A stretch of DNA of 64,000 bases from Candidatus Limosilactobacillus merdigallinarum (lineage in GTDB: Bacteria > Bacillota > Bacilli > Lactobacillales > Lactobacillaceae). A model generated the notes under the pieces. It had not been told where the DNA came from. It searched no databases and saw nothing but the letters and a program-made list of their open reading frames with translations. The position numbers were made by a program, and so were the translations under genes. The stretch spans positions 1 to 64,000 of the forward strand of contig DXFH01000001.1 of the NCBI GenBank assembly GCA_019114515.1. The letters are read 5' to 3'. Shown here in pieces: positions 1 through 64,000 of the stretch. Position 1 is the first letter of the stretch. Each line of letters starts with the position of its first letter.

Positions 1-263
1 GCTTTTTGTACCTCATAAAAAATTGTTGTAACTTAATCATTTTTCACCTCTTCCTTTCTTGACACTACACATTATAGGTAAAAAACAATTTAGGTGACTT
101 GACTGTTATCAAGATACTAGTGTCTTTTTATATTTATCTTTTAAGCAAAAAATCACAGTTTTATTGTGTAAATTTCGTTTAATAAAAGAGAGAATATACA
201 AAAAAGACTAGAAACCATGCAAAAAGCATAGACTCTGGCTTTCAAATTTCAGTTCTATAAAAA

Positions 264-829
264 TTAATGTGCCAATTTAATCTCTCCAGCAGCAATTGGC
301 AAAGTTGTATGTGCATCATAACTCATAACATTACCAGCAACGCTAGATGGCAATTTAAGATCCGCTGGTACGCCGTGTAAATAAACTACTCGTTTGTCTA
401 ATTGAAGATCGTCACTACCAAATGCTTACTTAAATTTTGCTTGTAAATCTTTTAATGGGACATCCTTATCATATTCATAATGACCGTATTTATCTGCAAC
501 CGGGTAGTCATCATGGGGAATGTTCATTTCCTGTGGTGCATCATCAAAAGGAACCATCGTTGTCCCAGATACTGCCTCTGTTTCAGGTAAATCAATAAAA
601 TCATCATGATTCACATCCTGCATTAGCGTCGGAATATGAGCTTATTTCCCATCTGGAAATCTATGGAAATGTTCCCAATGTTCAATATTGGCAGGCTTAT
701 CAAACATTTCCACATGAATATGAAGACTATTACCATTTTCACTGAATGTTGCTATTCATGCGTCTGTGTTTCAATTTTATCCGCATTTATTGGTTTAATT
801 TTTGCAATATAGTCAACCATATTTCTCAT
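264..829 (-). pseudogene. Decayed gene; conceptual product loosely resembles the Cu/Zn-SOD/CHRD-like fold (HIHVEMF..., VVYLHGV..., AGNVMSYDAHTTLPIAAGEI)
   Basis: Minus-strand reading can be stitched from MRNMVDYIAKIKPINADKIETQTHE through ATFSENGNSLHIHVEMFDKPANIEHWEHFHRFPDGK*AHIPTLMQDVNHDD...AKFK*AFGSDDLQLDKRVVYLHGVPADLKLPSSVAGNVMSYDAHTTLPIAAGEIKLAH. A frameshift near 756 and two in-frame TAA codons (about 643 and 426) interrupt it. Confidence 0.7.
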
Positions 830-1075
830 CCTTCCATTTGATTATTGCGATAGAAATCTAGCATAAAAGCATTTTACAAAAATTGATTAGGATCAATAAA
901 TTAAATCTTTGATTATAAATATCTTTAATAATTAACATCCATCATCTTATCGTCATGTCAACCATTACTGCTTTTCTCATCAACTTAACCAACTCAACTC
1001 CCCAAAACGGACAATTATCTACACAACCTAAAAATCCAGCACGTTGTCCACTTGACCCTCTAGCTCAACAAGCAA

Positions 1076-1120
1076 AAAGTGTACTAATTCCTATCGTTTA
1101 GAAAGGAATTAGCACACTTT
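1076..1120 (-). terminator. Intrinsic terminator downstream of rlmD
   Basis: AAAGTGTGCTAATTCCT...AGGAATTAGTACACTTTTT stem with one mismatch and a T-tract on the minus strand. Confidence 0.8.
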
Positions 1121-1158
1121 CAATCACTTATGAATGCCGCCACACCGGCGATTATCGG

Positions 1159-2550
1159 CTATTTCCCTGTACGTTCCAGGACAGTAACAGATTCAACATG
1201 CGTCGTCTGCGGGAACATATCAACTGGCTGAACTGGTTTGGCCACATGGTAGCCCTGCTCCATAAAACGCTGCACATCACGAACCAAAGTGGCCGGGTTG
1301 CAGCTCACATAGATCACTTTTGGCACAGCCATCTTGCCGGCAGCCTCGATCAATTCTTCACCAAGGCCCTTACGCGGCGGATCGACAATTAATACATCCG
1401 GCTTTAGACCCGCTCCTTGCCACTTCGCCATCTGCTCTTCGGCTTTACCAACCACAAATTCCGCATTTTCGATATGGTTATTCTTGGCATTTTGTTTAGC
1501 ATCCGCGATGGCTTCCGGCACAATTTCGACACCGTAAACCTTCTTGGCATGCTGGGCAACCACTAATGAAATCGTCCCAATGCCACAATAAGCATCGATC
1601 ACGGTCTGACTGCCATCTAATCCGGCATTGGCAATGGCATTTTGGTAAAGGCGCTCCGTTTGTTGCGGATTAACTTGGTAGAACGATAATGGTGAAATCG
1701 TAAATTGAATGCCCAACAAGCGATCTTGAATGGTACCGGAGCCATAAAGCGTATGGTTAGTGGTCCCAAGAAGGCGGTTAGTATTTTGATCATTAATATT
1801 CTGCACTACGGTCTTCAAATCAGGTACTTGTTCCACTAAGGCCGCAGTGATTTCCGCAGCGTGTGGCAGCTTCTTGGTATTGGTTACCAGTACCACCATT
1901 ACTTCGTGACTGTAGTAACCACGCCGTACCATGACCGTCCGGATGCATCCGCGACCAGTCTGCTCATCATAGGACTGAATATGGAACTTCCTTAGTTGAT
2001 CACGTACTGCCAAAATCGTCGCATCAATCGCCGGATCCTGAATCAGGTAATCTTCAATGGGCACCAAATCGTGGCTACCCCGGCGGTAGAACCCTGTCTC
2101 CAGCTGCCCCTTGATTAGCTTAACCGGCACTTGGGCCTTGTTACGATAACGGTAAGGTTTAGCCATTCCCATCGTTGATAAAACTTCCACATCATCAAGG
2201 TGCGCTTTTTCGAATAGTTCCTTAATTTGGTGTTGTTTAAAACGTAATTGCGCTTCGTAATTCAAGTTACCTAATGGCGTGATACCCGTTTGCAAGTAAC
2301 GGTTATCCTTTAATTCCACCCGGTCAGGGCTCTTCTTTTGCCAAGACAAAGCTCGTCCCCATGCAAAGTGGCGCGTAACTTTGGTGACAACGAAAGTGAT
2401 CTCTTCTCCAGGAAGTGCGTTCGGAATAAAAATCGGGTAATGTTCTAGCTTCACTACGCCATTTCCCTGGTAAGTCAAATCAATCACTTGCCCTTTACAC
2501 TCTTCATTCTTGTGAACTGGCAATTTAACCTTCATAATTTCCTCCGTCAA
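1159..2550 (-). CDS. rlmD: 23S rRNA (uracil-5-)-methyltransferase RlmD/RumA family, with TRAM domain
   Basis: 463 aa; N-terminal TRAM-like region; QVNPQQTERLY, DAYCGIGTISL and DPPRKGL motifs; SCNPATLVRD near the C-terminus. Confidence 0.9.
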   Translation of the reverse strand: MTEEIMKVKLPVHKNEECKGQVIDLTYQGNGVVKLEHYPIFIPNALPGEEITFVVTKVTRHFAWGRALSWQKKSPDRVELKDNRYLQTGITPLGNLNYEAQLRFKQHQIKELFEKAHLDDVEVLSTMGMAKPYRYRNKAQVPVKLIKGQLETGFYRRGSHDLVPIEDYLIQDPAIDATILAVRDQLRKFHIQSYDEQTGRGCIRTVMVRRGYYSHEVMVVLVTNTKKLPHAAEITAALVEQVPDLKTVVQNINDQNTNRLLGTTNHTLYGSGTIQDRLLGIQFTISPLSFYQVNPQQTERLYQNAIANAGLDGSQTVIDAYCGIGTISLVVAQHAKKVYGVEIVPEAIADAKQNAKNNHIENAEFVVGKAEEQMAKWQGAGLKPDVLIVDPPRKGLGEELIEAAGKMAVPKVIYVSCNPATLVRDVQRFMEQGYHVAKPVQPVDMFPQTTHVESVTVLERTGK

Positions 2551-2866
2551 ATTCAGTAGTAGTTACATTGTAAAACAGTTTGCGTCTGCTTTCATTCATA
2601 AACAGACGCTTTTATATATCGTTACGAGACCGACTTAAGCAAGTTTTAATTGTCTTTAGGAATTGCTTAAGCTCCGTCCAAAATATCGTTATCACTAGTT
2701 AAATATAGTATGATTAAGTCAGCAAATAACTCAACGGCGTTTATATAAGGAAAGGATGAATACCATGGATTAAATTGATACTCACGCCTTTTTTAGAGTT
2801 ATTAGAGTTATTACAGTTGGCAATAACGGTTATCGATTGAAAACATAGGAAAAGGAAGTGACATTT

Positions 2867-3127
2867 ATGAACTGGATTTGGGCAATAATTGTCGGCAGCT
2901 TAATCGGTTTAATTGCTGGTGCCATTACCCGGCGCGGCGGCTCCATGGGCTGGATCGCCAACATTATCGCGGGTCTTTTAGGATCCATCCTGGGTGAGGA
3001 CATTTTCGGCGCTTGGGGACCAAGTATGGCGGGAATGTCACTAATACCCTCGGTTCTCGGAGCGGTGATCCTCGTAATGGTTGTATCGGTAGTCTTAAGC
3101 ATTACCAAAGATCGTAACCACGCATAA
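2867..3127 (+). CDS. GlsB/YeaQ/YmgE family stress-response membrane protein
   Basis: About 86 aa from ATG 2867 (GGAAG RBS); Gly-rich three-TM pattern GSLIGLIAGAITRRGGSMGWIANIIAGLLGSILG. Confidence 0.85.
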   Translation: MNWIWAIIVGSLIGLIAGAITRRGGSMGWIANIIAGLLGSILGEDIFGAWGPSMAGMSLIPSVLGAVILVMVVSVVLSITKDRNHA

Positions 3128-3180
3128 CCACCTAATAATTAACTCATCCTATCGCATTCAACGGCTTATCAACACAAAAT

Positions 3181-3211
3181 AAGACCTCCGGCAAAATGTC
3201 GGAGGTCTTTT
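3181..3211. terminator. Bidirectional terminator between the GlsB-like gene and dagK
   Basis: AAGACCTCCG gcaaaatgt CGGAGGTCTT perfect 10-bp stem plus T-run. Confidence 0.85.
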
Positions 3212-3229
3212 AGTCACGCTCAATCACGT

Positions 3230-4231
3230 TTATTCATCTTTAATTTGGCCAACACCACGAACGAAGTCATCCTCCGCCTTTTGCAAATCTGGTGAAATAT
3301 CGCTCATTGCCTTATCAGGAATGGCAACGACATTTGCAACAACGTCAATGTGCTGGTGCAAAGCGTGAAATTCCATCGGGGCGTCACCACCATACTCACC
3401 ATCCAAGTTAATCATCAGACGGTCAGTCTTACTAAGTGGCGTTACTTTGACATCCTTAGCTTTGGCATAGATGACCCGCGGGTCGCCTAAATGGTTACCC
3501 TTCAAGGCCTTCGCCATCAGCTGCATTAGGCCAACCATGCTGGAATCTTTAACGATCAACAAAGAGAACTTGCCATCGTCCAGCGCTGCATCGGGCACAA
3601 TCTGCTCAAAACCACCTACTGAATTGGTCATAGCTAAAAAGATCGTCGACGCTTTGCCACGGAATTCATGACCATCATACTGGATGTCCATCTCAACCGG
3701 CTTCACTCGCGGTAACATTTCAGCACCCTTAGCAAAGTAAGCCAGATAACCGAACAGAGATTTGATTTGTGATGAAACATCGTAGGTTAATTCAGTCAGC
3801 GTCCCACCGGCAGCAATGTTGATAAAGTAATGCTTACCAGCTTGACCAATGTCAACCAACAAGTGGTTTTCTGGCTTCAGAATTACTTTGGCCGCCGCTA
3901 CCGGGTCTTCACGCGGGATGCGCAATGCCCGGGCATAGTCATTAGTGGTTCCTGCCGGGATCAATGCAAAACGGGGCCGTTTATCTAACCCGGCAATCCC
4001 ATTGATGACTTGGTTGACGGTCCCATCACCACCGGCCGCCACGATCAGGTCAAAGCCTTCTTTAGCACAGCGCGTTGCCTCATCCCGTGCGGAATTCGGC
4101 GCTGGCGTTGTCGCAAAGGCACTGGTTTCATAACCAGCCTGTTCGTAGACGGCTAAAATATCAGCCAGATCGTTGTGCATGACTTCACGTCCGGCAACTG
4201 GGTTATAAATTATCCGTGCGCGTTTTCGCAT
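3230..4231 (-). CDS. dagK: Diacylglycerol kinase (DagK family lipid kinase)
   Basis: 333 aa; IYNPVAGRE, AAGGDGTVNQVINGI and PAGTTNDYARAL motifs. Confidence 0.93.
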   Translation of the reverse strand: MRKRARIIYNPVAGREVMHNDLADILAVYEQAGYETSAFATTPAPNSARDEATRCAKEGFDLIVAAGGDGTVNQVINGIAGLDKRPRFALIPAGTTNDYARALRIPREDPVAAAKVILKPENHLLVDIGQAGKHYFINIAAGGTLTELTYDVSSQIKSLFGYLAYFAKGAEMLPRVKPVEMDIQYDGHEFRGKASTIFLAMTNSVGGFEQIVPDAALDDGKFSLLIVKDSSMVGLMQLMAKALKGNHLGDPRVIYAKAKDVKVTPLSKTDRLMINLDGEYGGDAPMEFHALHQHIDVVANVVAIPDKAMSDISPDLQKAEDDFVRGVGQIKDE

Positions 4232-4249
4232 TGCTGGCTGACCTCCTTA

Positions 4250-5674
4250 CTATTTTGCCTGCAGTGACTTCATCAAAAGCTGGTTAACAATCTTCGGGTT
4301 AGCCTTACCATGAGTTTGCTTCATAATTTGACCAACTAGGTAGCCGACAGCCCGGTCCTTACCATTCTTGAAGTCGACAATCGACTGCTGGTTGTTAGCT
4401 AACACATCATCAATAATTGGCTGCAATTGAGCAGGATCAGACAGTTGTACCAGATTGTGACTCTTAGCGTATTCAGCTGGATCTTCTCCGGCAATGATCC
4501 CCTTGAAGACCTTCTTAGCCATCTTCGAAGAAATCGTGCCATCAGTGATCAGCTTAATCATGCCGGCCAGGTGAGCAGGAGTGAGCTTCGTATCCTGCAG
4601 GTCAACTTGCTCATCGTTCAAGTAGCTGTTCACATCGTTCATCAGGTAGTTAGCAACCCGCTTAGGATCGCCACCCAACTTGACCGCTTCATCAAAGAAG
4701 TCAGACATTTCCTTGGTTTGCGTCAGCACTTCAGCATCGTACTTGGTCAGGCCAAGATCATTGACGTAACGTTCACGCCGGCTATTTGGCATTTCGGGCA
4801 TGTCTTCTTTAATTTCGTTAATCCAGTCATCGGAAACATCCAACGGTGGAATATCTGGTTCGGGGAAGTAACGGTAGTCGTCACTACCTTCCTTAGAACG
4901 CATTTCCTTGGTCGTCTTGGTTGGTTCATCGTAACGCCGTGTTTCCTGAACGACACTGTGACCAGACAGGATAACCTGCTGTTGCCGCTTCTCTTCGTAT
5001 TCCAGCGCGTTCTTGACGAAGTTGAAGGAGTTAATGTTCTTCATTTCCGTCCGGGTGCCCAGCTTGTCAGTACCGTATGGGTGGATAGAAATGTTGGTGT
5101 CGACACGCATCGACCCTTCTTCCATCTTCACGTCAGAAATGCCAGTAAATTGGATCCGCTGACGCAAAGCTTCCAAGTAGGCAACTGCTTCATCTGCAGA
5201 AGCAATGTCTGGCTTAGAAACGATTTCGATCAAAGGCGTACCTTGCCGGTTTAAGTCAACATATGAATACTTGCCCGTGTGCGTGTTCTTACCGGCATCT
5301 TCTTCAATGTGCATTTCGGCAATTCCGATCTTCTTCTTTTTGCCGTTAACTTCAATTTCAACCCAGCCATCGGTAGCAATCGGCGTATCAGATTGCGTAA
5401 TTTGGTAAGCCTTTGGGTTATCAGGATAGAAGTAGTTCTTCCGGTCAAAGTGCATCTTGTGAGTAATGTTGGCATGCAGAGCTAAGCCAGCCATGATCCC
5501 GTCACGCACTACCCCCTTGTTCAGGGTTGGCAGCGTACCAGGATAACCCCAGTCAATTACATTAGTGTTCAGGTTTGGTTCATCACCATATTCAACCGGT
5601 GATGGACTGTAAATTTTAGACTTGGTTTTCAGCTCTACGTGGACTTCAAGACCAATGGTTGTTTGGAAATTCAT
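4250..5674 (-). CDS. gatB: Asp-tRNA(Asn)/Glu-tRNA(Gln) amidotransferase subunit B
   Basis: 474 aa; [13 protein letters not shown]...YPGTLPTLN; GatB C-terminal YqeY-like domain. Confidence 0.97.
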
Positions 5675-5675
5675 C

Positions 5676-7148
5676 TTAGTCTTGGCCTCCTAACTTTGGG
5701 TTGCGCTTGTGAACATCCGTCGTCTGTTCAAAGACATAAGCAGCGTCGTACAGCGTCTGTTCGTCAAACTGCTTACCGATAATCTGCAGACCAACTGGCA
5801 TACCATCCTTCTTAGAGAAGCCAGCTGGCACAGACATTGCTGGCAGTCCAGCCATGTTGACTGGAACAGTCAGCGTATCGTTGAAGTACATCTTCGTTGG
5901 GTCATCAACTTCACTACCGATTTCAAAGGCAGTGGTTGCACCAGTAGCACCCATGATGACATCGTGATCCTTCAATACATTGAAGAAGTCGTTAGCCATT
6001 AAGCGACGTACTTTAGCAGCCTTATTGAAGTAGGCATCGTAGAAACCGGCAGACAGCGAGAAGGTCCCCAGCATGATCCGCCGTTTAACTTCTTCACCAA
6101 AGCCTTCTGTCCGACTGCGTACATAAACGTCTTCCAGGTTCTTGGCATCCTTAGCACGGAAACCATAACGAATGCCATCATACCGTTGCAAGTTTGATGA
6201 AGCTTCTGAAGAGGCCAGGATGTAGTAAGCTGGCACACCATACTTCGTATGTGGCATCTTAACTGTGTCAATCGTGGCACCTAGTGATTCGTAGTGCTTC
6301 AAAGCAGCTTCGATTACTTCACGCACATCCGGATCAAGCTTGTCGCTTACGTATTCTTCTGGTACCGCAATCCGTAAGCCCTGGACTGAGGCATCATCTA
6401 AGCCCGCTGCCCAGTTAGGAACTTCCTTATCAGCAGAAGTCATGTCATGCTTGTCTAGTCCACTGATTGCCTGCATCAAAATGGCGTTATCCTTAACGCT
6501 CTTGGTTAACCAGCCCACTTGGTCAAAGCTGGAACCAAAGGCAACCACGCCCCAACGAGAAACACGGCCGTAAGTTGGCTTCATCCCAACAATTCCGTTG
6601 AATGATGCGGGCATCCGGATAGAACCACCGGTATCCGTACCAAAAGCACCTAAAACATCACCGGCAGCAACGGCAGCAGCAGAACCACCAGAAGAACCGC
6701 CAGGAACGCGTGTCAGATTCCATGGGTTGTGCGTAGTCTTGAAGGCGGAATTTTCCGTTGACGAACCCATCGCAAATTCATCCAGGTTGGTCTTACCAAC
6801 GTTGATGGCACCGGCCTGCTTAATCTTTTCCACTACCGTAGCGTCATATACGGGATTGAAGTTTGCCAAAATCTTGGAAGCAGCCGTAGTAGTAAGGCCC
6901 TTAGTCAGAATGTTGTCCTTAACTGCCAACGGGATCCCGGATAATAGTTGATCATCCGCAACCCCTGCCTTATCAATTTCAGCAGCCCGCTTTAATGCGG
7001 CTTCCTTATTCAATGCTAAGAAAGCCTGCACTTGATCATCGGTTTCGTCAATCCGGTCAAATGCCCGCTTAACGAGGTCGGTTGCAGAAACATCACCGTT
7101 TACCAGCTGCTGATGCAGTTCTGAAATACTGGTGTTGTAAAAACTCAT
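5676..7148 (-). CDS. gatA: Asp-tRNA(Asn)/Glu-tRNA(Gln) amidotransferase subunit A
   Basis: 490 aa; amidase signature [14 protein letters not shown]...[12 protein letters not shown]. Confidence 0.97.
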
Positions 7149-7459
7149 TTATCTCCGTCCTCGCTTTCATCAATAATGGCAGGAACCTTGATCAGGCCAT
7201 CCTGAGTGTCAGGTGCGTTCTTCAATAGAGCATCACGCTGGTTGCTGCGAACGCCCTTGTCTTCGCGCATTACGTTTACTTCAGTGGTTGGGGAATACAT
7301 CGGTTCTACCCCATCCGTATCAACCTTTTGTAGGTCCGTAAACAAGCCGATGATTTCCTCTAATTGAGGAGTGATCTTATCCAGCGCTTCGTCATCAAAT
7401 GACAATTTGGCAAGGTCAGCCACGTGCTGAACTTCTTGACGATCAATCTTTTCAGCCAT
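7145..7459 (-). CDS. gatC: Asp-tRNA(Asn)/Glu-tRNA(Gln) amidotransferase subunit C
   Basis: 104 aa; VQHVADLAKLSFDDEALD...VDTDGVEPMYSP; overlaps gatA. Confidence 0.96.
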   Translation of the reverse strand: MAEKIDRQEVQHVADLAKLSFDDEALDKITPQLEEIIGLFTDLQKVDTDGVEPMYSPTTEVNVMREDKGVRSNQRDALLKNAPDTQDGLIKVPAIIDESEDGDK

Positions 7460-7555
7460 TCTTTAAACCTCTTTCCATGTTTTTGATATACCATTTTATT
7501 CTATCACAAGGGATCGTCCTAAACGAGTACAGACCTTCCTGTAAACGGTTCAATC

Positions 7556-8491
7556 TTATTGATGCTGTTCACCATTAAAGTATTCGTCAATTTCTTTCAT
7601 CAATTGCTGGTCTTCTTTGCCATAGACCTTCGCCCATGCTGGCCGCTTGCCGCCTGGCTGACAATCATATTCACGAAAGTCGGCTAAGTCAGCACTGTGC
7701 GGATCATCGCTCCACAAGTGCCAGACTTGGTCACTAATGCCTTCGCCAAGTTGACAATCAACATAGTAGGCTTTGGCGTATGGCCGCCATGGCCGTCCTA
7801 AGAAGTGATTCTGTACGCCGGAAGCCGTCATAATGCGGCAATGATCAAAGATAAAGCCATATTTGCGTTCTTGATCGGTGCATGGTGCACAAACATACCC
7901 TTCTTCTGGATCGGTTTTGCTCAATAATGATTGAATAGTGCTATTCTTAATCCAAACACTGCCGCCACCAAAGATGTAGTCGATGTTGCCTTCAATGTAG
8001 CAGTCATTCAATTGGTAACGAGCATCTTTCAATTCACGGTGAGCCACTGGTGTGTCAGGAACCGTGTTATCCCGATTCATATGAATAATTGGGCCAAAGC
8101 AGACAGTATCTTGGAAGCCTAAGAAACTGCAATTGTTAAAACCAATATGGTCACCATTAGCATAAACCGCGACGGCCTGACCCACTTTAGATCCTAAACC
8201 AGCACTGTTTTGGAAGGTTAAACCGTTGAACAAGATTTGTTCACCTTCGACCAGAACCGTTGCAGTATTAAATGTCTGATTATGGCCTAAAGCATCCGCA
8301 CCCAGCGCATAATCGATGACGACCGGTCCCATGGACTTAATTTCCAAATGTTGGCCAACAATGTGGAGACGCTGGTAATAATGTCCCCTAGTGAAGACGA
8401 TTTGGGTGACTTCATCACTTTCAAGCATTGTCTTCTTATCATCTAAGATTTCTTGGACGTTTTGGTATGGAGTAACTTCGATTGTTTGCAT
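7556..8491 (-). CDS. Pectinesterase-family protein (CE8-like), predicted cytoplasmic
   Basis: From ATG 8491 (MQTIEVTPYQ), 311 aa; LTFQNSAG, GFQDTVCFG, EGNIDYIFGGG and FLGRPWRPYAKAYYVDC motifs; no signal peptide. Confidence 0.88.
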   Translation of the reverse strand: MQTIEVTPYQNVQEILDDKKTMLESDEVTQIVFTRGHYYQRLHIVGQHLEIKSMGPVVIDYALGADALGHNQTFNTATVLVEGEQILFNGLTFQNSAGLGSKVGQAVAVYANGDHIGFNNCSFLGFQDTVCFGPIIHMNRDNTVPDTPVAHRELKDARYQLNDCYIEGNIDYIFGGGSVWIKNSTIQSLLSKTDPEEGYVCAPCTDQERKYGFIFDHCRIMTASGVQNHFLGRPWRPYAKAYYVDCQLGEGISDQVWHLWSDDPHSADLADFREYDCQPGGKRPAWAKVYGKEDQQLMKEIDEYFNGEQHQ

Positions 8492-8536
8492 AATGTAATG
8501 CCTCGATTCATTTATGAATAGTATGCTTAAGCAATA

Positions 8537-8572
8537 AAAACGGGTCCACAACTACTGCTGAGGACCCGTTTA
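8537..8572 (-). terminator. Intrinsic terminator between transporter gene and pectinesterase gene
   Basis: Minus: AAACGGGTCCT...GGACCCGTTTTTATT. Confidence 0.8.
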
Positions 8573-8587
8573 GTTTAATTAATTAAA

Positions 8588-10111
8588 TTAATCTTCCTTG
8601 AAACCAACATTGTTGTTACCGTAACAGTGTTCGTAGTCGAAACCAGTTAGGTCTTCAACAACGGCCTTAGTCTTAGGATCAACATCTTCAGGCTTACCAC
8701 CATTGTGACGACGCTTAGTTTCGTCGTTCAAGATCTTCAGGGTGTTACGGTTAACGTGCATGTGGTGAGAACTCCAAATACCTAACAGTTCAAGACCACA
8801 GACACCGATGATCAGGATCATAACAATACCCCATTGTGCTGACAGTGGCTGAGTTGGACGACCCTTAACAAAACCGGTTGCGGAAAGAACCCAACCTAAT
8901 ACCAGCATGATAGTAGCACGCATAATCTTACCCATCATAGTCATGGCACCGGAGTAGATACCTTCACGACGACGGTTGGTAATAGCTTCGTCGACGTCAG
9001 CCATGTATGCGTAGTTAGCCCATGGAATGTAGTAAACAGCACCAGTACCAAGGCCATATACGATACTAATAACAAAGATCAAACCAGTTGCGGAAGTTGC
9101 GCCGAAGAACCAGATGGAGCACCATGCCAGCATTGATAAGATAACACATGCAAGTGCGCCCATGTAAGGCTTAGAAGCCTTCCCGTACTTGGCGAAAACC
9201 CACATCATGAAGAAGGTAGAAATCAATTGCAAAATGTTGTTCAGTGAGTTGATTCCAGAAACAAAGACGTTAGTTTGCTTCAGAACGAAGATGAAGAAGT
9301 ATGTGTTAGTAGCAGCCCAGAGCCATTCACCACCGAAACCAAAGGCGTACATACCAATGTGCCAACGGAATGAACGGTTACGCATCGTAGAGATGATGTC
9401 GACAAACATCTTCTTGAAGCCTTCCCAGAAGCCGTGAACATGTTCTGATTCAACTTGGTCAGCAGGCATTTCCCAAGTGGAGATGTAAACGAAGAATGCT
9501 GACAGAGCCATGCAGGCAGCCCAGGTCAAAACAGCTAACTGGTATGAACGTGGGTTGTTCTTACCGAATGCCATGAAGAACAGACCAGGCAAAGCGGAAG
9601 TTACGAAACCAGCGATCTTACCAAAGACAGACATGAAACCGGAAAGTTGTGAACGTTGCGTGTAGTCCTTGGTCATTTCCAGAGGCAAGGTCTTGTAAGG
9701 AACGTTGAACATTGTGTAGAACCATTCGTAAACCAGGTAAGTAATTAAGTAGTAAGCGAATGATTTGCCGGTTTGCCACAATAATGGGTACCAGAACATC
9801 AACGGAACAGTCAGCAGAATCCAGAAACGACGCCGACCGAACTTACGACCTAAGCGGGTGTTATAGAAGTTATCAGTGATGAATCCCATCAGTGGGTTTT
9901 CGATAACATCCAGATAAGTACCAATAGTGAAAATCATTGTACCTTCCCAAACAGGCAGGTCACAGAAAGTAGTGTAGAAGAACAGCAACCATGCAGATGA
10001 AATGGAGAGGGCCCCACCGCCGATAAAGTTACCAAAACCATAGCCAAGCTTGGTCCAAATGGTAATCTTTCTCTCCTTATGTGCTGGTGCTGGAGTATTA
10101 GAATCAGCCAT
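8588..10111 (-). CDS. MFS/GPH-family (glycoside-pentoside-hexuronide:cation symporter) transporter
   Basis: About 507 aa from ATG 10111 (GGAGG RBS); multi-TM; GFITDNFYNTRLGRKFGRRRFWIL GPH-type loop. Confidence 0.85.
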   Translation of the reverse strand: MADSNTPAPAHKERKITIWTKLGYGFGNFIGGGALSISSAWLLFFYTTFCDLPVWEGTMIFTIGTYLDVIENPLMGFITDNFYNTRLGRKFGRRRFWILLTVPLMFWYPLLWQTGKSFAYYLITYLVYEWFYTMFNVPYKTLPLEMTKDYTQRSQLSGFMSVFGKIAGFVTSALPGLFFMAFGKNNPRSYQLAVLTWAACMALSAFFVYISTWEMPADQVESEHVHGFWEGFKKMFVDIISTMRNRSFRWHIGMYAFGFGGEWLWAATNTYFFIFVLKQTNVFVSGINSLNNILQLISTFFMMWVFAKYGKASKPYMGALACVILSMLAWCSIWFFGATSATGLIFVISIVYGLGTGAVYYIPWANYAYMADVDEAITNRRREGIYSGAMTMMGKIMRATIMLVLGWVLSATGFVKGRPTQPLSAQWGIVMILIIGVCGLELLGIWSSHHMHVNRNTLKILNDETKRRHNGGKPEDVDPKTKAVVEDLTGFDYEHCYGNNNVGFKED

Positions 10112-10194
10112 ATGTAAATCCTCCAATAATTGCAAACTATCTGGAAAACCAGAAATACACTATAAAATTGCATCCGCCAACGTCACTAAGTAAA

Positions 10195-10252
10195 TGTGAT
10201 CGTTAACATTTTTGATTATATAACAGTTTGCGAGAAATTGTAACCGTTTACA
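10195..10252 (-). promoter_or_regulatory. Promoter of the GPH transporter flanked by two cre/LacI-type operators
   Basis: Minus: TTACAA-17 nt-TATAAT (-35 at 10238-10243, -10 at 10215-10220). TGTAACCGTTTACA (10239-10252) and TGTGATCGTTAACA (10195-10208) both match TGWNANCGNTNWCA. Confidence 0.75.
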
Positions 10253-10691
10253 GCAGCTTTTATTGAACTGTTTTCCTGATTATCGTCGTAAATCCTATCA
10301 ATTAAGCGTTTTTAGAGGATCTTTTGTCATTCAGATTTTTTGATTTTCTTGTTGCGTTAAGGTTTCATTAACCTCTTAAGTCTTGTGTAAATGTTCACGG
10401 TCACATTGTGAACTGTTTTTTGTACTCCGTTATGTTTTCAGAAAACTAATATGTTACTTAGTCGTGTTTTGGACCGGTCCAGCTCATTTATTCACAATCT
10501 TTTAGTTGAGTGCTAATGTAGCGTATTCCAGCTTAGATTGGCTAAATAAAAGCGATTACATTAAAATAAAATCGTTTTCATTGAACTTTTTATTGTGAAA
10601 TAATTGTATTTCAGTTTTGCTTGCATATACTATTCAGGTGTAGAGAGTTGATTGAAAGAATTTTGGTTTAATAGAGAAAGGGATTTGTAAA

Positions 10692-10868
10692 ATGCTTAGT
10701 ATTTTTCGTGGATTTGTTGCTGCTTTAGTCGTTGCTGGTGCTGGCTTCCTGCCTCTGCACTACGTTAACAATGCTAACCAGAAGAGCTACCAACAGTATG
10801 CTCAGTACGTACAGCAAACTAATCAGAATGAACAGGCTAATTTCCAATTCAATGATGACGGTGAATAA
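10692..10868 (+). CDS. 58-aa small protein, N-terminal TM/signal-like segment and Gln/Asn-rich tail
   Basis: MLSIFRGFVAALVVAGAGFLPLHYVNNANQKSYQQYAQYVQQTNQNEQANFQFNDDGE*; AAAGGG RBS; upstream TTGTAT-16-TATACT; below the ORF-track size cutoff. Confidence 0.65.
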   Translation: MLSIFRGFVAALVVAGAGFLPLHYVNNANQKSYQQYAQYVQQTNQNEQANFQFNDDGE

Positions 10869-10999
10869 TCACTATTAATCATACGAAAATAAAATTATCC
10901 ATACTATTGCACCGCCATTGACTGCGTTGCATTACTGATAATTCATGAAAAAATAGTGATTATTCGTTCATGACCTTCATTCCAATAATTGCATCTTTT

Positions 11000-11036
11000 G
11001 CCTTTGACCATCAGCCAGGTCAAGGGCTTTTTCTTT
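11000..11036 (+). terminator. Intrinsic terminator downstream of the small ORF
   Basis: GCCTTTGACC atcagcca GGTCAAGGGC TTTTTCTTT. Confidence 0.8.
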
Positions 11037-11246
11037 GACTTTTAAAGTTGATTCATCATAGTAAAACCGTTAAATAAGTTCCCTCACTTTAGAAATAAAA
11101 GCGATGTCTTGTTGATTATACCTAATACTTTTATACCGTCTTAAGATTGAACATATTTACACTAATGTGCTAGCAAAAAACTCGTGTATTTTTTAAGATA
11201 AAAATAGAAATATGTATACTTTGATTTTCAGTAAGGAGGTAGTGCT

Positions 11247-12416
11247 ATGGCTCAAGCAAGACCGATCGTGGAATTCGATCATGTTGGCAAGACCTACCCT
11301 AATGGCAAGCAGGCCCTCGTTGACTTTAGCCTAAAAGTGATGCCTGGCGACTTTGTCTGTTTTATTGGTACTTCTGGTGGTGGAAAAACGACGGCTATGC
11401 GGATGATTAACCGGATGCTGGACCCTACTACGGGCGAAGTTAAATTTGATGGCAAAAACGTAGCTGATCTGGATCCAATTGAATTACGGCGCCATATTGG
11501 CTATGTGATTCAAAATATTGGCTTAATTCCGCATATGACACTAGAGGAAAACATCTGCTTAGTGCCTAAATTACTGAAATGGCCCAAGGAAAAACAGGCT
11601 GCGCGTGCACGTGAACTAATTAAATTGGTAGAAATACCAGAAGATTTCTTATCACGTTACCCGCACGAAATTTCTGGTGGGCAACAGCAGCGAATCGGGG
11701 TTATCCGGGCGCTAGCGGCCGACCAAAAGGTAATGTTAATGGATGAACCTTTTGGTGCTTTGGACCCGCTAACCCGTGAAAAATTACAGGATTTAGTCCA
11801 CTACCTGCAGCATGACCTGGGTAAAACTATCATAATGGTTACGCACGACATGGATGAAGCTTTGCGGCTCGCTACTAAGATTGTCATCTTTGATGAAGGC
11901 CACATTATTCAGTCCGATTCACCTGCCGAAATATTAAAGGCACCGGCTAACGACTTTGTTGAAGAGTTGATCGGCCCTGATCGGATGAACGAAGCTAAAG
12001 TAATGCTGGCAACTGCGGACTCAATCATGCTCAAGAATCCTGTGTCAACTACTGCTGACGTAACGTTAGGTGCAGCCCTCGTTAAGATGAATAATCACCA
12101 TATTGACTCCTTAATCGTTGTTGACGATGATAACCATCTGATTGGTGAACTGGATATTGGTCAGGTAATGGCTCACCGTAACTTAAAGCTGCGCGTCCGC
12201 GAGTACATGTTAGCCTCGCCACGTTCCGTTTTTAACGATGATCTATTGAGCAGTATTTACCAAACGATTATCAACCGGCATTTGAAATACATGCCCGTCG
12301 TTGACCATGACCACCGGGTGGTTGGTATCATCACTCGTTCATCATTAGCTACCCTACTATACGAACACGTTTGGGGGAAAGCAGACTCACAACCTGCAAC
12401 TGATGAAGGGAAGTGA
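11247..12416 (+). CDS. opuCA: Osmoprotectant (betaine/carnitine/choline) ABC transporter ATP-binding protein, CBS domains
   Basis: 389 aa; Walker [21 protein letters not shown] signature, C-terminal tandem CBS. Confidence 0.9.
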
Positions 12417-12421
12417 TCGTC

Positions 12422-13063
12422 ATGATAAGTTTTCTGAATGAATATGGCAGTGACCTCCTATTAAAAACCTGGGAGCAGCTTTACATTTCGCTCATTTCCT
12501 TAGGGCTCGGGATCATCGTGGCGGTTCCTTTAGGACTGGTATTAACGCGTTTTCCACGAACTGCTAAGGTAACGATTAGTATCTGTAGTATGTTGCAAAC
12601 CGTACCATCATTGGCACTTTTAGCGTTAATGATCCCAATCTTTGGTATTGGTAAGTTTCCGGCCATCGTGGCCCTCTTCATCTACTCACTGCTTCCCATC
12701 CTTCGTAATACCTGTATCGGAATTGAAGGCGTTGACCCAACACTGATCGACAGTGCCAAGGGTATGGGTATGACTAGCTGGCAAATCATGATTAAGGTTT
12801 CACTGCCCCAAGCTCTGCCAGTTATAATGGCCGGCATTCGGCTATCTGCCGTCTACCTAATTGCCTGGGCAACCTTGGCCTCCTACATTGGTGCTGGTGG
12901 TTTAGGTGACTTCATCTTTAATGGTCTAAACCTTTACCAGCCGGAATTAATTATTGGTGGGACGATCCCCGTTAGTCTGTTGGCCCTGTTGACTGACTTC
13001 TTACTCAGTCACCTCGAGAAAAAGCTAACCCCAGTGAACTTAAGAGACGGAAGTGAGGACTAA
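12422..13063 (+). CDS. opuCB: Osmoprotectant ABC transporter permease
   Basis: BPD permease signature [31 protein letters not shown]; overlapping operon. Confidence 0.88.
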
Positions 13064-13995
13064 TGGCTAAAAAACACCGTTTACTAACAATTTTGATGAC
13101 GCTGTTAGCAGTCTTCTCGCTCAGCGCATGCGGTCGAAAAACCAGTTCTAATAAGTCCGGAAAAGAAACTGGTACTGTCCGCATTGCTAGTGTCAGCTCT
13201 ACTGAATCCCAAATTATGGCCAACATTCTGGCTCAATTAATTGAGCACGATACCGGATTAAAAGTTAAAATCATCGGTAACCTGGGTTCCGGAACTGTCT
13301 GTCATAAAGCCTTACAGCGCCATAATGCAGATATTATGGCCACCAGTTACACCGGTACGGACTTAACTGGTACTCTCGGACAAAAACCGGAAAAGAATCC
13401 GAAAAAGGCTACGCGAATTGTTGACCATCTGCTACTAAAGCGCTATGACGAAGTGCGCTTCCCAACTTATGGTTTTGCCGACACTTACGCATTCTTAGTT
13501 ACTCAAAAAACAGCTCAGAAGTACAACTTAAATAATGTGAGTGATTTGGCTCCTTACGCTAGAAACTGGAATGCCGGTGTGGACAGCTCATGGATGAACC
13601 GTAAAGGTGACGGTTATCGCGACTTCAAGAAAGCCTATGGGTTCGACTTTAAACGAGTCTACCCAATGCAAATCGGTTTGGTTTACGATGCCGCTGAACA
13701 AGGTAAGATGAAAGTCATTGTCGGCTATTCCACTGATGGTCGAATCCGCAGCTACAACTTGAAGATGCTAAAGGACGACCGTCAATTCTTCCCGCCATAT
13801 GAAGCGGCCGCGGTAGCCAATAAATCAATTTTGAAGAAGTACCCTCAATTGGCACCAACGATTCATAAACTTGATGGTCAGATCGATTTGAAGACCATGC
13901 AAAAATTAAACTATGAAGTTGACGACCAATTGCTGGAACCAGCTACCGTTGCTCATAACTTCTTAAAGCAGCATCACTACTTTGATCGGAGGTGA
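13063..13995 (+). CDS. opuCC: Osmoprotectant ABC transporter substrate-binding lipoprotein
   Basis: Lipobox LSAC; VRIASVSSTESQIMANILAQLIEHDTGLKVKIIGNLGSGTVCHKAL. Confidence 0.88.
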   Translation: MAKKHRLLTILMTLLAVFSLSACGRKTSSNKSGKETGTVRIASVSSTESQIMANILAQLIEHDTGLKVKIIGNLGSGTVCHKALQRHNADIMATSYTGTDLTGTLGQKPEKNPKKATRIVDHLLLKRYDEVRFPTYGFADTYAFLVTQKTAQKYNLNNVSDLAPYARNWNAGVDSSWMNRKGDGYRDFKKAYGFDFKRVYPMQIGLVYDAAEQGKMKVIVGYSTDGRIRSYNLKMLKDDRQFFPPYEAAAVANKSILKKYPQLAPTIHKLDGQIDLKTMQKLNYEVDDQLLEPATVAHNFLKQHHYFDRR

Positions 13996-14000
13996 CATCC

Positions 14001-14666
14001 ATGAAAAATCTTAGCCTTTGGCAACAGTTCTTCTACTACTTCCAACACAATGGAATGTATATCCTCGGTAAATTTAACCAACACTTCCTTATTTCAATCG
14101 AAGGCGTGTTGCTAGCTGCCATTGTGGGAATACCGATTGGTGCTTTGATCGCTCACTATCGTCGCCTCAGCAACCCGGTGATCCAAATTGCCAACTTAAT
14201 TCAAACAATTCCGTCACTAGCTATGCTGTCGATCTTAATGCTGGGCTTGGGTTTAGGTGACCAGACAGTTATTACGACTATCTTCCTCTACTCCCTTTTA
14301 CCGATCATTCAAAACACTTACACTGGGCTGCGGAACACCAGTCCGGCCGTCCTGGACGCAAGCAAAGGGATGGGGATGACCAAGTGGCAACAACTATGGA
14401 TGGTCGAAATTCCTCTGTCCGTATCGGTCATCATGGCCGGTATTCGAAACGCCCTCGTTGTGGCCATTGGGGTCACTGCGATTGGGGCCTTCATTGGTGC
14501 CGGTGGATTAGGTGACATCATCATCCGCGGTACTAATGCTACTAATGGTGGAGCCATTATCTTAGCTGGTGCTTTACCGACTGCTTTAATGGCGATCGTT
14601 TCTGACTTGATCCTGGGTGGTATCCAAAAGTTGGTATCACCTAAGGGCTTGCGTGACAACAATTAA
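14001..14666 (+). CDS. opuCD: Osmoprotectant ABC transporter permease
   Basis: BPD signature DASKGMGMTKWQQLWMVEIPLSVSVIMAGIR; GGAGG RBS before ATG 14001. Confidence 0.88.
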   Translation: MKNLSLWQQFFYYFQHNGMYILGKFNQHFLISIEGVLLAAIVGIPIGALIAHYRRLSNPVIQIANLIQTIPSLAMLSILMLGLGLGDQTVITTIFLYSLLPIIQNTYTGLRNTSPAVLDASKGMGMTKWQQLWMVEIPLSVSVIMAGIRNALVVAIGVTAIGAFIGAGGLGDIIIRGTNATNGGAIILAGALPTALMAIVSDLILGGIQKLVSPKGLRDNN

Positions 14667-14719
14667 AATGTCCGCGTCTCGTCGTTACTAATCTTCACTT
14701 TATTAATCTTTCACATAAC

Positions 14720-14760
14720 AAAAAGAGCAACTAAGGATCAATCTCCTCAGTTGCTTTTTT
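14720..14760. terminator. Bidirectional terminator between opuCD and camS
   Basis: AAAAAGAGCAACTAAGGA tcaatc TCCTCAGTTGCTTTTTT. Confidence 0.8.
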
Positions 14761-14764
14761 ACTT

Positions 14765-15868
14765 TTAGTATGAATCAAATACGTGTGACTGGAATTTATC
14801 GGAACCGGAGTTTCTAAAGACTACCGCTTGCACATTAGAATCCGACTGAATCTTGATATCAATCGGAATCCCGCTTGGCAAGTAACGCCGTGCAGCCCGC
14901 GTAATGTACTGCGTAAAGCTGGTAATTTCGCTTTGACTATAGAACTGCGTGGTAATCGTAATGTGCATTCCCGTCATGGATGAACCATTGTACTGTGCCT
15001 GTGCCGTTACGCCAGATAAGTTCGGGAAGAAGCTCTGGACTTGGCTCTTGAAGTTAGAGAAGCTAGAAGAGTTAGTCGAATCATCCTGGTTCTCACTAGT
15101 AGTACCACCGGCCTTCGGCAATACTTCATTACGGTAATGCAGATTATGCCATTCAGAGATGGTATCACCCTTGTTATTACTGTATGCAAAGAAAGTACCA
15201 CCAACCAAGCTATCATCCGGTGCTTGCTTATATAGAGCAATCACAATTGGAATATTCTTGAGGTCCTTACGAGCACGCAGTCGTTTCAGTACCTTTTCGG
15301 CCGCAATTTTGCCTTGCCGTTCTACTTCCGCATTGGAAATCTTCTTGGTATAACTTGGACCATCATCCTTCTTCTTGTAATTGTATTCCGAGTTAATACC
15401 GATCCCAATGGTCATCCCTTTAAGCTTCAGTTTATTGCCGCTTTCGGTCATATAGTCTTGCTCTTCAATTTGCTGAATATATTCCGGATTAGGATTCGAC
15501 TTCTTCCCCTGCTTAGGGTTCAAACCTTCTGGATTGTCCTTCGTCTTCCGGCCCAGCCAGTTCGTAATCGTATCTGTATCCAGATACTGGCCTTCTTGGA
15601 AAATATAGTTCTTAGTGGAGAAAACCCGCTTTGAAACGGTCGTCAATCCACTTTCAAAGCTTTTAAGGTTGTATTGATTATTATTTTGACTTACATTGAC
15701 GCCCCGTGCCTTACTGGTTCGGTAGCGTCCTTTTTTGATAACCCCTTGATAATTGCCAGCAGAACTCCCGGTAGTGGAGTAGTTACCCTTTGAGTTTCGA
15801 CCACACGAAGCGAGTGTCATGACCGTCACTAGCAGTGCTGCCAACGTAGTCACTTTTTTCAGTTTCAC
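14765..15868 (-). CDS. camS: CamS family sex pheromone lipoprotein
   Basis: 367 aa; lipobox LASC; CamS-like YQGVIKKGRYRTSKARGVNVSQ. Confidence 0.92.
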   Translation of the reverse strand: MKLKKVTTLAALLVTVMTLASCGRNSKGNYSTTGSSAGNYQGVIKKGRYRTSKARGVNVSQNNNQYNLKSFESGLTTVSKRVFSTKNYIFQEGQYLDTDTITNWLGRKTKDNPEGLNPKQGKKSNPNPEYIQQIEEQDYMTESGNKLKLKGMTIGIGINSEYNYKKKDDGPSYTKKISNAEVERQGKIAAEKVLKRLRARKDLKNIPIVIALYKQAPDDSLVGGTFFAYSNNKGDTISEWHNLHYRNEVLPKAGGTTSENQDDSTNSSSFSNFKSQVQSFFPNLSGVTAQAQYNGSSMTGMHITITTQFYSQSEITSFTQYITRAARRYLPSGIPIDIKIQSDSNVQAVVFRNSGSDKFQSHVFDSY

Positions 15869-15872
15869 GACT

Positions 15873-20197
<4,325 letters not shown>

Positions 20198-20282
20198 GCC
20201 GTTTGCTCCTCTCTAAAATCAATCGGCTACCATTATAACAAACTTTTGTGCCGTCTCTAAACGAATCAAATTAAATAAAGAA

Positions 20283-20322
20283 GGAGCCTGGGCGAAGTCG
20301 TCAGTGACTCCGTTCATGCTCC
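20283..20322 (-). terminator. Hairpin/terminator downstream of purK-like gene
   Basis: GGAGC...CGGAGTC actgac GACTTCG...GCTCC on minus, followed by TTCTTTATTT. Confidence 0.6.
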
Positions 20323-20401
20323 CTCGCTATTGAAACCAGCAAGTATTTGTTGCAAAAAATTAGTAATTAACGCTGTATTGAATTAATTAATGGGTTAGAG
20401 C

Positions 20402-21667
20402 TTATTCAGCATGATCGCCTAAATCGTCATCATCAGGACGTGGTGGCAATGGCATTGAGTCATCGCTTGCTTCACCACCCAATGACTGCTCATCTTCTAG
20501 TGGTTCATTCTCATCCACATTATCATCAGCTGAGCTCATCGGGACCCATACTTCAGTATCATCAATCTGATTTTGCAGCTCGTCTAAATTATCATCTGGT
20601 GAGCTAGCCCATACATAAGCACAAACTGCTTCATCGTCCTTACGCTGAGGATTGAAGAAGCTGATCTTCCAGTTGTTCCGGATCAACTCTTGCCGTTCTA
20701 AGGCCGCCAACTGCTTTTGCCGACCAACTAAAAAGATAACGGGCTGAATCGACTTGATGAAGTGGATTGGCTGTCCCGAAGCAATCCGGATCTCTTGTGC
20801 TTCCTGCGAAATGTTTGTGGCCATTGAAAAGACATTGCCCGCCGTCGATAAGCCAGGCTGAATATCCTTAATGTACAAGTTATCGGTAGAGGTAACGTAG
20901 AAGTCAACCGCTAAAATACCATGATAGCCTAGCTGGCTGCCAATGGAATCAGCGATACGCTTCATTTCCTGATACATATCATCGGGAACGGTGGCTGGTG
21001 CCTTAGCAGCAACTAATTGACGGTTATCATTGAATTCTTGTTCAATCAATGGGTATTGAGATACGCCATCGCTATCTACCGCCATCACGATTGAATATTC
21101 GGCAGCGTGTTCAATCCATGATTCCAGCAAGTAGGTGCCGCCTTGAATAAAGTCGGCTGCCCGCGCAATATCAGACTGTTTTCTGATCATCAATGACTTT
21201 TCGCGGAGGCCACGTTGAATTGGACGCAGGACCGCTGGATAGCCAATGGAATCAATTGACTGGTAGATATCGTCTAAGCTAATAACTGTGACATATGGGG
21301 CCAGGTTAACGTTGACCTGGTCCAAAAAGGCCCTTTCCATTAAACGGTCCTGCATGATTTCGAGCGGTTCAATACCTTGTGAAATGGTACTGTACTTGTT
21401 TAAGTAACGTAAAACGACAGAGTCAATTGCTGGCGTTTCATAGAGGATAACATCACAGTTTTCCCCGAATTCCGTCAGCTTGTCCTTGTCACGATAGTTG
21501 CCAATAATGGTAAAGTCAGCCAATTTTGTCGTCTCGGGTTCTGGATGATCCAAGTAAACACCCACATTCAAACCAGCGTCTTTAGCGTTCATGATTAATC
21601 GTTGGCCATTACGGTCAATGCCCATGATACCTAAAGTCTTACCCAAATACAGTGCATTTGTACTCAT
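20402..21667 (-). CDS. ATP-grasp protein, PurK-like (5-(carboxyamino)imidazole ribonucleotide synthase homolog, divergent)
   Basis: 421 aa; N-terminal LGKTLGIMGIDRNGQRLIMNAKDAG, ATP-grasp core; acidic C-terminal tail; adjacent to xpt. Confidence 0.8.
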   Translation of the reverse strand: MSTNALYLGKTLGIMGIDRNGQRLIMNAKDAGLNVGVYLDHPEPETTKLADFTIIGNYRDKDKLTEFGENCDVILYETPAIDSVVLRYLNKYSTISQGIEPLEIMQDRLMERAFLDQVNVNLAPYVTVISLDDIYQSIDSIGYPAVLRPIQRGLREKSLMIRKQSDIARAADFIQGGTYLLESWIEHAAEYSIVMAVDSDGVSQYPLIEQEFNDNRQLVAAKAPATVPDDMYQEMKRIADSIGSQLGYHGILAVDFYVTSTDNLYIKDIQPGLSTAGNVFSMATNISQEAQEIRIASGQPIHFIKSIQPVIFLVGRQKQLAALERQELIRNNWKISFFNPQRKDDEAVCAYVWASSPDDNLDELQNQIDDTEVWVPMSSADDNVDENEPLEDEQSLGGEASDDSMPLPPRPDDDDLGDHAE

Positions 21668-21684
21668 CGTTTTACCCCTCCCTA

Positions 21685-22910
<1,226 letters not shown>

Positions 22911-22977
22911 ACTAGTTCCTCCCTTAATGCACCACTTAACGTAATAATTCTACCGCATTTAAACATTGAGCAAAAGA

Positions 22978-23016
22978 AAAATCAAGGAGTGTATCCATGG
23001 ATGGCCCCTTGATTTA
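22978..23016 (-). terminator. Intrinsic terminator downstream of APC permease
   Basis: Minus: AAATCAAGG...CCTTGATTTTTC. Confidence 0.7.
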
Positions 23017-23098
23017 AACAATATTTTAATTATTCATTGGAAACGTAAAATGTTAGATATGCTTGTCATCTAAAAATTGCGGTCAATTTCACCATTCT

Positions 23099-24418
23099 CT
23101 ATTCACCGAAATCATTATCAGCGTGTCGACCAGTAATGAAGTAGAACGGAATAGCGATGATTAAGGCACCAAATCCCCATAACAAGTTGGCGTGGGGCGT
23201 GTTGGACAAAAGCCATAAGGAAACCACAATGGCAATAACCGGGATCACTGGACCAAATGGGACCTTAAATGACCGTTCTTTATCCTTCATTGTGTGCCGG
23301 AAGACCAATACGGCTAAACAAGTAGGAATGTATTGTACGAACCGCGAAATAGCTGAAATCATGGCTAACCGCGCAAAGGTGCCTGAGTAAGCCAAGAGCA
23401 GGCCCACAACCGTTGAAATAATAATGGCAACGTACGGTGCGCCAAAGCGGTTTTTCTTGGCCAATACCGCTGGCATCATCTTGTGTTCCGCCAAAGCTTG
23501 GCCGGAACGTGGCGTGATAAAGGAAGACGAGATACAAATGCCACCGATAGACATTAGTGTCCCAGCCGCTACTAATACGCCACCCCAGGAACCAACCATC
23601 TTTGTCATGGCTTCTTGCAAAGGTACCGTGGAGTTAGTTAATCCGCTGCCCAGAACACCGATACATGCAATCATGATGAGCAGGTAAAGCAGAACTACGG
23701 CACCCATTGCCAAGATCAGTGCTCGTGGCAAGTTCTTCTTGGGGTTCTTCATTTCTCCAGCAGCCACTACCAACCCTTCAAAACCGGTGAAGACGTAAAA
23801 GAGCGTCATGGTTGTTTGACCAAAGTTGGACATGGTCGCCTTGCTAGGAATGAAGAACGGTGTGAAGTTAGCTGGGTGTAAGAAGAACAAACCTAACAGG
23901 CCAACTAAAATCACGGGAATTAATTTACCCACCGTTACGACGTTGTTCAGGAAGGCCGTCACCCGCGCGCCACCGAGGTTCAATGCCATCAGAACCAGGC
24001 CCAAAATAGTGACCAGGGTGTTCTTGGCAAACGTGGTGTTTAGACTAGGGAACATCCCAGCTAACGCGGTTGCAAAACCAACATAGAGTGTCGCTTCAGC
24101 GATCATCCGCACAACCCAAGTCATAAAGCCCACTTCGTAACCGACAAAGTTGCCGAATGCACTCCGCGCGTACAGGTAAGGACCACCGTTTTTCTTAAAG
24201 AGGCTCGAACATTCCGCAAAACAAAGGCCAATGCAGAAAATCAGCGCACCATCTAAAAGCAGGGAGAGGATACTAGCTGGACCGAAAAGCTTCATTCCCG
24301 AACTAGGCAACAGAAAGATCCCGGTACCGATAATACCGTTAATACCCATCAAAACGATTGAGCCAAAGCCTAGCTTCTGTTTTTGCACATTAATTGTACT
24401 GGTTTTAACTTCTTCCAT
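23099..24418 (-). CDS. APC family amino acid permease
   Basis: 439 aa; GFGSIVLMGINGIIGTGIFLLPSSG; multi-TM. Confidence 0.9.
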   Translation of the reverse strand: MEEVKTSTINVQKQKLGFGSIVLMGINGIIGTGIFLLPSSGMKLFGPASILSLLLDGALIFCIGLCFAECSSLFKKNGGPYLYARSAFGNFVGYEVGFMTWVVRMIAEATLYVGFATALAGMFPSLNTTFAKNTLVTILGLVLMALNLGGARVTAFLNNVVTVGKLIPVILVGLLGLFFLHPANFTPFFIPSKATMSNFGQTTMTLFYVFTGFEGLVVAAGEMKNPKKNLPRALILAMGAVVLLYLLIMIACIGVLGSGLTNSTVPLQEAMTKMVGSWGGVLVAAGTLMSIGGICISSSFITPRSGQALAEHKMMPAVLAKKNRFGAPYVAIIISTVVGLLLAYSGTFARLAMISAISRFVQYIPTCLAVLVFRHTMKDKERSFKVPFGPVIPVIAIVVSLWLLSNTPHANLLWGFGALIIAIPFYFITGRHADNDFGE

Positions 24419-24421
24419 AAG

Positions 24422-25177
24422 CTATTTCCTCCTTTTCTGCACCCGTTTGAAGAAATCGGTAAAAATGCGTTCCTGTGCCGGATCATTTTGCCAAAGGTTT
24501 TCGGGATGCCATTGCACCGCTTGAATTGAGGAATCATCATTTTCGACAGCTTCAATTACCCCATCGGGCGCCTTCGCAACTACCCGTAGTCCAGGAGCCA
24601 CATTCCGAACTGCTTGGTGGTGACGTGAATTGACTAAGCATTCACCGCCTAGCGTTTTGCCTAACGCACTATCTTGATCAATTTCCACATGGTGCACTGG
24701 CAAATCACCTAATGATTTCTGTGAATGCTGCAGCAGTCCCTTTCCTGGATACTCACTTGGTAGGTCCTGATAGACCGTGCCACCCATGACCGCATTGATT
24801 ACCTGAATGCCACGACAAACACCCAAAACTGGTATCTGTGTATCGAGAGCTGCCTTTAACAGGGCAAATTCAGATTCATCGCGTGGTCGGTAAGTGGAGC
24901 CAATACCGGCATGCGGTTCTTCACCGAGAAAATCGGCGGCGATGTCGTAGCCACCAGGCATGATCAATCCGTCCAGTCCTGCAACGCTCTGTGCCGCTAG
25001 CTGGGCTGGCAGAATTGGAATAATTACCGGCAGGACGTCATGCTTGACCATTACATCAATAAATGGCTTAGGCGCAAAATTAGCTAATTTCTGATTAATA
25101 ATACTGGTTGTTTGTTGGTTGGCATCTGCCGCAATTCCGATTCGCATATATTCGTGCCCCTTCCTAAACTGTTTCAC
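24422..25177 (-). CDS. Class I glutamine amidotransferase-like, gamma-glutamyl-gamma-aminobutyrate hydrolase family (PuuD-like)
   Basis: 251 aa; GLIMPGGYDIA...VLGVCRGIQVINAVMGGTVYQDLPSE...AVQWHPE. Confidence 0.9.
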   Translation of the reverse strand: MKQFRKGHEYMRIGIAADANQQTTSIINQKLANFAPKPFIDVMVKHDVLPVIIPILPAQLAAQSVAGLDGLIMPGGYDIAADFLGEEPHAGIGSTYRPRDESEFALLKAALDTQIPVLGVCRGIQVINAVMGGTVYQDLPSEYPGKGLLQHSQKSLGDLPVHHVEIDQDSALGKTLGGECLVNSRHHQAVRNVAPGLRVVAKAPDGVIEAVENDDSSIQAVQWHPENLWQNDPAQERIFTDFFKRVQKRRK

Positions 25178-25356
25178 ATCAAATTTTAATTATATTAAAT
25201 CAGTTTCTGGGCTTTTTGTAAAGATAATTTACTACAAAAAGGAATAATCTGTCCTGCAAGCGATTTCTGCTTATTATAATTAAGCCCGTGCCTTTATACA
25301 GGTAAAAAATAAAATTGTTGTTTAAATTTATTAGGAGACTTTAATCATCAACAGAC

Positions 25357-25394
25357 AAAAAAGGAGTTGCAACCATCTTGATCGCAACTCTTTT
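25357..25394 (-). terminator. Intrinsic terminator downstream of budC
   Basis: AAAAAAGGAGTTGC...GCAACTCTTTT. Confidence 0.75.
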
Positions 25395-25412
25395 CTCTGA
25401 TTAACGTTAAGT

Positions 25413-26290
<878 letters not shown>

Positions 26291-26387
26291 TCTGAACACA
26301 ATGTGCAATTGGTATAGAGCATAAAGATTGTGAAATAGCAACACTAACTATTACTTACAGGGAAATGGTTGCCCCTAATACATACAA

Positions 26388-26420
26388 AAAAGAGCTTGCG
26401 CCAAAATGACACAAACTCTT
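26388..26420 (-). terminator. Terminator of rplM-rpsI unit
   Basis: Minus AAGAGTTTGTG tcattttgg CGCAAGCTCTTTTTTG. Confidence 0.75.
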
Positions 26421-26448
26421 TTGATAAATATGGAAGCGATAATCGAAA

Positions 26449-26844
26449 TTAACGCTTACTGAATTGAGCAGCCTTACGAGCCTTCTTCAGACCAGGCTTG
26501 CGACGTTCCTTCATCCGTGGGTCCCGAGTTAACAGACCTGCTTTCTTCAAAGCATCACGGAAGTCAGGGTCAACTGCAAGCAAAGCGCGTGCAATCCCAT
26601 GACGAGTTGCACCGGCTTGGCCAGAGAAGCCACCACCATTAACGTTAACTAAAACATCATATTGACCGTCAGTCTTAGTAACATCAAATGGTTGGTTAAC
26701 GATGGCACGTAAGTTAGCAAACGGAATGTAGTCTTCGATTGCCTTGCCGTTCATCGTAATCTTACCAGAACCTGGTACTAAGCGAACGCGCGCAGTAGAA
26801 TCCTTGCGACGACCAGTACCACTATATTGTACTTGTTGAGCCAA
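26449..26844 (-). CDS. rpsI: 30S ribosomal protein S9
   Basis: 131 aa; [19 protein letters not shown]...[16 protein letters not shown]. Confidence 0.98.
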
Positions 26845-26857
26845 TTCCGTTCCCTCC

Positions 26858-27301
26858 TTAGATTAAGTTCGTGATATCAAGCTTTTCAGGCTTTTGTGCT
26901 TCGTGCTTGTGGTCTTCACCAGCGTAAACATGAAGCTTCATGCCCATCTTGCGGCCCAGTGGGGTATGTGGAAGCATGCCCTTGATAGTTTGTTCAACCA
27001 TCTTAGCTGGTTCCTTAGCAAGAAAATCGCCAGCAGTCCGTGACTTCAAACCACCTGGATGATTTGAGTGACGGTAATACATTTTGCGATCAGCTTTCTT
27101 ACCAGTTAACTTAACATCTGCTGCGTTAACAACGATTACAAAGTCACCGGTGTCAACGTGTGGAGTGAAGGTTGGCTTGTTCTTACCACGTAAGATCGAA
27201 GCAACAGTAGATGCAAGGCGTCCTAAAGCGATACCCTTGGCATCCACGATGTACCATTTACGGTCAACTTCACCAGGTTTTGCCATGTATGTCGTTCTCA
27301 C
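26858..27301 (-). CDS. rplM: 50S ribosomal protein L13
   Basis: GTG start at 27301 after GGAGG ([23 protein letters not shown]). Confidence 0.97.
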
Positions 27302-27409
27302 GATTAGTTCCTCCAATTTTGTCTTTCTTTTACAATAAATTGTGTACCGAGTAATTTATGGAAAAGAAATACCAGCTATTAGTGTACTCGATCAGGCCCG
27401 GTCAGTCAA
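27302..27409 (-). promoter_or_regulatory. rplM promoter and possible L13 leader hairpin
   Basis: Minus TTGACT-17-TACACT (27404-27409 / 27381-27386); leader ATAAATT actcggtacac AATTTAT stem. Confidence 0.6.
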
Positions 27410-27420
27410 TGACTTTATCC

Positions 27421-28176
27421 TCATTCATCATAGCTAACATCCACCAGATACAAACCACTGGCCGGTGCGGTCATCCGTGCTTGCTGGCGATCCTTTGCTG
27501 CCATTACCCGCTTCACATCATCCAATGGTCGCTGTCCATTACCAATTTCCAACAGCAACGCCACCATGATACGTACCTGATTGTACAAAAAACCGTTACC
27601 GACGAACTCGAACACAATTTCGTCTAACGCGTCGTCATGATAGACCCTCGTCTCGTAAATGGTCCGGACGTTGCTCTTAGCTTGTGACCCCGAAGCTACA
27701 AAACTGGTAAAATCATGCGTACCAACCAAGTCCTGCGCCGCTGTCTGCATATTACCAATGTCCACCGGATACTTGTAATGAGCGGTGTAATTGCGCCGAA
27801 ACGGGTCAACAAATTCGCCCTGCTTCACCCGGTAACGATAACGTTTCCGATGGGCATTATAACGAGCATGGAAGGTCTTGGGCACAATCTCTGCTTTCTT
27901 AACAACAATGTCTAGTGACAGCTGACTATTTAATGCCCGAACCATCGACCGTTCCGGAATGTCAAACGGAAAATCAAAATGGGCTACTTGGTTCAAGGCA
28001 TGCACACCAGCATCCGTTCGTCCCGACCCAATCACCGGAATAGCTGGTGTCGGATTTTTCGCCATCCGGTTAACAATCGTTTTTAATGTTTGCTCAACGG
28101 TGCGCTGATGAGGCTGAATTTGAAAGCCAGCAAACTTAGTTCCATCGTAAGCAAAGGTAATTTTATAACGCGGCAC
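27421..28176 (-). CDS. truA: tRNA pseudouridine(38-40) synthase TruA
   Basis: 251 aa; ITFAYDGTKFAGFQIQP...GSGRTDAGVHALNQVAHF. Confidence 0.97.
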   Translation of the reverse strand: MPRYKITFAYDGTKFAGFQIQPHQRTVEQTLKTIVNRMAKNPTPAIPVIGSGRTDAGVHALNQVAHFDFPFDIPERSMVRALNSQLSLDIVVKKAEIVPKTFHARYNAHRKRYRYRVKQGEFVDPFRRNYTAHYKYPVDIGNMQTAAQDLVGTHDFTSFVASGSQAKSNVRTIYETRVYHDDALDEIVFEFVGNGFLYNQVRIMVALLLEIGNGQRPLDDVKRVMAAKDRQQARMTAPASGLYLVDVSYDE

Positions 28177-28190
28177 AATTTGTCTCCTTA

Positions 28191-28991
28191 CTAAAGATGA
28201 CGCAATACAATCAATACAACAGTTAACAAAATATATACCAGTAACGCCCAGTTATTCGCCTTTTCCCACTTCAAGCGCCGGTAAGCTGTTCTTTTGGCTC
28301 CTGGTTCATAACCACGCGCCTCCATCGCCAAAGCTAAATCATCCGCTCGCTTAAAAGAAGAAACAAATAGCGGAATCATTACCGGCACTAAGCGCTTAGC
28401 ACGTTGAAACAAGTTACCAGCAGAAAAATCCATACCCCGTGCCCGCTGTGCGTCCATTATGGTTTGAATTTCATCCATAATAGTGGGAATGAAACGCAGG
28501 GCAATCGAGAGCATCATTGCTAATTGACTAACTGGTACTTTTAAGTAGCTCAACGGCTTTAACAGACTTTCGATCCCGGCGGCTAACTGTAATGTAGTAG
28601 TGGTAACGGTCAAGACAGTCGAAATCGTAATAATAAATGCAAAACGGAAAATCAGATAAATTGACTGAATGATTCCTAAAGAGGTAATCGTCAAGAAATG
28701 CCATTGCCACAGTGTGTACCCTCCAGTAGAGAAAAGCAGCTGAACGGCGGCAGTAATCAAAATGATCCACATTAATGTCCTGATGCCTTGCCAATACATT
28801 TTGAATGACACCCTGCTCATTGCCATTAAAAACAACAAGAACAAGGCTAATAGCACGTTAGTCAACAAATTATTAGCAAAGAAGACAATGACAACGTACC
28901 AAAAGCAGCCAATGATCTTCATTCGCGGATCTAAGCGGTGCAGGATAGAATTAGTCGGGACATATAAGCCAAAGAATACTTTACTATTCAT
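28191..28991 (-). CDS. ecfT: Energy-coupling factor transporter transmembrane protein EcfT
   Basis: 266 aa; RARGMDFSAGN and MEARGYEPGAKRT signatures. Confidence 0.95.
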   Translation of the reverse strand: MNSKVFFGLYVPTNSILHRLDPRMKIIGCFWYVVIVFFANNLLTNVLLALFLLFLMAMSRVSFKMYWQGIRTLMWIILITAAVQLLFSTGGYTLWQWHFLTITSLGIIQSIYLIFRFAFIITISTVLTVTTTTLQLAAGIESLLKPLSYLKVPVSQLAMMLSIALRFIPTIMDEIQTIMDAQRARGMDFSAGNLFQRAKRLVPVMIPLFVSSFKRADDLALAMEARGYEPGAKRTAYRRLKWEKANNWALLVYILLTVVLIVLRHL

Positions 28992-29859
28992 GGTGTTCCT
29001 CCTCTTGCAACTGCTTAATTAATGATTGACTCAAGCTGGTAACTGTTAACGGTAATTGCTCAAAATGCCAGTCATTGTGCTGCAGCTTCTGAGCAAAGGC
29101 GGTTGCCAGTGGTGGTTCCAGTTCGGCCTCTTTTAACAACTCTGGTTGGCTAAATAAGCTGCGTGGTGTGCCATTAAAAACTAAGTTCCCCTGGTTAAGC
29201 ACCAAAACAGCATCCGCATAAGTAGCCACCTGCTCCATTTGGTGACTAACCAAGATGACGGTAATCCCTTGTTCATGCAGGGAATACGCCAACTCGAGAA
29301 TCTCGGTCTGCCCTTGTGGATCCAGACCGGCTGTGGGCTCGTCCATAATCAAAATTTGCGGTTGCATTGCTAAAACGCCGGCAATGGCTACCCGCCGCAT
29401 TTGGCCGCCCGATAGTTCAAACGGTGAATGTTCGTTAAATTTTTCTGGTAAATGCACCGTCTCCAGAGCAGCTAGAGCCAGTTTTTGGGCCTCTTGAGCC
29501 GACTTGCCAAGGTTTAATGGACCAAATTCCACATCTTGGAGCACAGTATCACTGAATAGCTGTTTTTCGGGGAATTGAAATACATAGCCCACCTGCTGGT
29601 GCAGCTTTTGTAATTCCTCGTGGCTGCTGTCATGCGTGAGGGTAAAGTTGCCAACTTGGATTGTACCTTTTTCAGGCAGTAATAAGCCATCAACTAACTT
29701 AGTTAAGGTCGATTTACCACTACCAGTGTGACCGATGATGGCCGTCAAACTCCCCTTATCAATGCTGGCAGTAATGCCCTTCAAGGCCGGATTGCTAAAG
29801 TCCGTCTGTGCATTATATGTATATGCTACTTGTTGGAAGACAACTGCTGGTTGAGCCAT
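28984..29859 (-). CDS. ecfA2: Energy-coupling factor transporter ATP-binding protein EcfA2
   Basis: Walker A GHTGSGKST, FELSGGQMRRVAIAGVLAM. Confidence 0.95.
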   Translation of the reverse strand: MAQPAVVFQQVAYTYNAQTDFSNPALKGITASIDKGSLTAIIGHTGSGKSTLTKLVDGLLLPEKGTIQVGNFTLTHDSSHEELQKLHQQVGYVFQFPEKQLFSDTVLQDVEFGPLNLGKSAQEAQKLALAALETVHLPEKFNEHSPFELSGGQMRRVAIAGVLAMQPQILIMDEPTAGLDPQGQTEILELAYSLHEQGITVILVSHQMEQVATYADAVLVLNQGNLVFNGTPRSLFSQPELLKEAELEPPLATAFAQKLQHNDWHFEQLPLTVTSLSQSLIKQLQEEEHHE

Positions 29860-30662
29860 GTCATCATCTGCTCCTCACTTTGATATTCTTTTGGAACCTT
29901 TAGTCCATGTTCCTGAAGTTCTTCTTTTAACTGAGTGGTAAAGGGCAAGCCGAGATGATGATTCCTCAGAAGGTCGGAACTGCCCATGATTTGTGAAGTC
30001 GGTCCATAGGCTACTAAATGCGACTGATCAATGATCATTACTTTATCACCTAGTACTGCTTCACTAGGATCATGGGTGATCGCCAGGATAGTAAAGCCCT
30101 TTTTAACTTTTAAATGGGCCAATAGCTTTAAGATCTTTTGCCGTCCTTTAGGGTCCAGCATTGAGGTGGCTTCATCAAAGATTAAAATTTTGGGGCGTAA
30201 ACTCAATGCGCCGGCAATGGCTACCCGCTGCTTCTGGCCGCCAGATAAGTAAGCCGGTTCTTTATCCGCGAAAGGAACCATATCCACATCATCCAGTGCT
30301 TGATGAATACGAAAAGCCATTTGGTCATGAGGCACTTGGTGATTTTCCAAACCGAATGCCACATCATCAGCAACCGTCGTACCAACAAACTGATTATCCG
30401 GATTTTGAAAAACAAAACCGATGCGCTGGTGGATCGCATGCAGATTATCTTCATTAACTTTGATGCCATCTACTACTATTTGTCCTTGCTTAAGCGGCAA
30501 AAGACCATCAATTAATCGTGCTAAAGTACTTTTTCCACTGCCGTTAGGGCCGATGATGGTAATCCATTCGCCTGCTGGCAAATCCAGCGAAATATTGGAT
30601 AAAGTTGGTTCTGCATTGCCCGGGTATGTGAAGGTCAAGTCTTTAATGCTGATGATTGCCAT
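29826..30662 (-). CDS. ecfA1: Energy-coupling factor transporter ATP-binding protein EcfA1
   Basis: Walker A GPNGSGKST, LSGGQKQRVAIAGAL. Confidence 0.95.
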   Translation of the reverse strand: MAIISIKDLTFTYPGNAEPTLSNISLDLPAGEWITIIGPNGSGKSTLARLIDGLLPLKQGQIVVDGIKVNEDNLHAIHQRIGFVFQNPDNQFVGTTVADDVAFGLENHQVPHDQMAFRIHQALDDVDMVPFADKEPAYLSGGQKQRVAIAGALSLRPKILIFDEATSMLDPKGRQKILKLLAHLKVKKGFTILAITHDPSEAVLGDKVMIIDQSHLVAYGPTSQIMGSSDLLRNHHLGLPFTTQLKEELQEHGLKVPKEYQSEEQMMTWLNQQLSSNK

Positions 30663-30736
30663 CTATTTAGCCCCTTTCGTGATTCCAACTTAGTATTCTA
30701 ACAAATTAACCACTGAAACACTAATCGCTGATAAAC

Positions 30737-30770
30737 AAAAAAATCACTTACAACTGCGGTGCGTGATTTC
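30737..30770 (-). terminator. Terminator downstream of rplQ
   Basis: Minus AAATCAC...GTGATTTTTTT. Confidence 0.7.
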
Positions 30771-30864
30771 TCACATTCGAGCTAGACTAGGGAAAACCCA
30801 CCATCATAACGCTCTATACCATCAGTCGTAGTGATTCTTTATTACGTATTTAACTGTGACGAAA

Positions 30865-31245
30865 TTATACTAACTGTAACAGAACCATTGGAGCACCATC
30901 ACCACGGCGCGGCATGGTCTTCAGCATTCGCGTGTAACCACCGTTGCGGTCCTTGTACTTAGGTGCAATTTCATCGAACAAGTTTTGCAGTGCTGACTGA
31001 ACTTTGATGTCATCGCCGTTTTCCTTAACGTCAGCAACAACATTCCGGATGTAAGCAGCAGCCTTACGCCGGGATGCAAGATCACCCTTCTTAGCCAGGG
31101 TAACCATCTTGTCCATCATCTTACGTACTTCCTTAGCACGCGCTTCGGTAGTAGTGATTGAACCATTAACGATCAAATCAGTAGTCAAATCGCGTAATAA
31201 AGCTTTCCGTTGTGAACTAGTCCGTCCTAATTTGCGGTAACTCAT
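30865..31245 (-). CDS. rplQ: 50S ribosomal protein L17
   Basis: [25 protein letters not shown]. Confidence 0.98.
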
Positions 31246-31271
31246 GGAATTTCCCTCCTTTTATCTAGTAA

Positions 31272-32213
31272 TTAGTCTTCCTGACGAAAACCTACGCCAA
31301 GATCTGCTAACTTTTCCTTGATTTCTTCAAGTGACTTTTGACCAAGGTTACGAACCTTCATCATGTCTGCTTCCGTCCGTTCAGTTAAGTCCTTAACCGT
31401 TTGAATATCAGCACGCTTCAAACAGTTGTAAGAACGAACAGATAAATCAAGTTCTTCGATTGTCTTGTCAAGTACCTTTTCTTGATGGGTCTCTTCACGT
31501 TCGATCATCACTTGAACATTTTGTGCTTCTTCGGTAAGGTTGACAAACATGGACAGATGAGCCGTCAAGACTTTAGCAGCTAAACTGACAGCTTCAGTAG
31601 GCGTTAATGAACCATTAGTCCATACGTCCAGTGTCAGCTTATCATAGTCGTTGTTTTGACCAACACGAGTATTTTCAACCGTGTAGTTAACACGTTCGAT
31701 TGGGGTGTAGATGGAATCAATTGGCAATACACCAATAGCTAAATCCATCCGCTTCTTATTATCTTCGGCAGCAACATAGCCACGGCCCTTGTCAGCAGTT
31801 AACTGCATGTGCAATTCAGCACCATCAGCAACCGTTGCAATGTAGAGATCAGGGTTCAGGATAGTAACATCACCATCACCCTTGATATCACCGGCAGTGA
31901 CTTCCGCAGGACCCTTGACATCTAATTCAAGGTTCTTTGCATCGTCGGAATCAATCCGTAATGCAACCTTCTTCAGATTCAAAATGATCTGAGTAACATC
32001 TTCGGTAACCCCATCAACCGTACTGAATTCGTGAAGGACACCATCGATATTGATACTCGTGATAGCTGCACCAGGCAAAGAAGCCAACATGACACGCCGT
32101 AAAGAGTTGCCAAGCGTCGTCCCATAGCCACGTTCAAGTGGTTCAACGACAAACTTACCGTAGTTGTCTGTCTCTTCAACTTTGTTGATGTTTGGTTTTT
32201 CAAATTCGATCAT
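31272..32213 (-). CDS. rpoA: DNA-directed RNA polymerase subunit alpha
   Basis: 313 aa; [27 protein letters not shown]; alpha-[17 protein letters not shown]. Confidence 0.99.
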
Positions 32214-32296
32214 TCTACTCTAGTACCCCTTTCAAACGTGGATCGTATTTACTAAAAAGGCATCTGGCTGACTGAAACATCGCCGTGGATGCATCA

Positions 32297-32683
32297 TTAA
32301 ACACGACGACGCTTTGGAGGACGAGAACCGTTGTGTGGCACTGGGGTCACATCGCGAATGGCAGTGACTTCCAGACCAGTAGCTTGCAGAGCACGGATAG
32401 CTGATTCACGACCAGAACCTGGGCCCTTAACTTCAACCTCAACGGTCTTCATACCATGTTCCATTGCTTGCTTAGCAGCTGCTTCGGATGCCATTTGGGC
32501 AGCAAATGGAGTAGACTTACGTGAACCCTTAAAGCCCAGAACACCTGCAGATGACCAAGCAACGGCGTTACCTTGAACATCAGTGATCATAATCAACGTG
32601 TTGTTGAAAGTTGAATGAATGTGAGCAACACCAGTTTCAACTTTGGTACGGTTACGACGCTTACGAGTTTTCTTAGCTGGCAT
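32297..32683 (-). CDS. rpsK: 30S ribosomal protein S11
   Basis: [28 protein letters not shown]. Confidence 0.99.
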
Positions 32684-32709
32684 AATTTACTAACCTCCTT
32701 TTCAAAATA

Positions 32710-33090
32710 TTACTTTGGTGAGTTGCTGATCTTCTTACCAGCGATAGCAACTGCCTTACCCTTACGAGTACGTGCGTTGTTCTTCGTGTGCTGACCACGA
32801 ACTGGCAGACCACGACGGTGACGCATACCACGGTAACTACCAATTTCCTGCAGACGCTTGATGTTCATTGAAACTTCACGGCGAAGGTCACCTTCAACCT
32901 TTAAGTTGTCAACTTGACCACGGATCTTTTCTTCTTGTTCGGGAGTCAAGTCACGAACACGGATATCTTCGGAAACACCGGCAGCCTTCAGAATCTTTTC
33001 AGACAGAGACTGACCAATACCATAAATGTAAGTTAAGCCGATTACAACACGCTTGTCACGAGGTAAATCGACACCTGCAATACGAGCCAT
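32710..33090 (-). CDS. rpsM: 30S ribosomal protein S13
   Basis: [26 protein letters not shown]. Confidence 0.98.
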
Positions 33091-33115
33091 TATTACACCT
33101 CCATTCTTTTAATGA

Positions 33116-33232
33116 TTACTTGCCTTGACGCTGCTTATGCTTTGGGTTAGAGCAGATAACCATAACCCGGCCACGACGTCTTACAATTTTGCAATTGTCA
33201 CACATCTTTTTTACAGATGGACGTACTTTCAT
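33116..33232 (-). CDS. rpmJ: 50S ribosomal protein L36
   Basis: [38 protein letters not shown] (38 aa), below ORF-track cutoff. Confidence 0.97.
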
Positions 33233-33254
33233 CGTTAGACCTCCTACTTTGAAA

Positions 33255-33473
33255 CTACTTAAAACGGTATGTAATCCGACCCTTAGTCAGATCATAAGGT
33301 GACATTTCCACCTTTACCCGGTCACCAGGCAAGATCTTGATGTAATGCATCCGAATCTTCCCAGAAACGTGAGCGAGAATTTCTACCCCGTTCTTTAATT
33401 CCACTTTGAACATTGCATTCGGCAAAGTTTCACTAACTTTACCTTCAACTTCGATCACATCGGCTTTTGCCAC
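33255..33473 (-). CDS. infA: Translation initiation factor IF-1
   Basis: GTG start at 33473 after [34 protein letters not shown]...[13 protein letters not shown]. Confidence 0.97.
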
Positions 33474-33615
33474 TGAATGGTTCCTCCTTGCTAGACTCAA
33501 TTTACTGAAAAAGGTGGGGGACGCACTACGCCACCCACTACGAGCTAGATAAACCTTGGATAGTTTACCATAGCTCATTTGTTAGTGCAAGACAACTCAG
33601 CTATCAATACTAGAA

Positions 33616-35589
<1,974 letters not shown>

Positions 35590-35590
<1 letters not shown>

Positions 35591-36024
35591 TAAATCACCT
35601 CAGTCTTGCCGCCAGCAGCTTCGATGGCCTTAGCAGCAGATGCAGAGAACTTGTTAGCCTTAACAGTCAGCTTCTTAGCAACCTTGCCACTGCCTAAGAC
35701 CTTAACACCGTTCTTGGTGTTCTTAATCAAACCTGCTTCAACCATTGCATCAGGAGTTACTTCAGCACCGTCGTCAAAACGGTTCAGAGCAGTCAGGTTA
35801 ACTAATGCAAAGTTCTTGTGGTTCAAACTAGTGAAACCACGCTTTGGCTTTTGCCGGTACAGAGGCATTTGGCCACCTTCGAAGCCCAGACGAGTCTTAC
35901 CATGAGCCTTTTGACCCTTGGTACCACGACCGGAAGTGAAACCATGACCTGAAGAAAGGCCACGACCACGACGCAGGCGCTTGAAACGTGAACCTGCAGA
36001 AGGCTTCAATTCATTTAACTTCAT
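35590..36024 (-). CDS. rplO: 50S ribosomal protein L15
   Basis: [40 protein letters not shown]. Confidence 0.98.
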
Positions 36025-36049
36025 TCTTGCGCACCTCCTTTAATAGTGA

Positions 36050-36232
36050 TTACTTAACTTCTTCAACAGAAACTAAGTGAGCAACCTTGAAAATTGCTCC
36101 CCGAGTAGCAGCGTTATCTGGGAGAATGTTGGAGCTGTGCAGCTTTCCAAGTCCCAGTGCCTTAACCGTGCGACGCTGAGTTGGTTCACGGTGGGCAACA
36201 CTGTGGATTAAAGTAACTTTAACTTTAGCCAT
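36050..36232 (-). CDS. rpmD: 50S ribosomal protein L30
   Basis: [28 protein letters not shown]. Confidence 0.97.
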
Positions 36233-36246
36233 GATGAGTCCTCCTA

Positions 36247-36756
36247 TTATTCAGCCAGGTGGTCAATGGAAACGCCACGCAGCTTAGAAACCGTTTCAGC
36301 GTCCCTCAATTGCTTCAGGCCTTCAAACGTTGCCCGGATCACATTGATTGGGGTGTTTGAACCAAGACGCTTTGAAGTAATGTCGGCGATACCAGCTAAT
36401 TCCATGACGTTACGTACCGCACCACCGGCAGTAACACCAGAACCTTCAACGGCTGGCTTAAGCATGATCTTACCACCGCCGTAGATACCGATAACTTCAT
36501 GAGGGATCGTAGTGCCAACAATTGGAACCTTAATTAAGTTCTTCTTGGCAGCAGCTGAAGCCTTACGAATAGCTTCGGGAACTTCTTGAGCTTTACCAGT
36601 TCCGAAGCCCACGTGACCTTTATGATCACCGGCAACAACTAATGCGGCGAAACGCATACGACGACCACCCTTAACAACCTTGGTAATCCGGTTGATTGAT
36701 ACCACTTGGTCGTCCAGATCCAGTTTAGCTGGGTCAATGTAAGTTGATGATGCCAT
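36247..36756 (-). CDS. rpsE: 30S ribosomal protein S5
   Basis: [27 protein letters not shown]. Confidence 0.98.
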
Positions 36757-36777
36757 TACGGGTTATTCCTCCTTCTA

Positions 36778-37134
36778 TTAGAATTCCAGTCCGTTTTCAC
36801 GAGCAGCTTCAGCCAGGGCCTGAACACGACCATGGTACAGGTAACCACCACGGTCAAAGACAACAGACTTAATGTTATTGTCGTTAGCACGCTTTGCAAT
36901 CAAAGCACCAACACTAGCAGCCTTTTCAGTCTTTGTCTTGCCACTAACTTCACTGTCTAAAGTTGAGGCACTTGCGAGCGTCACACCCTTTACGTCATCA
37001 ATTACTTGAGCGTAAATGTTTTTGTTTGAACGGTAAACACTTAAACGTGGGCGCTCTGCAGTACCAGAGATCTTACCGCGCACGCGACGATGACGACGCA
37101 GGCGGATTTTATTCTTGTCTGGTTTTGAAATCAC
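36778..37134 (-). CDS. rplR: 50S ribosomal protein L18
   Basis: GTG start 37134; [37 protein letters not shown]; 118 aa. Confidence 0.96.
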
Positions 37135-37183
37135 AACTGTCACCTCTATATTTTTATTTTTAATCCATGCTATTAATCTAGCA

Positions 37184-37720
37184 TTACTTACCAGTCTTAC
37201 CTTCCTTACGGATAATGTGCTCGTTTTCGTAACGAATACCCTTACCCTTGTAAGGTTCTGGGGCACGAACGGAACGAATGTCCGCAGCGTAGTTACCCAG
37301 GTTTTCCTTGTTAATACTACTCAATTCAATAGTAGTGTTGTTAGGAACTTTAACTTCAATATCTTCCGGAACCGGAACTTCAACAGGGTTGGAGTAACCG
37401 ACAGTCAGGACTAAGGTCTTGCCCTTGAGTTGTGCACGGTAACCAACACCGACCAGCTTCAAGGTCTTGGAGTAGCCATTGACAACACCGTTAACCATGT
37501 TGTTGACGTTGGCACGGGTAGTACCGTGAAGTGAACGCATACGGTTGTCATCACCGCCACGGTCAAACTTAATAACGTTGTCTTCAACCGTCATGGAAAT
37601 CAGTGGAGAGATTTCACGACTCAGAGTACCCTTAGGACCCTTAACAGTTACAACGTTACCCTTCTGGGATACTTCAACGCCCTTAGGCAAATCGATTTCC
37701 TTGTAACCAATACGACTCAT
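37184..37720 (-). CDS. rplF: 50S ribosomal protein L6
   Basis: [31 protein letters not shown]. Confidence 0.98.
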
Positions 37721-37747
37721 TCTTACACCTCCTATCGATTATTCTTA

Positions 37748-38146
37748 TTACCAAACGTAAGCGATAACTTCGCCGCCGACCTTCTTGGCACGTGCAACCT
37801 TGTCAGTAACTACACCATTGGAGGTGGAGATAATGGCAATGCCCAGACCATTCAGGACCTTTGGCACAGCATCAGCCTTGACGTATGAACGAAGACCTGG
37901 CTTGGAAATCCGCTTTAAACCGGAAATAACCCGTTCGCCGTTCTGTCCGTACTTCAAGAACACACGAATGATGCCCTGCTTGTTGTCATCTACGTATTCA
38001 ACATCGCGAATGAAACCTTCTTGCTTCAAGATTTCAGCAATGTCTTTCTTCATCTTTGATGCAGGTGCTTCAACTGAATCGTGGTGTGCCATGTTAGCAT
38101 TCCGGATCCGAGTTAAGAAATCTGCAATTGGATCACTCATAGACAT
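37748..38146 (-). CDS. rpsH: 30S ribosomal protein S8
   Basis: [31 protein letters not shown]. Confidence 0.97.
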
Positions 38147-38175
38147 CGATGTTTTCCTCCTTTTGTCGTTTTTGT

Positions 38176-38361
38176 TTACCAACTAGCCTTCTTCATGCCA
38201 GGAATCTTACCTTCATGAGCAAGTTGCCGTAAGCAAAGACGGCACAGGTGGAATTTACGGTAAACAGAGTGCGGACGGCCACAACGTTCACAACGCGTGT
38301 AAGCTTGGGTTGAGAACTTGGCTGGACGCTTGCTCTTAGCGATTAATGATTTTTTAGCCAA
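38176..38361 (-). CDS. rpsN: 30S ribosomal protein S14 type Z
   Basis: 61 aa; zinc ribbon [20 protein letters not shown]. Confidence 0.98.
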
Positions 38362-38378
38362 TTTTGTAACCTCCTATA

Positions 38379-38921
38379 TTACTTTGTGAATGGCATGCCT
38401 AATTGAGCTAACAGTTCATGTGCTTCTTCGTCACTTTGAGCAGTGGTGACAATAACAATGTCTAAGCCACGAACACGCTTAACCAGGTCATAATCAATTT
38501 CAGGGAAGATTAATTGTTCACGTACACCTAACGTGTAGTTGCCACGGCCATCAAATGACTTGTTTGAAACACCGTGGAAGTCACGAACACGTGGCAGTGA
38601 AACATTAACCAGCTTGTCTAAGAATTCGTACATACGGGTACCACGTAGGGTAACCTTAGCACCGATCTTCATACCTTCACGAAGACGGAAACCAGCGATT
38701 GACTTCTTAGCCTTAGTAACCAGTGGCTTTTGACCAGAAATCAAGCCCAGTTCTTCAACGGCTTCGTCGAGGTTCTTTGAATTGGTAGTGGCGTCACCAA
38801 CACCCATGTTCAAAACGATCTTGTCAATCTTAGGTGCAGCCATTACTGAAGAGTAGTTAAACTTTTCAATTAATGATGGGCGAATCTCATTTTCGTATTT
38901 AGCCTTTAAACGGTTTTCCAT
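38379..38921 (-). CDS. rplE: 50S ribosomal protein L5
   Basis: [44 protein letters not shown]. Confidence 0.97.
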
Positions 38922-38950
38922 GAGTAATGTGTTCCTCCTTTCCACAGTGA

Positions 38951-39259
38951 TTAGTCAATTTGCTTGCCAGATTTTTTGGCAACGCGGACCTTCTTGCCAT
39001 CAACAACCTTGAAGCTAATCTTGGTTGGTTCATTAGTAGATGGGTCGATCAGCATAACGTTAGAAGCCTGGATTGGTGCTTCAGCATCAACGATACCGCC
39101 ATTAGGGTTAGCATTGCTAGGCTTCTGGTGTTTCTTAATCTTGTTAATTCCTTCAACGATTACACGGTTTTGCTTGGCAAAGGTCTTCTTAATAGTACCT
39201 TCCTTACCCTTGTCTTTACCGGTAATGACGCGAACCTTGTCACCTGTCTTTAAAAACAT
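38951..39259 (-). CDS. rplX: 50S ribosomal protein L24
   Basis: [25 protein letters not shown]. Confidence 0.97.
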
Positions 39260-39290
39260 GTGCGTGTGCACCTCCTTATTTTCGGTATCC

Positions 39291-39659
39291 TTACAGAACT
39301 TCTGGGGCCAGAGAAACGATCTTCATAAAGTCGTCTCCACGTAACTCACGAGCGATTGGGCCAAAAATACGGGTACCCTTTGGGCTCTTATCATTGTTGA
39401 TCAGAACTGCGGCGTTTTCGTCAAACTTGATGTATGAACCATCCTTACGGTGCAGACCATGCTTAGTCCGTACGACAACGGCCTTTACAACGTCCCCCTT
39501 TTTGACAACGCCACCTGGTGTTGCTTGTTTTACAGTAGCAACAATAATGTCACCAATATTACCGGTCTTTACTCGGGAACCACCCAAAATCTTGATTACC
39601 AAGAGCTCACGTGCGCCTGAGTTATCAGCGACCTTCAACCGACTTTCTTGTTGAATCAC
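39291..39659 (-). CDS. rplN: 50S ribosomal protein L14
   Basis: [28 protein letters not shown]. Confidence 0.98.
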
Positions 39660-39720
39660 GGTTAATGTCCTCCTTCCGCTATTAAATAAGTTAGAATACG
39701 AATTTCATGATCTAATCGGT

Positions 39721-39987
39721 TTACAGCTTAACAGCCTTCTTGACGATCTTAACTAAACGGAAACGCTTCTTTGCAGAAAGCGGCCGCGTTTCCATAATTT
39801 GAACAGTGTCGCCAGTGTGGGCTTCGTTGTTTTCGTCATGAACATAGAACTTCTTCGAGTACTTTACCCGCTTACCGTAAATCGGTGCAGGCTTGTAAGT
39901 GTCAACAGATACAACGATCGTCTTGTCCATCTTATCGGAAATAACGTTGCCACGGTAAACCTTGCGTGAATTACGTTCGTCACTCAT
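39721..39987 (-). CDS. rpsQ: 30S ribosomal protein S17
   Basis: [40 protein letters not shown]. Confidence 0.98.
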
Positions 39988-40012
39988 GCGCTAATCCTCC
40001 TTTTCGTATTCT

Positions 40013-40219
40013 TTACTTGTTTAATTCTTGTTGGCGAAGAACTGTCTTAACCCGAGCAATGTTCTTACGAACGTTCTTAAGGCTTGCAGTGTTTTCCAAC
40101 TGGCCGGTTGCTAATTGGAAACGTAAGTTAAACAATTGTTCCTTCAATTCCTTCTCACGGCTAAGCAATTGATCAGTGGTTAACCCATTCAGTTCTTGTA
40201 CGTAATCTTTACTCTTCAT
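40013..40219 (-). CDS. rpmC: 50S ribosomal protein L29
   Basis: [45 protein letters not shown]. Confidence 0.97.
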
Positions 40220-40643
40220 GAGATTGTCCACCTACTTCCTCACGTTTGATAATCTTGGTGCGAACTGGCATCTTAGTGCCGGCAAGGCGAAGAGCTTCAC
40301 GTGCAACTTCTTCAGGAACACCTGCAACTTCAAACAGAACCTTACCGCGCTTTACAGGGGCAACCCAACCTTCAGGAGCACCCTTACCATTACCCATACG
40401 AACACCAACACCTTTGCTAGTGTAAGACAGGTGCGGGAAGATCTTGATCCATACTTTACCACCACGCCGCATGTGACGAGTAATCGCAATACGACCAGCT
40501 TCAATTTGCCGGTTGGTGATCCAGTGTGAATCGATTGCTTGCAGTCCGTAATCACCAAAAGTAACGGTCTTGCCACCCTTAGCTTCACCACGTAAGTGAC
40601 CACGTTGGACCTTACGGTGTTTTACTCGCTTTGGTACTAGCAT
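40209..40643 (-). CDS. rplP: 50S ribosomal protein L16
   Basis: [24 protein letters not shown]. Confidence 0.98.
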
Positions 40644-40646
40644 GTT

Positions 40647-41318
40647 TTACTTCCCTCCTTTAGTGTTGTTCTGGCTTTCGCCCTTCTTTGCTGGTAATAC
40701 TTCACCACGGTAGATCCAGGTCTTGATACCCAGAGCACCGTAAGTAGTCCGTGCTTCATCCCATGAGTAGTCAATGTCCGCACGTAAAGTATGCAACGGA
40801 ACAGTACCATCAGAGTATGATTCAACACGAGACATGTCTGCACCATTCAGACGACCAGCAACTTGGATCTTAACACCCTTGGCGCCGGCACGCATAACAC
40901 GTTGCATAGCACCACGCATTGCACGACGGAATGCAATCCGGTTTTCAAGTTGTTGAGCAACATTCTCACCAACCAGGTGTGCATCTAAGTCAGGCTTCTT
41001 GATTTCCACTACATTGATGTGGACACGCTTGCCAGTTAACTTGTTCAATTCCAAACGAAGTGCTTCAACTTCTGAACCACCTTTACCAATTACCATCCCA
41101 GGACGAGCGGTATGGATTGATACGTTGACACGATTTGCGGCACGTTCAATTTCGATGGTTGAAACAGAGGCATCAGCAAGTCGCTTTTCGATGTAAGCAC
41201 GGATCCGGAGGTCTTCGTTCAGGTATTCAGCATAGTGTGCCTTGTCAGCATACCACTTAGCACTCCATGGACGAATGACACCAACACGGAATCCATTAGG
41301 ATTAATCTTTTGACCCAC
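40647..41318 (-). CDS. rpsC: 30S ribosomal protein S3
   Basis: [28 protein letters not shown] domain. Confidence 0.98.
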
Positions 41319-41330
41319 TATTCATTCCTC

Positions 41331-41678
41331 CTATTTTTCTGTAACAACCACTGTGATGTGACTGGTCCGCTTGTTGATTGGAGAACTCGAACCCTTAGCA
41401 CGAGGACGGAACCGCTTCAGGGTTGGGCCTTCGTTTGCAAAGCATTCTGAAACAACCAATGAAGCACGATCCAAATCAAAGTTGTTCTCAGCGTTTGCGA
41501 CAGCAGATTTTAAAACTTTTTCGACATCTGAAGCTGCACCATTAGGAGTGAACTTCAGAATAGCAAATGCTTCAGCAACGCTCTTGTTCCGGATAGTGTC
41601 CAGCACTAAGCGAACCTTCCGGGATGATACACGGACCATCTTGGCAGTTGCCTTAGCTGAAGTAACATTTTCAGCCAT
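41331..41678 (-). CDS. rplV: 50S ribosomal protein L22
   Basis: [14 protein letters not shown]-like motif [24 protein letters not shown]. Confidence 0.98.
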
Positions 41679-41697
41679 TATTCAATTCCCTCCTTAA

Positions 41698-41979
41698 TTA
41701 CTTAGCCTTAGTTGCCTTATCATCCTTAGTGTGACCATGGAAAGTCCGAGTTGGCACGAATTCACCAAGCTTGTGACCTACCATATCTTCTTGGATGTAA
41801 ACTGGTACATGCTTACGACCATCATAAACGGCGAAAGTGTAACCAATGAAACTTGGGAAGATAGTGGAACGACGTGACCAGGTCTTGATAACGGTCTTCT
41901 TGTCGTTACCTTCTTGGGCCTTAACCTTCTTCAATAATGAAGCGTCTGCAAAAGGTCCCTTTTTCAAACTACGAGCCAT
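41698..41979 (-). CDS. rpsS: 30S ribosomal protein S19
   Basis: [19 protein letters not shown]. Confidence 0.98.
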
Positions 41980-42019
41980 TAATGTACCTCCTCTCGGGTA
42001 TAACTATTGATTATTTTAA

Positions 42020-42865
42020 TTAACGAGTGTGAGGACCACGCTTGTGATCACGAACAATGAACTTGTTGGAACGAGCCTTGTGTGAACGAGTCTTCTTACC
42101 AACAGTCTTCTTGCCCCATGGAGATAATGGTGATGGCAGACCAACTGGTTGCTTACCTTCACCACCACCATGAGGGTGGTCGTTAGGGTTCATAACAGAA
42201 CCACGAACGTGTGGACGCTGACCAGCGTAACGAGTACGACCAGCCTTACCCTTAACTAACAGAGCACGTTCTTCGTTACCGATAGAACCAACAGTTGCCC
42301 GACAGGTAGCCAGTACCATCCGAACTTCACCTGATGACAGACGAACCAGGACGTACTTTTCTTCCTTACCTAACAGTTGAGCTGAAGTACCAGCAGAACG
42401 GGTCAATTGGCCACCCTTGCCTGGCTTCAATTCAATGTTGTGAATAACAGTACCAACTGGAATGTTCTTCAGCGGAAGAGCATTACCAACCTTGATATCA
42501 GCGTCTGGGCCAGATTCAACAGTCATGCCAACCTTCAAGCCCTTAGGAGCTAAGATGTATGACTTAGTACCATCAGCGTAAACCAGCAAAGCAATGTTAG
42601 CAGTACGGTTAGGATCATATTCAATGGCCTTAACAGTTGCTGGAACATTATCCTTGTTCCGCTTGAAGTCGATAATCCGGTATTGACGCTTAGTACCACC
42701 ACCACGGTGACGAACAGTCATTTTACCTTGGCTGTTACGGCCAGCGGTGTGCTTTAATGGAGCCAGCAAGGACTTTTCAGGCTTAGTCTTCGTGATTGCT
42801 TCGAAGTCGTAGCCGTTCATGTTCCGGCGTCCGTTAGTGGTACCTTTGTATTTGCGAATTCCCAC
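42020..42865 (-). CDS. rplB: 50S ribosomal protein L2
   Basis: [34 protein letters not shown]. Confidence 0.98.
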
Positions 42866-42890
42866 TTTTGTTTCCTCCTAACTTTAAAGT

Positions 42891-43187
42891 TTATTTGTTG
42901 TCATCATCACTGAACAACTTAATTTCGTCGGAGTCAGCAGAAAGTTGAACAATAGCCTTACGACGGCGCTTAGTGTAACCTACGTAACGACCTTGACGCT
43001 TTTGCTTACCCTTAATGTTCATAATGTTAACATTGACTACCTTAACACCGAAGATTTCTTCAACGGCATTCTTAACTTGGGTCTTGGTAGCGCGTAAATC
43101 AACATCGAACGTGTAACGTTTGCTGTCCATTGCTGCAGTAGATGCTTCAGTGATGACAGGACGTAAAATAATGTCGCGTGCTTCCAT
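42891..43187 (-). CDS. rplW: 50S ribosomal protein L23
   Basis: [50 protein letters not shown]. Confidence 0.98.
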
Positions 43188-43810
43188 TATCCGAGCACCT
43201 CCTCTACTTGAGAAAGAGCTGACTTGGTAATGACGATCTTCTGTGCGTCAACGACGTTTAAGATGTTGACACCACTAGGAGTAACTACAGTCGTGTTTGC
43301 TAAGTTGCGAGCAGACAATGCAGCGTTCTTGTCATCGTCAGTGACCACGATCAGTGCTTTTTCGTTGACCTTCAGGCTGTTCAAAACACCAGCAAATTCC
43401 TTGGTCTTTGGAGCATCAAAATTGATACTGTCAACAACCACGAAGTTCTTGTCAGCAACTTTTTGTGAAAGAGCTGACTTGATAGCTAATTGACGAACCT
43501 TGCGTGGTAACCGGTAATTGTAAGAACGTGGAGTAGGTCCAAATACGATTCCACCGCCACGGAATTGTGGAGCACGGATGGAACCTTGACGAGCACGACC
43601 AGTACCCTTTTGCCGCCATGGCTTCTTACCACCGCCAGAAACAGCGGAACGGTTCTTAACTGCGTGAGTACCTTGGCGAAGTGAAGCACGTTGACGAATA
43701 ATAGCTTCGTATTCAGCGTTTTCGTTGGCTTCAACACCGAAGATAGCATCGTTCAGATCGATAGTGCCGTTTTGGCTACCATCTTGTTTAAATAATGCGA
43801 CGCTTGTCAT
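43187..43810 (-). CDS. rplD: 50S ribosomal protein L4
   Basis: [21 protein letters not shown]...[27 protein letters not shown]. Confidence 0.98.
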
Positions 43811-43829
43811 TTTTTACTTCCTCCTTTCT

Positions 43830-44492
43830 TTATTTGTTGTGTTGCTTGCTAAGACTCTTCTTAGTGTTGGCCTTAACAGAGTTTTTAATCGTAACAAAGG
43901 ACTTGTTTGCACCAGGTACATTACCCTTGATCAGCAGAACGTTGTTGTCAGTGTCAACCCGTACAATTTGCAGGTGCTGCATGGTACGAGTGTTGCCACC
44001 CATGCGTCCTGGAAGTGGCTTGCCCTTGAAGACGTGGTTAATGATGGCACCCAGAGAACCTGGACGACGGTGATAACGAGAACCGTGTGCCATAGGACCA
44101 CGAGATTGGTTGTCCTTGTGGATGTTACCTTGGAAACCATGACCCTTGGTGATACCAGTTACATCAACTGTTTCACCTTCAGTGAAGATATCCGCTTTAA
44201 CTTCGTCTCCAACCTTTACGTCGTCTCCTAATTCAGCATCGCGGATTTCACCGATGAAGCGCTTAGGAGCCGTCTTTGCTTTTGCTGCATGACCTTGTTC
44301 AGGCTTGTTGCTCAAGAATTCGCGCTTGTCTTCGTAGCCAAGCTGTACGGCATTGTAGCCATCGTTTTCGACGGTCTTAATCTGCATAACCACGTTTGGG
44401 GTTACGTCGATTACAGTAACTGGAACCAGTTCGCCGTTGTCAGTGAAGACTTGAGTCATACCGACTTTTTTACCTAAGATTCCTTTGGTCAT
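43830..44492 (-). CDS. rplC: 50S ribosomal protein L3
   Basis: [28 protein letters not shown]. Confidence 0.98.
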
Positions 44493-44529
44493 GAGTACAC
44501 CTCCAATTTAGTTTGATTTTTATAGTAGA

Positions 44530-44838
44530 TTAAAGCTTAATTTCAATGTCAACACCTGATGGCAGGTCGAGCTTCATTAATGAGTCAACCGTCTTTGGCG
44601 TAGGATCAACGATATCGATCAAACGCTTATGGGTGCGCATTTCGAATTGTTCCCGTGACTTCTTGAACTTGTGTGGTGAACGGATAACCGTGTACAAAGT
44701 ACGTTCAGTAGGTAACGGGATTGGGCCTGAAATTTGAGCACCAGTGCGCTTTGCAGTTTCAACAATCTTGTCTGCTGATTCATCCAAAACGCGGTGTTCG
44801 TAAGCCTTTAAACGAATACGAATCTTTTGTTTTGCCAT
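44530..44838 (-). CDS. rpsJ: 30S ribosomal protein S10
   Basis: [34 protein letters not shown]. Confidence 0.99.
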
Positions 44839-45034
44839 TGTATTCCCTCCTTCGTCGAATTTAAAATTTGACTAGCTCCATGGAAATTACCGCCACATCC
44901 TGTGGCAAAGCGGCCGGGTGTGTCGCAACCTTCCACTTCAACGCCTCATGCCCAAGACAGATGATGGGGCATACTTATCCCCTATCAAAATTCAAGCACT
45001 TAACTATCATACATAAGAATTGCCCGGTCTTCAA
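44839..45034 (-). promoter_or_regulatory. S10 operon promoter and structured 5' leader
   Basis: Minus TTGAAG-17-TATGAT (-35 45029-45034, -10 45006-45011), then about 160 nt leader with TGCCC...GGGCA and other stems before rpsJ. Confidence 0.65.
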
Positions 45035-45194
45035 GGGTTTTAGTGGATTTATTTCAATGTATCGCTTACATTTTTGGTAAAATTTTGCGGTTGACTAATA
45101 TTTTTATTTTTGCAATTTATTTTTCGCCTTTTCCAGGAATGCTTTCTCCTCAGCATCGCTAATACTACAGAAGAAAAATGACCTTAATAACAAA

Positions 45195-45225
45195 AAATCC
45201 GCCCAAGAATTTCTTGGACGGATTT
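45195..45225 (-). terminator. Terminator downstream of fusA
   Basis: AAATCCGcCCAAGAAATTTCTTGGaCGGATTT with T-run on minus. Confidence 0.85.
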
Positions 45226-45244
45226 AATTATGATGACTCATCAC

Positions 45245-47338
45245 TTAGTCTTCAGCGTTACCACCGTTCTTCTTGATGATGTCTTCTTGGATACTCTTTG
45301 GAACCTTAGCGTAGTGGTCAAAGGTCATCGTGAAGGTACCACGACCTTGAGTAGCACTCCGTAAAGTAGTAGCGTAACCAAACATTTCTGACAGAGGTAC
45401 AAAGGCGTGTACTAATTGTGAGTTACCACGTTCTTCCATACCTTCAATGTTACCACGACGAGCGGTAACGTGGCCCATAACATCACCCAGGTTATCCTGA
45501 GGACATACGATGTCAACCTTCATAACTGGTTCCAGAATAACTGGGTCAGCCTTCTTAGCAGCGTTCTTCAGAGCCAGTGAAGCAGCAACCTTAAATGCGG
45601 CTTCAGAAGAGTCGACTTCGTGGTAACTACCATCGTACAGCTTGGCATGCATATCAACTAATGGGTAGCCTGCCAGCACACCGTTTGCCATAGCTTCCTT
45701 CAAGCCTTGTTCAACAGCTGGGATGTATTCACGAGGAACAACACCACCGACAATGGCATCTTCAAATTCGAAGCCCTTGCCTTCTTCAAGTGGCGTGAAT
45801 TCGATCCATACATCACCATATTGACCTTTACCACCGGTTTGACGAACAAACTTACCTTGTGCGGAAGCTTGCTTAGTAAATGCTTCACGGTAAGAAACTT
45901 GTGGCTTACCAACAGTTACTTCGGCGTGGAATTCACGACGCAGACGTTCAACAATGATGTCCAGGTGCAATTCACCCATTCCGGCAATCAGAGTTTCACC
46001 AGTTTCAGGGTTCGTTTCAGCCTTGAAGGTTGGGTCTTCTTCAGCCAGCTTTTGCAGACCCTTGTCCATCTTGTCTTGGTCAGCCTTGGACTTTGGTTCA
46101 ACAGAAACCTGGATGACAGGGTCTGGGAAGTCCATGGATTCAAGCTGCAGTGGGTGGTCAGGATCAGTCAGGGAGTCACCAGTAGTGGTGTTCTTCAGAC
46201 CGATAGCAGCGGCGATATCACCAGAGAATACTTCTGGAATTTCGTGCTGTTGGTTAGAGTGCATTTGCAGCAGACGACCAATACGTTCACGCTTATCCTT
46301 AGAAGCGTTCAGAACGTATGAACCAGATTGCAGAGAACCAGTGTAGACACGTAAGAAGGTTAGACGACCAACAAATGGGTCAGTAGCGATCTTAAATGCC
46401 AAGGCAGCAAATGGCTTGTCATCACCGGCAGTCAGTTCAACTTCATTACCATCAGCATCGTGAGCAACGAATGGCTTAACATCCAGTGGAGATGGCAGGT
46501 AGTCAATAACGGCATCCAGCAGCATTTGGATACCCTTATCCTTGTAAGCAGAACCTGCTAATACTGGGTAAATGTCTTCGTTCAAAGTACCCTTACGGAT
46601 AGCAGCCTTGATTTCGTCAACAGAAATTTCATCGCCATCCAGGTACTTTTCCATGATACCGTCATCGATGTCAGCCAACGTTTCCAGCATTTCATCGTGC
46701 ATCTTGTCGGCCTTGTCCTTCAGGTCAGCTGGAATATCAGTAGTATCCCAGTTAGTACCTAACTTGTCTTCGTCGTAAACGTAAGCGCACATCTTAACCA
46801 GGTCAACAACCCCTTGGAAGTTGTCTTCAGCACCGATTGGCAGCTGAATTGGCAGAGGTGTTACGTTCAGACGATCCTTGATGGTCTGGACAGAGTAATC
46901 AAAGTTAGCACCCATCTTATCCATCTTGTTAGCAAAGATAATCCGGGGAACGTTGAAGTCATCAGATTGACGCCATACAGTTTCGGTTTGTGGTTCAACA
47001 CCGGCTTGGGCATCCAAAATAACGATCGCACCATCTAGAACACGCAGTGCACGTTCAACTTCGACAGTAAAGTCAACGTGTCCTGGGGTATCAATGATGT
47101 TAATCCGGTGATCCTTCCAAACGGCAGTGGTGGCAGCGGACGTGATAGTGATACCACGTTCCTTTTCTTCATCCATCCAGTCCATTTGTGAGTCCCCATC
47201 ATGGGTTTCACCAATCTTGTGAATCTTACCAGTGTAGTAGAGAACCCGTTCAGTAGCAGTAGTCTTACCGGCATCGATGTGGGCAACAATACCAATGTTA
47301 CGGGTCTTAGCAAGTGGATATTCACGTTTGTTAGCCAT
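45245..47338 (-). CDS. fusA: Elongation factor G
   Basis: 697 aa; [29 protein letters not shown]. Confidence 0.99.
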
Positions 47339-47456
47339 CTTTATGTATATCTCCCTTCAGATAAATGTTAATCTGCTTTTTTCAGAAAAAGGGGTGACGG
47401 TTAAACTAAAACTGCGTCGCCCCTTTAAAAACCAGCCAGTGACTGATTTTAAGATA

Positions 47457-47927
47457 TTACCAACGGTAGTGTGCAAATGCCCGGTTAGCTTCGGCCATCC
47501 GCAGCGTATCTTCCTTTTTCTTGATTGATGCACCAGTGTTGTTGGATGCGTCAATAATTTCAGCAGCAAGACGCTGAACCATCGTGTGTTCACCACGAAG
47601 ACGAGCGTACTGAGTCAACCAACGAAGAGCCAGAGTCCGTTGACGATCTGGACGAACTTCGATTGGAACTTGGTAGTTAGAACCACCGATACGACGAGCT
47701 TTAACTTCCAGAGCAGGCTGAACGTTTTCAATAGCTTGCTGGAATACTTCAACTGGGTCGTTACCAGTCTGATCCTTAATTTCGTTAAATGCTTGGTATA
47801 AAATCTTGGAAGCAGTGCCCCGCTTACCATCAAGCATCAAGTGGTTGATCATGCTGGTAACCAGCTTTGAGTTATAAATTGGGTCTGGTAAAACTTCAGG
47901 CTTTACAATATGTCCTTTACGCGGCAT
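47457..47927 (-). CDS. rpsG: 30S ribosomal protein S7
   Basis: [39 protein letters not shown]. Confidence 0.99.
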
Positions 47928-47950
47928 GTCTTAATCTCCTTTCCTGATAA

Positions 47951-48364
47951 TTACTTCTTAGGACGCTTAGCACCGTACTTGGAACGGCTCTGCATACGAC
48001 CTTCAACACCAGCGGTATCAAGAGTACCACGAATAATGTGGTAACGAACCCCTGGTAAGTCCTTAACACGGCCCCCACGAATCAGAACAACTGAGTGTTC
48101 CTGCAGGTTGTGACCGATACCTGGAATGTAAGCAGTAACTTCCATCAGGTTAGACAGACGAACACGGGCGTACTTACGCAAAGCTGAGTTTGGCTTCTTA
48201 GGTGTCATAGTACCAACACGGGTAGCAACACCACGCTTTTGCGGTGATGGAGTCTTAACTTCTTCCTTCTTGAAACTGTTGTAGACAAAGCCCAATGCTG
48301 GTGACTTTGACTTGCCCTTGTGGCTCTTCCGGCCGTTCTTGACCAGTTGGTTAATGGTAGGCAT
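47951..48364 (-). CDS. rpsL: 30S ribosomal protein S12
   Basis: [26 protein letters not shown]...[19 protein letters not shown]. Confidence 0.98.
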
Positions 48365-48395
48365 AATTGATCCCCTTTCTGAAATATAAGTCCAC

Positions 48396-48541
48396 ACATC
48401 CAGGCGGTTCTTTTTTAACCACGAAAATACTGGATGTTAAATTACGTGCTATCGCTGACGCATCGTCTGCCCAACGACAGACACAATCGTTGCTCGAAAA
48501 AGCACCTTTACAAATCTAACACGCAGCCTCAAAAAAGTCAA
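48396..48541 (-). promoter_or_regulatory. str operon promoter and leader hairpin
   Basis: Minus TTGACT-17-TAGATT (48536-48541 / 48513-48518); leader stem ACATCCAG...GGTT aaaaaag AACC gc CTGGATGT (48396-48437). Confidence 0.65.
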
Positions 48542-48601
48542 CGAGTCATAAATATAATTCATCCTTTTTTGCGTCTTTAGAATGCGGAAGGATATGATTA
48601 A

Positions 48602-49288
48602 ATGACTAAATTCGTCTTACTTATGATTACAGGCAGCTGCTGGGCATCCTTTTGTTGCACCATGACGTGGCGCTACCTGCTTGATACAAAGCATCACTCA
48701 GGATATCGGTGGTCGGTTTGCGATCACTGCGGTCATCGGTTAAATGCCTGGCAACTAATTCCCGTGTTTGGTTATCTAGGCCAGCTTGGCCACTGTCGTT
48801 ACTGCAATACAGTAATTGATTACTGGTGGCCTTTATGTGAACTGACGACGGGAATCCTTTGGGCCATTAGTGTGCAAAACTCCATCAGTGTTTTAGCCAT
48901 GACAATATGTGTAAGTTCTGCCTGCTTGGTTATCAGCACACAAGATTACTTCGATCACTGTTTTCAGCCAATCTGGCTACTAGCGTGGTCCCTAATGCTG
49001 GTTCACAATCACTGGCCACGCAATTTACTCATTGATGGTGTTCAAATCGCAATTTTGATCGCAGGATACTATAGTCAACATATTGGTCATGGTGACTTAG
49101 ATGCATTGATAGTGTTAACGATTGTACTAGGCAGCTATCAAAGCACCGTAATTATTCTCGCCGCTTGCTTGCTGACCTTAATTTGTCCTGTCTTATACCG
49201 TCATCAACCAGTGCCTTTCATGCCATTTTTAAGCCTTGCTTTGCTCTGTTTCTTGGTCTTCCCCGCCTGCAGCTGGTTAATCTGCTAA
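48602..49288 (+). CDS. comC: Prepilin peptidase (A24 family, ComC-like)
   Basis: 228 aa; CDHCGHRLNAWQLIPVFGYL...CRYC zinc motif; STQDYFDHCFQP and GHGDLDAL aspartates. Confidence 0.88.
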   Translation: MTKFVLLMITGSCWASFCCTMTWRYLLDTKHHSGYRWSVCDHCGHRLNAWQLIPVFGYLGQLGHCRYCNTVIDYWWPLCELTTGILWAISVQNSISVLAMTICVSSACLVISTQDYFDHCFQPIWLLAWSLMLVHNHWPRNLLIDGVQIAILIAGYYSQHIGHGDLDALIVLTIVLGSYQSTVIILAACLLTLICPVLYRHQPVPFMPFLSLALLCFLVFPACSWLIC

Positions 49289-50476
49289 GTTGGGATCAGT
49301 GGCTGAATTGTCACCTTCTGAAGGAACGGCCTTAATTTCAATCGGAAAAATAATAACGTTGTTGGAGACTAAATTGCCGATATATTGGAATAATAATAAG
49401 ATCCAGGCAAAGGCCAGAATAAAGGCAATTAGTTCAAAGGCCGTTAAAGATAGGTAAGTAAAGATCTTAAAGATCAGATAATCTGTGGCTAAAATGCCCC
49501 CAATCGTGTATGAAACCACCAAAAACTGATGAGTCACGTCGGGCAGGCACCAACGAATCACAATAATCAATATCAGCATGAAGTAGATTAGCCACATGGA
49601 AATACGATCATGCAAAACATGATAGCGGGGATCATTTGGAAACAGGCCAATTGCCGCTACACACGCTGCTAATGCATATAGTAACCAGCGCAAAACTTGG
49701 ATTTCCAAGCCGGAGTAGCGCTGACCAAGGTTTACAAACAAGTAGTCGACCAGCATGATCATCAAAAGCCCTGAGAAAATCAATGTAATGTTAAATTGCC
49801 AGTTACTGTTATTTTGGGCCGTCCCTAAAAAGCTAAAGTTATGCTGCCACCAGGTCTTTGAAGAATTGGTCAGCATCGAAAAGCCAACACCACCAACAAT
49901 CATGACCGTCATTAGGTTAGTTACCACACCAGACGATAAGGTCATGGCCAAGTTGATCATCAAATAGTCAGTTAACGCCACCGATAAAATCACCAACACG
50001 GACGCAGTATATGGATCCAAAATCAGTCCCTTAAATAGCTGACCGATCATCCAAAAAATGGCCATTGTGGTGAAGGTAATGATCATGCCACAAGCAACAA
50101 CTAGCGGAATCAAACTACGCCAAGAGAAGTTCTTAGCTGGTCCCGTACCTTTTCTTTTTTGATGGATAAAGGTAATGGCAAAAGTAACGGTGCCAGCAAT
50201 CGTGGATAAGACAATTGAGGCAAAGGCAATCGAATAATCGCCGTTTAACGGTACCAAACGCATCTTGCGCTGACTCACTGCTAATAGAAAGATCAATCCG
50301 GCAATAATAGCAAAGATCCCATACCACCAAAATTTGATTTGTGGAACCATATCAGAAACATTGCTTGGCCGCACGATAATCTGCCGGTGACTGATCCACA
50401 TTGAATACTTGGTTTGGCTATCAGAATCTAATCTTTTAATGGCATCCGCCGGCACTTCGATACGATATTTGTTCAA
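49277..50476 (-). CDS. Multi-TM membrane protein (DUF998-like) with N-terminal AbrB/SpoVT-like segment
   Basis: Likely TTG start at 50476 after GGAGG; LNKYRIEVPADAIKRLDSDSQTKYSMWISHRQIIVRP then about 12 TM segments. Confidence 0.6.
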   Translation of the reverse strand: MNKYRIEVPADAIKRLDSDSQTKYSMWISHRQIIVRPSNVSDMVPQIKFWWYGIFAIIAGLIFLLAVSQRKMRLVPLNGDYSIAFASIVLSTIAGTVTFAITFIHQKRKGTGPAKNFSWRSLIPLVVACGMIITFTTMAIFWMIGQLFKGLILDPYTASVLVILSVALTDYLMINLAMTLSSGVVTNLMTVMIVGGVGFSMLTNSSKTWWQHNFSFLGTAQNNSNWQFNITLIFSGLLMIMLVDYLFVNLGQRYSGLEIQVLRWLLYALAACVAAIGLFPNDPRYHVLHDRISMWLIYFMLILIIVIRWCLPDVTHQFLVVSYTIGGILATDYLIFKIFTYLSLTAFELIAFILAFAWILLLFQYIGNLVSNNVIIFPIEIKAVPSEGDNSATDPNLAD

Positions 50477-50576
50477 AAAAGCGTCTCCTCCCTGAATTTC
50501 AAAATAAGCACTCCTTTCTAGTAAATCACAAGTCCTTGCTGTCGACAAACTAGTTAGGCAATAAAACCCATAAAAA

Positions 50577-50610
50577 AAACGGCTGTCAGCCAAAATAGCT
50601 TACAGCCGTT
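50577..50610 (-). terminator. Terminator downstream of rpoC
   Basis: Minus AACGGCTGTaaGCtattttgGCtgACAGCCGTTTTTTTT. Confidence 0.85.
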
Positions 50611-50631
50611 CATTTCAATTTTAATGACAGA

Positions 50632-53600
50632 TTAGTGGTTATCCTGATCTCTCATTTGTTCTTCCATTTCACGAATCGATGAGTTAGGCAGCGAAGTTAC
50701 TGCGCCATCGGCAGTCGCACCAACTGAAGCTTCCTTCGTCTTGATGTGCCGGTAAGTTGCCATTCCAGTACCAGCTGGAATGATCTTCCCAATAATAACG
50801 TTTTCCTTCAAACCTACCAGTGGGTCTTCCTTGCCACGAATTGCAGCATCGGTAAGTACCCGCGTCGTTTCCTGGAATGATGCAGCTGACAGGAAACTGT
50901 TGGTTTCCAAGGCAGCCTTGGTAATTCCTAAGATCACTGGACGAGCAGTGGCTGGGATACCACCAGAAACCAGTGTCTTGTAGTTAGCGTCACGGAATTG
51001 ACCAATGTCCATCAATTCACCTGGCAGAACATCAGTATCACCAGGATCCATGATGCGTACCTTCCGCATCATTTGCCGAATCATAATTTCAACGTGCTTA
51101 TCCAGCAGGTCGATACCTTGCATACGGTAAACCTTTTGAACTTCTGCCAACAGGTAAGTTTCGGTAGACAGGACGTCGCGAACCCGAATCAATTCCTTTG
51201 GATCAATGGAACCTTCGTTCAGAGCGGCACCACGGTGAATGAAGTCGCCTTCGGATACCCGCATCCGTGCCGTGATTGGCAGCGTGTAAGTCCGCGTATC
51301 GTTTTCACCCTTAACCGTAACATCCTTCGTCTGTTCAGCTGGATCTTCTTCAATTGATTCAACTGTCCCCGTAACTTCAGAAATGGTAGCTTTACCTTTA
51401 GGGTTACGAGCTTCAACAATTTCTTGAACACGAGGAAGACCTTGGGTGATATCTTCGTTGCCGGCAACACCACCAGTGTGGAAGTTACGCAAGGTCAATT
51501 GCGTACCTGGTTCACCAATTGATTGTGCGGCAACCGTACCAATTGCTTCACCGGCTTCGACCTTGTCACCGGTAGCAGCGTTACGACCGTAACAACGTTC
51601 ACAAACACCATGTTCAGTGTTGCAAGTAAATGCAGAACGAATCGTAACCTTCTTAACGCCCGCATCCACAATCTTCTGTGCCATGTCTTCGTCAAGCAGA
51701 ACGTTCTTGCCAACGATCTTATTGCCAGTCTTTGGATCAAAGACGGACTTCATCGTGTAACGACCCAGGATCCGGTCGTACAATGGTTCGATCATTTCGT
51801 TACCGTTCGTGATAGCGGATACTTCGAGACCACGGTCAGTACCACAGTCCTTTTCACGAACAATGACATCTTGGGCAACATCCACCAGACGACGAGTCAG
51901 GTAACCTGAGTTGGCAGTCTTCAAGGCGGTATCAGTCATACCTTTACGAGCACCGTGAGAAGAAATGAACATTTCCAGAACGGATAGGCCTTCACGGAAG
52001 TTCGACAGGATAGGCAATTCCATGATCTTACCAGATGGACTTGCCATCAGCCCACGCATACCAGCCAGTTGCGTAAAGTTAGAAATGTTACCACGCGCAC
52101 CGGAGTCGGACATCATGTTGATTGGGTTGTGGATATCCATGTGCTCAATCAGTTTGTTTTGTACTTCATCCTTAGCGTCGTTCCAAATACCGATAACCCG
52201 TTCATAACGTTCGTTGTCAGTAATCAGACCACGACGGAACTGCTTAGTAACCAAGGCAACCTGCTTACGAGCCTTCGCAATGATTTCTGGCTTTTCCTTC
52301 AAGTCGGTGATATCAGAAATACCAACTGTCAGACCAGAGATCGTTGATTCGTAGTAACCCAGGTCCTTGATCCGGTCAAGGAATTGTGAAGTCTTAGTAA
52401 CCTTGTACTTCTTGTAGATTTCGGCAATGATGTCGGACAAGAAGCCCTTCTTGAATGGTGCTACCAGTGGAGCATTTTCCAGATAATCATGAACATTTTC
52501 ACCCTTATCCAGGAAGTACTTGTCAGGAACACCGTTCATCAGGTTATCGTTAGTTGGTTCGTTAATGTAGGCATAATCATCAGGCATGATGGTGTTGAAG
52601 ATCAATTTACCAACAGAGGTCATCATGATCTTGCCACGCTGGTCGTCAGTGAATGGCTTGTCTGGGTAGGCAGCTACTTGCACACCAACACGGGTCTGCA
52701 AAGCAACGTAGCCGTTCTTGTAAGCCATGATTGCTTCGTCGGCGTCCTTGAAGATCATGCCTTCGCCTTCACGACCCTTGTCTTCAGTCGTCATGTAGTA
52801 GTTACCAATAACCATATCTTGTGAAGGAGCAACGATAGGTTCTCCGTCACGAGGTGAAAGAATATGGTGAGCAGCTAACATCAACAGCCGTGCTTCAGCT
52901 TGAGCTTCATCAGACAGTGGCACGTGGATAGCCATTTGGTCACCATCAAAGTCGGCGTTGTAAGCAGTACATACCAGTGGGTGCAGACGCATTGACTTAC
53001 CAGAAACCAGAATTGGTTCAAAGGCTTGAATACCAAGACGGTGAAGCGTAGGTGCCCGGTTTAACAGAACGGGGTGTTCCTTGATAACGTCTTCCAAAAC
53101 ATCGAAGACCTTATCGTCACGCTTGTCGATCATCCGCTTAGCAGCCTTAACGTTGTTAACCAGCTTTCGCTTAGTTAATTCATGCATGATAAATGGCTTG
53201 AACAGTTCCAAAGCCATCGGAATTGGCAGCCCCATTTGGTTCATCTTCATTGATGGACCAACATCGATAACGGAACGACCAGAGTAATCAACACGCTTCC
53301 CTAACAGGTTTTGACGGAAACGACCCTGCTTACCTTTCAGCAGGTGAGACAGTGACTTCAGTGGCCGGTTACCAGGACCAGCAACCGGACGACCACGACG
53401 ACCGTTATCGATCAAAGCATCAACAGCTTCTTGCAGCATCCGCTTTTCGTTTTGCACGATGATACCAGGAGCATTTAGTGCCAGTAGACGCTTCAGACGG
53501 TTGTTACGGTTAATAACCCGCCGGTACAAGTCGTTTAAATCAGAGGTAGCAAAACGGCCACCTTCCAACTGAACCATTGGCCGCAAGTCAGGTGGCATAA

Positions 53601-54297
53601 CCGGGATAACAGTCATTACCATCCATTCAGGCTTGTTGCCAGACTTAATGAAGGCTTCCAAAATGTCAAGACGACGAACGGCACGAGTACGCTTCTGACC
53701 AGTAGCTTCCTTTAAAGTAGCCTTTAATTCAGTAGCTTCCTTCTGCAGGTCGACATCCTTTAACAGCTTTTGCACAGCTTCAGCACCCATTTCAGCAACG
53801 AAACGGTCGCCATATTCAGCCTTCTTATCACGATATTCAGCTTCGGTCAGCAATTGCTTCTTTTCCAGTGGCGTGTCACCAGGATCCAGAACAACGTATG
53901 CTGCGAAGTAGATAATTTCTTCCAGGGCACGTGGGCTCATGTCCAATACCAAGCCCATCCGGGAAGGAATTCCCTTGAAGTACCAAATGTGGGATACCGG
54001 AGCAGCTAATTCAATGTGGCCCATCCGTTCACGACGAACCTTTGAACTAGTAACCTCGACACCACAACGGTCACAAACCAGGCCCTTAAAACGAACCCGC
54101 TTGTACTTACCACAAGCACATTCGTAATCCTTCGTCGGCCCGAAAATCCGTTCGTCAAACAGACCTTCTTTTTCTGGCTTTAAGGTCCGGTAGTTGATGG
54201 TTTCAGGCTTCTTTACCTCACCATACGACCAACTACGGATCTTGTTGGGCGAAGCCAGACCAATCTGCATACTTTCAAAATTATTGACGTCAATCAA
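50632..54297 (-). CDS. rpoC: DNA-directed RNA polymerase subunit beta'
   Basis: 1221 aa; [16 protein letters not shown] catalytic motif; CACGKYKR...CDRCGVEV zinc. Confidence 0.99.
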
Positions 54298-54317
54298 AGG
54301 ATTGTCCTCCTTAATCT

Positions 54318-57300
54318 TTAGTCTTGCTTAGCTTCATCCGGTTTTGCGTCTGTCATCTGCTGTGCTTCATCCTTTTGGGCCTGTTCTTCACGGCCATGCT
54401 GAGCAGAACGACGAACGTTAATCACATCTTCGTCCATGTTCTTTAACTGAACTTCGTGATGGTTATTGTCCAGAACCTTCATGTCCAAACCTAATGACTG
54501 CAATTCCTTAACCAATACACGGAATGATTCAGGAACACCTGGCTTAGGAATCCGGTCACCATTAATGATGGCATCGTAAGTATTAACACGACCAACAACA
54601 TCGTCTGACTTGTAAGTCAAGATTTCTTGCAGCGTGTATGCGGCACCATAAGCTTCCAGTGCCCAAACTTCCATTTCACCGAAACGTTGGCCACCAAATT
54701 GTGCCTTACCACCAAGTGGCTGTTGCGTAACCAGTGAGTATGGTCCAATTGAACGTGCGTGGATCTTATCGTCAACCATGTGGGCCAGCTTCAGGTAGTG
54801 CATGACACCAACGGCGATCCGTTTTTCAAATGGTTCACCGGTACGACCATCATACAGAATGGTCTTACCATCTGACGGTAAACCAGCTTCCTTAACAGCG
54901 TCCCAAACATCCTTATCAGTAGCACCATCAAAGACTGGCGTTGCGATGTGGATACCTAATTGACGAGCAGCCATACCTAAGTGCAATTCAATAACTTGCC
55001 CAATGTTCATACGACTTGGCACACCCATTGGACTCAGCATAATGTCGATTGGCGTACCATCAGGCATGTATGGCATATCTTCTTCAGGGATAACAATGGA
55101 AACCGTACCTTTGTTACCGTGACGGCCAGACATCTTGTCACCAACTTGGATCTTCCGCTTTTGAGCGATGTAGACCCGGACCATCTTGTTAACACCAGGA
55201 GATAATTCGTCACCATTGTCACGGGTGAAGACCTTAACGTCCTGGATAATACCACCACCACCGTGGGGAACACGCAGTGAGGTATCACGAACTTCACGTG
55301 ACTTTTCACCGAAGATAGCGTGCAGCAGACGTTCTTCAGCAGACAGTTCAGTCACACCCTTTGGCGTAACCTTACCAACTAAGATGTCACCATCGTGAAC
55401 TTCGGCACCAACACGGACAACACCATCTTCATCCAGATTCTTCAGTGCATCCGCACCAACGTTAGGAATTTCACGAGTCATTTCTTCTGGGCCCAGCTTA
55501 GTTTCACGGGCTTCAGATTCGTATGATTCAATGTGGATAGAAGTGTAAACGTCATCCTTAACCAGACGTTCAGAAATAGCGATGGCATCTTCGAAGTTGT
55601 AACCCTGCCAAGTCATGAAGGCGATCAGTGGGTTTTGACCCAGCGCCAATTCACCCTTTTCCATGGATGGACCATCAGCTAAGACGTCATCAGCATCAAC
55701 ATGTTCGCCGACCTTGACGATTGGACGCTGGTTGTAGTTCTTACCACCGTTACTACGACGGAACTTCATCAGCTTGTAAGTGTCTAAGGTGTCGTCTTCT
55801 TCACGAACACGGATTTCACGAGCATCAACGTATTCAACAGTACCTGAATTCTTAGCAATTAAAGCAACCCCAGAGTCGTGGGCAGCCTTGTATTCGATGC
55901 CAGTCCCAATCAAAGGAGCATGTGGGTTAATCAACGGAACGGCTTGCCGTTGCATGTTAGCACCCATCAGCGCACGGTTGGAGTCATCGTTTTCCAGGAA
56001 CGGAATACATGCAGACGCAACGGAAACTACTTGCTTTGGTGAAACGTCCATGTAGTCAACGTTGTCAGCAGAAGTTTCAATGTAGTCATCCTTATCACGG
56101 CACATGATTTCATCTTCAGCGAAGGAGCCATCATCGTTCAGCGGCGTGTTAGCTTGGGCAATGATGTAGTTATCTTCTTCGTCGGCAGTCAGGTAATCGA
56201 TCTTATCGGTAACCTTGTGGGTCTGCCAAGAAACACGACGGTATGGTGTTTCAATGAAACCGTACTTGTTAACGCGGGCATAAGAAGCCAGTGAGTTAAT
56301 CAGACCAATGTTAGGACCTTCAGGAGTTTCGATTGGGCACATACGACCATAGTGGGTGTAATGCACGTCACGAACTTCATAACCAGCACGGTCACGAGTC
56401 AAACCACCAGGACCCAGGGCGGACAGACGACGCTTGTGCGTTAATTCACCCAGTGGGTTGGTTTGGTCCATGAATTGTGACAGTTGTGAAGAACCGAAGA
56501 ATTCCTTAATAGAAGCAACTACTGGCCGAATGTTGATCAATTGTTGTGGGGTAACCGTGTTGATATCCTGAATGGACATCCGTTCACGAACAACCCGTTC
56601 CATCCGGGCCAGACCAATCCGGAACTGGTTCTGCAGCAATTCACCGACAGAACGAATACGACGGTTGCCTAAGTGGTCGATGTCGTCAGTAGAACCAATG
56701 CCTTCTTGTAAGTTGAAGAAGTAGTTTACTGATGCAATGATGTCGGCTGGCTGAATGTGCTTTAATTCCAACGGAATGTGGCCGTTAGCAACGATTGGCA
56801 CAACCCGGTCAGGATCATTCTTGGAGTAAACCAAGATCTTTTGCAGCTTAACCGGCTTAGTAACAACGGCTTCATCAGATGGCGTGTAGGTAATCATCTT
56901 GAAGTCATCACGTGCCAGTGCTGGTTCCAGCTTCTTCAGTACTTCCTTGGTAACAATATCGCCCTTGTTGGCCAAGATTTCACCAGTGTCTGGGTCAGCC
57001 AGCGTTTCTGCTAAGGTCTGACCAAGCAGGCGGTACTTCATCATGAGCTTCTTGTTAGTCTTGTAACGACCAACTGGAGCCATGTCGTAACGACGTGGAT
57101 CAAAGAAACGAGCGGTCAGCAAACTACGAGCAGAATCAGCCGTCTTTGGTTCACCTGGACGCAGACGTTCGTAAATGTCCTTCAAGGATTCTTCAACTCG
57201 TGAATCTTCAGCATTCTTGTGAACATCCTTATCCAAGGTTGCAGCTAATGATTCAGAGTTGCCACCCAGCATGTCAATGATTTCATCATCAGAGCCGAAG

Positions 57301-57938
57301 CCTAATGCCCGCACTAATTCGGTCATTGGCAGCTTACGGGTCCGGTCAATCCGTACATATGAAATGCCCTTAGCGTCCGTTTCGTATTCCAGCCATGCAC
57401 CACGGTTAGGAATAAAGTTGGCGCTGAAGTTAGTCCGACCGTTCTTGTCGGTTTCCTTGTCATAGTAAATACCTGGGGAACGAACCAATTGTGAAACAAT
57501 AACCCGTTCGGCCCCGTTGATAATAAAGGTCCCTTGATCAGTCATCAATGGGAAGTCGCCAAAGAAGACGTCCTGTGACTTAATTTCACCAGTTTCGTGG
57601 TTAGTCAGACGCAGGGTAACGTGCAGTGGTGCAGAGTAGTTAGCATCATGTTCACGTGCTTCGTCTTCCGTATACTTGGGTTCCAGGAGCTGGTAATCAA
57701 CGAACTCGAGTGACAGCTTGCCCTGGAAGTCATCAATCGGCATGATGTCGTTAAACATCTCACGCAAACCTTTATCCATGAACCAATTGTAAGAATTAGT
57801 TTGGATTTCAATCAGGTTTGGCAGGTCGAGAACTTCCTTAATCCGGGAGTAGCTACGGCGGGTACGGTGCTTACCATATTTAACTAAATGTCCAGCCAAA
57901 GTATTCACCTCTCTAATTTGTTGGGTGGGTCCAATCAA
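54318..57938 (-). CDS. rpoB: DNA-directed RNA polymerase subunit beta
   Basis: 1206 aa; [34 protein letters not shown]. Confidence 0.99.
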
Positions 57939-57983
57939 ATGTTACATTTTGATTACATTTAAGCAAAATGCCAACTTTTGAGC

Positions 57984-58117
57984 AAAAAAAATCCAAAAGC
58001 AGCTGGCAACTGCCTTTGGTTTTTTATAAAGAAGCCGGTGGACAAGAGATCACCGACCTCACTGGACTCACAAATTACATACGTTAACAATATAGGACAA
58101 TCAGCATGCAAAGTCAA
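57984..58117 (-). ncRNA. rpoB promoter plus leader RNA with intrinsic terminator, candidate Lacto-rpoB motif
   Basis: Minus TTGACT-17-TATATT (58112-58117 / 58089-58094); leader stem CGGTG...CACCG, then CCAAAGGCAG ttgccag CTGCTTTTGG ATTTTTTTT (57984-58019) upstream of rpoB ATG 57938. Confidence 0.65.
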
Positions 58118-58229
58118 TCGCTATGCACGCTAGCAAAGCCCTTACATTGATCTTTTTTTGCTTTTTTCAGTAACCGCCCTCGACATTTTGAATTACGAAC
58201 GGCCTTAGTCCGAGAATAATGCAAACAAA

Positions 58230-58379
58230 GGGGCTGTGACTTAAGTCTGTTATATAGATCAAAAGTTAACAGCGCGGTACACAAATGGCCTCAAGTGTTC
58301 GGATTTTTTCGAACGCTTGAGACATATTTGTGCTCGCGGGCGTGACTACGAAGTCATAAATGACTTCTGTCACGTTCCC
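58230..58379. mobile_element. MITE-like 150-bp structured insertion, flanked by AAACAAA direct repeats
   Basis: Imperfect TIRs GGGGCTGTGACTTAAGTC / GACTTCTGTCACGTTCCC (13/18); internal long hairpin CACAAAT..CTCAAG..GTTCG/CGAAC..CTTGAG..ATTTGTG; AAACAAA at 58223-58229 and 58380-58386. Confidence 0.7.
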
Positions 58380-58386
58380 AAACAAA

Positions 58387-58416
58387 AACCACCAGCAGTT
58401 ATTTTGCTGGTGGTTA
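58387..58416 (-). terminator. Terminator downstream of TetR-family gene
   Basis: Minus AACCACCAGCA aaataa CTGCTGGTGGTTTTTGTTT. Confidence 0.85.
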
Positions 58417-58430
58417 CTAAATTTAAACTG

Positions 58431-59024
58431 TTATTTATGCTGCATAACACCGTTTAAGAATACATCCAAGATAATCTTGCCACGCTGTTCGTTACTGATA
58501 CTCTTACCACCAAGCTGCTGTAATGAACCAAATAATGGTGTCAAGTCAGCGATGAACAATTCAGCAGCTTCTTTAGGCAGGAGGTCCGGACGCAAATGCG
58601 CTTCCGGCAGCTTAAAGAATTCAGAAACTGGCTCAATGTAGTCCATCATAAAAATAATTTCCAGTTTACGACGACCACTAGGACTCAAGAGCGAGGCAGT
58701 GGACTGCCAATTATTGTAAACGTTGTTCGGGTGATTCTTAGTAAAGACTTCTGTGATTTCCCACAAACGGTCTTTTGCCGATAAGTTATCCCGGCGCATC
58801 ACCTGGTTAATTTGCTGACGGACCTTGCTGCAGTGTGCAGACAAGACATCCAAGTACAATACTTCCTTATCACTAAAATGATGATACAAAGCCGGCTGGG
58901 TAATGCCAATTTCCTTAGCAATGTCACGGGTAGAGGTTAATGCGTACCCCTTTTTTAAGAATAATTTAGTGGCGGTCTCCATGATCGCTGTTCTGGTTTT
59001 TGCTAGTTGTTCTGTTCTCTTCAT
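58431..59024 (-). CDS. TetR/AcrR family transcriptional regulator
   Basis: 197 aa; IMETATKLFLKKGYALTSTRDIAKEIGITQPALYHHFSDKEVLYLDVL HTH. Confidence 0.93.
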   Translation of the reverse strand: MKRTEQLAKTRTAIMETATKLFLKKGYALTSTRDIAKEIGITQPALYHHFSDKEVLYLDVLSAHCSKVRQQINQVMRRDNLSAKDRLWEITEVFTKNHPNNVYNNWQSTASLLSPSGRRKLEIIFMMDYIEPVSEFFKLPEAHLRPDLLPKEAAELFIADLTPLFGSLQQLGGKSISNEQRGKIILDVFLNGVMQHK

Positions 59025-59035
59025 GATTTATCTCC

Positions 59036-59050
59036 CAATAAATTTTATTG
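59036..59050. promoter_or_regulatory. Perfect 15-bp dyad CAATAAA-T-TTTATTG upstream of the TetR gene, candidate operator
   Basis: CAATAAATTTTATTG 12 nt before the start codon, abutting the GGGAG RBS. Confidence 0.5.
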
Positions 59051-59129
59051 AATCTTCCCGGGACAATTATAGTCAATACTACCTAATTTTTCCAGAAAAT
59101 CCTGAAGAGTCTCGTTTCTACTCTCTGCG

Positions 59130-61607
59130 TTACTTTACTGTAATCAATTGTTTTTCGTGCTGGGGATTTTCCTTACTGAAGGTTAATTTACCATGCCGAG
59201 CACCAATCGTCACCCGATCACCAGATTGCACATTGCCATCGAGTAACGCCATGCTTAACGGATCTTCAACCATATTTTGAATGGACCGACGAAGCGGCCG
59301 TGCCCCATATTCAGGGTTATAGCCATCCTTAGCAATCGCATCAATTGCTGCAGCCGTAAAGTGCAAATCAATTCTTTGTTCCTTAACCCGGTCAATCAAG
59401 TGACGGGTAAGCAACTTAACAATTTGATGCAAATCATTCTTAGTTAACGAGTGGAAAATAATCGTCTCATCAATCCGGTTTAAAAATTCGGGACGGAAGT
59501 GCAACCGTAATTGTGATTGAATAGCCGACTTCATCGCTTGATAGTCATGCTGCACATCTTCAGCACCAAAGCCCACTGTCTTCTCATCCCGTAATTGAGT
59601 TGCTCCCAAGTTAGAAGTCATAATCAGGATAGTGTTGCGGAAGTCAACGCGCCGACCCTTCGAATCAGTCAAGAAGCCATCATCTAATACCTGCAGGAGC
59701 AAGTTAAAGATATCGACATTCGCCTTTTCTACTTCGTCTAGTAGAACAACGGAATAAGGGTGCTGCCGTACCTTTTCCGTCAGCTGACCGCCCTCTTCAT
59801 AGCCAACATAGCCCGGAGCGGCACCGACTAAGCGGCTGGCACTGTATCGTTCCTGGTATTCTGACATATCAATGCGAATCATATTATCTTCGGAACCAAA
59901 CATCTCGTCGGCCAAGGCCTTAGCCAATTCGGTCTTACCAACACCAGTAGGGCCAAGGAACATGAAGGAGCCGATTGGACGTGATGGGTCTTTCAAACCA
60001 CTGCGGGCGCGACGAATCGCCCGTGCTAATGCGGAAACGGCCTCATCTTGTCCCACTACGCGTTCATGCAGGCCCTTTTCCAAGTTAATCAACCGGTCGC
60101 TTTCCTTACGCTTCAGCTGGGTCAACGGTACACCGGTCCATTCAGAAACCACCTGGGCAATGTCGCCTTCAGTGACGCGGGCTGCATATTTATCGTGGGA
60201 TTCATTTGCACGCCGCCTCTGTTCAGCCTGATCCAGCTTTTTCTTCAAGTCCAATTCTTGGTGGCGCAATTTGGCAGCCGTATCAAAGTCCTGCCGTTGA
60301 ATGGCCGCTTCTTTTTGGCTGCGCAACTGTGCTAATTCACGTTCACGCTTAGCATGCGGGCTATCCTGACCTTCATGGTTAATGTGTACCATCGCAGCAG
60401 CTTCATCCATCAGGTCAATTGCTTTGTCCGGCAAGAAGTGGTCGGTAATATAACGACTGGAGAGCTGAATGGCTGCTTGCAGCGCTACATCTTCAATTTC
60501 GACATGATGGTGCTTTTCGTATTGGGGCCGAATCCCCTTCAAAATCGCTAATGATTGCTCTTTCGTTGGTTCCTCAACCATTACTGTAGCAAAGCGCCGT
60601 TCCAAAGCCGCATCCGATTCAATGTGCTTTTGGTATTCATCCAGCGTGGTAGCACCGATCAACTGCAGTTCGCCACGGGCCAGTGCTGGCTTCAAGATGT
60701 TGGAAGCGTCAATTGCACCTTCAGCACCACCGGCACCTACTAAAGTATGAAGCTCATCAATGAACAGGATGATATGACCATCCTGGTAAACTTCATCGAT
60801 CACCTTCTTCAAACGGTCTTCGAATTCGCCACGGTATTTAGTACCCGCAACCAATGAGCCCATATCTAGCATCATCAGACGACGGTGGTCTAATTCTTCG
60901 GGAACTTTGTGAGCAGCGATGAGTTGGGCCAGTCCTTCAACAATCGCGGTCTTCCCAACACCTGGTTCACCAATCAAAACCGGGTTGTTCTTCGTCCGCC
61001 GACTCAGGATCTGAACCACCCGCTTAATTTCTTTATCCCGACCGATCACCGGGTCAGGCGACTCTTCTGCAGCCACCTTAGTAAGGTCACGGGCCAATTT
61101 ATCTAGTGTTGGAGTGCCCTTGCTTGCTGGACGACGATTACGCATCCGCTGTTGATTAACGTCAACACCTAGGCGCCGCAACAGATTCCTGCGCGCCTGT
61201 GTAACATCCACATCCAAGCTCATGAGGATACGGGAAGAAAAAATGCGCTCATCACTCAATAATGCTAGTAGTAAGTGCTCAGTGCCAATTCTTTCAGCAC
61301 CAAGCTGACTAGCAGTTTGAGCAGCCACATTTAATATCTCATCTAACTTCGGTGAATTCGGCAGGTAACTGTGCGAATCCAAATTCTCCATCGTTCCATA
61401 ACCAGTGAAACGTTCAATTTCTTCTTTCAGATCATCACTAGTAATGTTCATTTGTCGCAGAGCATTTGCTGCCACACCAGTTTTCTCCAGACTTAGTGCC
61501 AGCAAAAGATGTTCTGTACCAACTGCTTGATGCTTGAATAAACGTGCTTGTTCTTGTGCAATCTTGAGTGCAGCTTGTGCATTAGGGGTATACAGAAAAT
61601 CTGGCAT
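59130..61607 (-). CDS. clpC: ATP-dependent Clp protease ATP-binding subunit ClpC
   Basis: 825 aa; two AAA+ modules [10 protein letters not shown] and [13 protein letters not shown]-like middle domain. Confidence 0.96.
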
Positions 61608-61643
61608 AAGTTCCTCCTTGAAAAATGATTTAATTAATTCAGC

Positions 61644-62111
61644 TTAGCTTTCATAACGCAGGCGATTCAAAAATGAAACGAGCAGCCGTGCTCGCAACTG
61701 ATTCTCGGTATTGTGATCATTCACGTCTAGAGTATGTTTAGACAATGCCACCAGCATCAGGTCACCTTCACGACGGCTAATTACCTTTTCTCGATAAAGG
61801 GTTCTGACCACATCAAAGGCGTCATTTTCACTAATGGAATTGCCAATTGCATCAATTAACATATCCAAAACGTCAACATTTTCAAGCAATTTAACTCTTT
61901 CGATCCGGATATAGCCGCCCCCACCACGTTTGCTTTGTACTAAATAACCATTCTGTAGCGTGAAGCGAGTTTTGATCACATAATTGATTTGTGATGGGAC
62001 CACGTCAAAATGATCAGCAATTTCTGAGCGTCGAATTTCAATCTGCTCGTCATTGCCTAAAATCGATTTTAAGTAGCTTTCAATCACATCCGATATACTT
62101 TTGCGATCCAC
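61644..62111 (-). CDS. ctsR: CtsR family transcriptional regulator
   Basis: GTG start 62111 after GGGAG; VDRKSISDVIESYLKSIL...RGGGGYIRIERV. Confidence 0.93.
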   Translation of the reverse strand: MDRKSISDVIESYLKSILGNDEQIEIRRSEIADHFDVVPSQINYVIKTRFTLQNGYLVQSKRGGGGYIRIERVKLLENVDVLDMLIDAIGNSISENDAFDVVRTLYREKVISRREGDLMLVALSKHTLDVNDHNTENQLRARLLVSFLNRLRYES

Positions 62112-62128
62112 AACTTCATCTCCCATCA

Positions 62129-62145
62129 TCTGACTAATTCTGACC
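62129..62145 (-). promoter_or_regulatory. CtsR box
   Basis: Minus GGTCAGA-ATT-AGTCAGA, perfect match to RGTCADA-NNN-RGTCADA, just downstream of a TATGAT -10-like element. Confidence 0.85.
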
Positions 62146-62210
62146 ATTATCATACCATGCTTTCACAGCCGTCTAATAGCAAAAAGTCTTCTTAATTATC
62201 AGTGATAACA

Positions 62211-62245
62211 AAAAGGAACCTTCAGTGCTTACTGAAAGTTCCTTT
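62211..62245 (-). terminator. Terminator downstream of adhP
   Basis: AAAGGAACTTTCAGTAAGCACTGAAGGTTCCTTTTT on minus. Confidence 0.85.
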
Positions 62246-62312
62246 ATATGCAGGGCTTGCATACAAATATATGAGTTTAGAAAGACTTAGATTGGTTATT
62301 TATTAACTAAGA

Positions 62313-63335
62313 TTACTTGTTGTGAACGAAGTCAACAACGTTACGACCAACAACCTTGTTGTCCTTCAGTTCTTGAATCATTTCGTTGATTTCACTCAGC
62401 TTGCGAGTGTGAACGATTGGGTGAACCTTGCCTTCAGCACCGAACTGGAAGCATTCAGCCAAGTCTTGACGGGTACCAACCAGAGAACCAGCAACGATGA
62501 TCCCATCCAGAACCGTCTTAGCAATGTTCAGCTTCATGTCACCCTGTGGCAGAGCAACAGCAACTAAGCGGCCATCTGGACGAAGTGAGTTAACGGCTTG
62601 GTCAAAGGCAGCAGTAGTAACAGCAGTAACAACTGCGGCATGAACACCGCCAACCTTTTCTTGGATCTGTTCATCAACGTTGTTATCGTGACGGTTGATC
62701 AGAATTTCAGCACCGTTTTCCTTAGCAGCTTGTAGCTTGTCAGGGTTACCATCAACGGCGATAACGTGTGCACCAAATACATTGTGAGCAAATTGGATAC
62801 CCAGGTTACCAAGGCCACCAGCACCAACAATGGATACCCACTGGCCAGGCTTGATGTTAGCAACCTTCAGAGCCTTGTACATCGTAACACCGGCACAAGT
62901 CAGAGAAGTAGCTTCAACTGGGTCCAGGCCATCTGGAACCTTAACAGCGTAGTCAGCTGGAACAATACACTGTTCCGCCATAGCACCATCAGCAGTGTAG
63001 CCGGCGTTTAAAACGTGGCGGCAAAGAGTTTCACGGCCAGTCAGACAATATTCACAGTGGCCACAGCCCTTGAAGAACCAAGCAATTGATACCCGGTCAC
63101 CAACCTTCAGACTAGTAACACCTGGGGCAACCTTGGATACACGGCCAATACCTTCGTGACCAATGATCCGGCCTGGCTTCTTACCGAAGTCACCGGCAGC
63201 ACAGTGAAGGTCAGTGTGACACAGACCACAGTATTCCATGTCAACTAATGCTTCACCTGGCTTTAAATCACGAAGTTTAACATCCTTAACAGTAACGTAC
63301 CCATCAACTGGGTCATTAATAACAGCAGCTTTCAT
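62313..63335 (-). CDS. adhP: Zinc-dependent alcohol dehydrogenase AdhP
   Basis: From ATG 63335 ([14 protein letters not shown]), 340 aa; [42 protein letters not shown]. Confidence 0.93.
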
Positions 63336-63365
63336 AAGTGAAAATCTCCTTCGTAAAAACAAGAT

Positions 63366-63442
63366 CTTTGTTACTCTTTACACAAAATATAATAACAGCA
63401 TTTAGGAAAAATGCAAGCGGTAATGTGAAGATAGTAACAAAG
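63366..63442 (-). promoter_or_regulatory. adhP promoter bracketed by a 19-bp inverted repeat
   Basis: CTTTGTTACTCTTTACACA (63366-63384) versus TGTGAAGATAGTAACAAAG (63424-63442), 16/19 paired including 10 perfect; TTGCAT-16-TATTAT lies between. Confidence 0.65.
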
Positions 63443-63591
63443 CGTGCTAACATGGCTTGATCGCACTAATGCCAAACAATTGCAATATTCTTTGCGATGG
63501 TATTTTTACTTGATATTCTTTTTTTGTGAATGAATTTGAATAATTGTCTCATTCAAACTTGTGCAATATGTAACTAATTAATAGTAAGTAA

Positions 63592-63628
63592 AACTCCCGC
63601 CACCTGCAATTAACAGATAACGGGAGTT
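63592..63628 (-). terminator. Terminator downstream of the partial CDS at right edge
   Basis: Minus AACTCCCG ... CGGGAGTTTTA. Confidence 0.75.
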
Positions 63629-63648
63629 CATTGATGATGACAATGGCA

Positions 63649-64000
63649 TTAGCCAATTACTAACCAACGCATAAAATCATACGCCTTGTTCTTAACTGGT
63701 GGTACCAACTTGTGGAGCCGCTTTTCCATTGACTTCTGGCTGCAATTCTTGCTGCCCTGCCGTAAGTAATCAGTCATTTCATCGTACTTAGCGATCCCGA
63801 AACGCGTGTATTCCGGTTTCATGAATTGGTCACACATGATGCGGTCATCAATACCAGCGTGACGTTTGCTACGCTTGATCCGCAAAATCCGTACTGGCTG
63901 CGTCTCAATTTGGCCATTAACCTTCACAGGAACGTCAATGATGTCACCTTTCAGCAACTGATCCCAGTCTTCTGGATGAATTTTCCGGTATTCTTTTAAG
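63649..64000 (-). CDS. Hypothetical protein, 5' end beyond the window
   Basis: Frame stays open from the 63957 ATG to the window end (LKEYRKIHPEDWDQLLKGDIIDVPVKVNG...), so the listed start is probably internal. Confidence 0.6.
   Translation of the reverse strand, partial: LKEYRKIHPEDWDQLLKGDIIDVPVKVNGQIETQPVRILRIKRSKRHAGIDDRIMCDQFMKPEYTRFGIAKYDEMTDYLRQGSKNCSQKSMEKRLHKLVPPVKNKAYDFMRWLVIG

Follow-up and report, generated by a model that had tools for sequence, protein, structure and literature searches.

The window (the whole stretch of DNA analysed here, 64,000 nucleotides from Candidatus Limosilactobacillus merdigallinarum) contains a short element of 150 bp between a TetR-family regulator gene and rpoB (positions 58230..58379, + strand). 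Its right-hand neighbour is the regulator gene (58431..59024, − strand; PF00440, E 1.3e-16), whose intrinsic terminator is intact in the sequence (58387..58415, −) and has an equivalent hairpin in genome G026. The left-hand neighbour, downstream, is rpoB (54318..57938, −), identified by its ORF and by synteny in relatives. A candidate rpoB promoter, TTGACT-17-TATATT, is seen at 58089..58117 (−) and is visible in G026 too. The element runs from a left terminus, GGGGCTGTGACTTAAGTC (58230..58247, +), to a right terminus, GACTTCTGTCACGTTCCC (58362..58379, +), which is an imperfect inverse of the left one and has the family form GACTTCTGTCACGCTCCC. Each end is abutted by AAACAAA. The left copy (58223-58229, +) is evident in the sequence and atypical for the element family; the right copy (58380-58386, +) lies in the T-tract that the TetR terminator has on the − strand. 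A sequence-only reading of the window had given the same sequence, coordinates, ends and AAACAAA copies for 58222-58386. It also took that T-tract as the target, which is correct for this copy.

The same reading described a folded interior with two hairpins. The fold is real (z = −6.9 on the + strand vs shuffles, far above chance), but it comprises three hairpins: a weak hairpin 1 (58233..58273, +), seen in the fold but without a conserved helix in the alignment; hairpin 2, with a long stem predicted by folding (58274..58337, +) and many compensatory changes between species; and hairpin 3 (58338..58379, +), a G+C-rich stem that extends to the right end and emerges from both folding and covariation. 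The 3′ arm, GACTTCTGTCACG(C/T)TCCC, has alternative partners; pairing with the inner arm GGGGGCGTGA...ACGAAGTC gives hairpin 3, and pairing with the left terminus gives an outer stem. In most copies a T-rich flank follows hairpin 3 and yields a terminator-like signal; the window copy continues with AAACAAA, without the typical T-rich flank. A search of Rfam at gathering and permissive thresholds gave nothing relevant, and, as had been claimed, the element has no coding potential of note. Short, multicopy, devoid of coding capacity and bounded by terminal inverted repeats (imperfect, 13/18 in the window copy by the earlier count), it is a MITE.

The window's genome contains 31 matches to this MITE, partial ones included, four of them full-length or nearly so at identities of at least 93%; the family consensus is about 152 bp. 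Most sampled Limosilactobacillus species carry many copies each. The multiple copies that a BLASTN search had been proposed to reveal were thus found both in the same genome and across the genus, which confirms the 150-bp sequence as a real mobile-element family with about 30 copies in its own genome. Outside Limosilactobacillus, the species sampled gave no convincing match. When 85,462 species were scanned with a 43-base degenerate pattern for the right arm, 53 loci matched, and the titles of all of them name either Limosilactobacillus or uncultured Lactobacillus MAGs. Among plasmid records the sole match is from L. fermentum, with none outside Limosilactobacillus; in a phage collection, the window copy gave a weak 36-base match and copy L117 gave none. 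Longer copies of 173-176 bp (L034, L086, L161, L171 and L046) possibly represent a sub-family; in L034 the extra 22 bp sits between hairpins 2 and 3. Searches of open-access literature by title and abstract turned up no paper on a Limosilactobacillus MITE of such a kind and no obvious IS1182 MITE, and as far as this coverage shows the family is new for Limosilactobacillus.

A candidate partner came from a scan of the genus Limosilactobacillus for PF13751. Genomes G006 and G003 (loci L177/L178) contain a 1792-bp insertion sequence (IS) whose transposase is intact and whose ends are identical, GGGGCTGTGACATAAGTC...GACTTATGTCACAGCCCC. These match the MITE family consensus at 17/18 positions on the left and 14/18 on the right; the left terminus of the window copy matches both IS ends at 17/18. 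The transposase (560 aa; domains DUF772 and DDE_Tnp_1) scores 309 bits against NF033551 (NCBIfam, cut-off 270), and hence belongs to the IS1182 family. A close relative, 88-89% identical in protein, occurs eleven times in genome G066. Full length and flanks were determined for nine of these copies; as in the MITE, left flanks are A-rich and right flanks mostly T-rich. The L. reuteri plasmid NZ_CP041677 also carries the IS, at 85.6% identity. The window's own assembly, which is 92% complete, gave no IS1182 transposase match at the thresholds used, so the partner is deduced from relatives. Only the terminal ~25 bp are common to MITE and IS, so the MITE is not just this IS with its interior deleted. 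Judged by its termini, the IS1182-family IS is likely the mobilising partner of the MITE. The earlier description as a non-autonomous MITE-like element stands, and the matching termini now give it a likely family. Right-end-only matches, examined for an autonomous element, were degenerate or insertion-carrying copies, and the adjoining open frames suggest none. At L312 (G075:C1, 709-2625), the right-end segment of an IS1182-family IS is present twice, the second time beyond the end of the IS, so that two right termini lie 138 bp apart.

The target can be read from relatives in which a site is empty. The joined flanks of MITE copies were looked for in relatives, and nine sites had a usable empty counterpart, namely L109, L108, L121, L104, L118, L123, L119, L117 and L009. 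At all nine, a strong terminator-like hairpin (z −7 to −11 vs shuffles) fills the relative's gap where the MITE sits. This gap measures 27-42 nt at eight of the nine sites; at L009, whose left flank has diverged, a hairpin core of about 27 nt lies within a 50-nt gap. In one example, AAAAGAAT and ATTCATTTACT enclose the MITE, while the empty relative reads AAAAGAATGGGGCTAGAAAGTTAATTCCTAGCCCTATTCTTTTACT. At L119 and L117 the MITE is present in G011 and the site is empty in G028. At L123 two relatives, G028 and G018, share the same hairpin, which suggests that it was there before the MITE. The IS behaves likewise at L303, where it occupies the place of a terminator hairpin found in G004 (L314). 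Other loci were less legible: the empty loci for L002, L003, L018 and L111, and that for L117 in G018, are diverged or rearranged; the flanks of L177 (the IS in G006) are rearranged in G031 and offer no empty site, nor does L308; and L307 gave a long gap, not a clean one, in which a terminator hairpin lies. The stem-loop of the empty site is gone where the element is present, at nine MITE sites and one IS site, as in IS1272-type elements. As a rule, then, a terminator stem-loop gives way to the MITE, and the outer A-tract and T-tract are kept. By their form and their position at gene 3′ ends, the replaced hairpins would be intrinsic terminators. The L121 copy (G011:C117:20405-20574) lies with a second, unrelated dispersed repeat, GTGAGCTAGCGTTCTAGGCAACATAGTCAAGAACTGCTCGCC..., which is very abundant and recurs dozens of times in G011 and G028.

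Placement relative to genes follows the same pattern. Among 126 MITE copies, neighbouring genes (called mechanically from ORFs, with some orthologous copies still included) are convergent at 69, tandem at 56 and divergent at one. The median distance to gene 3′ ends is 18 nt, and the placement differs from that of 54 other intergenic gaps at the same loci (Fisher p = 8e-8 and 3e-11). In tandem contexts the right end faces the upstream gene in 38/56 cases (p = 0.01, uncorrected). Another stable hairpin occurs within 45 nt of only 12/86 copies.

Structural covariation was assessed in a MAFFT alignment of 27 copies, with the structure derived from the same alignment. Changes on both sides of a pair occur in 18/33 pairs (84 cells), as compared with 2-5 pairs in slid controls; for hairpin 2, they affect 10/14 pairs of helix 1. 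This count is a more robust measure than the percentage paired, which is favoured by construction, and kinship of the sequences inflates the shuffle control. The alignment also contains highly conserved unpaired stretches. Selection on the hairpin as DNA could also have produced the covariation, and so could correction between the arms of palindromes. On the plus strand of copy L117 hairpin 3 leads into a U-tract, and on the minus strand the termini pair in the outer stem, with a U-tract at its end. Folds of this form suggest that an inserted MITE may terminate transcription.

The reading that accounts best for these data, with a probability of about 0.85, is that the MITE is mobilised by an IS1182-family transposase and swaps in for terminator hairpins, with the window copy as an exception. 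The transposase, acting in trans, would recognise the MITE termini and aim for DNA that forms hairpins, which in practice means intrinsic terminators at the 3′ ends of genes. It would excise most of the stem-loop there and install the MITE between the outer A-tract and T-tract, which stay behind; we infer both the mobilisation and the strand chemistry of this exchange. With the retained T-tracts, the MITE's own stable hairpins could then stop transcription, hairpin 3 on one strand and the stem between the termini on the opposite one. Such a terminator-for-terminator swap would cost the host little, allowing the MITE to persist. The window copy would have landed beside the TetR terminator rather than replacing it. 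This copy, with direct AAACAAA flanks and an intact adjoining terminator, counts against the reading, as does the lack of an IS1182 transposase match in the window's assembly. Mobilisation of the IS200/IS605 or REP/RAYT type was dropped as a candidate after the IS1182 partner and stem-loop replacement emerged.

The sequence-only reading had instead proposed a conventional DDE-type MITE, in which a staggered cut of 7-8 bp duplicates AAACAAA. Direct target duplication is usual but not universal around MITEs, and is not expected for the IS1272 type. When the junction flanks of 84 independent copies were compared with shuffles, direct repeats showed no excess over expectation at any k from 4 to 12. 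The window copy is alone in having a perfect 7-bp repeat; none of the other 83 has one. Inverted complementarity of the flanks does exceed expectation, with 22 perfect 4-mers vs 9.45 expected and a maximum of 16 in 1000 shuffles. The usual pattern is an A-rich left flank and a T-rich right flank, now and then forming a long perfect palindrome (AAAACCTTTGAG / CTCAAAGGTTTT at L165). Together with the stem-loop replacement at empty sites, these counts dispose of a perfect target-site duplication as the hallmark of the family, and staggered-cut duplication was rejected as its rule. All 28 relatives in which both genes were matched in synteny are empty of the MITE between TetR and rpoB, as had been anticipated. 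For the window copy the proposal can draw on that copy's own repeat and on the best alignment with G026, the nearest relative, which has a single AAACAAA (GCAATAAAAAATCACCAGC vs GC[AAACAAA]AACCACCAGC), although the sequence to the left has diverged, which makes this modest evidence. The left flank of L030 also ends in AAACAAA, and a match beside an A-rich tract may arise by chance, at about the 1% level. DDE-type duplication is accordingly improbable.

The window copy is atypical in that it stands at the foot of the intact TetR terminator without replacing it, and G026 has no second hairpin at the MITE's place. An explanation confined to this copy is that the hairpin-targeting transposase gave an alternative product here: strand transfer would have taken place at the terminator's foot, duplicating the foot tract and sparing the stem-loop. 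The position of the copy, exactly at that foot, agrees with it, and L017 in the same genome has the same layout: A-tracts flank it, and the hairpin to its right is intact. The published IS1272 model draws joining products with duplications, but these comprise the whole stem-loop or the loop and never the foot tract (PMC5678879), and only two such copies are at hand; the chance of this explanation is put at a little under even. A further alternative, a conserved family of regulatory or small RNA genes that is dispersed but not mobile, would suit the strong covariation and the conserved unpaired stretches. It is very improbable given the absence of an Rfam match, the variation of positions between species, termini that match an IS, and the occupation of sites of unrelated hairpins.

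Replacement of hairpins by mobile elements is known from staphylococci. IS1272 and TnSha1, of the IS1182 family, target inverted repeats, many of them transcription terminators, including some confirmed by RNA-seq, and remove the stem-loop wholly or in part with no target duplication (PMC4923244, PMC5678879). The MITE resembles them in its IS1182-family partner, in inverted-repeat replacement and in its terminator-like targets. It differs in that IS1272 is a full IS and TnSha1 a transposon with fabI, whereas the MITE is 150 bp long and gene-less, has conserved internal hairpins and a different terminal sequence, and occurs in another genus. EFAR of Enterococcus faecalis reportedly consist, according to a 2007 abstract, mostly of 170-bp miniature elements with two stem-loops, and their empty sites are said to be stem-loops of 24-37 bp that are largely deleted on insertion. 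Relative to EFAR, the present family may add the IS1182 link, the identity of the targets as terminators and the covariation. In kind, the MITE belongs with IS1272-type movement and probably also with EFAR. RUP and NEMIS have TA-type duplications. Both, like YPAL, are short hairpin-forming elements of intergenic DNA that have terminal inverted repeats and are moved in trans; the source that describes them (PMC3733652) also lists EFAR as an enterococcal MITE. The termini and partners of RUP, NEMIS, YPAL and other bacterial MITEs differ from those of the present family, which is an ordinary kind of element with an uncommon and well-documented target habit.

For this Limosilactobacillus family a likely partner IS is now available, and pairs of species give before-and-after views of a terminator exchanged in place for a mobile element. 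Such a swap suggests a route by which parasitic DNA may spread with little harm, by replacing host stop signals. The pairs allow tests of how transposable elements reach harmless sites, through hairpin structure and not sequence, and of whether they provide new terminators. A broader reading, with even odds, is that the MITE is a genus-wide portable two-way terminator, which exchanges itself for host intrinsic terminators and assumes their function with their T-tracts still in place, while selection for termination maintains its hairpins. If so, a fraction of Limosilactobacillus terminators would be domesticated transposons.

At the locus itself, the suggestion that the MITE could alter rpoB expression loses most of its force. 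A large effect is unlikely with the TetR terminator intact and a candidate rpoB promoter between MITE and gene; as that promoter lies downstream of the MITE, the MITE can at most add insulation from TetR read-through. Between the promoter region and the MITE, about 50 bp (58149-58222) are absent from G026. Just upstream of rpoB, at 57993-58019 (−), a terminator-like hairpin, CCAAAGGCAGTTGCCAGCTGCTTTTGG then ATTTTTTTT, matches no Rfam family; it is conserved in relatives and may possibly be an rpoB leader attenuator.
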